From: Lachnospiraceae bacterium
GTDB taxonomy: Bacteria; Bacillota; Clostridia; Lachnospirales; Lachnospiraceae
DNA: 50,237 nt
Assembly: GCA_017551665.1 (NCBI GenBank)
Contig: JAFZLB010000063.1
Location: 1 to 50,237, forward strand
Reading direction: 5' to 3'
Under the pieces are notes generated by a model, which did no database searches, was not told the origin of the DNA, and was given only the letters and a program-made list of their open reading frames with translations. This document shows positions 1 to 50,237 of the stretch, piece by piece (the stretch's first letter is position 1; each line of letters begins with the position of its first letter). Made by a program: the position numbers and the translations under genes.

Positions 1-324
1 CTCAATCCCTCCCTCGTGCTTTTTGACGAACCGATGAGCGCGCTGGATGTGGACACAAGGCTGCAGATGCGCGCGGAGCTCAAAAACATCCAAAAGACCT
101 TCGGCACGACGATCATTTATGTCACGCATGATCAGGAAGAGGCCTTCGCGCTGTCCGACCGCATCATGGTCATGGACGAGGGCACGATCAGCCAGCTGGA
201 TACGCCGGAGGCGATCTGCGCCGCGCCCGCCAATGACTATGTGCAGTCCTTCGTGCTGGACAACCTCCGTCTGAAGATGGATTCGCTGTCGCGCTTCGCG
301 GCCTCCGACGGAGGCAAACGATGA
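1..324 (+). CDS. ABC transporter ATP-binding protein, C-terminal part (5' truncated by window)
   Basis: Nucleotide-binding subunit that hydrolyses ATP for an ABC importer. The reading frame is open from base 1, so the gene starts outside the window. Visible are the Walker B stretch LVLFDEP, the D-loop SALD and the switch histidine in VTHD, followed by only about 65 residues, so a long C-terminal TOBE regulatory domain is absent. The ATGA overlap at 321-324 couples it to the permease gene. It belongs to the spermidine/iron/thiamine/2-aminoethylphosphonate group of importers. The substrate cannot be read from this fragment. Confidence 0.9.
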   Translation, partial: LNPSLVLFDEPMSALDVDTRLQMRAELKNIQKTFGTTIIYVTHDQEEAFALSDRIMVMDEGTISQLDTPEAICAAPANDYVQSFVLDNLRLKMDSLSRFAASDGGKR

Positions 325-1925
325 CAAGGCAGGGGAAGGGAAGCAGGGCGGCGCATCTGCTGATCGCGCTGGTCTTTCTCGTCAGTGTCATCCTGCCGAT
401 CTGCTCCATGTTCCTCCGCATCACGGGGGAAGGCTTTTCCAAACTGACCTCATCGCCGCAGTTTTCGGACGCGGTATGGAATTCGCTGAAAACCGCGCTC
501 TTAAGCACGGTGATTTCGCTTGTGCTGTCGCTTGCCGCGGCCTGGTGTGTGGAGCGCAGCGCGCTGCCGTTCAAGGGACTGTTCCGCATTTTGTTCGTCA
601 TCCCGATTCTGATTCCGTCCATCTCGCAGGCCTTCGGTCTGATCGCGCTGTTCGGCAACAACGGGATGCTGACAAAGCTGTTCCGGCTGTCCTTTACGAT
701 TTACGGCATGCCCGGCATTGTCACCGGAAGCGTGCTGTATTCCTTTCCGGTCGCCTTTCTGATGTTTGATTCCATGCTGAAATATGAGGACGGGCTGCCG
801 CATACGGCGGCAAGGGTGCTGGGCGTTTCCGCCTTTCGCAGGTTCAAAGACCTGACGCTGCCCTATCTGCGCAGGACGATTATTTCCGCCTTCTTCGCCA
901 TCTTCACGATTGCCGTCACGGATTACGGCGTGGCGCTGATGGTCGGCGGACATGTGCGGACGATGCCGGTGCTGATGTACAACCTTTCGGTCAAGAACGC
1001 GGACTACGCCTCGGGCAGCGTCGTCGGCGCACTGCTGCTGATCCCGGCGGTGATCGCCTTTGCGCTCGACGTGATCCAGCAGGAGCGCGCACAGTCTTCC
1101 TTTACGGTGACGCCGGTGGAGAAGGAACAGCATCCGCTCGCGACGCTGTTTTCGATTGTGTTTTCCGCCGTCATCAGCCTCTGCATTCTGGCGCCGGTGC
1201 TGACCTTCCTGTTTATGGTCTTTATGACGCGTTATCCGAACGACCCGACCTTTACTTTGTATCATGTGCTGAAAACCGTGGATCGGGGCGCGCTGACCTT
1301 CCTCGGGTATTCCGCGCTGTATGCGCTGTTGGCCGCCTTGATCGGCACGGTCTTCGGCTTTGCCTGCGCCTACGCGACGGCGAGACAGAAGGGAAAGCTC
1401 TCGCGCTTCGTGCATCTGTTTTCGCTGACGTCCATGGCGATTCCCGGCATTGTGCTCGGTCTTTCCTACATCATCTTTTTCCACGCCCGCGCGATCTACG
1501 GGACGATCTGGATCATCGTGATGGTGAACATCGTCCACTTTTTCGCCTCGCCCTATCTGATGATGTATAACACCCTCGCGAAGGTGAATCCGAATCTGGA
1601 AGCGGTGGGGCTGACGCTCGGCGTCGGAAGGCTGCGCATCATCCGGGATGTCATTTTGCCGAAGGTGCGGCACACGCTCGTGGAAATGTTCGGATACTTT
1701 TTTGTGAATACGATGATGACGATTTCGGCGGTCAGCTTTCTTTCGCCGCCTTCGCCCAAGCCTGTCGCGCTGATGATCAATACCTTTTCGGAGCAGCGGC
1801 AGATGGAGAGCGCGGCTTTTGTGTCCCTGCTGATCTTTGTCGTGAATCTGTTGATGCGTACACTGGTCACTCATGTGTTTGGAGGTGGAAAAAATGGAGA
1901 AATCAATCGAGGAACTGATCTATGA
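321..1925 (+). CDS. ABC importer permease with two fused transmembrane domains
   Basis: A 534-residue membrane protein forming the whole translocation pore of the importer. Two binding-protein-dependent permease domains lie in tandem. Each carries an EAA-type loop that docks on the ATPase: AARVLGVSAFRRFKDLTLP near residue 165 and LEAVGLTLGVGRLRIIRD near 430. This fused layout and length match ThiP, FbpB/AfuB and the 2-aminoethylphosphonate permeases. The start overlaps the ATPase stop (ATGA), and the 3' end overlaps the next small gene by 32 bases. No substrate-binding protein gene is visible; it may lie upstream of the window. Confidence 0.88.
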   Translation: MTRQGKGSRAAHLLIALVFLVSVILPICSMFLRITGEGFSKLTSSPQFSDAVWNSLKTALLSTVISLVLSLAAAWCVERSALPFKGLFRILFVIPILIPSISQAFGLIALFGNNGMLTKLFRLSFTIYGMPGIVTGSVLYSFPVAFLMFDSMLKYEDGLPHTAARVLGVSAFRRFKDLTLPYLRRTIISAFFAIFTIAVTDYGVALMVGGHVRTMPVLMYNLSVKNADYASGSVVGALLLIPAVIAFALDVIQQERAQSSFTVTPVEKEQHPLATLFSIVFSAVISLCILAPVLTFLFMVFMTRYPNDPTFTLYHVLKTVDRGALTFLGYSALYALLAALIGTVFGFACAYATARQKGKLSRFVHLFSLTSMAIPGIVLGLSYIIFFHARAIYGTIWIIVMVNIVHFFASPYLMMYNTLAKVNPNLEAVGLTLGVGRLRIIRDVILPKVRHTLVEMFGYFFVNTMMTISAVSFLSPPSPKPVALMINTFSEQRQMESAAFVSLLIFVVNLLMRTLVTHVFGGGKNGEINRGTDL

Positions 1926-2073
1926 GGAAACCGATCAGCGCCTGAAGCAGATGGGCGCGCCGGACTATGTCTTTCCGAAAAAAATCAACCGGACAGACAT
2001 CATCGGCATTGTTGCTTCCGTCGGCATCAGCCTGCTGCTGATCGTACTTTGCATGACGGGGGTGATTAACTGA
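1894..2073 (+). CDS. Small single-span membrane protein between permease genes
   Basis: A 59-residue protein with a charged N-terminal half (MEKSIEELIYEETDQRLKQM) and one C-terminal transmembrane segment (IIGIVASVGISLLLIVLCM). The ATG at 1894 was chosen because GGAGGTG lies at 1881-1887 with good spacing; an earlier in-frame ATG at 1873 has no such site. It overlaps the ABC permease by 32 bases and ends one base into the NCS1 permease start (TGATG). Tight coupling on both sides suggests an accessory subunit of one of the two transporters. I do not recognise the family. Confidence 0.7.
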   Translation: MEKSIEELIYEETDQRLKQMGAPDYVFPKKINRTDIIGIVASVGISLLLIVLCMTGVIN

Positions 2074-3509
2074 TGGCCAAGATAAGTCACGCGGAGTACA
2101 TCCGCAGGGAAACCGTCACCGGCACCGTGCCGATGCTGCGTAGCGAGAGACAGTACGGCTTTTGGGATTTGTTTCTGACCACCAGCGGCTTTTCCATCGC
2201 GACCTGGTGTTACACGCAGGGTGCGTATGTCGCGCAGTTTTTGTCCTTCAAGCAGATGCTGATCAACATCTTCTGCTTCAACATTGTCTGGATTCTGATT
2301 GAGTGCATTCCGGTGCTGTTTGCGGTGCGCTACGGCATTGACCTCTGGGTCTGGCTGCGCTCCGTGCTCGGCAAGAAGGGTGTCATCATTTTTGCCACGG
2401 TGATCAGTATGGCAAACTTCGGCTGGTACGCCGTGAACGCGCAGCTCTTCGCCTCGTCCATGATCAATTTGTTCGGGGGCTTCGGCATTGTGCTGAATCC
2501 CGAACTATGGAAGCCCGTGCTGGGCGTGCTCTGTGTTGTGTTGGGAACGCTGATCGCCCTGGGCGGCCCGGACGTCATCAAGTGGGCGAACCGCTTTTTA
2601 GTGACGGCGCTGCTCATCGTCGGTGCCATTGTTGTCGTCATCGCCTTTACGGCGGTGCCCTTGAGCGACATGCTGGCGGTGCAGCCGGACACGAGCCTGT
2701 ACGAGACCGGGCTTGGACGCTTCATGCTGAGCGCGGAAGGGAATGTGGCCTTCGCCTTTTCCTGGTCCACGCAGGCGCTGGTGCTGCCGCGTCTTGCGAA
2801 GACCGAGCGCGGCGGTTATTGGTCGACTTCCCTGGCCTACGGCGTGGTCGCGCCTTTCTTTGTGGCGGCCGGCGGCGTCATGGCCATCGCGATGTGTGTC
2901 CGGACGGGCGTCTATGTGGATGACCCCACGCTGATGCTGTCCACGCTGGCGGGGCCGGGCTTCGCGCTGTTGAGCCTGCTGATGGTGACCTTCGCGAATA
3001 TCGGCACGCAGGGCACCGGTTCTTATGTCAACTGCATGATTGTGAAGAGCGGTCTGCCGAAGGTGAGCTACCGGCTGCTGGTCATTCTCGCGGCGATTTA
3101 CGTTTCGGCGCTGACCGTCTGGGGCTGGGTCATGGACAACTTCGGTTCCTTCATTTCCATGGCGGCGCAGATCCAGGGGCCGATCATCGGGATGACGGTG
3201 GTGGATTATCTGATTGTGAAGAAGCGCAAGATCAGTCTGAAGTCGCTCTTTAATATTGATGACCACAAGGCCTATGAGTTCACCGGCGGCTTTAACCTCG
3301 TGGGCCTCGGCTGCATGCTGATTGCCTTTGTCACGAACATTGTGTTCATTTACAATCCGCTGACCGCGGAGATCAAGAGCTCGATCTTCCTTGTGCTCAC
3401 CGGCAGCGGCTATACGGCGGTCTGCGGGGGATTGCTGTATTGGCTCGCTTCGCTGACGCCGCTCAGGAAGTATATGCTGCGGGATAGAGACGAATTAGAA
3501 ATTGTGTGA
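2073..3509 (+). CDS. NCS1-family permease (cytosine/purine/thiamine/HMP type)
   Basis: A 478-residue polytopic protein with about twelve hydrophobic segments, resembling the nucleobase:cation symporter-1 family (CodB, CytX, allantoin and thiamine permeases). The N-terminal region FWDLFLTTSGFSIATWCYTQG and the internal stretch NIGTQGTGSYVNC are typical of this fold. Translation is coupled to the upstream 59-residue gene by a one-base TGATG overlap. Together with the downstream kinase it suggests uptake followed by trapping through phosphorylation. Family members carry different substrates (cytosine, hydroxymethylpyrimidine, thiamine, hydantoins), so the substrate is left open. Confidence 0.82.
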   Translation: MAKISHAEYIRRETVTGTVPMLRSERQYGFWDLFLTTSGFSIATWCYTQGAYVAQFLSFKQMLINIFCFNIVWILIECIPVLFAVRYGIDLWVWLRSVLGKKGVIIFATVISMANFGWYAVNAQLFASSMINLFGGFGIVLNPELWKPVLGVLCVVLGTLIALGGPDVIKWANRFLVTALLIVGAIVVVIAFTAVPLSDMLAVQPDTSLYETGLGRFMLSAEGNVAFAFSWSTQALVLPRLAKTERGGYWSTSLAYGVVAPFFVAAGGVMAIAMCVRTGVYVDDPTLMLSTLAGPGFALLSLLMVTFANIGTQGTGSYVNCMIVKSGLPKVSYRLLVILAAIYVSALTVWGWVMDNFGSFISMAAQIQGPIIGMTVVDYLIVKKRKISLKSLFNIDDHKAYEFTGGFNLVGLGCMLIAFVTNIVFIYNPLTAEIKSSIFLVLTGSGYTAVCGGLLYWLASLTPLRKYMLRDRDELEIV

Positions 3510-3565
3510 TACAGGTGGTACGGGGCGCAATCCGAATATCACAAAAAGGTAAAGGAGAGAGACAG

Positions 3566-4450
3566 ATGCGGGATGACAGCAGCATGATGAAGAATATCGC
3601 GGGCGTGCTCGCCTGCGCGGAAAGCGACATCGTGAACTTCAGTGAGATCAAGGAAGGGCTGACGAATACCTCGTATTCTTTTGAAGTCGCGGGGCAGAAG
3701 TACGTGTACCGCCACCCCGGCGATGGCACGGAGGCCATCATCTCCCGTGCGCATGAGAAGCAGTCGCTGGAGCTTGCGAAGAGCATCGGCGCGGACCCCA
3801 CCTACATCTTCATGGACGAAGAGAAGGGCTGGAAGATCAGCCGCTTCGTGGAAGGCATCCGCACACCGTCCTACGACAGCTTCGAGGATTCGAAGCGCGT
3901 GCTCGCGGTGATGAAGAAGCTGCATGAGCGCAGGCTCTCCGTGGACTGGTCCTTCCTGCCCTGGGAGGAAGCTCTGAAAATTGAAGAGCTGCTGCGTGCC
4001 GGCGACGGCATCGACGACCCCGGCTTCGAGCTGCTGAAGGAGCAGGTCGGGAAGTGCTATAAGAAGTGCGAGGGCGACGGCGTGGAAACGCGTTTTTGCC
4101 ACTGCGACACCTACGCGCCCAACTGGATGCTGACGGACACGGAGACCATCCTGATTGACTGGGAATACGCCGGCAACGCGGACCCCGGCTGCGATCTCGG
4201 CACCTACATCATGGACTCCATGTGGGAAGTGCCCGAGGCCGAGAAGTTCATCAGGGAATACTGCGGCGAAGACATGACGGACACGCAGCTCTTTCACTAC
4301 CTTGCGTACACGGCCATCCTCTCTTACTATTGGTACGTCTGGGCGATCTACCGCGAATCCTGCGGCGCCGACATGGGCGACAGCCTCCCCAACTGGCACA
4401 TCATGGCGCAGCGTTACGCCTCGTATCTGGTGGAAAAGCATCAGCTTTGA
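3566..4450 (+). CDS. Choline/ethanolamine/thiamine kinase-like phosphotransferase (APH fold)
   Basis: A 294-residue kinase of the aminoglycoside-phosphotransferase/choline-kinase superfamily. The catalytic loop is HCDTYAPN (H179, D181, N186) and the metal-binding motif is IDWEYAGNADPGCDLG (D198). The start at 3566 follows AAAGGAGAGAGACAG; a GTG at 3506 in the same frame overlaps the permease stop and is less likely. LicA-type choline kinases and ThiK thiamine kinase both belong here and both occur next to transporters. As last gene of the operon it probably phosphorylates the imported compound. The exact substrate is inference only. Confidence 0.8.
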   Translation: MRDDSSMMKNIAGVLACAESDIVNFSEIKEGLTNTSYSFEVAGQKYVYRHPGDGTEAIISRAHEKQSLELAKSIGADPTYIFMDEEKGWKISRFVEGIRTPSYDSFEDSKRVLAVMKKLHERRLSVDWSFLPWEEALKIEELLRAGDGIDDPGFELLKEQVGKCYKKCEGDGVETRFCHCDTYAPNWMLTDTETILIDWEYAGNADPGCDLGTYIMDSMWEVPEAEKFIREYCGEDMTDTQLFHYLAYTAILSYYWYVWAIYRESCGADMGDSLPNWHIMAQRYASYLVEKHQL

Positions 4451-4463
4451 CTTGACGATTGTG

Positions 4464-4492
4464 AGCCCCTGCCTCCCGGCGGGGGCTTCTTC
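4464..4492 (+). terminator. Terminator of the transporter-kinase operon
   Basis: Ten-base arms AGCCCCTGCC and GGCGGGGGCT pair around a four-base loop just after the kinase stop. The trailing tract is only partly T-rich (TCTTCCATT), so it may be a modest terminator. Confidence 0.65.
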
Positions 4493-4569
4493 CATTCTAA
4501 TTATCAAATAACAAGCACGCCCGTAAAAAAGAAAAGCAAAAAGCGATGAAAAACCATCCTTTTGTGGGG

Positions 4570-4598
4570 ATGACATGGCTGATTATGCATGTTATAAA
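4570..4598 (+). promoter_or_regulatory. Promoter of the surface adhesin gene
   Basis: ATGACA (4570-4575), a 17-base spacer and TATAAA (4593-4598) preceded by TG at 4590-4591 form an extended -10 promoter. Transcription should begin near 4605, leaving a leader of about 105 nt before the start at 4710. Confidence 0.65.
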
Positions 4599-4609
4599 GT
4601 ATGATATCT

Positions 4610-4709
4610 GGTTATGAAACTCTCGCAGGGCACAAGATGTGGCACTGTGGGAGTGTATCTGCATAGAAACTGTAAACCGTCACAAGAGAGGGAAAGTGGA
4701 GGAGAGAAC
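4610..4709 (+). promoter_or_regulatory. Structured 5' leader of the adhesin mRNA
   Basis: Within the leader, CTCTCGCAG (4620-4628) can pair over nine positions, two of them G-U, with CTGTGGGAG (about 4645-4653) around GGCACAAGATGTGGCA. GGTT just upstream could also pair with AACC at about 4676-4679. The GAAACT sequence occurs on both sides. I could not match it to a riboswitch class, including c-di-GMP-I and -II, so it is called only a candidate structured leader. Confidence 0.35.
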
Positions 4710-7700
4710 ATGAAAGCACACAGAAAAGCACTGGCAAAGTTGCTGGCTGCGGTCATGCTTGTGTCATCGGCTGTCGGGAGCAACGCGAACGTCCTGACTG
4801 CCTATGCGCAGGAACCCGGCACGACAGAGGAAGCCGCGGCATGGGAAGTCGCGGAAGAGACGGCGGAAGAGGAAGCTGTCGCGGAAGAGGTCGTTGCGGA
4901 AGAAGCGGCTGAAGCAGAGGAAGAGGTCGCGGAAAAAGCCGCGGAGGAAGCAGAAGAAGCCGCTTCCGAAGACGCCGCGCAGGAGCAGGAGACTGCGGAT
5001 GCGCAGGAAGGCGCGGCAGCAGCCGAAGCAGTCACGGAGCCGCAAACCCAGGAAAATCAAGGGGAAGAGGTTGTGACACAAGTGTCGGAAACAGAGACGG
5101 AAACGCCGACTGATGAAGTCAACGAAAATCTGATCACGATCTTCTATCAGGCCTCCGAGGGCGGCAGCGTATCCGTCGCTTCGGAGCAAATCGACATCAG
5201 CAAGGGACAACAGCAGGCACAGGGAAGCATGGCCATCGTCAATGAGGGCTATCGTTTCCTTTACTGGCAGACGGCAGATCAGTCCGCCATCATGTCCTTT
5301 GACTGGAGCTTCGCCCCGATGATCTGGGGTGGCGAAACCGGAGACATCACCTACGTCGCAGTCTTTGAAAAAGACGCTGCGGCGGAGCAGACCGCGCAGG
5401 CCGCGGAGGAACCCGCGATGCCGGCCTTCAGCGGCGAAGCCGTGACCGTGAAGGGAATCCGCGTGACCGCGGAAGCCGGAGAGGGCATCTTCCCGGAAGG
5501 CACGACAATGGAAGTGTCCGATGTGTCCAAAGACACCGCGATCGCTGCCGCGGAAGACGCGATGGGCAGTGATACGGAAGTCATCGACGCGGTCGGTGTG
5601 GACATCACCTTCAAGAACGCGGATGGCGAAAAGATCGAGCCGGAGAATCAGCAGAGTGTCGCCGTGACGATCAGCCTGCCGAAGAGTGAGCAGCTGGAAG
5701 TCACGGATGGCGAGGACGCGGAGTTTGCCGTCGTCCACAAGGCCGACAGCGGTGAGACCGAAGTCGTCAGCGAAGACGCAAGCGTGGACGGCGCCAGCTT
5801 CGACGGGAATGCGTTTTCGTTGTATGTCATTGCAACGGCGTCCGGTTATAATTCCAATAATCCCAGTCACCGGGGAATGGCCCAGTGGGGCGGTCGCTAT
5901 GAAATGTATGTAGGCTTTGAAATCACGCTGCTGAGTGATTCCAAATCAAACGGGAAATATAATAGCGGTACATGGTCAATTACCGATGGAAATGACAAGA
6001 TTCAGATTGTTGAAGGTTCCGAAGTCAGCGGTGGTGATGCTGTGCAGCCGCAGGTTGAGATTGAAGCACTGAAAAAAGGAACGGCAACCGTAAGCTTTAA
6101 GCGTGGCAACGGAAAAACGGATCATTTCTATATCAACGTTGTGGAACCTGGGACGAATAAGCTTAAAGTCGGTCATATTGATGTCGACCTGAATCTTCCT
6201 TACACATATTCCATCAACGATGTAAAAAAAAGCGACACCTATACCTTGACGCGTGATGACTATAAAAAAGTTAAAATCTTCGTGTTCAACGGCAGCGACT
6301 ATGAATTGATGGATGTAACCGGTGATAAGAATGGTTCTCATCCTGAGATCCGTTTCGAGGAGAGCTTTGATATCGGGACGTATGACAATCCGACGAAGTA
6401 TAAGGTCACGTTCGAAAAGACCATCCAGAAGGAAGGCATCGACATTCCTATTTCCTTTGCGGTATCAGGTATTACCTATTGGGGCAGTTCCAACACCTGC
6501 CAGATGGGTGCCAATGCCGGCTATGCGGTACCGGATAAGAATAATTCCGGTATTGATGTTGCGCCGCCGGGAGAGGGTTCCGCGAAAACGGGACAGATTA
6601 TCATAAATAAAGAAGTTACCGGCGCAAGTGTTACAGGGAATAACGTACAGTATAGTTTTACAATCACGGAGGAAGCTGGAACCAGTGAAACACTGTACGT
6701 TAATGTAGGAACAGAAGGGCAGGGTTCCGCAACACTCTCCAATCTGGGTTTTGGAACCTACACCATCAAGGAGGTAGACCCTGACAACGTAAAGCCGAAT
6801 GAGGATGCCGAGTACCTGTCGACAACGTACAGGGTTGGTGAAGCGGAAGCGAATACAGAGTCCGCAACGGTTACACTGAGTCCGAACAACCTTGAAGGGA
6901 CTGTTTATGTCACCAATAGCTACGAAGAAAACAAAACCGGCAGTCTGACAATCACCAAGACGGTAAGGTCTGATGATCAGTCCGAGACCGGAGAGGACAA
7001 GGAGTATTCCTTCAATATTCTGGATGCTGCAGGTGACAAGTGGAACAGTGAACCGATCACGATAACCGGAAACGGTTCTGTTACCGTAAATGACATCCCC
7101 GAAGGCACATACATCGTTGAGGAAGTCAATGCGAATCAGTCTCCGGTAGACGGCTATATCATGACGACGACGGTGGACCCCGCTGCGAGCAAAACCAGGG
7201 CAGTGGCGAATCCCGGTACGGTCACGATTGTGGCAGGAGAAACAGCGCAGGTAAACTTCACCAACACATATAAGTACAACATCACGACCATCCGCGGCAC
7301 AAAGGTTTGGGTGGATGACAACAATGCAGACGGACAGCGCCCGGGTTACATCGACTTGCAGCTGAAGGACGAGAATGGAGGTATCGCAAAAGAAATAACG
7401 GTGCGTGGCAGTCAGCAGAGCCCTTTGATCACGCGTGCGGTGGCAACGCTCAAAGACGACGAGTGGAACTTCGAATTCGAGGTAGAGAAGTATGACGGGG
7501 ATGGCAATGAGATCGACTACACCCGCTATACTATCGCTGAAACACAGGTGAATGGATACCAAACTCCTGTCATCGAAGGAAGTGTACAAGACGGGTTCAG
7601 GATTACCAATACCCTGGACTGGAATAAGATCACTGTCACCGTCTCCGGCAGAAAGGTCTGGGAGGATGACGGCAGAGCGCACAACAACGCGAACGAGGTA

Positions 7701-8342
7701 CAGCTGACCTTAACCGGCAGGCCTGCTTCCGCGCAGTCCATAAATGCTATCGTTCCGGATCCGGCAGCTGCGACGGGCAGAATGATTGCGGTCGCGCCCT
7801 CCGAACAGACGTGGAATAATGTGGCATGGAACGACGACGAGTTTAGATTTACCGTGCCGAAGTATGACCAATTCGGCAACAGGTACGAATTTGATCTTAA
7901 CGAGACGCAGGTCGAAGGTTACGAGTCAAAGATCAGCGGAAACGCGGAGGATGGTTTTGTGGTCACAAATACGTTGCAGATCCCGCCGACAACGCCGCCA
8001 CCGGCGACACCGACAACGCCGGCGACACCGACAACGCCTGCGACACCGACAACGCCGACAACACCGACAACACCGACAACACCGACGACGCCGACAACGA
8101 CACCGGACCCGGTGCCCGTGCCGGAAGAAGCGGAAGTGTTGGGCGCACGCAGAGACGACGCGGAGACAGAGCCTGTCGCGGAGGTGCTGGGCGCGACGAG
8201 AGTCGTCGAAAACCAGGAAGTGCTGGGCGCACGCAGAGCACAGACCGGCGACATGGACATGACAATGCACTACATGCTCCTGTTTGGCGCGGCGGCCATG
8301 CTCACCTTCTTCGTCACGGTCAAGCGCAAAAAACGGGATTGA
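4710..8342 (+). CDS. Secreted Cna-B-type surface adhesin with variant sortase signal
   Basis: A 1210-residue cell-wall protein. The start at 4710 follows GGAGGAGAGAAC and opens a signal peptide (KAHRKALAKLLAAVMLVSSA). Then come an Ala/Glu-rich tract (about residues 35-125), an InlB-repeat-like segment with YQASEGGSVSV, a module with IFPEGTTMEV and VDITFKNADGEKIEP common in clostridial adhesins, an Ig-like region, two SpaA/DUF5979-like repeats with TNSYE and TNTYKYN boundaries, and two Cna-B domains beginning GTKVWVDD and GRKVWEDD. A Thr-Pro linker, three VLGA(R/T)R motifs, AQTGD, a hydrophobic helix and KRKKRD end the protein, as expected for sortase anchoring. It is monocistronic with its own promoter and terminator. 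The ligand is unknown. Confidence 0.85.
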   Translation: MKAHRKALAKLLAAVMLVSSAVGSNANVLTAYAQEPGTTEEAAAWEVAEETAEEEAVAEEVVAEEAAEAEEEVAEKAAEEAEEAASEDAAQEQETADAQEGAAAAEAVTEPQTQENQGEEVVTQVSETETETPTDEVNENLITIFYQASEGGSVSVASEQIDISKGQQQAQGSMAIVNEGYRFLYWQTADQSAIMSFDWSFAPMIWGGETGDITYVAVFEKDAAAEQTAQAAEEPAMPAFSGEAVTVKGIRVTAEAGEGIFPEGTTMEVSDVSKDTAIAAAEDAMGSDTEVIDAVGVDITFKNADGEKIEPENQQSVAVTISLPKSEQLEVTDGEDAEFAVVHKADSGETEVVSEDASVDGASFDGNAFSLYVIATASGYNSNNPSHRGMAQWGGRYEMYVGFEITLLSDSKSNGKYNSGTWSITDGNDKIQIVEGSEVSGGDAVQPQVEIEALKKGTATVSFKRGNGKTDHFYINVVEPGTNKLKVGHIDVDLNLPYTYSINDVKKSDTYTLTRDDYKKVKIFVFNGSDYELMDVTGDKNGSHPEIRFEESFDIGTYDNPTKYKVTFEKTIQKEGIDIPISFAVSGITYWGSSNTCQMGANAGYAVPDKNNSGIDVAPPGEGSAKTGQIIINKEVTGASVTGNNVQYSFTITEEAGTSETLYVNVGTEGQGSATLSNLGFGTYTIKEVDPDNVKPNEDAEYLSTTYRVGEAEANTESATVTLSPNNLEGTVYVTNSYEENKTGSLTITKTVRSDDQSETGEDKEYSFNILDAAGDKWNSEPITITGNGSVTVNDIPEGTYIVEEVNANQSPVDGYIMTTTVDPAASKTRAVANPGTVTIVAGETAQVNFTNTYKYNITTIRGTKVWVDDNNADGQRPGYIDLQLKDENGGIAKEITVRGSQQSPLITRAVATLKDDEWNFEFEVEKYDGDGNEIDYTRYTIAETQVNGYQTPVIEGSVQDGFRITNTLDWNKITVTVSGRKVWEDDGRAHNNANEVQLTLTGRPASAQSINAIVPDPAAATGRMIAVAPSEQTWNNVAWNDDEFRFTVPKYDQFGNRYEFDLNETQVEGYESKISGNAEDGFVVTNTLQIPPTTPPPATPTTPATPTTPATPTTPTTPTTPTTPTTPTTTPDPVPVPEEAEVLGARRDDAETEPVAEVLGATRVVENQEVLGARRAQTGDMDMTMHYMLLFGAAAMLTFFVTVKRKKRD
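7980..8112 (+). repeat. Thr-Pro coding tandem repeat (cell-wall linker)
   Basis: Degenerate nine-base repeats of the form CCGACAACG encode a (TPT)n linker that would span the cell wall between the Cna-B domains and the sorting signal. Copy number may vary between strains. Confidence 0.8.
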
Positions 8343-8384
8343 TTGACACTCCCGACAGAAGCGCAAAAAGGAAGTAACAAAAAG

Positions 8385-8420
8385 ACAGCCGGCGGCAGGC
8401 AACACCGTCGGCTGTTTTTT
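8385..8420 (+). terminator. Intrinsic terminator after the adhesin gene
   Basis: Arms ACAGCCGGCGG (8385-8395) and CCGTCGGCTGT (8405-8415) pair with one G-T position and are followed directly by a run of T to 8420. Confidence 0.85.
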
Positions 8421-8449
8421 CGGAATCGTCGTCCGACCGGCGCGGCGGG

Positions 8450-8478
8450 TATACATTTACGCGGTTTTGCGGTACAAT
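8450..8478 (+). promoter_or_regulatory. Promoter of the PRTase-like gene
   Basis: TATACA (8450-8455), a 17-base spacer and TACAAT (8473-8478) precede the start at 8500 by a normal distance. The -35 box matches only four of six consensus bases. Confidence 0.45.
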
Positions 8479-8499
8479 AGGGTGCAAGGAGGTTGTGCC

Positions 8500-9144
8500 A
8501 TGAATCCATATACGAAAATTCAGTCGCAGCGGCATGAGGGTGTCTTTTTGAAAGTGATTCCGGGACATTTTGTCACGCCGAATTCGCATATCAATTCCTA
8601 CATCGACATGACGACGATGAAGTCCAGGCAGTCGGAGGCGCGGGCGAGCGCGAAGGCGCTGGCGGAATCCTACGCGCAGGGCATGATCGTGGACACGATT
8701 GTCTGCATGGACAACACGGAGGTGATCGGCGCGTATCTGGCGGAGGAGCTCGCGGACAACGGCGTGGAGAACCGCAACCTTCACCGCACAATTTACGTGA
8801 TGACGCCGGAATACGACACCTACGGGCAGATGATTTTCCGCGACAACACGCGCATCATGCTGCAGGACAAGCATGTGCTGCTGCTCCTGGCCTCGACAAC
8901 CACCGGCCGCACCTTGAAGAGCGCGATGAAAGCGATCAAGGTTCACGGCGGCGAAGTGATCGGCGTTTCCGCGATTTTCTCCACGATGACGGAGGTGGAC
9001 GGCGTCGCGGTGCACTCGCTTTATTCCGGCGCGGATCTTCCCGCCTACGAGTCTCATTTGGCGGATGAATGCAAGATGTGTGAGTCCGGCATTCCCATCG
9101 ACGCGATCTGCAACGGCTTCGGTTATACGGAAGTGAACCGTTGA
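8500..9144 (+). CDS. Orotate phosphoribosyltransferase-like protein
   Basis: A 214-residue type I phosphoribosyltransferase-fold protein. The PRPP-binding region is recognisable as VLLLLASTTTGRT, with the TTTG(R/K)T loop that holds the pyrophosphate, and VCMDNTEVIGAYLAEEL upstream resembles the hood region of orotate PRTases. The ATG at 8500 is preceded by AAGGAGG; an in-frame ATG at 8467 lies upstream of the putative -10 and is rejected. The protein stands alone, away from pyrimidine genes, and has an unusual C-terminus with paired cysteines (CKMCESG). Its true base substrate, or a regulatory role, is open. Confidence 0.72.
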   Translation: MNPYTKIQSQRHEGVFLKVIPGHFVTPNSHINSYIDMTTMKSRQSEARASAKALAESYAQGMIVDTIVCMDNTEVIGAYLAEELADNGVENRNLHRTIYVMTPEYDTYGQMIFRDNTRIMLQDKHVLLLLASTTTGRTLKSAMKAIKVHGGEVIGVSAIFSTMTEVDGVAVHSLYSGADLPAYESHLADECKMCESGIPIDAICNGFGYTEVNR

Positions 9145-9169
9145 ATGTAGACAAAATTGCGAAAAACCG

Positions 9170-9197
9170 TTGACATTTTTGGGAAAAAGATTAGAAT
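9170..9197 (+). promoter_or_regulatory. Promoter of the DUF6465 gene
   Basis: Consensus TTGACA (9170-9175), a 16-base spacer and TAGAAT (9192-9197). Transcription should begin near 9204. Confidence 0.75.
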
Positions 9198-9254
9198 ATA
9201 TAAGGAATCATTTGCACCTGTATTAGGAAAAGTAAGATTTGGGAGGAAGGAAAA

Positions 9255-9476
9255 ATGGCTGCAGCGAAGAAGTCTGAGACAAAGGTCGTGCTTCAGTACG
9301 GCGAACTGTCCGTGACGTATGATGAGATCGTACAGCGCATGAAGGACAAGTGGACGGGAGATTACGGCAGAAAGATCGGCGAGATCAAGTCCATGGAACT
9401 TTATGTCAAGCCGGAAGAAGGCAAGGTCTACTACGTCATCAATGAAGGAGAAGAGAGCGGGGATTATTCCCTGTAA
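9255..9476 (+). CDS. DUF6465-like small protein
   Basis: A 73-residue protein with the pattern VVLQYGELSVTYDEIVQRM, then KIGEIKSMELYVKPEEGKVYYVIN and an acidic glycine-containing tail. This matches my recollection of small Lachnospiraceae proteins of the DUF6465 type, which have a positively charged Ala/Lys N-terminus and the conserved YVKPEE motif. GGGAGGAAGG sits just before the start. A near-consensus promoter and a downstream hairpin make it monocistronic. The molecular role is unknown; its small size and strong promoter suggest it is abundant. Confidence 0.7.
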   Translation: MAAAKKSETKVVLQYGELSVTYDEIVQRMKDKWTGDYGRKIGEIKSMELYVKPEEGKVYYVINEGEESGDYSL

Positions 9477-9521
9477 TCGATATCTTCTACAGTGTGTGTG
9501 AACGTCCAAGGGACGAAGTGT

Positions 9522-9554
9522 AAACGGTGGCCATGCTTGCATGAGCCACCGTTT
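9522..9554. terminator. Bidirectional hairpin between convergent genes
   Basis: Perfect ten-base arms AAACGGTGGC (9522-9531) and GCCACCGTTT (9545-9554) separate the DUF6465 gene from the minus-strand membrane-protein gene. A-rich and T-rich flanks would allow termination from both sides. Confidence 0.6.
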
Positions 9555-9570
9555 GCATTTCGGACCGCCC

Positions 9571-9677
9571 CACACATGAGGAATACAGCCATGCGATGCG
9601 AAGCGAGCGTGGCGAATTCCGAATGGGTGGAGAGGATTGCGGGAGCGCGAAGCGCGGAGCAATCCGTAGGGCGTTCA
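9571..9677. repeat. REP-like palindromic repeat, family 2, copy 1
   Basis: Shares about 90 bases with 20429-20525. The conserved core GGATTGCGGGAGCGCGAAGC folds on itself: GGATTGC pairs with GCAATCC and GCGC with GCGC. The repeat runs into the stop codon (9675-9677) of the minus-strand membrane-protein gene, so it marks that gene's 3' end. Confidence 0.75.
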
Positions 9678-11576
9678 CAACCCTTCCGGCCCGCAAGTTC
9701 CTCTCCTTAGCGCCGCCAACAACACCGGCAGCATCAATACCAGCGGGAGCGTATATCGTATCCCGCCCGCGTACCAGGTCGGTGACGCGATCAGAATCAG
9801 AAGACTGATCGCGGAAGGCAGGGCGAGACTTCTGGCGCGTCTGCGCCGGAAACATTCACAGATCAGATAAAAGGATGCCCAGAGCGTCAGCGGGACATTG
9901 CAGAACAGCGCAAAGGGCGGAACACTTTCGAGAAAGGACGCGAAGGCCTGCAGCGCGTCCGTCGCTTTTTCGAGCGCGGGCGGATAGGTGAACTGCAGCG
10001 CCGGATTCGTGTTGAGCGCGCCGCGTCCCACGCCGTCCGGGAAGTCGCGGCTTTTCGAAAACGGATCAAAGAAGCCGTAGATATTATGCAGCGTGGCATC
10101 GACATAGGTGAGCGGGTGTCGCAGTCCCATGGACAGCCACGCCTTCAAATACCCCGGCAGGTAACGCGCGCTTTCGCGGTAGGTATCCTTGACCTCGTCG
10201 CTCAGCAGCGGATTGTACAGCTCCCCGATGCGGTTCACATCCAGAACGGTATCCACCAGGCGCGCTTCTTCTTCCGTGATGTCTTCGGGATAGTCTCTCA
10301 TATAACGCGCGCTCTGCTGGAACGGAATGCTGAGCGCTTCTTTGATCGAACCCGGGCGGATGCCCAGGGACGGAATCCACAGCCGCAGATACACCATGTA
10401 CAGCGCCATCACGGCAGCGAGCGTGATCGTCAGCGCGCGGTGCAGGGACGGCGCCATGCGTCCGCCGGGCGCGGCGGATGTGCGTCCTGCACGCAGCCAA
10501 CGCCACGCGCAGCCGAGCCATAATGTGAAGACGATGAAGAGCCCGTTGTTGCGCGTGATGCAGACAAGGAAGGAGAGCGCGGCGAGTTTCGCGAGTGTGC
10601 GAAGCCGCTTGGCGGGGCAGACGATGGTTCCGCTTCGCTCAGATTTCGCCGGGCACTCCGCTGAGCCTGTAGTCTCAGCTCCGTGGCGAACAAGCCGCTC
10701 AGCGGAATCCATGCGTCCGCCCGCCATTGCGGCATTTACATCTCGCGTAGCAGCCGGCAGCAGGATCGGCACGAATTCGATGAAGAGCCAGAGTACCAGG
10801 ATGGAGAAGAGCGCATCCTTGACGACGGTGGTCAGGAAGCCCGCGTAGAGCGGGGAGAGCATGTAGAGGACGAGGAAGAAGCGCGAAAGGCCTTTGCCCG
10901 CGAGCGCTTCGATCAGCAGCAGGGATTTGGTGAGCACGAACACCGCCAGCAGTGTCTGTGCCAGCGCGAAGAGAAAGAGCCCGGCGTTCACGGAATCAAA
11001 GACCGTGATGCCGAACCAGGCGAAGCGACCGAGCAGAAAAGCGACGAAGGGCGGCCAGTGCGACGTCATCTGCTCCAGACCGAGCCCCTGCGCCGTCTGA
11101 TGGTACGCGTCCCAGTCAATCGCGGCGGGATAGCGGAGGAGCAGATACGGAAGCCATGCCGCGAAGATCATGAGCGCGCAGAGCAGTGGCGTATCGAACC
11201 GCCTGCCGCGGTGATGTATGCATCCGCTTCGCTCCGGATGCGCCGGACACTTCGCCGAGCCTGAGGTCTCGGCTTCGTGGCGCATAAATCGCTCAGCGGA
11301 AGGCATACCATCACCGGGCGCGGCGGATAAAAGCTCCCGTCCCTGTGCGTGTCCGAGGAAGACACGCTTGTATGCTATGCGTAACAGCGCAATCACCGCG
11401 GCGATGGCGAGCGCGAGCAGCAGCCACAACGCGAGGAAGGTCAGCGGATGTCCTGTGAACAGCGTTCCGTGCGCGCGGTAACGCATCCCCGCGCAGACAA
11501 AGAAGGAAAAGAGCAGCGCGCAGGGGAGTTCGCGAAGTGTTATGCGGAAATAATGCGGGATCGGTTTCGTCAGCAT
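9675..11576 (-). CDS. Polytopic membrane protein (DUF6020-like) with in-frame palindromic insertions
   Basis: A 633-residue integral membrane protein with about ten to twelve hydrophobic segments. The conserved-looking stretches WLPYLLLRYPAAIDWDAYHQ and TSHWPPFVAFLLG, plus the periplasmic-type loop with YPEDITEEEARLVD, resemble DUF6020/GT-C-like proteins of Clostridia, possibly a glycosyltransferase of cell-surface polymers. GAGGT lies six bases before the ATG at 11576. Three stretches do not belong to the fold: residues 84-122, 281-319 and a short one at 363-374. They encode variants of SAAPGGRM and ERLxRHGAETTGSAECPA and derive from a dispersed palindrome. All three fall in loops between membrane helices. 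The gene is alone on its strand. Confidence 0.75.
   Translation of the reverse strand: MLTKPIPHYFRITLRELPCALLFSFFVCAGMRYRAHGTLFTGHPLTFLALWLLLALAIAAVIALLRIAYKRVFLGHAQGRELLSAAPGDGMPSAERFMRHEAETSGSAKCPAHPERSGCIHHRGRRFDTPLLCALMIFAAWLPYLLLRYPAAIDWDAYHQTAQGLGLEQMTSHWPPFVAFLLGRFAWFGITVFDSVNAGLFLFALAQTLLAVFVLTKSLLLIEALAGKGLSRFFLVLYMLSPLYAGFLTTVVKDALFSILVLWLFIEFVPILLPAATRDVNAAMAGGRMDSAERLVRHGAETTGSAECPAKSERSGTIVCPAKRLRTLAKLAALSFLVCITRNNGLFIVFTLWLGCAWRWLRAGRTSAAPGGRMAPSLHRALTITLAAVMALYMVYLRLWIPSLGIRPGSIKEALSIPFQQSARYMRDYPEDITEEEARLVDTVLDVNRIGELYNPLLSDEVKDTYRESARYLPGYLKAWLSMGLRHPLTYVDATLHNIYGFFDPFSKSRDFPDGVGRGALNTNPALQFTYPPALEKATDALQAFASFLESVPPFALFCNVPLTLWASFYLICECFRRRRARSLALPSAISLLILIASPTWYAGGIRYTLPLVLMLPVLLAALRRGTCGPEGL
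10452..10486. repeat. Partial copy of the in-frame palindromic element (edge only)
   Basis: CCATGCGTCCGCC followed by GGGCGCGGCGG matches the outer edge of the family-1 element and encodes SAAPGGRM in the host protein, but the palindromic core is missing. It looks like a deletion remnant that kept the reading frame. Confidence 0.6.
10620..10722. repeat. In-frame palindromic element, family 1, copy A
   Basis: Nested inverted repeat with the inner stem CTGAG..CTCAG around CCTGTAGT, a middle stem TTCGCC/GGCGAA and outer arms ATGGTTCCGC/GCGGAATCCAT. On the minus strand it is translated inside the membrane protein (about residues 281-319) as GGRMDSAERLVRHGAETTG and onward. Confidence 0.85.
11214..11330. 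repeat. In-frame palindromic element, family 1, copy B
   Basis: Inner stem GCCGAG/CTCGGC, middle stem TGCGCC/GGCGCA and outer arms ATGCATCCGCTTCGCT versus AGCGGAAGGCAT, plus the CCGGGCGCGGCGG edge. It is translated in the same orientation and frame as copies A and C, giving GDGMPSAERFMRHEAETSG and onward at about residues 84-122 of the membrane protein. Confidence 0.85.
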
Positions 11577-11638
11577 TTGGTAACCTCAAAGCCGTGCATG
11601 GGCGACACTAATCTTGGATATATTATATCTTGATTTCA

Positions 11639-11660
11639 TTTTGCCATGCTGATGGCAAAA
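11639..11660. promoter_or_regulatory. Operator-like perfect palindrome upstream of the membrane-protein gene
   Basis: Nine-base arms TTTTGCCAT and ATGGCAAAA flank GCTG. It lies where the -35 region of a minus-strand promoter would be, given TATAAT on that strand at 11622-11627. The symmetry suits a dimeric regulator of the LacI/GalR type, but no such gene is in the window. Confidence 0.5.
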
Positions 11661-11727
11661 CAACAAGTATTTGTTGGAAAAACAGTCGTCGTGCGCAGGA
11701 TATGTTTTTATCTTTTCAATGGGAGTA

Positions 11728-11736
11728 TGGTACAAT
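11728..11736 (+). promoter_or_regulatory. Extended -10 promoter of the DUF5674 pair
   Basis: TGG followed by TACAAT (11731-11736) is an extended -10 element about 50 bases before the ATG at 11788. The -35 region is weak. Confidence 0.5.
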
Positions 11737-11787
11737 ATAGAAAGCGTAAATCGTTCCCATAGGCAGCGTACAAACAGGTGACGTGAG

Positions 11788-12126
11788 ATGATTCTGAGAA
11801 ACAAGACAGATTTGGCGGAAATACGGAAGATTCAGCCACAGTTTTTCGATGACATGGTAAAAATCGTCATTGATGAAAGAAGAAAGATTCTGGCGGTTAA
11901 TATGGAAATGCACTCGGATTTGGGAATGGAGCTTTATGATGACGGCTCTGATGAAAATGATTTGTATGGTGCAAACATTTATTATGACGATCATAGAATT
12001 GAGTGGAGTTCAACATTGAACATTAAGCAGAACCGGAAGATCCAGAACGGTACATACGGCAGAATCATTACCGATGAGGATACGATTCTGCGCTTGACGG
12101 ATATTGTGAATATGTGGATCGGGTGA
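11788..12126 (+). CDS. DUF5674-like small protein
   Basis: A 112-residue protein starting MILRNKTDLAEIRKIQ, followed by FDDMVKIVIDERRKILAVNMEMHSDL and a region with GANIYYDDHRIEWSS. The layout (an early helix, then VVD/VID-type strands, an invariant-looking glycine and a C-terminal helix) matches proteins annotated as DUF5674. The next gene starts nine bases downstream, so the two form a pair. No catalytic motif is obvious. Families with such partner genes are sometimes toxin-antitoxin like, but nothing in the sequence proves this. Confidence 0.6.
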   Translation: MILRNKTDLAEIRKIQPQFFDDMVKIVIDERRKILAVNMEMHSDLGMELYDDGSDENDLYGANIYYDDHRIEWSSTLNIKQNRKIQNGTYGRIITDEDTILRLTDIVNMWIG

Positions 12127-12134
12127 GGGATACG

Positions 12135-12434
12135 ATGGAACAGGAACGATGGAATAAAATGACGGTTAGCGAACAAATCCTCAATATCGGTGGAGAGGTC
12201 CAGCGTGCGGTGGACCGGAAGGAACGGCACGATGAGCACAATACGCAGATTTATCTGAATAAGGCCTTGGACTGGCTTGCGCTTTCCAAAAACGATCCCA
12301 AAAACGAAAGGCGTATTTCGGAACTGGATGCTGCGGAGGAAGAACTGCGAGACTACTTTGAGGGCAACAACTGGGGGAACGATGCAAACAGCATCATGGG
12401 GTACTGGAACTCGTTTTTATCGGCAATCTGGTAG
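12135..12434 (+). CDS. Conserved hypothetical partner of the DUF5674 gene
   Basis: A 99-residue, mostly helical, charged protein with TVSEQILNIGGEVQRAVDR, a central KALDWLALSKNDPKNERRI and a C-terminal WNSFLSAIW. The ATG at 12135 is preceded by GGTGAGGG; the frame remains open to 12114 inside the upstream gene. I recognise the SEQILNIGGEVQRA type of sequence as a recurrent small Clostridia protein but know no function. Tight linkage to the DUF5674 gene suggests the two products act together. Confidence 0.6.
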   Translation: MEQERWNKMTVSEQILNIGGEVQRAVDRKERHDEHNTQIYLNKALDWLALSKNDPKNERRISELDAAEEELRDYFEGNNWGNDANSIMGYWNSFLSAIW

Positions 12435-12504
12435 TTGAAACGGATTGCGTCATCGCGTGTTTTTCACATCGTAAAAAATCACCTTACAAAAAAGGCTTAC
12501 AGTC

Positions 12505-12918
12505 TCAGCATTTCATAAATCCGCAGCAGCCTGCCTCGGATAATTCTTTGAATCCCAATGACTTGTAGAAGGCCAGGGTTTTGGGCGTGTGATCCGTTAC
12601 CAGTTCGATCTGGCGGACCGCAGGATATCGGGTAAGGACTGCCTTCATCAGCGCGGTGCCAATGCCCTGTCGCTGTTTTTCCGGATTCACCAAAATGTCC
12701 TGGATGAACACAATCGTGAAGCCGTCCCCCACGACTCTGATGATGCCAAGCAATTCCTCGTTTTCGTATGCGGCCAAGGTCAACAACGAGTTTTCATAGC
12801 CCTCGCGAAGCGAAGCCGGGTGATCGGTATAGGCTGTCCACCCGACCGCCGCATACAACCGGAGGATTTCATCTTCCTTGTATTCTTTGTATTCTTTGAT
12901 TGTAATCTTTACATCCAC
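12505..12918 (-). CDS. GNAT-family N-acetyltransferase
   Basis: A 137-residue acetyl-CoA-dependent N-acetyltransferase. The acetyl-CoA pyrophosphate-binding motif is clear (VNPEKQRQGIGTALMKAVL, with the Q/R-x-x-G-x-G/A core), preceded by FIQDILV (motif D/A strand) and followed by FYKSLGFKEL (motif B). The GTG at 12918 has AGGAG about ten bases upstream; a TTG at 12939 is an alternative that would precede that site. The gene is convergent with the DUF5674 pair and divergent from the ATPase gene, and has a strong own promoter. The acceptor substrate is unknown. Confidence 0.8.
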   Translation of the reverse strand: MDVKITIKEYKEYKEDEILRLYAAVGWTAYTDHPASLREGYENSLLTLAAYENEELLGIIRVVGDGFTIVFIQDILVNPEKQRQGIGTALMKAVLTRYPAVRQIELVTDHTPKTLAFYKSLGFKELSEAGCCGFMKC

Positions 12919-12975
12919 CTCGCGTTCCGCTCCTGTCAAAAATCTGTCTTAACAGGAACACAAACCTATGTTTTG

Positions 12976-13004
12976 ATCTTACCGTTCTTTTTTTTTCGTG
13001 TCAA
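12976..13004 (-). promoter_or_regulatory. Promoter of the GNAT gene
   Basis: Read on the minus strand: TTGACA (12999-13004), a 17-base A-rich spacer and TAAGAT (12976-12981), close to the vegetative consensus. Confidence 0.75.
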
Positions 13005-13135
13005 CCCGCGGATTTCTTTTGTACATTCTGTTCCGCCGGGGTCCCCAAAAGGAACATATTGACAGATCTCTTGCATTATTATATCATAAATGGCGAAATA
13101 AACGTATTACATGGAGCATAAATCGCCAAAATAAG

Positions 13136-13141
13136 TATAAT
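13136..13141 (+). promoter_or_regulatory. -10 element of the AAA ATPase gene
   Basis: TATAAT at 13136-13141 in an AT-rich stretch, ten bases before an ATG at 13152. If used, the transcript would have almost no leader to that ATG, or a 30-base leader to the ATG at 13179. Confidence 0.4.
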
Positions 13142-13151
13142 TGTAGATAAA

Positions 13152-14600
13152 ATGGCGGTTTATAGGAAAGAGGAGGATATGCGCCTTATTGGAAGAAACA
13201 GGGAAAAGGATGTGCTAATGCAATGCACAGAATCAAAGCGGCCTGAATTTCTTGTGGTGTATGGAAGGCGCAGGGTGGGAAAAACATACCTTGTGAGGGA
13301 ATTCTTTGGCGGCAGGTTTTCGTTTTACGCAACAGGTTATGCCGAAAAAAAGACAGATGCACAGTTGAAGGCATTTCACGAAAGCCTGACCGCATACGGG
13401 GATTCGCATACACGCGCGCCGGAGGACTGGTTTGAAGCCTTCCGACGGCTGCGGGAGTTATTGTCTGCGCAGGAGGTTTACAGGGAACCAAACTGCCAAA
13501 AACGGCTTGTGTTTCTTGATGAACTTCCCTGGATGGATACCGCCAGATCGGATTTCAAGGGGGCACTCGATTATTTCTGGAACAGTTGGGGTTCCGCACA
13601 GGAGGATCTGTTGTTCATTGTGTGCGGTTCCGCGACATCCTGGATCATCGAGCACTTGCTGATGGACACCGGCGGGTTTTATCATCGCGTAACGCGACGC
13701 ATCTTGTTGGAACCTTTCTCGCTGAGGGAATGCGAAGAACTGTTGTCATTCAACGGAATTGCGTGGACAAGGGCGCAGCAAACGGAGTGTTACATGGTCT
13801 TTGGCGGCATTCCGTATTATTTGAATTTGCTGGATTCAAGATACAGTCTTGCGCAGAACATTGAAGAACTGTGTTTCAAATCTTACGGGGAGCTCAAAAA
13901 CGAATTTGACATTCTGTTCCGTTCCTTGTTTAAGAAGCCGGAAAAACATATCGCCATCATCAGGTCGTTGTCGAAACGCAGGCAGGGTATGACAAGAAAA
14001 GAACTGTCCGGCGAAAAAGCTGTCGGCGGAGGCTCTGTTTTGACCAAAAACCTGGAGGAGCTGGAACAGTGCGGATTCATCCGGAAATACAGGAACTATG
14101 TGAAGCGCAAAAATGAAGCAATGTTTCAAATCGTCGATCCGTTTACCCTGTTCAGTTTGTCATTTATCAAAAAAGGGAAGACGGACTCCTGGCTTGGCTA
14201 TCATAACACGCCCGGCTATTATGCCTGGCGCGGAAACTCGTTTGAAATGGTCTGTCTGAACCATATTCCGCAAATAAAGGATGCGCTTGGGATCAGCGGT
14301 GTCGGTACACAGGAATACGCGTGGCGAAGCAGGGATGCAATGCACGGTGCGCAGATTGATTTACTGATTGATCGCAATGACGGAATTATCAATCTGTGCG
14401 AGATGAAATATACAAACGGGGAGTATGAGATCAGCCGTGAGGAACATCATAATCTGGAAAACAGACGGGCGGTGTTTCAAAGGGAAACGAACTGTAAGAA
14501 AGCGGTGCACATTCTTTTGATCTCGGCGACAGATGTGAAACGGGGTATGTACGCCGATATTGCGCAAAACATGATCACCGGTGACATGTTGTTTACATGA
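13152..14600 (+). CDS. AAA ATPase with C-terminal DUF234/PD-(D/E)XK-like domain
   Basis: A P-loop ATPase of the archaeal-ATPase/DUF234 type found widely in Clostridia and archaea. Walker A is VVYGRRRVGKT and Walker B is LVFLDELPW. A winged-helix-like middle part and the C-terminal domain with GAQIDLLIDRNDGIINLCEMKY follow; the D..(12-15)..ExK spacing is typical of the nuclease-like DUF234 end. Start choice is uncertain. The ATG at 13152 lies ten bases behind TATAAT. The ATG at 13179 gives the usual MxLIGR beginning but has AGGAGG only two bases upstream. The protein is often considered defence- or mobile-element-linked; the cellular role is not established. Confidence 0.75.
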   Translation: MAVYRKEEDMRLIGRNREKDVLMQCTESKRPEFLVVYGRRRVGKTYLVREFFGGRFSFYATGYAEKKTDAQLKAFHESLTAYGDSHTRAPEDWFEAFRRLRELLSAQEVYREPNCQKRLVFLDELPWMDTARSDFKGALDYFWNSWGSAQEDLLFIVCGSATSWIIEHLLMDTGGFYHRVTRRILLEPFSLRECEELLSFNGIAWTRAQQTECYMVFGGIPYYLNLLDSRYSLAQNIEELCFKSYGELKNEFDILFRSLFKKPEKHIAIIRSLSKRRQGMTRKELSGEKAVGGGSVLTKNLEELEQCGFIRKYRNYVKRKNEAMFQIVDPFTLFSLSFIKKGKTDSWLGYHNTPGYYAWRGNSFEMVCLNHIPQIKDALGISGVGTQEYAWRSRDAMHGAQIDLLIDRNDGIINLCEMKYTNGEYEISREEHHNLENRRAVFQRETNCKKAVHILLISATDVKRGMYADIAQNMITGDMLFT

Positions 14601-14636
14601 AACAGCCCAACGCCCCTTGCGTCGGGCACTATATCT

Positions 14637-14645
14637 TGTTATAAT
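14637..14645 (+). promoter_or_regulatory. Extended -10 promoter directly before polA
   Basis: TG-T-TATAAT (14637-14645) ends nine bases before the polA ATG at 14655, so the transcript would begin within a few bases of the start codon and carry no normal ribosome-binding site. Confidence 0.55.
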
Positions 14646-14654
14646 AATAAGGTT

Positions 14655-17216
14655 ATGAAACAAGATACTGTGCAGGGAAAAGTTTTGCTGATTGACGGGC
14701 ACAGTATGCTGAGCCGCGCGTTTTACGGTCTGCCGGATCTGACGAACGCGCAGGGGCAGCATACGGGCGCCGTTTACGGTTTTCTCAATATTCTGCTGAA
14801 GCTGCTGGACAGCGAGCGGCCGGACGCGCTGGCCGTCGCCTTTGACGTGCACGCGCCGACCTTCCGCCACGACATGTACGAGGCCTACAAGGGCACGCGC
14901 AAACCCATGCCGGACGCGCTGCGCGAGCAGCTGCCGCTGATCAAAGAGGTGCTGGACGCCATGGGCATCGTGCGGCTGGAGCAGGCGGGGCTTGAGGCGG
15001 ACGACCTCCTCGGCACGGTCGCGCATCTTGCCGCGGCACAGGGCGCGGAAGCGCTCATCCTCTCCGGCGACCGCGATCTGCTGCAGGTCGTGACGGACCG
15101 GGTGACGGTGCTTTTGCCGCACACCAAGGGCGGGCAGACCACGATGGAGCGCTTCACGCCCGCGCATGTCAAGGAAGTCTACGGCGTGACGCCTGCGCAG
15201 TTCATTGAACTCAAGGCCCTTCAGGGGGATTCCTCCGACAACATTCCGGGCGTCCCGAAGGTCGGCGAAAAGACCGCGCGCGAGCTCATGGAAACCTACG
15301 GCTCCGTGGACGGCATCTACGAACATCTCGAAGACATCACGAAAAAAGCCGTGCGCGAATCCCTGCGCGAAAACCGGGCGCTCTGTGATCTTTCCAAGGA
15401 TCTCGCGACCATCCGCCTGAACGCGGACATTGCCTTTGACGCTGCCGCGGCGGCGCTGCACGAAGCGGGCGGCGCGGGCTATGAGCGCATCTTCACACCC
15501 GAGGCACAGGAACTGTTTGCGCGGCTGGAGTTTCGGCAACTGCTGAAACGCTTTGCGGACGCGGAGGAAGAAGCGATGCGGTCCGTTGAAACGAAGCGCC
15601 TGACCTCCGCGCAGGAGACGGAGGAAGTCTTTGCGCTGCTGGCAAAAAGTGACCGCGTGGGTTATCGCTTTTTGTCCGCGGATTCCCTTTCGCTCTGCGG
15701 TGACGCGGAACATGTTTATGTCATCGAAAACTTGGACGCGGAGAAACTGCGGCGCCGCATGGAAAGGCTGGCCGGGCAGACGGTGCTGGTCACTTATGAT
15801 GTCAAGGACGCCTGCCGTCATTTTGTGCCGCCGGCACTTTTGCGGACGGAGGAATGCTCGGCGGTGACGCAGGTCTTTGACACGCGGATTGCGGCCTATC
15901 TGCTGAACCCGCTGCAGGAGAGCGAAGCGCCCGCGCATGTCGCGCATGATGCGTACACGCGGTATCCGGCGCTGAAGGAAGCGCTTGCGGCACAGGGCAT
16001 GACGGAGCTGTTTGAGACCGTCGAGATGCCGCTGATTTACATTTTGTATGACATGGAACGCCTCGGCATCATCGTGAAGCGCGAGGCTTTGAGAGAATAC
16101 GGCGAGAGTCTTTCTGGCCGCATACAGGAGCTGGAGGCGCAGATTCACGCGGCAGCAGGAGAGGAATTCAACATCAATTCGCCCAAGCAGCTCGGCGAGA
16201 TTCTCTTCGGCAAGATGGGGCTGCCGGGCGGCAAGAAGACGAAGACCGGCTATTCCACGGCGGCGGACGTGCTGGAAAAATTAGCGGACGATCAGCCGAT
16301 GGTGCGCGATGTTCTGGAATACCGGGGACTGGCGAAACTGAAATCCACCTACGCCGACGCGCTCGATACCTTTATCGCCGCGGACGGCAGGATTCACACG
16401 ATCTTCCATCAGACCGTGACGGCGACGGGGCGGCTGTCCTCGTCTGATCCGAACTTACAAAATATTCCGATGCGAACGGAACTGGGACGCGCCATCCGCA
16501 AGGTCTTTGTGCCGGCGGAAGGCTGCGTTTTCGTTGACGCGGATTATTCGCAGATTGAGCTGCGCATCCTCGCGCACATGTCGGAGGACAAAGAGCTGAT
16601 CGAGGCCTATCACACGGACAAGGACATCCACGCGATCACGGCCGCCAAGGTCTTTCATGTGCCTTTCGCGGAGGTGACGCCGCTGATGCGCCGCAACGCG
16701 AAGGCCGTCAACTTCGGCATCGTATACGGCATTTCCGCCTTCGGTCTCGGCCAGGATCTGTCCATCACCAGACAGGAAGCCGCGCGGTACATGGAGCAGT
16801 ATTTCGAAACCTATCCGGGCGTGAAGGCTTATCAGGAGCGCGCGGTCGCGGAGGCAAAAGAGAAAGGATATTCCGTGACGCTTTACGGACGCAGGCGTCC
16901 GGTGCCGGAGCTGCAGTCCGGCAATTTCATGCAGCGTTCCTTCGGCGAACGCGTCGCCATGAACGCGCCCATCCAGGGCACGGCGGCGGACATCATGAAG
17001 ATCGCGATGCTGCGCGTGTGGCGGAGAATGAAGCGCGAGGGCCTGCGCGCACAGATGATTCTGCAGATTCATGACGAGCTCTTGATCGAAGCGCCGCTCG
17101 CGGAAAAAGAAAGCGTGACGCGCATTCTCAGGGAGGAAATGGAAGGCGCGGCAAAGCTCGCCGTCCCGCTCACCGCGGAAGCGCACGCGGGGAGTACATG
17201 GTTTGAGTGTAAGTAG
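14655..17216 (+). CDS. polA: DNA polymerase I
   Basis: An 853-residue repair and Okazaki-fragment-processing polymerase. The 5' nuclease domain (residues 1-290) shows DGHSMLSRAFYGLP, LEADDLLGT and GDRDLLQ, plus a helix-hairpin-helix near GDSSDNIPGVPKVGEKTA. The middle domain (about 300-450) is a degenerate 3'-5' exonuclease: the DxE metal ligands are not found in VGYRFLSADS, so proofreading is probably absent, as in other Gram-positive PolA proteins. The polymerase domain has motif A DYSQIELR (D630), motif B RRNAKAVNFGIVYG and motif C QIHDELL (D807). It begins a conserved run with coaE and the FtsA-like gene. Only a weak AAGG precedes the start. Confidence 0.97.
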   Translation: MKQDTVQGKVLLIDGHSMLSRAFYGLPDLTNAQGQHTGAVYGFLNILLKLLDSERPDALAVAFDVHAPTFRHDMYEAYKGTRKPMPDALREQLPLIKEVLDAMGIVRLEQAGLEADDLLGTVAHLAAAQGAEALILSGDRDLLQVVTDRVTVLLPHTKGGQTTMERFTPAHVKEVYGVTPAQFIELKALQGDSSDNIPGVPKVGEKTARELMETYGSVDGIYEHLEDITKKAVRESLRENRALCDLSKDLATIRLNADIAFDAAAAALHEAGGAGYERIFTPEAQELFARLEFRQLLKRFADAEEEAMRSVETKRLTSAQETEEVFALLAKSDRVGYRFLSADSLSLCGDAEHVYVIENLDAEKLRRRMERLAGQTVLVTYDVKDACRHFVPPALLRTEECSAVTQVFDTRIAAYLLNPLQESEAPAHVAHDAYTRYPALKEALAAQGMTELFETVEMPLIYILYDMERLGIIVKREALREYGESLSGRIQELEAQIHAAAGEEFNINSPKQLGEILFGKMGLPGGKKTKTGYSTAADVLEKLADDQPMVRDVLEYRGLAKLKSTYADALDTFIAADGRIHTIFHQTVTATGRLSSSDPNLQNIPMRTELGRAIRKVFVPAEGCVFVDADYSQIELRILAHMSEDKELIEAYHTDKDIHAITAAKVFHVPFAEVTPLMRRNAKAVNFGIVYGISAFGLGQDLSITRQEAARYMEQYFETYPGVKAYQERAVAEAKEKGYSVTLYGRRRPVPELQSGNFMQRSFGERVAMNAPIQGTAADIMKIAMLRVWRRMKREGLRAQMILQIHDELLIEAPLAEKESVTRILREEMEGAAKLAVPLTAEAHAGSTWFECK

Positions 17217-17290
17217 AGGAGAACGAAAACCCAAGTACGGTCAGCCGTCACGCACCCCGCTGCGGGACGGCGTAAGAACGAGTGAAGGAT

Positions 17291-17347
17291 GCCAAGAGGC
17301 GCTTTCGGCTTTGCCGCAGGCAAACTGGAATGCCGGAAGCGCGCCTG
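17291..17347. repeat. Nested palindrome upstream of coaE
   Basis: GCGCTTTCGGC pairs with GCCGGAAGCGC (one mismatch), enclosing TTTGCC-GCA-GGCAAA. It uses the same nested design as the dispersed palindromes but I see only this copy. It lies between polA and coaE, in what would be an N-terminal extension if coaE began at 17289. Confidence 0.55.
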
Positions 17348-17369
17348 TCGTGCGGATGGAGCTTGCGAC

Positions 17370-18044
17370 ATGCGCACGATAGGCGTCACGGGCGGCGTGG
17401 GGAGCGGAAAGAGCGCGCTGCTTGCGGAAACAGAACAACGATACGAACAACGGGTTCTTGTCCTTCGCGCGGATGATATCGCGAATGAAGTGAAAGAACC
17501 GGGAGGGTTATGTTATAATAAGATCGTGTCTGTCCTGGGGACGGACATCCTGGAAGAAGACGGCACGATCAATCGCCGCAGGATGGCAGAGCGCATTTTC
17601 AGGGACGATGCTCTGTTACAGGAGGTAAATGCCATCCTGCACCCGGCGGTTCGGCAGGCGGTGAAGGACAAGATCGCCGCACTGCGCGAACAGGAGAGTG
17701 AAGCGGCGGACAGCGCAACACCGGAGATTCTCTTCATCGAAGCCGCGCTTTTGATTGAGGAGAATTACAAAGCGGACATTCTGGACGAGCTGTGGCTGGT
17801 GCACGCGCCGCGGGAGATTCGCAGGGAACGGCTGAAGGAAAACCGCGGATATCCGGACGAAAAGATTGACGCGATTTTCGACGCGCAGCAGACGGACGAG
17901 GGCTTCCTCGCCCACGCGGACAGGGTGATTGACAACAGCGGCAGCTTCGCGGAAGGCGTACGGAATTTGCTTGACGCGGTGGAAGAAGTGCTGACAGGGC
18001 AGAATGTTGTGCCGGCAGGGCAGAACGGAATGCCGGAAGAGTAA
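17370..18044 (+). CDS. coaE: Dephospho-CoA kinase
   Basis: A 224-residue kinase that phosphorylates the 3'-hydroxyl of dephospho-CoA, the last step of CoA synthesis. The P-loop GGVGSGKS (residues 8-15) and the DxI segment RADDIANEV fit the family, as do the LID-like ENRGYPDEKIDAIFDAQ and the terminal VIDNSGS. The ATG at 17370 gives the canonical MRTIGVTGG start with GGATGGAG upstream; the longer reading to 17289 would translate the nested palindrome. The C-terminus has a short low-complexity tail (GQNVVPAGQNGMPEE) beyond the usual end. It lies between polA and the FtsA-like gene. Confidence 0.95.
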   Translation: MRTIGVTGGVGSGKSALLAETEQRYEQRVLVLRADDIANEVKEPGGLCYNKIVSVLGTDILEEDGTINRRRMAERIFRDDALLQEVNAILHPAVRQAVKDKIAALREQESEAADSATPEILFIEAALLIEENYKADILDELWLVHAPREIRRERLKENRGYPDEKIDAIFDAQQTDEGFLAHADRVIDNSGSFAEGVRNLLDAVEEVLTGQNVVPAGQNGMPEE

Positions 18045-18111
18045 ACGAAATAAAGAACATAAATCGCCGTAATTTCGACACGGCACACATGCACGGGGGA
18101 CAACACAGCGT

Positions 18112-20349
18112 ATGAAACGTTCACAGAGAGAAGAAAACGTCGTATTCGGCCTGGACATCGGAACGCGTTCCGTTGTCGGCACCGTCGGCTACATGATGGA
18201 CGACAAGTTCTATGTCGTGGCGCAGCGGATCAAGGCGCATGAGACACGCGCCATGCTGGACGGACAGATTCACGACATCGGCAAGGTGTCCTCCACGATC
18301 CGCACCATCAAGCAGGAGCTGGAAACGGAGACGGGCATTGAGCTGACGGAAGTCTGTATCGCGGCCGCGGGACGTGTGCTGCGCACCGTGCAGGCCTCGT
18401 ACGAAGAAGAATACGAAGAAGAAAAGAACATCACGGAAGAGGACATTTACAACATTGAGTCCAAGGCCGTGGAGCGTGCCTACAACGAATTTTTGAACGA
18501 CGAAAAACGGGACGAAAAGTTTTTCCTCGTCGGCTATACCGTCAAGCACTATTACATGAACGGCTACAAAATCGTGAACCTTGAGGGCCACACGGTCGAG
18601 AAGGTGGCGCTGGATCTCATTGCGACCTTCCTGCCGCAGGATGTTGTGGACGGTCTGTACCGTGCCTGTGAGCGTGCCGGCCTGACGGTTGCGAACCTCA
18701 CACTGGAGCCCATTGCCGCCATCCGCGTGGCCATTCCGGAGAGTTATCGTATGCTGAATCTCGCGCTCATCGACGTGGGCGCGGGCACGTCGGATATCTG
18801 CGTGACGGACGAGGGCACCATCATCGCCTACGGCATGATTCCGGAGGCCGGCGATCACCTGACGGAGACGATCGCGCAGAAATGTCTCGTGGATTTCAAC
18901 ACCGCCGATCAGATCAAGATCGACGCTTCGCACATGGAAACCGTGACCTACTACGACATCATGGGTCTCGAAAAAAAGATCTCGAACAAGGACGTGCAGG
19001 AAATGCTGAAGCCCCAGGTGGAAGCGATGGCCGATCACGTCACGGAGATGATCAAGCAGCTCAACGGGGATTCGCCGGTGCAGGCGGTCTTTGTCGTCGG
19101 TGGCGGCGGCCGCATTCCCGGTTACACCGAGGCCATCGCGCGGCGCATGGATATTGTGGACGAGCGCGTGGCGCTGCGCGGCGAAGAGGTGATGAAGAAC
19201 GTCGTCTTCCCGCAGGATGACGGCATTGAGCATGACTCGCTCATCGTCACGCCCATCGGTATCTGCCTGAGTTATTATGCGGAATCCAACAACTTCGTCT
19301 TCGTGTCCTTCAACGGACAGCAGACGAAGATCTATGACAACGGCAGGCTGGCCATCGTGGACGCCGCCATGCAGGCCGCGTTCCCGAACGAGGATCTGTT
19401 CCCGAAGCGCGGCAAGGAGCTGTCCTTCACCGTCAACGGCGAAAAGCGCACGGTGCGCGGCACGCCCGGCGAGGCTGCCGTCATTCGCCTGAACGGCAAG
19501 CCGGCGGACATTCACTCCCGCATCCGCAAGGGAGATATCATCGAAGTGGATCCCTCCACGACCGGCGATCCCGGCAAGGCACAGATTCAGTCGCTGGCCG
19601 AATACGTTTCCAAATTCAACGTCAATGTCAACGGCAAAAACGTTTCCGTTTCGCGCTTCGCGACCGTGGACGGCAAGCCGCAGACTTCCCTCTATGACAT
19701 CCGCCAGGGCGATGAAATCAAGGTCCTGGACTACGACACCGCGCAGCAGATCGCGCAGCTTCTGGACATTGAGCTCACTGAGGATTCCGTGATCTATGTC
19801 AACAACGAGAAGGCAACGCCCGACACGCCGGTCTACGAAAACTTCAAGGTGGAGTTCAAGAGCGCCGACGAAATGATCATGGACGCCTACGCCGATCTTC
19901 CCGACGCCGAGGAAGTGGCGGAGCAGATCGAGGAAGGCACATACGAGGAAGAAGGCGCGGAAGAAACGGAAGAAGCCGCCGCCACACCGGAGCCGGCCTC
20001 CGCGACCGCGGCCACGGCGGATTCCTACGCCTCGCTCTACGCGGACGAGGAAGAGGACGAGGAAGAAGAAGAGTACGTTGCGCCGAAGCGTCCGGCCGGC
20101 GGTGTGCGTCCGCCCGGCGCCGGCTTCGCGAAGCAGGAGATCGCGCGCCCGATGCACGTGACGGTCAACAACCAGCCCATCATCCTCAACGGAAAATCGG
20201 AGTATGTCTTCGTCGATGTTTTCGATTACATTGACTTTGACCTTTCCAAACCGCAGGGGGCGATTGTCACGCTGCTGAACGGGAGCTCGCCGGATTATAT
20301 GCAGAAGCTCAACGCGAATGATAAGATCGAGGTATATTGGCAAAAGTGA
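18112..20349 (+). CDS. FtsA/PilM-like actin-fold ATPase with long C-terminal extension
   Basis: A 745-residue protein. Residues 1-400 form an actin-like ATPase of the FtsA type: phosphate-1 FGLDIGTRSVVGTVG, phosphate-2 LIDVGAGTSDICV and adenosine motif VFVVGGGGRIPGYTEA. FtsA itself is about 420 residues. Here a 340-residue extension adds ubiquitin/SLBB-like repeats (INGKPADIH, NVNGKNVSVS, NVNNQPIILNG) and a strongly acidic linker with EEEDEEEEEY. Its position behind polA and coaE is the Lachnospiraceae arrangement for this second FtsA-like paralogue, not the division-cluster ftsA next to ftsZ. A role in envelope or septal assembly is likely but unproved. The nearest SD-like sequence, GGGGGA, is unusually far from the ATG. 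Confidence 0.82.
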   Translation: MKRSQREENVVFGLDIGTRSVVGTVGYMMDDKFYVVAQRIKAHETRAMLDGQIHDIGKVSSTIRTIKQELETETGIELTEVCIAAAGRVLRTVQASYEEEYEEEKNITEEDIYNIESKAVERAYNEFLNDEKRDEKFFLVGYTVKHYYMNGYKIVNLEGHTVEKVALDLIATFLPQDVVDGLYRACERAGLTVANLTLEPIAAIRVAIPESYRMLNLALIDVGAGTSDICVTDEGTIIAYGMIPEAGDHLTETIAQKCLVDFNTADQIKIDASHMETVTYYDIMGLEKKISNKDVQEMLKPQVEAMADHVTEMIKQLNGDSPVQAVFVVGGGGRIPGYTEAIARRMDIVDERVALRGEEVMKNVVFPQDDGIEHDSLIVTPIGICLSYYAESNNFVFVSFNGQQTKIYDNGRLAIVDAAMQAAFPNEDLFPKRGKELSFTVNGEKRTVRGTPGEAAVIRLNGKPADIHSRIRKGDIIEVDPSTTGDPGKAQIQSLAEYVSKFNVNVNGKNVSVSRFATVDGKPQTSLYDIRQGDEIKVLDYDTAQQIAQLLDIELTEDSVIYVNNEKATPDTPVYENFKVEFKSADEMIMDAYADLPDAEEVAEQIEEGTYEEEGAEETEEAAATPEPASATAATADSYASLYADEEEDEEEEEYVAPKRPAGGVRPPGAGFAKQEIARPMHVTVNNQPIILNGKSEYVFVDVFDYIDFDLSKPQGAIVTLLNGSSPDYMQKLNANDKIEVYWQK

Positions 20350-20428
20350 GCGAATCAACAGCCGACGGGCGGCTGAACCGGACGCGTGCTCGCACGCAGG
20401 ACGGGGCAGACATCCGGCGGTGTAACGG

Positions 20429-20525
20429 ACACGAGGAAAAAAGCCGTGCGAAGCGAAGCGAGTACGGCGATTTCCGAGTATCCGCAGGATTGCGGGAGCA
20501 CGAAGTGCGAAGCAATCCGTAATTG
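20429..20525. repeat. REP-like palindromic repeat, family 2, copy 2
   Basis: Matches 9571-9677 from ACACGAGGAA through GCGAAGCGAG to AAGCAATCCGT. The core folds as GGATTGC/GCAATCC. It lies 80 bases after the FtsA-like stop. Just before it, CAGCCG/CGGCTG and GCGTGC/GCACGC form two more small hairpins. Confidence 0.75.
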
Positions 20526-20605
20526 ATTCGCGATGTAGAGGGGATTGGCCCGGCGGCTGTATCGTAGCTTTCGCCCCCCGTTGAATATACATTTTGGAGA
20601 TAAAA

Positions 20606-21517
20606 ATGCGAGTTTGCAGTATTGCATCGGGATCAAGCGGTAATTGTATTTATGTTGGTTCCGAGAGTACACACGTATTAGTAGATGCGGGATGCAGCAA
20701 GAAAAAAATCGTCGAAGGCTTAAACGGTATCGGGCTGACGCTCGATGACGTGAGCGCTATTTTGATCACGCATGAGCACTCCGATCATATTGGTGGTCTG
20801 AAAGTGTTGATGAAACACTGTACCGCGCCGTTATACGCAACCCGTGGTACGCTGCGAGCCGCAAAACTTGACACATCCGATGAGGGCGCCGCGCCAGGCG
20901 GACGCATGGATTCCGGCGAGCGGCTTTTGCGCCACGGAGCCGAGACTACAGGCTCGGCGGAGTGTCCGGCGCAACCAGAGCGAGGCGGAACCATCGGTCG
21001 CCCAGGCAGGCGACCGGAGTACATTTCCGCCGACACCCCCTTCACCGTCGGCGACCTCACCGTCACCCCGTTCGCGATCTCGCACGACGCCGCGGAGCCG
21101 GTCTGCTACCGGCTGACGGACGGGACGCACAGCTTCGTGCTGGCGACGGACATGGGCTGCTTTGACGCGTACACGGAAGCGCATTTGAAGGACGCCGACG
21201 TGCTGATGCTGGAGGCGAACCACGATATCCGCATGCTGCAGGCGGGGCCGTACCCGTACATGCTGAAGCAGAGGATTTTGTCGGACCACGGACACCTGAG
21301 CAATGACGCGTCTTCGGCGCTGCTCAACCGCGTGCTGCATGATAAGCTGCAGACGATTATGCTGGGGCATCTGAGTGAATGCAATAATCTGCCGGAGCTG
21401 GCCTACGAGACGGTGCGCCTCGGCATTGAGATGGAGGAAAACCCTTATCACGGCAACGATTTCCGGCTGATGGTCGCGGACAGACGTCTGCCCACGCCGG
21501 TGGTGGAGATTCGCTGA
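20606..21517 (+). CDS. WalJ/YycJ-like MBL-fold hydrolase with in-frame palindromic insertion
   Basis: A 303-residue metallo-beta-lactamase-fold hydrolase; family members act as 5'-3' exonucleases or related hydrolases linked to the WalKR system. The motif HEHSDH (residues 56-61) binds two metals, and the start SIASGSSGNCIYV is characteristic. GGAG lies six bases before the ATG at 20606. The usual length is about 265 residues. The surplus sits at about residues 93-132 between the strand LYATRGTLRAAKL and SADTPFTVGDLTVTPF, and is encoded by a dispersed palindrome (GGRMDSGERLLRHGAETTG and onward). The downstream glycosyltransferase overlaps its stop (TGATG). Confidence 0.87.
   Translation: MRVCSIASGSSGNCIYVGSESTHVLVDAGCSKKKIVEGLNGIGLTLDDVSAILITHEHSDHIGGLKVLMKHCTAPLYATRGTLRAAKLDTSDEGAAPGGRMDSGERLLRHGAETTGSAECPAQPERGGTIGRPGRRPEYISADTPFTVGDLTVTPFAISHDAAEPVCYRLTDGTHSFVLATDMGCFDAYTEAHLKDADVLMLEANHDIRMLQAGPYPYMLKQRILSDHGHLSNDASSALLNRVLHDKLQTIMLGHLSECNNLPELAYETVRLGIEMEENPYHGNDFRLMVADRRLPTPVVEIR
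20884..20998. repeat. In-frame palindromic element, family 1, copy C
   Basis: Inner stem GCCGAG (20939-20944)/CTCGGC (20953-20958) around ACTACAGG; middle stem TTGCGCC (20927-20933)/GGCGCAA (20968-20974); outer arms ATGGATTCCG versus CGGAACCAT. It is read in the same frame as copies A and B although it lies in an unrelated gene. Confidence 0.9.
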
Positions 21518-23067
21518 TGACAAAGGAAGAGATTGCGGAACTGATCACGACCTGTCGTACGGAAGAAGCGACGGAGGCGATCGACAAACTGACGGAGGAA
21601 GCGCCGGAGGATCCCGATAGCTGGCTGCTGGCGGCGTCCCACTGGGAATCGCTGGGCGATATCGGCAGTGAGCGCGATGCCATCGCGAGGGGCATGGCCG
21701 TCAGTCCGCGTCACTATGAATTCTTTTATATGCTTGGTCTGATTTACCGTTATCATAATATCAACCAGGCATATCTTTGCATGGAGCAGGCACTGTTTTT
21801 CTGCGAGCATGAGGAAGACCGCGGGATCATCCGCGCGGAGCTGGAAGCGCTGCGGCAGTGCGCCGGTTTCTGTGTCCGGAATTTCTCCGTCGTGATTTTG
21901 TCCTACAACGACAAGGAGCTGATGCAGCACTGTGTGGAAGCCTTCCGCCGTGATTGCCCGAAGGGCGCCTACGAATTTGTCGTCGTGGAAAATCATTCCG
22001 ACGACGGCGTGGCGGAGTGGCTCAGGGAACAGACGGATATCCGTCTCATTGAGAACGGCGAGAACGTCGGCTTTCCGGTGGGCTGCAACATCGGCTTCCG
22101 CGCGGCGAACGAAGATAACGATCTGCTGATGATCAACAACGATGCCGTGCCGGCACCGAACGCGGTGTTCTGGCTGCGCATGGGACTGTATGAAAATCAT
22201 AACGTCGGCGCGACGGGCGCGGTGTCCAATAAGGCGTCCATGCAGTTTGTGGAGGGTGCGCCGGATACGCTCGAAGAGTGTATGACCTTCGGTGCGAAGC
22301 GCAATGTGCCGCGCGCCAATCCTTACGAGGACCGCTGCCGCCTGACGGGCTTTGCCTTCATGCTGCGGCGCGAGGCCTGCGAGGCGGTGCGTATGGACAA
22401 GGATCTGTTTGACACGCGCTTTTCGCCGGGCTACTTCGAGGACGATGACCTCGGCATGCGCGTCGCGAAGGCGGGCTACCGGCAGGTCGTGTGCCACAAC
22501 GCCTTCATTTATCACCGCGGCGGCTCGGGCTTTGCGGGCAACGACGACGCCATGACCGAGAGCCGCCAGAAATTCATTGACAAATGGGGCTTTGACGTTT
22601 GGGCCTACGAGGGCGTCTGGTACGAAATGATTGATCTCATTGACGTGGCACAGAATGCGCCGCTCAACGTGCTGCAGCTGTATTGCGGCATGGGCGCGGA
22701 TTTGTCGCGGATCAAATACCTTTATCCCTTTGCCTATGTCGCGGGGATTGACCCGGATCCGGTGATCGCGGGGCACGGCAGATACATGGGAGATCTTTTC
22801 GCCGGCAACGCGGAGGCAGCGGACTATCCCTGGTCCGAGGGCTTCTTTGATTTCATCATCGCCGCGGACGCCGTCAAAAACGCGGAAGCGCCGGAGGCCT
22901 TTGTCAAAAAGCTCGCGTCTTATCTTCGCCCGGACGGTGCCATCCTTTACGAGATCCCGCGGGATGAGGGCTGGCAGGCCTGCATGGAGCGGATTATGAC
23001 GGAGGCCGGCTTCACGGAACGCTTCGAACGCGACGGCCTGGTCCGCGCGAGGCGGAAAGGCGCGTGA
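21517..23067 (+). CDS. TPR - GT2 glycosyltransferase - methyltransferase-like fusion
   Basis: A 516-residue cytosolic protein of three parts. Residues 1-110 are helical TPR-like repeats (DPDSWLLAASHWESLGD, HYEFFYMLGLIYRYHN). Residues 120-380 form a GT2 glycosyltransferase with FSVVILSYNDKEL, VVVENHSDDG, GENVGFPVGCN, the metal-binding-site equivalent MINNDAVPAP and GYFEDDDLGMRV. Residues 390-516 resemble a class I methyltransferase (NVLQLYCGMGADL, IAADAVKNAEAPEAF) but with weak motifs. It is translationally coupled to the WalJ-like gene and followed seven bases later by another glycosyltransferase. Such pairs near flagellar genes usually glycosylate flagellin or surface proteins; that is inference. 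Confidence 0.8.
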   Translation: MTKEEIAELITTCRTEEATEAIDKLTEEAPEDPDSWLLAASHWESLGDIGSERDAIARGMAVSPRHYEFFYMLGLIYRYHNINQAYLCMEQALFFCEHEEDRGIIRAELEALRQCAGFCVRNFSVVILSYNDKELMQHCVEAFRRDCPKGAYEFVVVENHSDDGVAEWLREQTDIRLIENGENVGFPVGCNIGFRAANEDNDLLMINNDAVPAPNAVFWLRMGLYENHNVGATGAVSNKASMQFVEGAPDTLEECMTFGAKRNVPRANPYEDRCRLTGFAFMLRREACEAVRMDKDLFDTRFSPGYFEDDDLGMRVAKAGYRQVVCHNAFIYHRGGSGFAGNDDAMTESRQKFIDKWGFDVWAYEGVWYEMIDLIDVAQNAPLNVLQLYCGMGADLSRIKYLYPFAYVAGIDPDPVIAGHGRYMGDLFAGNAEAADYPWSEGFFDFIIAADAVKNAEAPEAFVKKLASYLRPDGAILYEIPRDEGWQACMERIMTEAGFTERFERDGLVRARRKGA

Positions 23068-23074
23068 GTGTCCG

Positions 23075-24274
23075 ATGAAAATCATTTACATGAACTGGCA
23101 GAGCTTTTGCTCGGAGGACATGTTCGAAACGATCGGACGGATGCAGGAAGCGGGAGAGGACATCACGCTGGTCAAGTATCCGTTTGAAAAAACGGACAAG
23201 CGCCGCGACGAGGTCTTCGAAGAAAAGTTTGCGCAGACGCTTCGCGAAGAAAAAGCGGACATCGTTTTTTCCTTCAACTATTTTCCCGTCATTGCAGAGG
23301 CGGTGCACGCGGTCTTTGAGGAATGCGGCACGCACTATGTTTCCTGGGTCTACGACTGCCCGCACATTGTGCTGTATTCTTACACACTGATTTTTCCGAG
23401 CAACATCGTTTTTCTTTTTGATTCCGCCATGTACAAAACCTTTGCGTCGCAGGGCATCGAGACGGTGTACTATCTGCCGCTTGCGGCAAACGTCCGGCGC
23501 CTTGACGCGTTGCAGATCACGGGAGAGCTCTGGCAGAAGTACCAGGCGCGGATTTCCTTTGTCGGCGCGATGTACACGGAGAAGGGCACTTTCTATGACC
23601 GCATGGAAAAGGATCTGGCGCCTTACGCGAAGGGCTATCTCGAAGGGCTGATGCGCGCGCAGATGCAGGTGAACGGCATGAACTTTGTGGAAGAAGCCAT
23701 CACGCCGGTCATCGAAGCCTTTCTGCAAAAAGCGCTTCCCGTGCCGGGCAACGCGGACGGCGTGGAGACTGCGGCCTGGACATACGCGGAGTATTTCATC
23801 AACCGCAAGATCACGCAGACGGAACGCGCGGAGTTGTTGTCTGCCATCGGCGAACGCTTTCCGCTGGTGCTGTACACGCATGACAAAAGCTTTACGGCCA
23901 AGGGCGTGCAGACACGCGCCGCCATTGATTACTACGACACGATGCCGTACGTTTTCAAGTGCTCCGACATCAACTTGAACATCGCGCTGCGTTCCATCAC
24001 GAACGGCATTCCGCTGCGCGCGTTTGACATCATGGGCGCGGGCGGATTTCTTCTGACATCGTACCAGCCGGACATGGAATTCTTTTTCACGGCGGGAGAG
24101 GATTACGTTTATTACGAGAGCAAAGAGGACCTGTTACAAAAAATCGATTACTATCTGACGCATGAAAGTGAACGGAAGGAGATCGCGGAAAACGCGCGCG
24201 AAAAAATCGCGGAAGCGCACACATTTGACCATCGTCTGCGTGAAATACTAGATGTTGTGTCAACAAAAAAATGA
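23075..24274 (+). CDS. CgeB/DUF3880-like glycosyltransferase
   Basis: A 399-residue GT-B type protein. The N-terminal DUF3880 half contains ADIVFSFNYFPVIAEAV and HYVSWVYDCPH. The C-terminal Glycos_transf_1_2 half contains YVFKCSDINLNIALRSITNG, the nucleotide-sugar loop PLRAFDIMGAGGFLLTSYQPD and a C-terminal HTFDHRLREIL typical of spore-coat CgeB and related enzymes. It lies seven bases after the GT2 fusion, so the two likely modify the same acceptor. Other Lachnospiraceae carry such a pair beside flagellar genes, and the FliD-like gene is nearby here. Donor sugar and acceptor are unknown. Confidence 0.8.
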   Translation: MKIIYMNWQSFCSEDMFETIGRMQEAGEDITLVKYPFEKTDKRRDEVFEEKFAQTLREEKADIVFSFNYFPVIAEAVHAVFEECGTHYVSWVYDCPHIVLYSYTLIFPSNIVFLFDSAMYKTFASQGIETVYYLPLAANVRRLDALQITGELWQKYQARISFVGAMYTEKGTFYDRMEKDLAPYAKGYLEGLMRAQMQVNGMNFVEEAITPVIEAFLQKALPVPGNADGVETAAWTYAEYFINRKITQTERAELLSAIGERFPLVLYTHDKSFTAKGVQTRAAIDYYDTMPYVFKCSDINLNIALRSITNGIPLRAFDIMGAGGFLLTSYQPDMEFFFTAGEDYVYYESKEDLLQKIDYYLTHESERKEIAENAREKIAEAHTFDHRLREILDVVSTKK

Positions 24275-24303
24275 AACGGAATATACTGTATTAAAAAAAG
24301 TTA

Positions 24304-24332
24304 TTGACGAAAAATCGTTCATGTATTATACT
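24304..24332 (+). promoter_or_regulatory. Promoter of the small HTH regulator gene
   Basis: TTGACG (24304-24309), a 17-base spacer and TATACT (24327-24332). Predicted leader of about 95 bases. Confidence 0.75.
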
Positions 24333-24432
24333 ACTCATTGTCTAAAGCATTTGTAAATGCTAACGGAATACCATTAACGGACAATGCCGGACGCGGAACA
24401 AGCCGCGCCGATCACGGGAGAACGTATCATAC

Positions 24433-24765
24433 ATGAATAAAGCTGAAATCCTGAAAACAGAAATCCTCAGACAGTACAAAAGCATCCGTCAGTTTGCGAT
24501 GGAGATGAAGATTCCGTATTCCACGCTGGTCACGGCGCTGGACCGCGGCATCGAGGGCATGGCCTACGGCACGGTCATTATGATGTGCGACCGCCTGAAC
24601 TTAAACCCGGTGGACTTCACGCCGCTGGAAGAAGGCGCGAACCTCGGCGGCAAGATCGTGGAGAACCGCGTCATGCAGGAGTATGTCAAGCTCAACAAGA
24701 TCGGCAGGAAAAAGATTCTGGAATACATGCAGGATCTGGTGCTGCTGGACAAATATCAGACATGA
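24433..24765 (+). CDS. Small XRE-like helix-turn-helix protein
   Basis: A 110-residue protein whose N-terminal half is a Cro/C1-type HTH: LRQYKSIRQFAMEMKIPYST (helix 2, turn), then LVTALDRGIEGM (recognition helix) and VIMMCDRLNLNPVDF, which is the usual end of an XRE domain. The C-terminal part ends in a helix EYVKLNKIGRKKILEYMQDL, perhaps for dimerisation. It has its own strong promoter and a perfect terminator. It lies between the glycosyltransferases and the FliD-like gene and may regulate either. The target is unknown. Confidence 0.78.
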   Translation: MNKAEILKTEILRQYKSIRQFAMEMKIPYSTLVTALDRGIEGMAYGTVIMMCDRLNLNPVDFTPLEEGANLGGKIVENRVMQEYVKLNKIGRKKILEYMQDLVLLDKYQT

Positions 24766-24767
24766 AA

Positions 24768-24798
24768 AAAAGCCCGCCGGTTTCGCCGGCGGGCTTTT
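24768..24798. terminator. Bidirectional intrinsic terminator
   Basis: Perfect 13-base arms AAAAGCCCGCCGG and CCGGCGGGCTTTT with a TTTCG loop, shared by the converging HTH gene and FliD-like gene. Confidence 0.93.
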
Positions 24799-24810
24799 CG
24801 TTAGGTTCTC

Positions 24811-26115
24811 TTAGCAGTAATTATTGAACAACATGCCGCTGTACTCACTTGTGATGTACGGGTTCGGCGGCGCGGCCTTCTCCGGATTCTTGTACGCCAC
24901 CACCGGTCTTGTGATGTACTGCATCGGGTCAAGGGAAACGCTCTTTGCCATGCTGTACAGCGACTGTGCCAGCGCTCTCACCGGCTTCATCTGCTCCGCC
25001 AGCTTGTCGTCCGGAATCTCCGCGGCGGCGTGCAGCTTTTCTTCGTCCACCGCAAGCTTTCCGTCTTCGTCGATCGAAATACCCGCCGGAAGCTCGTCGC
25101 CGCTTAAGGCGTTCTTCGCGGCGTGGATCGTTTCGTTCAGGATCTTGCCGGTCATGAAGTGTCCGGAACCGATGCCCTGGACATTCGTCAGGAACTCGTT
25201 GTATCCGCCCACAAGATCGTGCACATGCTCGATCAGGGAATCCTGCTTGTTCTTGACGCCGATGAGCGCCTCGCCGTATTCGCCGCTGACCTGCTTTAAG
25301 TTCAACTCATAGGTACGGGACACCGTGAAGTGGTTGGAGCCGGAGGTGTGCGTCGTGCCGTTGATCTTGAACTGCGCGTCGGAGGCATTCTGCTCAATCC
25401 GGTCGAGTCCGAAATATTCCACCGTGCCCTTCGCGCCGGATTCGGATTCTTCCGTGATGGAGAACTGCTCGCTCTTGCCCGGCGGAAGACCTGTCTTGCG
25501 GGAGGTCAGTGTCAGCGCGCCCGCACCCTTTTCGTCCGTTTCCACCTTGGCGTCCAGACCGATGCCGGCCTTGTTGATCAGCCTTGTCAGTCTGTCCTGC
25601 ACGTCGCGGTTGGAGTCACCGGGTTTGACGGCGTATTGCAACTCGTATGCCTGCTCGCCCATGCGGATGTTGAACGCGTAATTGCCGGGCGCGAGTCTCA
25701 CGATGCTGTCCGGAAGCGCCTTGCCCTTGTTCTTCTGGTTTGTGGCCAGGTGCTCCACGCGGACGGTGAAGGAAGGGGGCTCTTCGTCGCCGTCGCCGAT
25801 GTATTCGGCCTCGACGTAGTCAGGGTTGGAAGAGTATGCGGAACGCGAAGAAAGCGCCTTTTCGCGGCCGATTTCGCCGAGAGAAGACAACTGGTGCTGC
25901 AACGCACGCGCCTGTTCCTTCAGATCGATCGCATCTGTTTCCGCGTGGTCGTCGCGGTTCATCAGATAGACCGGATTCTTCTGGCTGGATTTGACGATAG
26001 AGCGATAGATGTTACGCAGATCATCCTTCTTGTGGGTGTCGCTCTGCGTAGCTTCTCTCGACTTGTACGTCGTCAGATAATGATTGTATACACCGCTTAA
26101 CAGTATACCTGCCAT
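24811..26115 (-). CDS. FliD-related (flagellar filament cap-like) protein
   Basis: A 434-residue protein that starts MAGILLSGVYNHYLTTY and has DTHKKDDLRNIYRSIVKSSQ, a pattern of Lachnospiraceae proteins related to the flagellar hook-associated protein 2. A central beta-rich part contains TLTSRKTGLPPG. The C-terminal half (VGGYNEFLTNVQGIGSG, ISIDEDGKLAVDEEKL) resembles the FliD C-terminal domain, where DGKLxxDxxKL is typical. The ATG at 26115 follows AGGAGG at about nine bases. It lacks the usual second Val-rich amphipathic helix at the N-terminus, so it may not cap filaments. The gene is monocistronic with its own promoter. No other flagellar gene is in the window. Confidence 0.7.
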   Translation of the reverse strand: MAGILLSGVYNHYLTTYKSREATQSDTHKKDDLRNIYRSIVKSSQKNPVYLMNRDDHAETDAIDLKEQARALQHQLSSLGEIGREKALSSRSAYSSNPDYVEAEYIGDGDEEPPSFTVRVEHLATNQKNKGKALPDSIVRLAPGNYAFNIRMGEQAYELQYAVKPGDSNRDVQDRLTRLINKAGIGLDAKVETDEKGAGALTLTSRKTGLPPGKSEQFSITEESESGAKGTVEYFGLDRIEQNASDAQFKINGTTHTSGSNHFTVSRTYELNLKQVSGEYGEALIGVKNKQDSLIEHVHDLVGGYNEFLTNVQGIGSGHFMTGKILNETIHAAKNALSGDELPAGISIDEDGKLAVDEEKLHAAAEIPDDKLAEQMKPVRALAQSLYSMAKSVSLDPMQYITRPVVAYKNPEKAAPPNPYITSEYSGMLFNNYC

Positions 26116-26531
26116 CCCCGATGCCCTCCTTTCTTCCTTGAAATTGCGGGTTTTTCCAGCCTCTCCCTGGCACCCGCAGGGCTTCAAAGATTATTTGGTA
26201 AGTCTATGTTACACCATTTTTGATCATTTTGCAAGCGAATCTATCAAATAAACTATAAAACAATTTTATCAAGATTCGTTTTATGATACCATGTGGGTAC
26301 AATGACCCTGTAACATATACTTTCTCGCTATCTATATCGGCAAAAGCTTCATTCTATATTAGTATAAAAGCAAAAAAAAACAGGCATTTTGCCCTGAATA
26401 ATGCACAAAAATTCGACCGAAAAACTGGTAAATTTCACGTTTTTTCTTTCTTATGCGCGGGAAACGTGCTAAACTGGTAAAAAAGCGGTTTTTGCCGCGG
26501 TTTTCACATCTGTTTTGACGGGAGGAATGAC
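26116..26531. other. Divergent AT-rich intergenic region with both promoters
   Basis: About 415 bases between the divergent FliD-like and Cof-type HAD genes. It contains the minus-strand promoter, a poly-A tract near 26372, two copies of AAACTGGTAAA (26422-26432 and 26471-26481) and the inverted pair CACGTTT/AAACGTG (26436-26442 and 26462-26468) between them. No gene is visible. Confidence 0.7.
26206..26234 (-). promoter_or_regulatory. Promoter of the FliD-like gene
   Basis: On the minus strand TTGCAA (26229-26234), a 17-base spacer and TAACAT (26206-26211). This is a vegetative-type promoter; I see no sigma-28 type sequence. Confidence 0.6.
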
Positions 26532-27347
26532 TTGAAAATACTGTTTACCGATCTGGACGGCACGTTTTTGGCCGACGACAAACAGCTTTGTGCGCGCAAC
26601 CGCGAGGCTGTCGACCGGATGCTCGCGGCCGGCCATAAGGTGGTTTTGATCTCCGGGCGCAGCGTGGACAGCGTGCTCGCGCTTGCGAAGCGCCTGCAGC
26701 TGCCGCGGGAGGGCGGATACATTGTCGGCTTTAACGGGGCGCAGATCGCGGACGCGCTGACGGAGGAGCGGCTGTTCCGCGCGGGGCTTTCCGCCGATCT
26801 CGTGCGGAAGCTCTTTGCGGACGCCCACGCCGCGGGGATTCATCCGCAGGCCTACGACGACCGCCAGGTCGTGGCGGAGCGCGAGACGGACGCTTTGAAG
26901 CGCTACTGCGAGGTCATCCGGATGGATTACACGGTCTGCGATGACGCCGCGGCATATCTTACGGAAGCAGGCGTCGAGACGAGCAAGCTTCTGATGATCG
27001 ATTATGAGGATCACGAGAGGCTGGAAGCCTTCCGGCAGCAGCTCATGGAGCGCTACGGCGAGGTCATCGACACCTTTTATTCCAACACGGCCTTCTGCGA
27101 GGTCGTGCCGAAGGGGATCAACAAGGGCGTCGCGGTGCAGGAGCTTTGCCGCATGCTGGACGTGCCCCTCGAAGACACCGTCGGCGCGGGCGACGAGATG
27201 AACGACATTCCGCTGCTCATCGCGACCGGCGTCGGCTGCGCGGTGGCCAACGCGAAGGACGAGGTCAAAGCCGCCGCGGATTACGTTACCTCGGCGGACA
27301 ACAACGCCGGGGCGGTGGCGGAGATGATTGAGAAGTTCATACTGTGA
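26532..27347 (+). CDS. Cof-type HAD-family phosphatase
   Basis: A 271-residue phosphatase of the HAD IIB (Cof/YidA) type. Motif I is FTDLDGTF with the nucleophilic Asp, motif II VLISGR, motif III lysine in EVVPKGINKGVAV and motif IV VGAGDEMNDIPLL; the large C2 cap lies between II and III. The start is TTG at 26532, five bases behind GGAGGA. These enzymes dephosphorylate sugar phosphates and similar metabolites; the specific substrate cannot be read. It is followed by repeats and then a second HAD gene. Confidence 0.9.
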   Translation: MKILFTDLDGTFLADDKQLCARNREAVDRMLAAGHKVVLISGRSVDSVLALAKRLQLPREGGYIVGFNGAQIADALTEERLFRAGLSADLVRKLFADAHAAGIHPQAYDDRQVVAERETDALKRYCEVIRMDYTVCDDAAAYLTEAGVETSKLLMIDYEDHERLEAFRQQLMERYGEVIDTFYSNTAFCEVVPKGINKGVAVQELCRMLDVPLEDTVGAGDEMNDIPLLIATGVGCAVANAKDEVKAAADYVTSADNNAGAVAEMIEKFIL

Positions 27348-27404
27348 GCCGCCGCGGTTGGGGGCTGTGAACGTGCTGCTGAATTGTGAGCCGCCTGCCT
27401 CGGC

Positions 27405-27515
27405 GTCGTATGCATCCGCTTCGCTCCGGTTGCGCCGGACACTCCGCCGAGCCTGTAGTCTCGGCTCCATGGCGCAAAATCGCTTAGCGGAAAGCATACG
27501 GCCGCCGGGCGCGGC
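27405..27515. repeat. Palindromic element, family 1, copy D (intergenic)
   Basis: Outer arms GTATGCATCCGCT (27408-27420) and AGCGGAAAGCATAC (27486-27499), middle stem TTGCGCC/GGCGCAA, inner stem GCCGAG/CTCGGC and the edge CCGCCGGGCGCGGCGG. It differs from coding copy C by one missing base in the arm (GCGATTTTGCGCC against GCGGCTTTTGCGCC), which would break the frame used by A, B and C. Confidence 0.9.
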
Positions 27516-27540
27516 GGAATGTACATTCGTGCGCGCAAGT

Positions 27541-27637
27541 GATGCTTGCAAACACAAGATGCGATTATTTGCCGCGGAATCGAGACCTAGGCTCGATGGA
27601 GCGTTTGGCAAAACGGAGCATCGGTGTTTGCAACATC
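27541..27637. repeat. Palindromic element E, same architecture, diverged sequence
   Basis: Three nested stems: outer GATGCTTGCAAACAC..GATGC (27541-27562) against GCATCGGTGTTTGCAACATC (27618-27637), middle TTTGCC/GGCAAA (27568-27573, 27607-27612) and inner ATCGAG/CTCGAT (27579-27584, 27592-27597) around ACCTAGG. The core resembles the CGAGACTACAGGCTCG core of family 1. Confidence 0.75.
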
Positions 27638-27658
27638 ACGCAGCAGCACGTGCACGAT
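27627..27658 (+). repeat. Short repeat upstream of the NagD-like gene (also at 41207-41239)
   Basis: The sequence ACATCACGCAGCAGCACGTG and its flanks recur as ACATCACGCAGCGGCACGTA upstream of the FkbH-like gene, with TTTGC before and CAC.AT after in both. Confidence 0.6.
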
Positions 27659-27691
27659 CGAGGCAGACGGTTGAACACCTTGGAGGTAGCC

Positions 27692-28483
27692 ATGGATAAA
27701 GCTGATGTTCTGCGCGGGGTAAGGTTGTTTGTTCTTGATCTTGACGGGACGGTATATCTCGGTGAGGAGTTGATTGAAGGTGCGGACGGGTTTATTTCTG
27801 CGCTGCAGGAGGACGAGACGCGGGATTTCGTGTTCTTTACGAATAACGCCTCGCGGGTGCCTTCGTTTTATGTGGAGAAGCTGCGGCGGCTGGGGATTTT
27901 CGTGGAAGAATCACGGATTCTCACGGCGGGCGATGTGACGGCGGCCTATCTGCGGGAGACATATCCCGGCGGACGCGTGCTGCTGAACGGCACACCGATC
28001 CTGGAAGAGAACTGGCGCGCGAAGGGGATCCGCCTCGTGGAAGAAGCGCCGGATGTCTGCGTGCAGAGCTTTGACACGACGCTGACCTACGAAAAGCTGG
28101 AGCGCATCTGCCGCTATGTCCGGCAGGGCGTTCCCTTCCTGGCCACCCACATGGACACAAACTGTCCCACGGAGGACGGCTACATCCCGGACTGCGGCGC
28201 GATGTGCGCGCTGATCACGGAGTCCACGGGCGTGAAACCGCGCTATTTCGGCAAACCATTTGCGGAAACCGTGGAAACAATCGAGCGGATTTGCAACGTC
28301 CGTCGCGAGGACATGGCCTTCGTCGGCGACCGCCTCTACACGGATGTCGCCACCGGCGTGCGCAATGGCGCGAAGGGATTTCTCGTCCTGAGCGGCGAGG
28401 CGGACATGGACACCGTCCGCAGCTCCGATGTCGCCCCGACGGCAATCTACGCGTCGCTGGCGGAGATGCGGGAGTATCTGTGA
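27692..28483 (+). CDS. NagD-like HAD-family phosphatase
   Basis: A 263-residue HAD IIA hydrolase (NagD/p-nitrophenylphosphatase type). Motif I LFVLDLDGTVYLG, motif II FFTNNAS, the cap domain with THMDTNCPTEDGYIPD and GAMCALI, then motif III lysine in YFGKPF and motif IV AFVGDRLYTDVATG are all present. The ATG at 27692 follows TTGGAGG. The last 123 bp of this gene (28361-28483) are repeated at 40005-40127, marking the left edge of the accessory island. The substrate is probably a small phosphate ester. Confidence 0.9.
   Translation: MDKADVLRGVRLFVLDLDGTVYLGEELIEGADGFISALQEDETRDFVFFTNNASRVPSFYVEKLRRLGIFVEESRILTAGDVTAAYLRETYPGGRVLLNGTPILEENWRAKGIRLVEEAPDVCVQSFDTTLTYEKLERICRYVRQGVPFLATHMDTNCPTEDGYIPDCGAMCALITESTGVKPRYFGKPFAETVETIERICNVRREDMAFVGDRLYTDVATGVRNGAKGFLVLSGEADMDTVRSSDVAPTAIYASLAEMREYL
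28361..28483 (+). repeat. Left copy of the 123-bp direct repeat flanking the island
   Basis: The 3' end of the NagD-like gene. It matches 40005-40127 base for base except for five substitutions, with no gaps, and both copies end exactly at the stop codon. Confidence 0.93.
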
Positions 28484-28513
28484 CCGGCGGGCGCGAAGAA
28501 AAATGAAAACATC

Positions 28514-28542
28514 TTGAATAATACACCCAATGGGTGTATTAT
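28514..28542 (+). promoter_or_regulatory. Promoter overlapped by a perfect operator palindrome (toxin-antitoxin)
   Basis: TTGAAT (28514-28519), a 17-base spacer and TATTAT (28537-28542). The inverted repeat ATAATACACCC (28518-28528) / GGGTGTATTAT (28532-28542) with an AAT centre covers the end of the -35, the spacer and the -10, so a bound dimer would block polymerase. This fits autorepression by the HTH antitoxin encoded next. Confidence 0.75.
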
Positions 28543-28560
28543 CGTTATGAGGTGATTTCA

Positions 28561-29211
28561 ATGCTTATTCGTGATATGAGAACACAACTTGGAGATACAC
28601 AAAGCGAATTTGCCGCAAGGTATCAGATTCCTTTTCGCACGGTTCAAAACTGGGAAGCGGGCATCCGGACGCCGCCGGCCTATGTGTTGGCGCTGTTGGA
28701 ACAGCGCATCCGGGAGGATCTTGTCAATCGGAAGACGGTTGCGTTGCCTGCGTATGATCCGAAGAAGCCTGATCTCCCGAAGCGTGGCGATTATATCGGG
28801 GCGCGTTCCTGGCTGAAGGCGATTCGGGCGTGTTTCCCGGAAGAGATCGTATTTGCACTGGATGACGCTCTGATGTGTCAGGGGAGTTTTGGCGGTCACA
28901 GCGATGAATATGTGGTTTGGGTGTATGGGGATAATCACGCGACGCGCTATAACGGCGTTGTCGTATTGGGGAACCACATCAGCCCGCGCTGTGTCAGAGA
29001 AGAGGACGGACTGAAGTTTACGGATTTTAACAGAACGCTTTCCGATGCGCTTGCAAACGAATCTATTTTGGACATGCAGGGGATTACCGAAGCGCTCAGT
29101 AAGTATTACTATTCCAACAACGAGAGCCTGGAGGGTGTTTTTGTCGCGCCTGAATATCAGGAACGATTTGAGACGCTTGTCGATGAGGCCATGGATTACT
29201 ACAACAGTTAA
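28561..29211 (+). CDS. HTH antitoxin-type regulator (AbiEi-like partner)
   Basis: A 216-residue protein with an N-terminal XRE-type HTH (IRDMRTQLGDTQSEFAARY, then IPFRTVQNWEAGIRTPPAY) and a C-terminal domain of about 130 residues with no family I recognise (ARSWLKAIRACFPEEIVFAL). GAGGTG lies eight bases before the ATG at 28561. It is followed eleven bases later by a nucleotidyltransferase toxin gene, and its promoter is covered by a palindrome. By analogy with AbiE-type type IV systems it should counteract the toxin and repress the operon. It is the first gene inside the island. Confidence 0.75.
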   Translation: MLIRDMRTQLGDTQSEFAARYQIPFRTVQNWEAGIRTPPAYVLALLEQRIREDLVNRKTVALPAYDPKKPDLPKRGDYIGARSWLKAIRACFPEEIVFALDDALMCQGSFGGHSDEYVVWVYGDNHATRYNGVVVLGNHISPRCVREEDGLKFTDFNRTLSDALANESILDMQGITEALSKYYYSNNESLEGVFVAPEYQERFETLVDEAMDYYNS

Positions 29212-29222
29212 GACGAGGGCGT

Positions 29223-29930
29223 ATGAACATCACGGCAGAAGAAAAACGAATGTATGAAGTAATGAAGGCGGTGTACGACAGCGGCATCCCGATCAGCTTT
29301 AAGGGCTCGATGGTGTTGAAAGCGTGCTTGCTGGAGGCAGGATATACGAAAGATACCCGTCACACGGTTGATATAGACGCCAACTGGTATTCTGATGAGC
29401 CTCCGACCGGAGAGCATTTGACAGAATCCCTTCAAAAGGCGATTTCAGACAGCGGCATCGACCTCGTTGTACGTCTTTACAGAATGTACGGAGAAGGACG
29501 TTCTGCGGGATTTGAACTGTCAGACGCGGATTCCGGAGAAATCCTTTTTACCTTCGATTTGGATGTGAACCGTCCGGCACAACCGACAAAGATTTACGAG
29601 GTGGCCGGGTTCCGTTTTAGCGGTGTCGCACCGGTTCAGATCATTGCCGATAAGGTGGTTGTTGTGTCCTCCGATAAGGTGTTTCGAAGAATAAAGGACG
29701 TGGTTGATTTGTACTATCTCTCGCATGCGTTTTCATTTGACCGTAAAAACGTTCTGGAAACCATAAGGAACAGCCAAAAAACACTGGATACATTCCGTGG
29801 ATTTCTTCACCGGCCCGACGACCTGAGACAGGCGTATGAAAAATTCCGCTTTGCAGGGGATGTGAGAAAGCCGCCGTTTGATGAAGTTTATCAGGCGGTT
29901 AAGTCGTTCATCCAAACGATGATGCAGTGA
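29223..29930 (+). CDS. AbiEii/MenT-like nucleotidyltransferase toxin
   Basis: A 235-residue protein of the AbiEii/AbiGii toxin type. The nucleotidyltransferase signature is visible as FKGSMVLKACL (G28-S29) followed by RHTVDIDANW (metal ligands D50 and D52), then the third acidic strand FTFDLDVN and a C-terminal helical part with KDVVDLYYLS, which is typical of the family. Members transfer nucleotides to tRNA or other targets and stop growth, often in phage defence. It lies directly after the HTH gene in one operon. Typical AbiEii proteins are nearer 300 residues, so this is a compact version. Confidence 0.8.
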   Translation: MNITAEEKRMYEVMKAVYDSGIPISFKGSMVLKACLLEAGYTKDTRHTVDIDANWYSDEPPTGEHLTESLQKAISDSGIDLVVRLYRMYGEGRSAGFELSDADSGEILFTFDLDVNRPAQPTKIYEVAGFRFSGVAPVQIIADKVVVVSSDKVFRRIKDVVDLYYLSHAFSFDRKNVLETIRNSQKTLDTFRGFLHRPDDLRQAYEKFRFAGDVRKPPFDEVYQAVKSFIQTMMQ

Positions 29931-29934
29931 AAAA

Positions 29935-30138
29935 CTATGATTCCTTTACATGAGTAATAATATCTTCGATTCTGCAATCCAGAATATTGCAGAGCGTATC
30001 CAGCGTATGCGTGCTGACATTGGCGTTGGCGCGTAAGCGCGACAACTGCCCGGCGCTGATGTGGAATTCATTTATGAGCCTGTACTGGGTAATCTTCTTT
30101 TTGCGCAACGTCTCCCATAGCTTATCGTAAACAATCAC
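29935..30138 (-). CDS. Small XRE-family repressor
   Basis: A 67-residue protein that is little more than a Cro/C1 HTH: WETLRKKKITQYRLINEFHI, SAGQLSRLRANANVSTHTLDT and LCNILDCRIEDII. GTG at 30138 has GAGGT seven bases upstream; TTG at 30162 is an in-frame alternative without such a site. The gene is divergent from the PASTA gene, with a perfect 24-bp palindrome between them, so it probably represses that promoter and perhaps its own. Confidence 0.78.
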   Translation of the reverse strand: MIVYDKLWETLRKKKITQYRLINEFHISAGQLSRLRANANVSTHTLDTLCNILDCRIEDIITHVKES

Positions 30139-30168
30139 AGAAATAACCTCGTTGTAAATCAATCCCTA

Positions 30169-30223
30169 TTGAAATGATAGCCGTATTTTGCTAACATAGA
30201 TATTAGCCATAAGTGGCTAATAT
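30169..30223 (+). promoter_or_regulatory. Promoter and start-site operator of the PASTA operon
   Basis: TTGAAA (30169-30174), a 17-base spacer and TAACAT (30192-30197) with TG at 30189-30190. The expected transcription start (about 30204) lies inside the inverted repeat ATATTAGCCA (30200-30209) / TGGCTAATAT (30214-30223). The HTH gene on the other strand is the obvious candidate repressor. Confidence 0.75.
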
Positions 30224-30317
30224 AAGTATTGATTTGTTTTGGCAAGAAGTTGTAGTGATTGGCGGAAAATACTGGTCTTTCGTCAATCGATTAAAGGGGT
30301 TGATTAGGAGGTTTGCA

Positions 30318-31394
30318 ATGATGGAGCATCTTTATGATTTGTGGAAAGAAATAAGTAGCATATCCGCTGCCTTGGTTATTGCTGGAGTACTTGTGGCGAA
30401 CAAAGGATCAAGATGGAAGAATCTTCCAAGATTGCTACGTGTTTTGCTTCAAATGGTATTGTACATTCTTGCAATTATTATTGCAGGAAGTCTTATAGTG
30501 GGCTGCTTCTTCTCGAAAGTGCCTGTCCTTAAAGGGAAAACTGTTGCAGAGGGAGAGCAGCTGTTGCAGGACAATCATTTAAAAATAACGCTGCCGCCAG
30601 GAACAGAGTTTGATGAAAGCATGTATACCGCGACGATAATTAATCATGATTATGACAGCGGACAGATAATACCAAGAAAAACGAAGATCACTGTATATAC
30701 AAGCAATTCCGGTTACGAGTTGATACAGGAGATGACAGTGGTTCCGGACGTTGTTGGAAAGACGTATAAAGAAGCAGTTGAGTTGCTTGAGTCAAACAAT
30801 CTGTTCCATCGCATTACGACTCTTGAAGATGAACTTACGTTTTTGGATACATCTATAGTTATACGACAATCAATTTCTGCCGGTATAAGTATTCCCGAGA
30901 AATCGGTGATTGAATTAGTGTTGGCAAATAAAATAGATGATTTGGATTTGCCCCATGATAGTGCGCAAATGGATATGTTTGTTGTTCCTGGAGTCATTGG
31001 TATGAGGCAGGATGAAGCGACCGCATTGCTTTTGGCTGCAGGCTTCTATGAGGTTCGAGCATTCGGAGGAGATACTTATTCTTTGGATTCAAACTACGTG
31101 ATCTCACAATCGTTTTCCGAAGGTGAATCTGTTGTTAATGGATCGACAATAGAGTTGAATTGCATAACTAAACCGTTGGATGCACGAGTCACTGTGCCAA
31201 ATGCTTTAGGAATGGAACAAACGCAGGCCACGCAACTGCTTACAGAAGCCGGCCTGCAGTATCAAGTCTGGTGGACAGAGGAAAACAATACCGGAGCAAC
31301 AGAGTATTACATAATCGATCAGTCAATACCGGAAGGAAGTACTGTGACAGCGGGTACGCTTATCCGGCTGGAGCTATCAGACAAAAGACCATGA
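30318..31394 (+). CDS. Membrane-anchored protein with four PASTA domains
   Basis: A 358-residue protein. Two N-terminal hydrophobic segments (ISAALVIAGVLVA and VLLQMVLYILAIIIAGSLIVG) anchor it. Four PASTA repeats follow at about residues 69-130, 142-206, 220-283 and 290-355, each with the VPxVxGxxxxEAxxLL pattern (VPDVVGKTYKEAVELL, VPGVIGMRQDEATALL, VPNALGMEQTQATQLL). PASTA domains bind muropeptides or beta-lactams in Ser/Thr kinases and PBPs, but no kinase or transpeptidase domain is present. AGGAGG lies six bases before the ATG at 30318; the longer frame to GTG 30213 would start inside the operator. The 3' end is duplicated at 34422-34489. Confidence 0.82.
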   Translation: MMEHLYDLWKEISSISAALVIAGVLVANKGSRWKNLPRLLRVLLQMVLYILAIIIAGSLIVGCFFSKVPVLKGKTVAEGEQLLQDNHLKITLPPGTEFDESMYTATIINHDYDSGQIIPRKTKITVYTSNSGYELIQEMTVVPDVVGKTYKEAVELLESNNLFHRITTLEDELTFLDTSIVIRQSISAGISIPEKSVIELVLANKIDDLDLPHDSAQMDMFVVPGVIGMRQDEATALLLAAGFYEVRAFGGDTYSLDSNYVISQSFSEGESVVNGSTIELNCITKPLDARVTVPNALGMEQTQATQLLTEAGLQYQVWWTEENNTGATEYYIIDQSIPEGSTVTAGTLIRLELSDKRP

Positions 31395-31400
31395 TCAAGA
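31333..31400 (+). repeat. 3' end of PASTA gene, duplicated at 34422-34489
   Basis: About 68 bases containing CTGTGACAGCGGGTACGCTT are present in both places with about five mismatches. Both copies end at a CCATGA: here it is the PASTA stop, in the second copy it supplies the start codon of acyltransferase 2. Confidence 0.88.
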
Positions 31401-31467
31401 TATACAGGAATGGCACTAAAGAACGATTATAACGATGAAACGATTATCAAAGGGAGATTGAAAGACC

Positions 31468-33183
31468 ATGCATGCCACAGAGAAAACAGGATACCCATCG
31501 ATAGATAAACCTTGGCTTAAGTACTATTCAACAAACGAGCAAAATGTCGCTTTTGAAAAAAAGACCATATTTGACTTTGCTTGGGAAAGAAACAAGGACA
31601 ATCTTTCCGGTATAGCGTTTGAATACTTCGGCAAAAAAACCACATACGATACTTTTTTTGATAAGGTAAAAAGAACTGCCGCATCTTTATATAGTATAGG
31701 TATCAGAAAAGATGATGTGGTCACTATAGCATCGATGCATATTCCAGAGGCAGTTATTTTGATTTATGCGTTGAATTATCTTGGAGCAGTTTCTAACATA
31801 GTTTACTTAACACTTTCCGAGAAGGAATTAGAAGACTCCATAACTAATACCGGTTCAAAACTACTTGCCGCACTAGATATTGTTATAGATAAGGCAGTTT
31901 CCGTTGCAATAAAAATGGGTATTCCACTTGTCTCAATGTCTTGTGCGGACTCGATGCCAGAGTTGCTTCGATCTCTATACAAAATTAAGAATAAGTGTAA
32001 AGTGAATTTGTATAGAAATCATTATAGATTTACCGACTTGATAAAAAAAGGAAGCCTTGACAAAGTAGAAAAGACAGATACGCCAGATTCTTCTGCGGTT
32101 ATAGTGTATACGAGTGGATCAACGGGCGTTCCTAAGGGTGTAATGTTAAGTAGCCATATGATAAACAGTGTTGCGATTCAGGCAATTCATGGATTGGTCG
32201 ACTTTAAAAGAGGCGAAAAGATTCTCTATATTCTACCCCCGTTTGTTGGTATAGGTATTGTACATTTGCATATGATGTTGAGTGTTGGGTTGGATATGAT
32301 TCTTCATATTGATTTAACACCTGAAAAAATAATCAAGGAACTATTCAAGAAAAGACCCTATGCTTTTATGGGGGGACCGGCACTTGTAGAATCATTTTTG
32401 AAACACAAATCATTGAATTTAAGCCACTTGCGCTATTTCGTAGGAGGCGGGGGAAGTATTACAGATCAGCAGATACATGATGTTAATGAAAAACTGAAGG
32501 AATGTGGGTCTGAAGCAATTTATGCAAATTCATATGGGATGACTGAAGCTTCGGCATCACTCTGCTACTCAAATAATGACATTAATCGAATCGGCAGCGT
32601 TGGCGTACCTCATTGGGGAGTTAATGTCAAGGTAGTGGAGCCGCATATACAGCGTGAAATGCAGTTCGGTGAAATCGGCGAATTATTGTTTACTGGTCCC
32701 CAAATCATGATGGGCTACTATCAAAACGAAGAAGAAACTGCCAATACTCTTATTGATGATAGAGAGGGCATCAAATGGTTGAAAACTGGAGATCTGGGTT
32801 ATGTTGACGAGGATGGATATGTATATATAACGGGAAGGATAAAGCGGATATATATTACAAAAGATAAAGATGGCGTTGTGTATAAGCTTTTTCCTCAACG
32901 TATTGAGGAACTGTTAAAGAGTGTAAAAAATGTCTCTGAATGCGCCACGGTTGTCATAGAAGATAAAGATAAAATAAATGTAGCGGTTGCATTTACTACA
33001 CTGTTAAAAACTGATGAGGATTCAAAGGAAAAAACATTAAAACTCATGCAGAGCAGAATAGAAAGTGAATTGCCTGAACATATGAGGCCGGTGAGGATTG
33101 AGATTATTAGCATATTTCCAACAACACCAAGTGGTAAAGTTGATTATAGACACTTAGAAAACTATTTAAAAGACGAAAAATGA
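31468..33183 (+). CDS. AMP-forming acyl/aryl-CoA (or -ACP) ligase
   Basis: A 571-residue member of the ANL adenylating superfamily. Core motifs in order: YTSGSTGVPKG (A3, ATP phosphate loop), NSYGMTEASA (A5), KTGDLGYVDEDGYVYITGR (A7-A8) and PTTPSGKVDYR (A10) with catalytic lysine K557. It activates a carboxylic acid with ATP and transfers it to CoA, pantetheine or another thiol. In this context the product would feed the acyltransferases that follow. The coding sequence is markedly AT-rich compared with the backbone. Carboxylate specificity cannot be read by eye. Confidence 0.87.
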   Translation: MHATEKTGYPSIDKPWLKYYSTNEQNVAFEKKTIFDFAWERNKDNLSGIAFEYFGKKTTYDTFFDKVKRTAASLYSIGIRKDDVVTIASMHIPEAVILIYALNYLGAVSNIVYLTLSEKELEDSITNTGSKLLAALDIVIDKAVSVAIKMGIPLVSMSCADSMPELLRSLYKIKNKCKVNLYRNHYRFTDLIKKGSLDKVEKTDTPDSSAVIVYTSGSTGVPKGVMLSSHMINSVAIQAIHGLVDFKRGEKILYILPPFVGIGIVHLHMMLSVGLDMILHIDLTPEKIIKELFKKRPYAFMGGPALVESFLKHKSLNLSHLRYFVGGGGSITDQQIHDVNEKLKECGSEAIYANSYGMTEASASLCYSNNDINRIGSVGVPHWGVNVKVVEPHIQREMQFGEIGELLFTGPQIMMGYYQNEEETANTLIDDREGIKWLKTGDLGYVDEDGYVYITGRIKRIYITKDKDGVVYKLFPQRIEELLKSVKNVSECATVVIEDKDKINVAVAFTTLLKTDEDSKEKTLKLMQSRIESELPEHMRPVRIEIISIFPTTPSGKVDYRHLENYLKDEK

Positions 33184-33389
33184 ACAAATAAATGAGCTTG
33201 TCTCTGATGAGATCACACGCGAGGTTTTTCGAAAGATAACAGAATGCAACACGTTGAAATGATATCAGCTATTAAAAGGCAACAATAAGATGTATGCGAT
33301 CAAGAACTGTTAAAGGGATTATAAAGATGAGGAATAGAGCGGCGAGGCCATTACCAGAAGAGACATTGTCGAAATATTGACAAAACACC
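33184..33389. other. Gap with possible gene remnant
   Basis: No intact gene. An open stretch of 26 codons at 33182-33262 reads EQINELVSDEITREVFRKIT in part and faintly resembles the coiled-coil part of the TPR membrane protein encoded at 36666. It may be a relic of recombination in this array. Confidence 0.35.
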
Positions 33390-34400
33390 TTGACCGGCGG
33401 AGCACAGCCCTCGCGCTTATATCCGTTTATGCTACGGCGTTTTGGACATTTGTTGGATTCGGACAAAAGTCGTATTACAGAAAAACAAATCAGATGGCGG
33501 CGAAAGCTGAATCCTGTCATAAAGAAACTTGGACGTGCATTTTTGCAGAACAAACAGGTGATAGAAAACAGATACTCTTTAAGAGGAAAAGAGGGGGTGG
33601 ACACCGGGATTGTTTTACCGGAAGGTCCAGTAATATGGGCAATAAACCATGGCTTCAAGGATGACGCTTTGGGAACGGTATTGATAGCGCGGCACAGTTA
33701 TATCCTGTTTGCAAGTTTGCCGATGTTTTTCAACACGTTTGATGGCGTTCTTGCATATCTGAATGGGATTGTTCTGATGAATCGCAAAGATGCACATGCG
33801 AAACGCGGGGCGATATGCAATGCAATGGAGGTGTTGCGCCTTGGCGCTGATTTCATTATCTATCCGGAAGGTGTGTGGAATAAAACGCCGGATAAACTGC
33901 TTCTGCCTTTGTGGCCGGGTGTGTACCGCATTGCGGTCGAAAGCGGCTGTCCGGTTGTTCCGGTAGTTCACTATTTGCGGGATGCCCATAGTAAGGCAAA
34001 AGATAACCTGATTCACACAGTAATCGATGATCCGATTGACATGACTTCGTTTTCCGAGGAACAAGGACTGCGTCATTTGAGAGATGTGATGGCAACGTGG
34101 TATTACCTGATGATGGAGCGTTATGGACAATCGACACGGGCGGAAGTTTTAGAGGGGCAAAAAAATGTTGATGAAGCATGGGAGGCATATCTCAAAAATC
34201 ATATAGGAGCAGTGCCTTATTATGATGTTGAGATTGAAACGATGTCAGACTATCGCCCCAAAACCATTGCACGCCCGGAGGATGTGTTTGCGCCTATCGC
34301 GGGGATACAAAAAGCAGATGCCAGAATTGCGAAGAGCGTTTTGTACGCAAGAGGGCTTGTAGAGCAGGAGAGAAGAAGAGATTTTCAGCGGCGTTTCTGA
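33390..34400 (+). CDS. PlsC-type acyltransferase, paralogue 1
   Basis: A 336-residue acyltransferase of the lysophosphatidic acid acyltransferase superfamily. The catalytic HX4D is NHGFKDD and the substrate-binding block III is IYPEGVWNKTP; PVVPVVHYLRD is the following block. The end (EDVFAPIAGIQKADARI..DFQRRF) is shared with paralogues 2 and 5. The only starts are TTG at 33390 and ATG at 33429, neither with a ribosome-binding site. About 37 residues present at the N-terminus of paralogue 2 have no counterpart, so the 5' end appears truncated by rearrangement. It lies within the block bracketed by the PASTA 3'-end duplication. Confidence 0.75.
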   Translation: MTGGAQPSRLYPFMLRRFGHLLDSDKSRITEKQIRWRRKLNPVIKKLGRAFLQNKQVIENRYSLRGKEGVDTGIVLPEGPVIWAINHGFKDDALGTVLIARHSYILFASLPMFFNTFDGVLAYLNGIVLMNRKDAHAKRGAICNAMEVLRLGADFIIYPEGVWNKTPDKLLLPLWPGVYRIAVESGCPVVPVVHYLRDAHSKAKDNLIHTVIDDPIDMTSFSEEQGLRHLRDVMATWYYLMMERYGQSTRAEVLEGQKNVDEAWEAYLKNHIGAVPYYDVEIETMSDYRPKTIARPEDVFAPIAGIQKADARIAKSVLYARGLVEQERRRDFQRRF

Positions 34401-34421
34401 TGTGAGAAGTGAAGTTTAGAC

Positions 34422-34489
34422 AAGGAAGCACTGTGACAGCGGGTACGCTTATCCGGCTGGAGTTATCAGACAAAAAGCCATGACCAAGA
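34422..34489 (+). repeat. Duplicate of the PASTA gene 3' end, fused to acyltransferase 2
   Basis: Second copy of 31333-31400. The ATG of acyltransferase 2 (34480) is the same CCATGA that ends the PASTA frame in the first copy, which suggests the ancestral order was PASTA gene directly followed by acyltransferase 2 with an ATGA overlap. Confidence 0.88.
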
Positions 34490-35601
34490 CGATACAAAGA
34501 AGGAAAGACAGAATCGATAAATGGATTAGTGAACAGTACGCTGATTGCCTTACTTCCTTTGATGACCTTGTGGGCGATGGCTACACAGGTATGTCAAACA
34601 TCTTTTATTTGTGGAACAGGCGTCATCTGCACTGGCTTGATAATAATCCGGATGTTGCGGTATCAGAACAGGAGATTCGATTCCGCAGGAAGTTTTTTCG
34701 TGTGCTTCAAAAAGTTGGACCTTCTGCTCTTAAGTGCACACAGGTATTCGAGAATAGGAAAATAATAAATGATCCTACTGCAGTCGGCAAGGATGATGAT
34801 GTGATTCTGCCAGAAACCCCTGTTGTATTCGTGTCAAATCATGGTTTTCACGATGATGTGTTAGCAACGGTGCTGGCGGCGGGACGTCACGCATATATAG
34901 CGTGGGGGAGTCTTCCTTTGTTATTTAATACCAAAGATGGTTTTGCCAGCTCTTTGGTAGGAACAGTGTGTGTAAATCGGAACAATAAGAAAAGCAGACA
35001 ATCCTTCCTTGCAAAAGCACTTAACGTGATGGAGCACGGAACAGACATCATACTGTTTCCGGAGGGAACTTGGAATAAGACATCGGAAAAGCCAGTGCTC
35101 GATTTATGGAAGGGAGTATATGACGTCTCGCTTGCTTCGAAATGCGCGGTGATTCCGATTGTTCATTATGTCAGGGACATGGAATCGCTGAAAAAAAAGA
35201 ACATCATCCATACCGTCGTTGATGACCCTGTAATGCTTTATGAAATGTCGCAGAGGGAGGCGCTTAAATATCTTAGAGATGTACTTGCATCCTGGCATTA
35301 CAAAATGGCCGAGCGTTATGGAAAAGCAGAGAGAGCAACAGAAATGCAAGGATTCGATACGTCTGATGAAAAGTGGAAAGCACATTTAGAGAAAAGAATG
35401 CGCGGGGTTGACAGATATGACTATGAGGTTGAAACAAAGGCGGATTTTAGATCGCCGGAAGTGGCAAGACCAGAGGACGTTTTTAGACCGATTGCAAACT
35501 TGCTTAAAAAGAGAACAACAGCAACAAATATCAAAATGATACTGGATGCAAAAAGGATTGTTGAGGAGCGTACACAAAGTGATTTTCAGCGGCGTTTTTG
35601 A
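34480..35601 (+). CDS. PlsC-type acyltransferase, paralogue 2
   Basis: A 373-residue protein with HX4D in NHGFHDD, block III LFPEGTWNKTS and AVIPIVHYVRD. It is clearly homologous to paralogue 1 through its whole length, including the ARPEDVFRPIA and DFQRRF end, but the two have diverged well beyond a recent duplication. The N-terminal 80 residues (MTKTIQRRKDRIDKWISEQY) are charged and not a membrane anchor, so it is probably cytosolic or peripheral. The start at 34480 lies in the duplicated segment and lacks a Shine-Dalgarno, consistent with former translational coupling to the PASTA gene. Acyl donor and acceptor are unknown. Confidence 0.82.
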   Translation: MTKTIQRRKDRIDKWISEQYADCLTSFDDLVGDGYTGMSNIFYLWNRRHLHWLDNNPDVAVSEQEIRFRRKFFRVLQKVGPSALKCTQVFENRKIINDPTAVGKDDDVILPETPVVFVSNHGFHDDVLATVLAAGRHAYIAWGSLPLLFNTKDGFASSLVGTVCVNRNNKKSRQSFLAKALNVMEHGTDIILFPEGTWNKTSEKPVLDLWKGVYDVSLASKCAVIPIVHYVRDMESLKKKNIIHTVVDDPVMLYEMSQREALKYLRDVLASWHYKMAERYGKAERATEMQGFDTSDEKWKAHLEKRMRGVDRYDYEVETKADFRSPEVARPEDVFRPIANLLKKRTTATNIKMILDAKRIVEERTQSDFQRRF

Positions 35602-35692
35602 TTTGCAAAAGGCTTTCAAAGAAGGACGCTTTTGCGTGCGTCATATAGTGGTTTTCTATCAACAGACAGGAAGTAAGGGATAGAGTGGTTTT

Positions 35693-36652
35693 ATGAAGAA
35701 GTCTTTTGTCTGGAAAAACATAGGGCTTGTGGGGTGGAAGCACCGTGACGCTCAGTGCTTTACGACGGAGTTCGGGATAAAACTGCGGCGATTCGTTTCT
35801 CCCGCGATTAGATCAATTATTGGTCTGGCTGCGACGAAACCTTATCGAGTGGTCAGGTATCCAAAACTGGATAAGACAAAGCCATATATATTCGCGGCAG
35901 GTCATTCTTTTCCCGGAGAGGTTGAACCGTATGTAGCGTCCATTGACAGAAACGCCTGGCTTCTTGTTGGAACAACGGATCAGATCGATCATAATCCAAA
36001 AATGTATATGGCGTGGCTGAACGGAATGGTTTATGTTAATAGGCTGAGCGCGGCCAGCAGGAAAGATGCAACAAGAAAGATGGAAAGGATTCTTCTTCGT
36101 GGGTCATCAGTAATAATGTTTCCGGAAGGAGCGCTTAACAATAGTGAAAATACATATTGCAGTCCGCTTTATCCGGGAGTGTATCATCTGGCAATATCAA
36201 CAGGCGCATCCGTCGTTCCAATAGTGGCACAGTCCGAGCGTGGTGAAAAAGAAATCAGAATTGCCGCAAGCGAACCGATTAGTTTTTCCGGAATGGAGAA
36301 AGAACAGGCATTGGATATTCTGCGTGACACGCTCTCAACGCTGAGATACGAGTTGTGCAGCGATTATCCGCCACTGAAAAGAAGTGAAATGCAAGGGGAC
36401 ATTCACTTTCGTCATTTACAGACAAGGCGAAACATATACATGGAAGTAAAGTGGATTGAGCCGAACTGGGATGAAGAGATCGTGATGCGTCGAAAACAGG
36501 GAGTTGCTTTTCCGCAAGATGTGTTTGGTGTAATCGACAATGTTCGAGTGACAAAAGATAATGCGTGGATAATTGCGCCGATTCTTCTGCAAAATGAGTT
36601 GTTCAGAAAGTATGACATTGTTCGTTTCATGAAAGAACACTGGAAAAAGTGA
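35693..36652 (+). CDS. PlsC-type acyltransferase, paralogue 3 (HX4E variant)
   Basis: A 319-residue protein. The catalytic box is AAGHSFPGEVEPY, so the usual HX4D aspartate is glutamate. Block III is MFPEGALNNSENTYCSPLYPGVYHLA, followed by ASVVPIVAQSER. The N-terminal part is basic and short. It is more distant from paralogues 1 and 2 and lacks the DFQRRF tail. Glu in this position occurs in some acyltransferases but also in inactive paralogues, so activity is uncertain. It is followed fourteen bases later by the TPR membrane protein gene. Confidence 0.78.
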   Translation: MKKSFVWKNIGLVGWKHRDAQCFTTEFGIKLRRFVSPAIRSIIGLAATKPYRVVRYPKLDKTKPYIFAAGHSFPGEVEPYVASIDRNAWLLVGTTDQIDHNPKMYMAWLNGMVYVNRLSAASRKDATRKMERILLRGSSVIMFPEGALNNSENTYCSPLYPGVYHLAISTGASVVPIVAQSERGEKEIRIAASEPISFSGMEKEQALDILRDTLSTLRYELCSDYPPLKRSEMQGDIHFRHLQTRRNIYMEVKWIEPNWDEEIVMRRKQGVAFPQDVFGVIDNVRVTKDNAWIIAPILLQNELFRKYDIVRFMKEHWKK

Positions 36653-36665
36653 ATGGGAAGGGCGG

Positions 36666-37613
36666 ATGAGTGTTATGGATGAAAGTATAGGACGGATAAT
36701 GCAGTTAAATGGATTTCTAAAGAAGTATGATGGAATTATCAGCCTGTTGGGCGTAATTCTTGCAGTGGGTTCGATTATTGTCGGCTTTGGGAAAATTGAG
36801 AAGACGCTTACAATTCAAAACCAAAATATTAGTGGGATCGCTAATTCCATAGAGGAAAATGTTGTAAAGGTAATAAAAAACGATGTCACCAACGAAATTG
36901 TGGGAGAGGTGTCAAGCCGAATAGAAAACACAGTTCATACAGAGATCGCCAATACATATCAATATATTCAAGAGGCATATATTTCGAGTCAGCCGATGTA
37001 TTCGGACTATAATGAGAGAGCCAAATTGGGTGATGTCTATGCTCGGATTTGGATGGCGGAAATGAACCGCCGCATCGGAGACTATACGCAGGCTCTTTAT
37101 TGGTACGAAACCGCAATCGAGAACGAAAGTGAGTATCGTGCGGTAGCGTACAACAATCTTGGCTGGTTATATGTAAACGGCTATGGTTTGGCGGACTATG
37201 GCAGATACGATGCCGAACGTTATATGAAAGCCTATGACTGTTTTAAGATGGCGAGTGATCTGGGACTGGAGACAGGAACAAGGAACGCGATTGAAGTTTT
37301 AAGACTTCCAAGCTATATTTCGACCGGAGAACGAGCTGAAGAAGAAAGAAGGTTTTTAGAAGATAGTAATGCTGTCATTGATCCGGATGCAGAAAAGGTC
37401 GTGGTGAGGAGTACTTACCTTCACTTTGATCAGTATCGTGGAGTAACATATACGGCTGAAAACTATCATTGCAAGTATAGCGGAACACATCCTGTTACTA
37501 CACCGGACGGACTTGTTAAAACTGTTTTTGATTATTATGGGGTAATCTACAACACAGACGGGCAGGTAGAAAGATGTAGATTAGTACCCATCGAGGAAAA
37601 CGGAGTTAAATGA
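36666..37613 (+). CDS. Membrane protein with coiled coil and TPR/Sel1 repeats
   Basis: A 315-residue protein. Residues 22-42 form a transmembrane helix (GIISLLGVILAVGSIIVGFG). Then comes a coiled-coil-like stretch (IANSIEENVVKVIKNDVTNE) and TPR/Sel1-like repeats (AKLGDVYARIWMAEMNRRIG, YTQALYWYETAIENESEYRAVAYNNLGWLYVNGYG, AYDCFKMASDLGLETG). The C-terminal 100 residues are beta-rich with no family I know. The next acyltransferase gene overlaps its stop (ATGA), so it may be a scaffold for the acyltransferases. I do not recognise a specific function. Confidence 0.7.
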   Translation: MSVMDESIGRIMQLNGFLKKYDGIISLLGVILAVGSIIVGFGKIEKTLTIQNQNISGIANSIEENVVKVIKNDVTNEIVGEVSSRIENTVHTEIANTYQYIQEAYISSQPMYSDYNERAKLGDVYARIWMAEMNRRIGDYTQALYWYETAIENESEYRAVAYNNLGWLYVNGYGLADYGRYDAERYMKAYDCFKMASDLGLETGTRNAIEVLRLPSYISTGERAEEERRFLEDSNAVIDPDAEKVVVRSTYLHFDQYRGVTYTAENYHCKYSGTHPVTTPDGLVKTVFDYYGVIYNTDGQVERCRLVPIEENGVK

Positions 37614-38827
37614 AACGAAGAGGTTTTCCAAATAAATCGCGGAGAGAATTAAAACACGCCCACATCGAGGATGTCAAGGCGTACTATCGTGCTTGGCGCA
37701 AATATGAATATGAGAATCACCTGCCGTTCCGGTGGGTACGGATGAAAGATCTGTTCAATCCGCTGCTTCGTTTGGGGGTGAAGATCGATCGCATTTTGTC
37801 CGGCAGAAAGCTGGAGATTCTGGGGGACTACCGGGAGAAGAATCCGAAGGACGGCAAAAGACCGCACATTTACGCGGTATCGCATGTGGGACGCTATGAT
37901 TTTGAATCCGCAGTGGAGGCAGTGCGGGATCACGCCTATTTCTTTTACGGAGACAAAGAAGAAGCCTACCGGAACTTTGACGGCTTTCTGATTGAATGCA
38001 ACGGGGCGGTTACTCTTGAGACCGGATACTATACGGATCGTGAGGGTGAGATCCGGTTTAACGAACAGTGCCTGGAGGATCGGCATATCGCGCAGGAACG
38101 CGCCATTGCGTTGTTGAACCGGGGACAGAATTTGTTTTTATATCCGGAGGGCGCATGGAATCTGACCCCCAATCTTTTGATTCAACCGTTGTTTTTCGGT
38201 TTTGTACAGATGGTTGCAAGGACCGATGCGGACATTATTCCTGTTGTGATCGAGCGCTTCGGTAAGCGTTACGCTGTCATCATAGGAAGGCGCATTGACT
38301 TCAAACGCATGACACATGGGGAGTCCTGTCTGCCGTATATGCAGGATGTTTTTGGGACGCAGGGAAGGGACGGTAACGGTGACGCCCGTGCATTGCGTCG
38401 TGTCTGCGGTAACACTTTCGCAATGTCCGGTCAGGAATGCCAATCGGAGCAGGAAGGGCAAACACGCTGCGAAGGAAATGACAGAACGCCCGATCCGGAG
38501 CAGGAAGGGCAAACGCACTGCGTGAAAAATGACCGAACACTCGACCCGGAAATGGACCGCGACCGGATGGTACGGTATCTGCGTGACGCCATGGCAACGC
38601 TGAAATGGATGATTTTGGAACGAGAGCCTGTCTGCGAAAGAAAGACGATTCCTGACGGTTATGAGGAAGCTTATGTGGAGGACATCATGAGTGAGTCAGA
38701 ACCGTATTATACCGCCAAAATCATCCGTTACATCCGGTACCGCGATCGGAAGCATCCTTCACCGGACGAGGTGTTCTTGCCGCTCCGTGCGCTGTCGAAG
38801 TGGAGGGACTTGCCGGCATCCGGATGA
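37610..38827 (+). CDS. PlsC-type acyltransferase, paralogue 4, with inserted tandem repeats
   Basis: A 405-residue protein, ATGA-coupled to the TPR gene. The catalytic box is VSHVGRYDFE (HX4D) and block III is LYPEGAWNLTP; DADIIPVVIERFGKRY follows. Between RIDFKRM and the conserved helix MVRYLRDAMATLKW lies an insert of about 65 residues not present in the other paralogues, containing two copies of a 17-residue unit (EQEGQTRCEGNDRTPDP and a variant). The C-terminal HPSPDEVFLPLRAL matches the EDVFAPIA end of the other paralogues. Base composition is closer to the backbone than that of paralogues 1-3. Confidence 0.78.
   Translation: MKRRGFPNKSRRELKHAHIEDVKAYYRAWRKYEYENHLPFRWVRMKDLFNPLLRLGVKIDRILSGRKLEILGDYREKNPKDGKRPHIYAVSHVGRYDFESAVEAVRDHAYFFYGDKEEAYRNFDGFLIECNGAVTLETGYYTDREGEIRFNEQCLEDRHIAQERAIALLNRGQNLFLYPEGAWNLTPNLLIQPLFFGFVQMVARTDADIIPVVIERFGKRYAVIIGRRIDFKRMTHGESCLPYMQDVFGTQGRDGNGDARALRRVCGNTFAMSGQECQSEQEGQTRCEGNDRTPDPEQEGQTHCVKNDRTLDPEMDRDRMVRYLRDAMATLKWMILEREPVCERKTIPDGYEEAYVEDIMSESEPYYTAKIIRYIRYRDRKHPSPDEVFLPLRALSKWRDLPASG
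38447..38548 (+). repeat. 51-bp tandem repeat, two copies, inside acyltransferase 4
   Basis: 38447-38497 and 38498-38548 each begin GAGCAGGAAGGGCAAAC and encode a polar 17-residue unit. The unit length keeps the reading frame. Confidence 0.85.
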
Positions 38828-38893
38828 TCATGTTATCTGTGTGAACCGGGAACGGATTGTTTTCACTGTTAAGGAACAAAGGGAAGAATCCCG

Positions 38894-39877
38894 ATGGCAG
38901 GAAAAAAGAAGCACTCCCTTGCGGAAATCCGAAGTCTTGAACGCGAGAAGCGAAAGCGCCTGTATGAAGCATGTATGCCGCTCTCCGGTATCGGCTGGCG
39001 TAAGCGTCTGCGGTTTGTGGTGTCGTTCATTCTGGAGCTTGACCGGATCAGCGAAAAAGAAAAAATCATCCTTGTGAAAGATCGGCATACAAGGACCGCG
39101 AGCGGTACGATCTATGCCTGCACCCATATCGGCGGGAATGATATCCAGAGAGTGCTACAGGTGATCGGGGAATCGGCGTGGCTGATGCTGGGGAATCCCG
39201 GTGTGCTGTACCAGATGTTTCTGTATCATGGTCTGCGCTTTAACGGTGTCATCCCGTTTGAAACGCTGGATCGTACGGACAGGCGGATTGCTTACGCAAG
39301 ATCGGTGGAGCTGCTGCAAAAAGGCGGGAACCTCCTGATCTTTCCGGAGGCGGCATGGAATTTGTCGCCGAATCTTCCGGTGATGAAACTCTTTCCCGGT
39401 GCAGCAAGGCTGGCGATTGAAACGGGGGCGGATATCGTCCCGATTGCTGTGGAGCGGTACGGTTCGGACTATTATTTCAGTATCGGAGAGAATCTATGCT
39501 TTGGCAAGGCGGTAACGAACGAAACGGAGATTTGGCATCGCACAGCGGAGCTTCGCGATACGCTTGCGACACTCAAGTGGGAAATCATGGAGCGTCAGCC
39601 GCAACTCAGACGCGCGTCTCTCTCCGAAAACGCACTGGCCGAGTTCCAGAACGAAATCCTTTACAAAAACAACTATGGTGAGGGATTCACGCTTGCGGAT
39701 GCAGAGGCGGAACGGTTTCATGACAAGACCGTGACCGATCCGGAGGATGTGTTCGCACCGATAGCGGGGATTCAAAAAATCACCGTGGAAAACATAAAGA
39801 TGGTGTTGCATGCAAGTGAATACTCTCAGATTACAAAGAACAGTGACAGGAAGAGATTATGCAGGAGGAAAATGTGA
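38894..39877 (+). CDS. PlsC-type acyltransferase, paralogue 5 (FPEA variant)
   Basis: A 327-residue protein with catalytic HX4D in CTHIGGNDIQ and block III IFPEAAWNLSP, where the usual FPEG glycine is alanine. ADIVPIAVERYGSDYYF is the following block. It is most similar to paralogue 4 (same FPEG-A-WNL(T/S)PNL surroundings) but ends with the EDVFAPIAGIQK motif of paralogue 1. The N-terminus is rich in Lys/Arg. It is the last acyltransferase before the right edge of the island. Confidence 0.78.
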   Translation: MAGKKKHSLAEIRSLEREKRKRLYEACMPLSGIGWRKRLRFVVSFILELDRISEKEKIILVKDRHTRTASGTIYACTHIGGNDIQRVLQVIGESAWLMLGNPGVLYQMFLYHGLRFNGVIPFETLDRTDRRIAYARSVELLQKGGNLLIFPEAAWNLSPNLPVMKLFPGAARLAIETGADIVPIAVERYGSDYYFSIGENLCFGKAVTNETEIWHRTAELRDTLATLKWEIMERQPQLRRASLSENALAEFQNEILYKNNYGEGFTLADAEAERFHDKTVTDPEDVFAPIAGIQKITVENIKMVLHASEYSQITKNSDRKRLCRRKM

Positions 39878-40004
39878 TTAGCAGCCTAAGATCATTGTAT
39901 AAAATGATATCCCTTGATCAAGCTTCTTGTGAGGAGTATTGTCGTGAGAAACGATACGAACGTTTTGAACAAAAGGGTACTTGTATAAAACACCTGCGGC
40001 TGCA

Positions 40005-40127
40005 CGCAATGGCGCGAAGGGATTTCTCGTCCTGAGCGGCGAGGCGGACATGGAGACCGTCCGCAAGTCCGATGTCACCCCGACGGCAATCTACGCGTCG
40101 CTGGCGGAGATGCGGGAGTATCTTTGA
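40005..40127 (+). pseudogene. 3' fragment of NagD-like HAD gene (right copy of direct repeat)
   Basis: The last 40 codons and stop of the HAD gene at 27692-28483 recur here with five substitutions; three of them change amino acids (AMD to AME-like, RSS to RKS, VAP to VTP). There is no start codon or ribosome-binding site and no HAD active-site motif, so it cannot encode an enzyme. It marks the right boundary of the island. Confidence 0.9.
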
Positions 40128-40171
40128 GATCTTTAGCTAAAAGGGAAAAGCGCAGAATATGGCAACCACCG

Positions 40172-40966
40172 TCATTGTGTAAGGCGATGCGAAAAAGCCT
40201 GTTCGGATTCACCTAAGCGGTTTGCCGCCTGCGCGATCGTAATGATACCGTCGGTTACGAGTGAAATCAATTCGCGTATGCGCCCTTCCTCACGTCCTTC
40301 CTCACGTCCTTCCGTTCGCTCTTTATCCATCATTTTTTCTAATTCGGCGGTCATTTCTTGTCTCCCTTCCTCGGTAAGTTTGTACCTGCGTTTTGCACTT
40401 GATGTGACAGGAAACATGTCGTCGTATGTGTCATCTTCCGTAAAAACAGCCATCAGCCTTGAAACGGGCGATCCGTCGCGGCCTTGCGCATTCACATAGA
40501 TTTCGTCAAAACCGTTATACACAACCTGCTTTGTTTCGCGCACCACACGGTCAACATGGTATATCGGCCTGTTTCCGCCAAAGATATCGAAGGCCGCGAT
40601 AAAGACAAATACGACATCCGGAATATCCATGAACTTTGTGCCCGGTTCCGAGTAGTTTGTTGTCAACAGGGCGCTGTTCTGCCTGACACGCCTTTGATGA
40701 TCGTCATTATCGGCGCGCTGAACTTCAACGCCTACAATACGCCCGTCACCTAATTCGCATACGCAGTCAATCCGTGAACTGCGTCCCTGGCGGTTTACTG
40801 CGGCATATTCCGATTCCCACTCCAATACCTCAAGCAATGGATCCGTCAATATGACGCGCAGGATTTCCTCACAAAACTCCCTGTTGTGTGCCATTTCAAC
40901 AAACATGGCATTGTCAATCGGATTCAGCTTCCCGGCTTCTTCACGTATTTTAGCCTTGTTACTCAT
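40172..40966 (-). CDS. Rpn-family recombination-promoting nuclease / PD-(D/E)XK transposase-like
   Basis: A 264-residue protein. Its start MSNKAKIREEAGKLNPIDNAMFVEMAHNREFCEEIL and the core LEWESEYAAVNRQGRSSRIDCVCELGDGRIVGVEVQ match the Rpn/PD-(D/E)XK transposase family, with RID and ExQ as metal-site residues. DIPDVVFVFIAAFDIFG and the Glu/Arg-rich repeat GREEGREEGR near the C-terminus are also typical. The ATG at 40966 has AGGAA upstream; a longer frame to 41086 passes through its promoter region. Rpn proteins are DNA endonucleases that raise recombination and often lie in variable regions. It reads towards the island edge, 45 bases away. Confidence 0.85.
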   Translation of the reverse strand: MSNKAKIREEAGKLNPIDNAMFVEMAHNREFCEEILRVILTDPLLEVLEWESEYAAVNRQGRSSRIDCVCELGDGRIVGVEVQRADNDDHQRRVRQNSALLTTNYSEPGTKFMDIPDVVFVFIAAFDIFGGNRPIYHVDRVVRETKQVVYNGFDEIYVNAQGRDGSPVSRLMAVFTEDDTYDDMFPVTSSAKRRYKLTEEGRQEMTAELEKMMDKERTEGREEGREEGRIRELISLVTDGIITIAQAANRLGESEQAFSHRLTQ

Positions 40967-41076
40967 TTCGTTCCTCGCGGGTGTCTGCACCAGGTATTGC
41001 ATTCTTTGTGAAAACCCCGGGAATACTGACAAGAACAGTATATTATAATGCCCCGGCATCTTCAAGTTGCAGATGA

Positions 41077-41105
41077 ATCGTAACACAAAGGTTATAGAAT
41101 GTCAA
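41077..41105 (-). promoter_or_regulatory. Promoter of the Rpn nuclease gene
   Basis: On the minus strand TTGACA (41100-41105), a 17-base spacer ending TGT and TACGAT (41077-41082): a consensus -35 with an extended -10. Confidence 0.7.
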
Positions 41106-41206
41106 TATATAATTTATACTATTATTACAAGTAGAACATAAAAAGGTAATATTTTGTCAGGGGGTATCATCAGGAAGGATTTGTTTATGCTGCCGGATAT
41201 CGATAT

Positions 41207-41239
41207 TTGCCGACATCACGCAGCGGCACGTACACAATC
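41207..41239 (+). repeat. Short repeat shared with the NagD-like gene upstream region
   Basis: TTTGC..ACATCACGCAGCGGCACGTA..CAC.AT, matching 27627-27658 with a few substitutions and one extra base. Confidence 0.6.
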
Positions 41240-41328
41240 CCTTGCGCGGCGGAAGTAAGGAGAGATTTCCAGATCGCCGGCCACGGCGGTGCGATAAATT
41301 ATCGAAAAAGCACCCCGAGGGGAAATCG

Positions 41329-41337
41329 TGTTATAAT
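41329..41337 (+). promoter_or_regulatory. Extended -10 promoter directly before the FkbH-like gene
   Basis: TG-T-TATAAT (41329-41337) ends seven bases before the ATG at 41345, so transcription is predicted to begin at or next to the start codon. No Shine-Dalgarno sequence is present. Confidence 0.6.
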
Positions 41338-41344
41338 AGCAGTT

Positions 41345-43405
41345 ATGAAAGAACTGGAATATCCGTTTGACGCGGATTATATTGTAAAGAAGGCGAGGCG
41401 GCTGCGGAAGGAGCTGCTCGCGGACGGGACACAGCGGATTGAGAAGAGAATCGCGGTGTTGGGGGGCGCGACGACGCATGATGTGGTGCGCGTGCTGGAG
41501 CTTTTTTTATTGCATCACGGTATTGCGCCTGTTTTCTATGAGTCCGAGTACAACCGCTTCCGGGAGGATGCGCTTTTTCCGGAGGAGGAATTTGCCTCGT
41601 TTCAGCCGGATGTCATCTATTTACATACCTGCTTGCAGAACATCCGGGAATGGCCGCTGCTTTCCGATGACGCCGGGACAGTGCAGGGCAAGCTTGACGC
41701 GGTGACATCGGAATACGTCCGGATCTGGGAAGCGTTGAAAGAAAAGCATCACTGTGCTGTTATTCAGGACAATTTTGTTCTGCCGTCATACCGTTTGCTT
41801 GGTAACCGTGACGCTTCCGACGTGCACGGGAGAGTGAACTTTGTTGACAGGCTCAACGCGTTTTTTGCGGAATACGCGGCTACCCATGAAGGCTTCTATT
41901 TGCAGGATGTGCGCTATATTGCCGCATGCTACGGGCAGGACGCGTGGTGCGATCCTTCGGCATGGTATCTTTACAAGTACGCGCAGGCCCTTTCCGCAGT
42001 TCCTTATCTGGCCCACAACCTCGCAAACATGATCAAGTCCGTCTTCGGAAAGAACAAGAAGGCCCTGGTGCTGGATTTGGACAATACGCTTTGGGGCGGT
42101 GTTGTGGGGGATGACGGCAAAGAGGGCATCGAGATCGGCGAAGAGACCGCGACGGCGGAGGCTTACACGGCTTTCCAGCGGTATATTAAGGCGCAAAAGG
42201 ACATCGGCATTGTGCTGAATGTGGCGTCGAAGAATACGGAGGACAACGCGAGGGCAGGGCTGACGCATCCGGACAGCGTGCTTGCACCGGAGGATTTTCT
42301 TTATTTGCAGGCGAACTGGGATCCGAAGAGCGACAACGTCATGCAAATCGCGAAGGGAATGAACATCGGCACGGACGCGATCGTGTTCGTGGATGACAAT
42401 CCGGCGGAGCGGGAGATTGTGACGGCCAATGTGCCGGGGGTTGCGGCCCCTGCGCTGACGACGCCGGAGCACTACATCCGCGACATCGACCGCGCGGGTT
42501 ATTTTGAGGTGACGAATCTCTCCGAGGATGACCGGAAGCGCGTGCAGATGTACCGGGAAAACGCGGAGCGCATGAAATTAGAGGAAAGCTTCACGGATTA
42601 TCACGCCTATCTGCTTTCGCTGGAGATGCAGGCGGAGATCGCGCCCTTCGCGCCGGTTTACTACGAGCGCATTTCACAGCTGACGAACAAATCCAATCAA
42701 TATAATCTGACGACAAAGCGCTTCACCGTGGAAGAAATCAAGGCGGCGGCGGAGGATCCCGCATGCATCACGCTCTACGGCAGGCTGAAGGACAAGTTCG
42801 GCGACAACGGGGTTGTGGCGCTGCTAATTGCGCGTGTGGACAGCGCGTCCGCCGCGGGGCAGAGCGCAGCTTCAGGCCAAGAGACAGGCATTGCCGAGCA
42901 GAGTGCGGCTTCGGGCGGAGAGGCAGGCGTCGCGGAGAAGGACGTGGTTTCGGGCGGAGAGACAGACGCCGCCGGGCAGGGCGGGCCGACGGCGGAGGAA
43001 GGAGTGGTCGCGCACATCGAATTGTTCCTGATGTCGTGCAGGGTCTTGAAGCGCGATATGGAAGTTGCGATGATGGATGCGCTGTACGAACAGTGCAGGG
43101 CACGCGGCATCAAGACGATGTACGGCACCTACATCCCGACCGCGAAGAACGGGATGGTGGCGGATTTCTATAAACTGCGGGGCTTTACGCAGGTGGAGAG
43201 TGAGACAGCAACAGGCAGTGCAGCAACCGCCGCTGCAGGAGACGAGAAAGACGCCGCCGGAAACGGAGGCACGGACGCGGCAGCAGGAGCAACGGCAACC
43301 GCCGCAGGCAGCACAGACGCCCCCGGCACAACGCGCTGGCGTTATGATATCCCTGCGGATTGGCAACCGCAATGCGACGTGATTGAGATTGCGGGGGCGC
43401 TTTGA
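41345..43405 (+). CDS. FkbH-like HAD-IIIC acyl-transfer protein with low-complexity insertions
   Basis: A 686-residue protein. An SGNH-like N-terminal domain (about 1-220) precedes the HAD-IIIC domain with VLDLDNTLWGGVVGDDG (nucleophile near residue 243) and FVDDNPAERE. A GNAT-like C-terminal domain contains RISQLTNKSNQYNLTTKRF and MSCRVLKRDMEVAMMD. Known FkbH proteins take a glyceryl group from 1,3-bisphosphoglycerate, dephosphorylate it and load it on an acyl carrier protein; an ACP gene follows in this cluster. Two inserts interrupt the C-terminal domain: about residues 499-557 (39-bp tandem repeats) and about 618-662 (Ala/Gly/Thr-rich). Without them the length is about 580, normal for the family. 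The start codon appears leaderless. Confidence 0.83.
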   Translation: MKELEYPFDADYIVKKARRLRKELLADGTQRIEKRIAVLGGATTHDVVRVLELFLLHHGIAPVFYESEYNRFREDALFPEEEFASFQPDVIYLHTCLQNIREWPLLSDDAGTVQGKLDAVTSEYVRIWEALKEKHHCAVIQDNFVLPSYRLLGNRDASDVHGRVNFVDRLNAFFAEYAATHEGFYLQDVRYIAACYGQDAWCDPSAWYLYKYAQALSAVPYLAHNLANMIKSVFGKNKKALVLDLDNTLWGGVVGDDGKEGIEIGEETATAEAYTAFQRYIKAQKDIGIVLNVASKNTEDNARAGLTHPDSVLAPEDFLYLQANWDPKSDNVMQIAKGMNIGTDAIVFVDDNPAEREIVTANVPGVAAPALTTPEHYIRDIDRAGYFEVTNLSEDDRKRVQMYRENAERMKLEESFTDYHAYLLSLEMQAEIAPFAPVYYERISQLTNKSNQYNLTTKRFTVEEIKAAAEDPACITLYGRLKDKFGDNGVVALLIARVDSASAAGQSAASGQETGIAEQSAASGGEAGVAEKDVVSGGETDAAGQGGPTAEEGVVAHIELFLMSCRVLKRDMEVAMMDALYEQCRARGIKTMYGTYIPTAKNGMVADFYKLRGFTQVESETATGSAATAAAGDEKDAAGNGGTDAAAGATATAAGSTDAPGTTRWRYDIPADWQPQCDVIEIAGAL
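42851..43003 (+). repeat. 39-bp tandem repeat inside the FkbH-like gene
   Basis: Units 42851-42889, 42890-42928, 42929-42967 and a partial 42968-43003 encode the 13-residue pattern (A/I/V)AxQSAASGxExG. It interrupts the conserved strand pair VVALLIARV and HIELFLMSCRVL. Confidence 0.85.
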
Positions 43406-43411
43406 TATAAT
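43403..43411 (+). promoter_or_regulatory. Extended -10 element before the transketolase N gene
   Basis: TG-A-TATAAT (43403-43411) overlaps the FkbH stop codon and ends six bases before the ATG at 43418. This is the same spacing as before the FkbH-like gene; no ribosome-binding site is visible. Confidence 0.45.
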
Positions 43412-43417
43412 AATGAC

Positions 43418-44275
43418 ATGAATGAAGCAGACATTTTGAGACAATACCGCAAGGCGATGTTTCTGACGGCGTATCCGCATAAGACGGCACATCTGGCCTC
43501 CGCATTTTCCATTGCGGAGGTGATGTATGTATTGTACCGCAAAGGCATTCTGCGTTACCGTCCGCAGGAGCCGGACTGGCCGGACAGGGACCGCTTTATT
43601 TTGAGCAAGGGGCACGCGGCGCTGGCGGTTTATGTGATGCTGCGCGACATCGGCGTCCTGAGTGACGCGAGGCTTTCGACCTTTTGCCGTCCCGTGGAGA
43701 ACGCGCTCGGCGGAGAGCTGCATCCGCTGGAAACACCGGGGGTGGAAGCGGCGACGGGCTCGCTCGGGCACGGCCTGGGCTTCGGCGTCGGCTGCGCGAT
43801 GGCGCAGAAGTCGGACAGGAGCGAGGCACAGGTCTATGTGCTGGTCGGCAACGGCGAGCTGGGCGAGGGCGTGATCTGGGAATCCGTCATGGCGGCGCAC
43901 AAGTTCGCGCTGGACAACCTCACCGTCATCCTGGACGACAACAAGCTGCAGAAGATGGGCCTGACCTCCGACATCATGCGCATTACGTCCTGGGCGGACA
44001 AGTGGCGGGCCTTCGGCTGGACCGTGGAGGAAGTGGAAGACGGTCATGACGTCGAAGCGCTGACGGCGGCGTTGTCAAAGAAGAATACATCCGGGGAACC
44101 GCGCGTCATCATCGCGCATACCGTGAAGGGCAAGGGCGTTTCCCTCATGGAACACAATCCGGACTGGCATTTCAAAATGCCCTATAAAAAAGAACTGAAG
44201 ACCTTTATGGAAGAACTGGATATTTCGGAGCAGGAACTGGAAGATGCAAAAGTCGTACTTGATGACATTGTATGA
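43418..44275 (+). CDS. Transketolase-like enzyme, N-terminal (TPP-binding) subunit
   Basis: A 285-residue subunit of a two-gene thiamine-diphosphate enzyme. HKTAHLASAFSIAEVMYVLY, RFILSKGHAALAVYVML and GSLGHGLGFGVGCAMA fit the transketolase N half. The Mg-TPP motif reads VGNGELGEGVIWE..NLTVILDDNKLQ, with Asn (N145) where transketolase usually has the GDG aspartate. Stand-alone transketolases transfer C2 ketol units between sugars. In antibiotic clusters (NapB/NapD, QncN/QncL) relatives hand a C2 unit to an acyl carrier protein, which is attractive here because an ACP gene follows. It overlaps the C subunit by 32 bases. Confidence 0.85.
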   Translation: MNEADILRQYRKAMFLTAYPHKTAHLASAFSIAEVMYVLYRKGILRYRPQEPDWPDRDRFILSKGHAALAVYVMLRDIGVLSDARLSTFCRPVENALGGELHPLETPGVEAATGSLGHGLGFGVGCAMAQKSDRSEAQVYVLVGNGELGEGVIWESVMAAHKFALDNLTVILDDNKLQKMGLTSDIMRITSWADKWRAFGWTVEEVEDGHDVEALTAALSKKNTSGEPRVIIAHTVKGKGVSLMEHNPDWHFKMPYKKELKTFMEELDISEQELEDAKVVLDDIV

Positions 44276-45161
44276 AATCGCGGAGGCGGACAGCCGCGTG
44301 CAGCTGCTCCTGGCCGACAGCGGTTCCGGTTATGAGAATCTGTTCCGGCAGCATTTACCGGAGCGGATGTTTGACTTCGGCATTGCGGAGGAAAACATGG
44401 TGGCGGCGGCGGCCGGGATGGCCAGCTGCGGAAAGATTCCCTTCGTGTACACGGCGGGCGCTTTTCTTTCCTACCGCTCCATGGAGTTCATCCGCGATGA
44501 TGTCTGTCTGCAAAAACGAAATGTCAAGCTGATCGGCATGGGCACGGGGCTTGGCTGGAGCACCCTTGGCCCCACGCACCACACAACGGAGGAACTCGGT
44601 ATTCTGCGTGCCATGCCGGGACTGACCGTGCTTTCGCCTTCGGATCCCGTCCGTACTGCGGAGTGCGTGCGACTGGCTTACGAAATCGACGGCCCCGTCT
44701 ACATCCGCATCGGCATGGGCGGCGAGCCTGCTTTATACGATGAAGACGACGCGCCACGGAAGGGCGAGAACCGGGTACTGCGCGAAGGGAAAGACGCCGT
44801 GGTGTTCGCCACGGGGACGATTCTGCCGGAGCTGCTGGCGGCGGCGGAAACGTTGGCCGAAGCAGGGACGGAGCTGCAAGTCGTCGATGTCTGCACGTTG
44901 AATCCCTTCAATGAAGCGGCAGTGCGGGAAGCGGCAGAGCGGTTCGGGACCGTCTTCACCGTGGAGGAGCACAGCGTCAGCGGCGGGCTCGGCACGGCGG
45001 TGGCGGAGGTGCTGGCCGCAAAAAGAACGCAGGCGGCCTTCCACAAAATCGGTCTCGACAATGCCTTTGCAAAGGGCTACGGCACGCAGCTGGAAGTGCG
45101 CGCGCAGAACGGCCTGGACGCCGCGGGGATTGCAGGACAGATACGGAGGTTAATGGTATGA
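44244..45161 (+). CDS. Transketolase-like enzyme, C-terminal (pyrimidine-binding) subunit
   Basis: A 305-residue partner of the preceding subunit. FDFGIAEENMVAAAAGMA contains the glutamate (E49) that activates the TPP aminopyrimidine; GWSTLGPTHHTTEELGILRAMPG and the C-terminal transketolase domain (DAVVFATGTILPELLAAAETL, VVDVCTLNPF, TVEEHSVSGGLGTAVAEVL) follow. The 32-base overlap with the N subunit gene implies coupled, equimolar synthesis. The stop overlaps the ACP start (ATGA), placing the carrier protein under the same coupling, which is unusual for a pentose-phosphate enzyme and supports a dedicated role in the cluster. Confidence 0.87.
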   Translation: MQKSYLMTLYEIAEADSRVQLLLADSGSGYENLFRQHLPERMFDFGIAEENMVAAAAGMASCGKIPFVYTAGAFLSYRSMEFIRDDVCLQKRNVKLIGMGTGLGWSTLGPTHHTTEELGILRAMPGLTVLSPSDPVRTAECVRLAYEIDGPVYIRIGMGGEPALYDEDDAPRKGENRVLREGKDAVVFATGTILPELLAAAETLAEAGTELQVVDVCTLNPFNEAAVREAAERFGTVFTVEEHSVSGGLGTAVAEVLAAKRTQAAFHKIGLDNAFAKGYGTQLEVRAQNGLDAAGIAGQIRRLMV

Positions 45162-45397
45162 CCAGAGAAGAAATACTCGCAAAAGCAACGGAAATCTTCC
45201 GCGACGTTTTTGACGACGACAGCATTGAGCTGACGGAGGAGACAACGGCGGCGGATATTGAGGACTGGGATTCGCTGATGCACATCACGCTGATCAACGA
45301 GATCGAAGAAGCCTTCGGTTACAAGTTCGGCATGAAGGAAGTGCTCGGCATGAAGAACGTCGGCGAAATGTGCGACATTCTGGAAAAAAACACCTGA
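45158..45397 (+). CDS. Acyl carrier protein
   Basis: A 79-residue acidic four-helix carrier. The phosphopantetheine attachment serine is S39 in DWDSLMHITL, followed by the helix III sequence FGYKFGMKEVLGMKNVGEM. The gene overlaps the transketolase C stop by ATGA. It lies between thioester-generating candidates (FkbH-like, transketolase) and the MBOAT, as DltC lies in dlt operons. It differs from fatty-acid AcpP, which usually has GADSLD; DWDSL is typical of specialised carrier proteins. Probably the central acyl carrier of this pathway. Confidence 0.92.
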   Translation: MTREEILAKATEIFRDVFDDDSIELTEETTAADIEDWDSLMHITLINEIEEAFGYKFGMKEVLGMKNVGEMCDILEKNT

Positions 45398-45411
45398 CGT
45401 AAAGGAACGCC

Positions 45412-46971
45412 ATGACGATCGTTTCTCCTTCCTTTTACGCATTAACGGCGGTGTTTCTGCTGTTATACTATGTTCTTCCTGGTCGTTTGCAGTGGGCAGT
45501 GCTGCTTGCTGCAAGCGTTTCTTTTTTTTGTTTTGCGGGCGTGCCGTACACGATCGTCTATCTCGCGCTTTCCGCGCTGGTGACCTGGTACGCGGCAAAC
45601 AAAATCGGTGAGGCCAAAGAAAAAGAGGCGGAAGGAAAAGGGGAAGCGAAGCGCTGGCTGCTCCTGGCACTCTTTGTGAACCTGGGACTGTTGGCGGCGC
45701 TGAAATACGCGAACTTCCTGCTGACGAACGCCGGCGCTGTCTACGGTGCGGTTAGCGGCACGGCGGTACAATGGCGTGTGAACTGGCCGGCGGCGCTCGG
45801 CATCAGCTACTACACCCTGCAGCTCACAGCCTATCTTGCCGACTGCTATTGGGGGATCTGCAAGCCGCAGAAGCACTTCGGACGCCTTGCGCTCTTCTCG
45901 TCCTTCTTTCCGCAGATGGTTTCCGGGCCGATCAGCAAATACGATGAGCTCGGCAAAGCGCTGGAAACGGAGCACCGCTTCGACGCCGAAAACCTGCGGG
46001 AAGGACTGCTGCGCATTGTTGTCGGTGTCTTCAAAAAAATCGCGCTGGCGGACAACCTCGCCTTTCTGATTCCGCATTTTCTCCACGCGGATGTGGCCGG
46101 GACGGCGCCCTTTCCCCTGCTCGCGATGCTTTGCTTCGTGGTGCAGGTCTACGCGGATTTCTCCGGCTGCATGGACATCATTTCCGGTGTGGCGCTGCTC
46201 TTCGGCATTCGCATGACGAAAAACTTTGACGCGCCCTTCACCTCACGTTCCATCCAGGAATTCTGGCAGCGCTGGCACATCACGCTGGGCCGTTTCTTGA
46301 AGGAATACGTCATGTATCCGCTGCTGCGCACAAAGACCTGGGCGAAGATGGGCAAGGGCTTGAAAAAATCCTTCGGCAAATCCGCGGCGAAAAAAATCCC
46401 GACCTATGTCGCGATGCTCATCCTCTGGTTTTTCATGGGGCTGTGGCACGGCGGCGGCTGGAATTATATTTTGGAAGGTGTGTGGTTCTGGCTCGTGATC
46501 GTGAGCGGTGATCTGCTGACGCCGCTGTTCAAAAAAATCAACGCGGGCTTTGACACGGAGGCCGCCTGGTTTGTGCTGTTCCAGCGCGTCCGGACGCTTC
46601 TGATTTACGCGGTGGGCGCGGTGCTCTTTTATTTCCCTTCCGTGACGGACGGCCTCGCGGCGCTGAAGGAGATTTTCTCGCCCTTCTTTTTCGCGGCACC
46701 GGAGAAAATCAGTGCGCAGATTACGGGCTTCACGGAGCTGTCCGGCACCGTCATCACCGTGGGACAGCTGGCGGGCATGGGATTTGCCTTTGTACTTTTT
46801 CTGATCAACGCGCATCTCGAACGAAAGCACGGCGGCCTGGCCGCGCGGATCGCGCATTGGCCTGTTTCCATGCAGGTGCTGCTTTCGGCGGTGCTTCTGT
46901 ACATTTTGATTTTTATCGGCGCTTACGGTCCGGGCTACAACGCCGCGGAATTTGTCTACGGAGGATTTTAG
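45412..46971 (+). CDS. MBOAT-family O-acyltransferase (DltB/AlgI-like)
   Basis: A 519-residue polytopic membrane protein. The MBOAT core includes ALGISYYTLQLTAYLADCYWG, SFFPQMVSGPI, YADFSGCMDIISGVALLFGI, SIQEFWQRWHITLGRFLKEYV and the catalytic histidine (H346) in MGLWHGGGWNYILEGVWF. Such proteins move acyl groups from an intracellular carrier across the membrane to a polymer, as DltB (D-alanine) and AlgI (acetate) do. It follows the ACP by fourteen bases and is followed by an SGNH protein, the same neighbours as DltB. A three-residue gap separates the next start. The donor here should be an acyl-ACP. Confidence 0.92.
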   Translation: MTIVSPSFYALTAVFLLLYYVLPGRLQWAVLLAASVSFFCFAGVPYTIVYLALSALVTWYAANKIGEAKEKEAEGKGEAKRWLLLALFVNLGLLAALKYANFLLTNAGAVYGAVSGTAVQWRVNWPAALGISYYTLQLTAYLADCYWGICKPQKHFGRLALFSSFFPQMVSGPISKYDELGKALETEHRFDAENLREGLLRIVVGVFKKIALADNLAFLIPHFLHADVAGTAPFPLLAMLCFVVQVYADFSGCMDIISGVALLFGIRMTKNFDAPFTSRSIQEFWQRWHITLGRFLKEYVMYPLLRTKTWAKMGKGLKKSFGKSAAKKIPTYVAMLILWFFMGLWHGGGWNYILEGVWFWLVIVSGDLLTPLFKKINAGFDTEAAWFVLFQRVRTLLIYAVGAVLFYFPSVTDGLAALKEIFSPFFFAAPEKISAQITGFTELSGTVITVGQLAGMGFAFVLFLINAHLERKHGGLAARIAHWPVSMQVLLSAVLLYILIFIGAYGPGYNAAEFVYGGF

Positions 46972-46974
46972 GGA

Positions 46975-48102
46975 ATGGCTTCGGAACAGCGGGTCAACAG
47001 AAAAAAGAGCCCGGTGCTGACGCTGCTGACGATTGTCGTCATCGCGCTGATGCTGTATTCGCTGCTGCCCCTGTCCTACCTGCTGCGGGAGAAGGGACAG
47101 AACCGGGACAATGTCGCGGGCTTTTACGCGGAGGAAGAGAACACGCTGGATGTGGTCTATGTGGGTGCCAGCTCCTGCATCACCTTCTGGTCGCCCTTAC
47201 AGGCCTGGCATGATTACGGCTTTACCTCATACAACTTCGCGCATCATACGATGACGGCGCGGACGGTCAAATACTACATCATCGAGGCGCTGAAGACGCA
47301 GACGCCGGAGCTGTTTATTGTCGATCTGCGTCCCTTCCAGTACGCGGACGGCCCCAATTACGAAACGGGCACGGACAATCTCCACGCGGAATACGCCATC
47401 CGCAACGGCACGGATCATCTCTTTTATTTCAACGAAAACAGGAGAGACCTCATCCGCGCGAGTGTGCCGGAGGGAGAGCGGCTGTCCTACTACGCGGACA
47501 TCATCAAATATCACAGCCGCTGGGTCTTCATCCCCTTTGCGCTGGTGCAGGGTGAAACGGACTTCTTTGACTTTGCAGACAACGTGAAGAAGAATCCCCA
47601 CAAGGGCTTTTACACCGCGACGCGGACGAGACCGCTGACGTTTACGGATTATCGCGACGTGACGGAGGTCAGCCCGCTGCCGCAGCAAACGGACGAGATT
47701 CTGACGGAGCTTCTGGAATTCTGCAAAGAGAAAGACTTACAGGTGCTCTTTGTCGTGCATCATTATCCGCAGACGGCGGAGGAGAAGGCTCTGTATAATT
47801 ATATGGAAGAGCGGGTGCGTGCGTACGGCCTGGACTTTTTGAACGCCAACGACGACTGGGAATCCATCGGCTTTGATTTTGACGGGGATATGTACGACAG
47901 CAATCACACGAATATTTTCGGCGCGGAAAAATATACGGCGTATCTCGCGGACCGGATTGTGACGCACTATGGACTTGCGGATCATCGCGGGGACGCGGCT
48001 TACGCGGAATGGGACGCGCTGTATGAAACTTACGCGGAGGAAACGGCGGCGGCAAAGGAAGCGCTGCTCTCCGGCGTTTCGGAGGACGCCGCGGACGAAT
48101 GA
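46975..48102 (+). CDS. SGNH/DltD-like membrane-anchored acyltransferase partner
   Basis: A 375-residue protein with an N-terminal membrane anchor (VLTLLTIVVIALMLYSLLPL) and an extracellular SGNH-type domain. The nucleophile block is VYVGASSCITFW (S66), and the C-terminal DSNHTN gives the Asp/His pair (D308, H311). A hydrophobic strand PELFIVDLRPFQ and LQVLFVVHHYP complete the fold. In Dlt and alginate systems an SGNH protein (DltD, AlgX/AlgJ) accepts the acyl group outside and passes it to the polymer. The gene follows the MBOAT gene by three bases. The acidic C-terminal tail (AAAKEALLSGVSEDAADE) is extra. Confidence 0.82.
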   Translation: MASEQRVNRKKSPVLTLLTIVVIALMLYSLLPLSYLLREKGQNRDNVAGFYAEEENTLDVVYVGASSCITFWSPLQAWHDYGFTSYNFAHHTMTARTVKYYIIEALKTQTPELFIVDLRPFQYADGPNYETGTDNLHAEYAIRNGTDHLFYFNENRRDLIRASVPEGERLSYYADIIKYHSRWVFIPFALVQGETDFFDFADNVKKNPHKGFYTATRTRPLTFTDYRDVTEVSPLPQQTDEILTELLEFCKEKDLQVLFVVHHYPQTAEEKALYNYMEERVRAYGLDFLNANDDWESIGFDFDGDMYDSNHTNIFGAEKYTAYLADRIVTHYGLADHRGDAAYAEWDALYETYAEETAAAKEALLSGVSEDAADE

Positions 48103-48118
48103 CGAGGGGGAACAGGAC

Positions 48119-48964
48119 TTGACGAACGCAGGACAGGAAAGGGAAGCCTTGCCGGAACTCATCTTCGGGACCTACGGGCTGCCGGAGGGCAGCGGGACGA
48201 CGACAGCCGTGGCAGAAGCGCTGCGTGCGGGCTTCCGCGCCTTTGACTGTGCGTACAGCTACGGCAATGATTTTTATGTCGGGCGTGCGCTGAAAGCCTC
48301 CGGCCTCGCGCGGGAAGACTTCTTTGTGACGAACAAGGTCTGGAAGACCTTTCGCGGCAAGGAAAAAACCGTCGAGGTCTGCAAAAAATCCCTGAAGCTG
48401 ATGAAGCTTTCGCACTTTGATCTGTATCTCGTGCACTGGCCCTGTCCCGCAACGGAAGACGGCTGGCAGGAAATCAATCTGGATACCTGGGCCGGCATGG
48501 AAGCGCTTTTGGCGGAAGGCTGCGTGCGAAGGATCGGCGTCAGCAATTTTCAGCCGCATCATCTGAAGGCGCTGACGGAGGGCGGTGCGGGGACGAAGCC
48601 CGCGGTCAACCAGATCGAGTGTCATCCCGGCTTTGTGCAGGAAGAGATTGTCGCGTACTGCCAAAACGCGGGCATTGCCTTGCAGGGCTGGCGTCCCTTC
48701 GGCAAGAAGGCGGCGGCACCGGAGGATCCGCTGATCCGCTCGATTGCCGCGCAGTATGACGCGACGCCCGCGCAGATCTGCATCGCTTATGTGCGCGCAA
48801 AAGGGCTGACACCCGTTTGCCGTTCCAAGACGCCGGAACGGATGCGGGAGAATTTCGCGGCGCTGTCCTTGGCGCTGAGCGCGGAGGATGTGGCGCGCAT
48901 TGACGCAATGGAAGAAACGTACGCTTCGGGCTATGACGCGGACAACAATCCGCCCGCGGACTGA
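48119..48964 (+). CDS. Aldo-keto reductase
   Basis: A 281-residue NAD(P)H-dependent oxidoreductase. The catalytic tetrad is readable: D43 and Y48 in FDCAYSYGN, K73 in VTNKVW and H106 in LVHWP. IGVSNFQPHHL, AVNQIECHPGF and the C-terminal cofactor loop VCRSKTPERMRENF also match. The start is TTG at 48119 with GAGGGGG about eight bases upstream; the longer frame runs far into the SGNH gene. It could reduce a carbonyl in the acyl precursor, but sugar or aldehyde reduction unrelated to the cluster is possible. The end has a low-complexity tail (YDADNNPPAD). Confidence 0.88.
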   Translation: MTNAGQEREALPELIFGTYGLPEGSGTTTAVAEALRAGFRAFDCAYSYGNDFYVGRALKASGLAREDFFVTNKVWKTFRGKEKTVEVCKKSLKLMKLSHFDLYLVHWPCPATEDGWQEINLDTWAGMEALLAEGCVRRIGVSNFQPHHLKALTEGGAGTKPAVNQIECHPGFVQEEIVAYCQNAGIALQGWRPFGKKAAAPEDPLIRSIAAQYDATPAQICIAYVRAKGLTPVCRSKTPERMRENFAALSLALSAEDVARIDAMEETYASGYDADNNPPAD

Positions 48965-49028
48965 GGCGGCGCGGGAAGGCCGCGGCACGAACGAGGAAAG
49001 ACGAAAGGCGAAGGAAGGAGAGGGCGGT

Positions 49029-49457
49029 ATGAATACCTATACAATAGAAAGCATCGAGACGGGCATGACGGCGTCCTTCACGCAGACGGTGACGGCGGAG
49101 TGGTTCGAGCATTTTCTCGCGGTCAGCGGCGATGACAATCCGCTGCACACGGACGCCGCCTTTGCGAAGGAACAGGGCTACCGGGACCGCGTGCTCTACG
49201 GCCTGTGCACCGCGGCGCTGTACAGCCGCCTGGCCGGTGTGTATCTGCCCGGCAGATACTGTCTGTTGCAGCAGTGCGATGTCAGCTTTGTGAAGCCGGT
49301 CTTCGCCGGGGATGTACTGACCGTCAGCGGCACCGTGCAGGAGAAGGACGAACGCTTCGCCCGCGTGAAGATCAAGGCGGAGATCCGCAACGCGGAAGGG
49401 AAAAAGGTCTCCCGCGCGACGCTGTACTGCGGCTTTCTTCATGCGGAGACAGAATAG
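49029..49457 (+). CDS. MaoC-like (R)-hydratase / hotdog-fold protein
   Basis: A 142-residue single-hotdog protein. The hydratase 2 motif is SGDDNPLHTDAAFA with the catalytic pair D35 and H40. DRVLYGLCTAALYSRLAG is the long hotdog helix, and QCDVSFVKPVFAGDVLTVSGTV the following strands. Family members add or remove water at the 2,3 position of CoA- or ACP-bound acyl groups. GGAGAGGGCGGT precedes the ATG at 49029. As last gene of the cluster it could act on the ACP-bound intermediate. Specific substrate unknown. Confidence 0.85.
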   Translation: MNTYTIESIETGMTASFTQTVTAEWFEHFLAVSGDDNPLHTDAAFAKEQGYRDRVLYGLCTAALYSRLAGVYLPGRYCLLQQCDVSFVKPVFAGDVLTVSGTVQEKDERFARVKIKAEIRNAEGKKVSRATLYCGFLHAETE

Positions 49458-49504
49458 AACGAAAAAACAGATGTTTAACAACGATATCACGTCAATATAC
49501 AAGA

Positions 49505-49533
49505 TTGACAATTATCCCCTCTTATGCTACTAT
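49505..49533 (+). promoter_or_regulatory. Promoter of the rpmG-secE-nusG operon
   Basis: TTGACA (49505-49510), a 17-base spacer and TACTAT (49528-49533) preceded by TG at 49525-49526: consensus -35 with an extended -10, as expected for a strongly expressed ribosomal operon. Confidence 0.8.
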
Positions 49534-49583
49534 ATTTCGGCAAGCAAGGGGACCGAAGGGTCTTTTTTTGTGGAGGAAAAAAG

Positions 49584-49733
49584 ATGCGTACAAAAATCAC
49601 ATTGGCCTGCACGGAGTGCAAACGCCGCAATTACGACACGTCCAAGGACAAGAAGACCCATCCCGACCGGATGGAGTTCAATAAGTATTGTCCCTTCTGC
49701 AGAAAGCACACGCCTCACAAAGAGACGAAGTAA
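49584..49733 (+). CDS. rpmG: 50S ribosomal protein L33
   Basis: A 49-residue ribosomal protein of the large subunit. It is the zinc-binding (C+) form: C9-x2-C12 in ACTEC and C36-x2-C39 in [14 protein letters not shown] and [16 protein letters not shown] are near-universal. TGGAGGAAAAA precedes the ATG at 49584; an ATG at 49524 in frame overlaps the promoter and is rejected. It lies upstream of secE and nusG as in most Firmicutes. Confidence 0.97.
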
Positions 49734-49778
49734 GCTGTCAGGCAGAGCGGGTACATCTCATTCATAAGGGAGAACACC

Positions 49779-50087
49779 ATGGAAGAAGCAAAGAAAAGCA
49801 AAAGCGGTTTTTTTGCGGGCGTCAAAAAGGAATTCGGCAGGGTCACATGGCCGACACGCAAGGAGACGTTTAAGCAGACGGTGGCGGTGCTGCTGCTGTC
49901 CGTGATGCTGGGCGTGATGATTTCCGGTCTGGACGCTGGATTCTCGACCATCGTGCTTTCACTGACCTCGAACCGGCAGGCACAGACAACGGAAGTGCAG
50001 GAGCAGACCGGCGAAGAGACAGAGGAAGGCGAAGAGGACGCGGCCGCGGAAGACAGCGAGGAAGAAGACACCGGGGAAACAGATTGA
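49779..50087 (+). CDS. secE: Preprotein translocase subunit SecE with acidic tail
   Basis: A 102-residue subunit that clamps SecY in the Sec translocon. FAGVKKEFGRVTWPTRKETFKQT is the conserved amphipathic helix, and VAVLLLSVMLGVMISGLDAG the single membrane span; the usual protein stops soon after the span (60-70 residues). Here about 37 further residues follow, nearly all Glu, Asp, Ala, Thr and Gly (EETEEGEEDAAAEDSEEED). The tail would lie outside the membrane and is not part of known SecE function. nusG begins two bases after the stop. Confidence 0.93.
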   Translation: MEEAKKSKSGFFAGVKKEFGRVTWPTRKETFKQTVAVLLLSVMLGVMISGLDAGFSTIVLSLTSNRQAQTTEVQEQTGEETEEGEEDAAAEDSEEEDTGETD

Positions 50088-50088
50088 T

Positions 50089-50237
50089 ATGAATGAAGAA
50101 TTAAAAGAAGAAACGATCGCGGCGGAAACAGAGGAAGCCGTGGCGGAAGAGGCTGTGTCCGAAGCGGCGAAGGAGCCTGAGACCGCAGCGGAAGCGGAGT
50201 CCGCGGCTGCGGCGCCCGAAGCGGTTGCGGAAGCAGC
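50089..50237 (+). CDS. nusG: Probable NusG, N-terminal part only (3' truncated by window)
   Basis: The frame opens at ATG 50089, one base after secE, and is open to the window end. The 49 visible residues are an Ala/Glu-rich low-complexity stretch (MNEELKEETIAAETEEAVAE and onward), not the NGN domain. The assignment to the transcription factor NusG rests on the conserved rpmG-secE-nusG order, so the visible part would be an N-terminal extension. The body of the gene lies outside the window and cannot be checked here. Confidence 0.65.
   Translation, partial: MNEELKEETIAAETEEAVAEEAVSEAAKEPETAAEAESAAAAPEAVAEA

Follow-up and report, generated by a model that had tools for sequence, protein, structure and literature searches.

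A palindromic DNA element is dispersed through the draft genome of a Lachnospiraceae bacterium (G000; 2.57 Mb, 118 contigs, 91% complete), where it lies between genes and, in frame, inside unrelated protein genes. It is probably a mobile repeat of the MITE-like palindromic kind, hairpin-forming and non-autonomous, whose behaviour parallels that of a Rickettsia palindromic element (RPE). The observations behind this reading are direct: copies are dispersed, reside in frame within genes and are missing from orthologues of those genes; similar copies occupy unrelated genes; copies are nested in one another; and the complementarity of their arms is conserved. In its short form the element is an imperfect palindrome of 127 or 128 nt. 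Several copies lie in the window, the stretch of 50,237 nt of G000 that was analysed, together with two host genes:

20594..21517 (+), host gene 1, MBL-fold hydrolase (Lactamase_B_2); start codon provisional, 'WalJ-like' being the name given by the preliminary description
20886..21013 (+), full short-form element, 128 nt, in frame within the WalJ-like MBL-fold hydrolase gene; peptide GAAPGGRMDSGERLLRHGAETTGSAECPAQPERGGTIGRPGRRP
9675..11576 (-), host gene 2, DUF6020 membrane protein, by Pfam check
11199..11326 (-), full short-form element, 128 nt, in frame at site a of the DUF6020 gene; site also filled in the related genome G040
10605..10732 (-), full short-form element, 128 nt, in frame at site b of the DUF6020 gene; outer arms diverged, still largely complementary
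10454..10476 (-), element remnant, 23 bp (element bases 1-23), in frame in the DUF6020 gene; peptide TSAAPGGRM
27391..27517 (-), full short-form element, 127 nt, intergenic; one nucleotide deleted, and the frame used by coding copies interrupted by a stop
27528..27650 (+), divergent family relative, arranged head to head with the 27391-27517 copy and extending into the predicted start of the next gene

The three copies named in the preliminary description of this DNA are all present, with the corrected bounds listed above. It had also proposed a search of the whole genome, which revealed many further copies. A BLAST search of G000 with a window copy returned 23 rows with E values from 3e-66 to 1e-3 (the query itself and two fragments counted), and a model search returned 35 rows at E<=1, of which 23 fell below 1e-3 and the weaker ones were mostly the reverse strand of the same copies. 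The number of copies in G000 is far beyond chance. At E<=1e-3 the short-form model (R1) matched 31 of 79 genomes of the genus, with 23 matches in G000, 30 in G040 and 8 in G045; the remaining matched genomes had one to five each, more divergent in sequence. G040 and G045 are Lachnospiraceae relatives from goat reticulum and, with G000, are referred to here as the goat clade; all three are incomplete drafts.

The location of the 61 goat-clade loci was assigned by our own gene finder, and coding calls were checked by Pfam and orthology. Twenty-seven loci lie inside coding genes (20 sense and 7 antisense) and 31 lie between genes or overlap a gene end. In G000 there are eight sense and three antisense coding copies, nine copies that are intergenic or extend over a gene end, two at contig edges and one whose ORF is unclear. 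The corresponding counts are ten sense coding, four antisense coding and 16 intergenic or overlapping copies in G040, and two sense coding, one overlapping and five intergenic copies in G045. Host genes include those of the WalJ-like hydrolase, the DUF6020 protein, TrmD, CarB and a GltD-like oxidoreductase, and copies sit within the MBL-fold and TrmD domains.

A single core frame (..RHGAETTGSAECPA..) is common to 19 of the 20 sense coding copies, the exception (L002), which lies within a MatE gene, being of a subtype that carries TAG in this frame. The seven antisense coding copies are all read in the frame of HSAEPVVSAPW and its variants, and two copies in genome G043, in a gene without a Pfam match, are read in other frames. 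The earlier statement that copies always keep one orientation and one frame therefore stands for the coding copies of the window and fails overall, given the antisense copies and the off-frame MatE copy; it describes a tendency, not a rule. Since two frames are usually open on the sense strand of the element, the use of one of them is a bias beyond mere avoidance of stops, albeit one counted over sites that are not independent because copies recombine. A stop in the core frame occurs in 10 of the 19 intergenic copies examined for it (11 of 20 when the MatE copy is counted).

Alignment of orthologues, likewise proposed earlier, supports gain of the element by genes that exist without it. WalJ matches were found in 11 of 13 genomes searched; the insert is present in G000 and G040 and absent from the other nine of the 11. 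TrmD carries a full element in G040, a remnant in G000 and neither in ten other species aligned, the stretch at the insert site differing in length among species. In CarB of G040, TIGR01369 matches residues 3-476 (model positions 2-475) and NF003671 matches residues 517-1109 (474-1055), and the element sits between the two, in just the uncovered stretch. Both DUF6020 sites are filled in G000 and G040. The GltD-like gene has copies at three sites in G040, and in G045 one full copy, one half copy and a third site without a copy. Between genes, element-free sites with a single unbroken flank match were found for L012 in G040, L098 in G045 and L104 in G000, the others being partial. Sites with and without a copy were aligned in search of a target-site duplication, and none was readable as the sequences are too diverged. 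In the wider genus, G032 and G022 form a pair with and without a copy, a comparison that does not settle which state is older. The preliminary description had held that the same peptide at the same place in distant orthologues, or a lack of further copies, would speak against such an element; further copies are abundant, and the orthologues, compared within the genus, did not show such a pattern.

An AlphaFold prediction of WalJ from 11 aligned sequences gave a mean pLDDT of 76.7, with values below 50 at residues 96-133 and 135-138, which correspond to the insert; this low score may be due in part to the fact that only two of the 11 aligned sequences carry the insert. Outside the insert the prediction is mostly a confident MBL fold, with a second weak stretch near residues 211-240.

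In G000, trmD and rimM form one ORF of 497 codons joined by an antisense copy, as read from a single draft assembly. Of 12 further genomes that were examined, 11 have trmD as an ORF of its own, and one (G022, L189) has it fused to rimM without the element. A general role of the element in fusing genes was rejected, because most coding copies lie inside one gene and the TrmD-RimM fusion of G022 is element-free.

Sixteen full copies could be aligned with few gaps, and standard pairs are formed in 96.7% of cells. Changes on both sides were found in 16 of 45 pairs, as against 9.0 in shuffled alignments, and in 57 cells as against 15.9, with a covariation score of 0.254 as against 0.101; the structure was taken from the same alignment, which favours it in these counts. 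Four copies that were folded gave z-scores from -2.9 to -7.1. The outermost five pairs (CCGCC with GGCGG) are formed in 14 to 16 of the 16 copies, so that the element ends in the terminal inverted repeats expected of a MITE. The three nested stems seen in the preliminary description are a single long interrupted hairpin of four helices. In minimum-energy folds, G-U pairs make up 1.4% of arm pairs in the 16 own copies, 4.0% in 28 copies from the wider genus and 2.4% in 17 from other genera, the shares in the core being 3.2%, 4.8% and 2.5%, respectively. As the arm pairs are nearly all Watson-Crick, we read their complementarity as kept at the DNA level, which might occur via template-switch correction or through selection acting on a DNA hairpin. 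Four G000 copies (L010, L016, L020 and L021, on contigs C71, C37, C84 and C27) also contain, at the same internal-loop position (column about 34), a 51-nt sequence that is 96-100% identical among them, equals 17 codons and folds as two small hairpins.

Eight copies in G040 are 91-99% identical to one another (mean 96%). Seven of these lie in five genes, in WalJ, at DUF6020 a and b, in GltC, at YfhO a and b and in TrmD, and the eighth is intergenic; the nearest other G040 copy in the alignment reaches 94% identity to this group. At five of the same sites, identity between the G000 and G040 copies is only 73-83%, and over seven sites shared by the two genomes it is 73-88%. That the G040 copies are alike and yet unlike those of G000 at the same sites suggests either that newer copies landed at filled sites or that gene conversion overwrote the copies already there; the likeness could reflect gene conversion rather than transposition.

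Nesting of copies was observed directly. A search of the 50 flanks of 25 coding copies (out of 27) found remnants in 10, from seven copies, as against none in 200 random pieces of the window. A newer copy is bracketed by the outer arms of an older one in HK-DegV, in GltC and at YfhO a, the last of which, as read, has at least three nested layers. The breakpoints fall repeatedly at the older copy's internal loop; as this may reflect one composite that spread, they are not counted as independent events.

The short form is part of a larger family of nested palindromes in which the core is conserved and the arms, though variable, are complementary. The core model of this family (R2) is based on 35 members, of which 29 have an extra inner stem-loop of 39 nt, giving a long form of 160-170 nt in total. 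The shared core reads GCGATTT..CCACGGAG..GAGACC..GGGCTC..CGGAGTG..GAGC, and the arms vary from site to site yet remain complementary over tens of base pairs. At E<=1e-4, R2 matched 45 of 79 genomes of the genus, 13 of 299 genomes sampled from the family (at most 12 best candidates scored per genome), which represent its own and 12 other genera, and three of 391 genomes sampled from the class (at most nine best candidates scored), all three in its own family; these searches were strictly filtered, so that weak members can be missed. Rfam covariance models gave no match at the elements in the window or in 37 loci with family members, the sole match in the locus set being mir-1892 in L168, away from the element. 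A search of open-access literature found no report of such a family in Lachnospiraceae. Both searches agree with the earlier remark that none was known there.

Intergenic copies tend to lie with their 3' side near a gene end. In the goat clade a gene end lies within 80 bp of the 3' side in 24 of 31 copies and of the 5' side in 15; in the wider genus these numbers are 26 and 11 of 31, and in other genera, within 110 bp, 15 and 4 of 16. The counts exclude copies at contig edges, L088, L130 and one gene-overlapping copy of G045. For the goat clade, the gene end near the 3' side is a stop in 21 cases and a start in 3; for the wider genus the split is 13 to 13, and for other genera 9 to 6. No recurrent neighbour gene was found among the wider-genus loci examined; the clusters of neighbour genes are small (2-5 loci) and mostly represent sites shared by related species. 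Among the matches listed, pairs less than 700 bp apart, counted by eye with coding pairs excluded, comprise at least 11 in (-,+) arrangement, two in the same direction and none in (+,-), location having been checked for some of these pairs. In close pairs of G309, G064, G072, G015, G032 and others, mostly the 5' sides face each other.

REP elements are partnered with RAYT, a Y1 transposase. Y1_Tnp (PF01797), the one transposase family searched for as a mobilising partner, had no match in the drafts G000 and G040, and a Y1 (RAYT/IS200) transposase as obligatory partner was thus rejected for the goat clade. In total, 14 of 20 genomes searched contain Y1; it is also absent from G185, G254, G309 and G276, each with at least 12 copies of the element. 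Both occur together in G045, G010, G064, G004, G006 and G269, and Y1 is also present in some element-free genomes. As regards carriage by phages or plasmids, one window copy had no BLAST match in either, and two element patterns had no exact match in viral contigs.

Several known systems resemble this element in part. In the available portions of two reports, RPEs are palindromes of 100-150 bp that lie in frame inside unrelated metabolic genes, nearly half of those in R. conorii being intragenic, and orthologues have, at a given site or close to it, either the same RPE family or a different one (PMC10969869, PMC3767692); one further in-frame case appears in an excerpt of another (PMC5656822). 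The element is similar to RPEs, so described, in being a palindromic hairpin repeat of the 100-150 bp class with many copies in and between genes, and in residing in frame in unrelated protein genes (here at 27 of 61 loci). It differs in its presence in Lachnospiraceae, its conserved core with variable arms, its long form, its nested copies and the antisense reading of 7 of 27 coding copies. RPEs are also defined by their hosts, Rickettsia and Wolbachia, whereas the named relatives that carry the element are Lachnospiraceae and the class-wide sample of 391 genomes gave matches in that family only. By analogy, the element may be said to work like an RPE without being a member of that group, likened by behaviour and set apart by host lineage. 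The RPE-like behaviour proposed in the preliminary description, that of a dispersed palindromic repeat read in frame in genes, is borne out in this sense.

The ERIC/RU-1 (127 bp) and RU-2 (168 bp) repeats of enterobacteria are described in part of one report as MITE-like, intergenic and also fused in frame with ORFs; in that part, no repeat lies inside a conserved domain, and RU fusions occur at C-terminal regions (PMC2759123). Compared by this description only, the element is similar in size, in its MITE-like nature and in its occurrence between genes and in in-frame ORF fusions; unlike the RU repeats as described, its copies sit inside the MBL-fold and TrmD domains. REP elements are, in an excerpt of a further report, dispersed palindromes of 20-40 bp (PMC3733652). 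The likeness to these extends to dispersed palindromes; the unit here is 127 nt, and G000 and G040 have no Y1_Tnp match. NEMIS, RUP and the Coxiella QMITEs are, in the available portions of two reports, MITEs, short non-autonomous inverted repeats of which some lie inside genes (PMC10969869, PMC2759123). The element shares these features and differs in that a structured core is conserved, not only the terminal repeats. No target-site duplication was readable at the diverged sites compared, and no parent transposon was seen next to the wider-genus loci examined.

Other explanations for the element must be weighed against a mobile repeat. It could be a functional structured RNA, either a small RNA or a cis-regulator, that was duplicated and whose coding copies are accidental. 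The conserved asymmetric core, the strong covariation and the closeness of the 3' side to a neighbouring gene end in most intergenic copies examined would suit such a role. Against it, stops are at least as frequent as starts among the nearby gene ends, neighbour genes form no more than small clusters, mostly of shared sites, copies occur in both orientations within genes, and Rfam has no match at the elements. A G-U share of 1.4-4.0% of arm pairs, moreover, is low for a selected RNA. Overall, we consider a functional RNA unlikely. The encoded peptide could also be a selected protein module, the DNA palindrome following from its codons. In the clade, 19 of the 20 sense coding copies use one frame although a second is mostly open, which might suggest such a module. 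However, the antisense coding copies encode an unrelated peptide, the intergenic copy L008 folds as well as coding copies (z -7.1) despite a stop in the core frame, orthologues exist without the insert, and decayed remnants are still in frame, which together make a peptide module very improbable.

An artefact of assembly or binning would fit the draft state of the element-rich genomes and the finding that a G040 contig (C71, L116, 3065 bp) and a stretch of G045 (C38, L119) share 2673 bases at 99.6% identity. Yet the same sites are filled, with diverged sequence, in separately assembled genomes, and the long ORFs that contain Pfam domains have unbroken frames; we judge an artefact extremely improbable. 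The identity of L116 and L119, between otherwise diverged MAGs, represents bin contamination or recent transfer. Finally, the insertions may be old, strictly inherited and no longer mobile, with gene conversion alone making copies similar. The WalJ, both DUF6020, HK-DegV, GltC, YfhO b and TPI sites, all filled in G000 and G040, are consistent with inheritance. Sites filled in one species and empty or holding only a remnant in another point the other way, though loss is possible, as does the intergenic member of the group of similar G040 copies. Strict inheritance is, on balance, rather doubtful.

A mobile palindromic repeat would operate as follows. Insertion would take place both within genes and in the spaces between them, in the latter case often only a few bases away from a stop codon. 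Within genes, read-through on the sense strand would be open mostly to the subtype that has no stop there, and on the antisense strand to both subtypes. As the element can be read through, the protein would gain a loop of about 43 residues, the frame of which is proposed to be kept by purifying selection. Resident copies would in turn serve as landing pads or recombination partners for newer ones, which is proposed to account for nested copies, replacement by another subfamily at a filled site and reuse of the same frame. Movement would proceed as single-stranded or cruciform DNA with an enzyme acting in trans, the complementarity of the arms would be kept largely at the DNA level, and the insert peptides are presumed to be made and neutral.

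A broader scheme is possible, and we offer it tentatively, as something less probable than not. There may exist a Lachnospiraceae-wide superfamily of structured DNA hairpins that insert into or replace the apex of palindromes, their own older copies included, producing nested dolls whose site-varying outer arms are kept nearly perfectly complementary by DNA-level (template-switch) correction; in one rumen clade, these would have invaded core protein genes and joined trmD and rimM into one frame. The element is ordinary in kind, a selfish palindromic repeat, and unusual in its host lineage, its tolerance in core genes, its nesting and its superfamily without a matched described family.

To our knowledge, translated palindromic repeats in core genes have been described chiefly for the obligate intracellular Rickettsia. 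Small populations may explain the tolerance of such repeats there. A gut bacterium outside Rickettsia offers a second, apparently independent system in which to study how proteins accommodate selfish DNA. The wider family, unmatched in Rfam, is a repeat for annotators to mask, and its structured core provides a handle for seeking the mobilising enzyme in complete Lachnospiraceae genomes.

Other repeats were noted in the course of this analysis. Clostridiales-1 RNA (RF01699) occurs twice in the window, at 9501-9675 (+) and 20352-20529 (+), situated 24 and 2 bases, respectively, beyond a predicted gene end. Fragments of it were also found in the G040 loci L100 and L112, and it may itself be a dispersed repeat in the genus. 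Clostridiales-1 RNA as parent of the element was rejected, as no Rfam match occurs at the elements. A direct repeat of 123 nt, 96% identical between 28361-28483 and 40005-40127, is distinct from the element, and its first copy forms the end of a predicted gene (27596-28483). The ORF at 774-2702 of L010 has at its N-terminus tandem short stretches (VADAEGCEPP, VADAEGIEPP) that resemble remnants of the element end.
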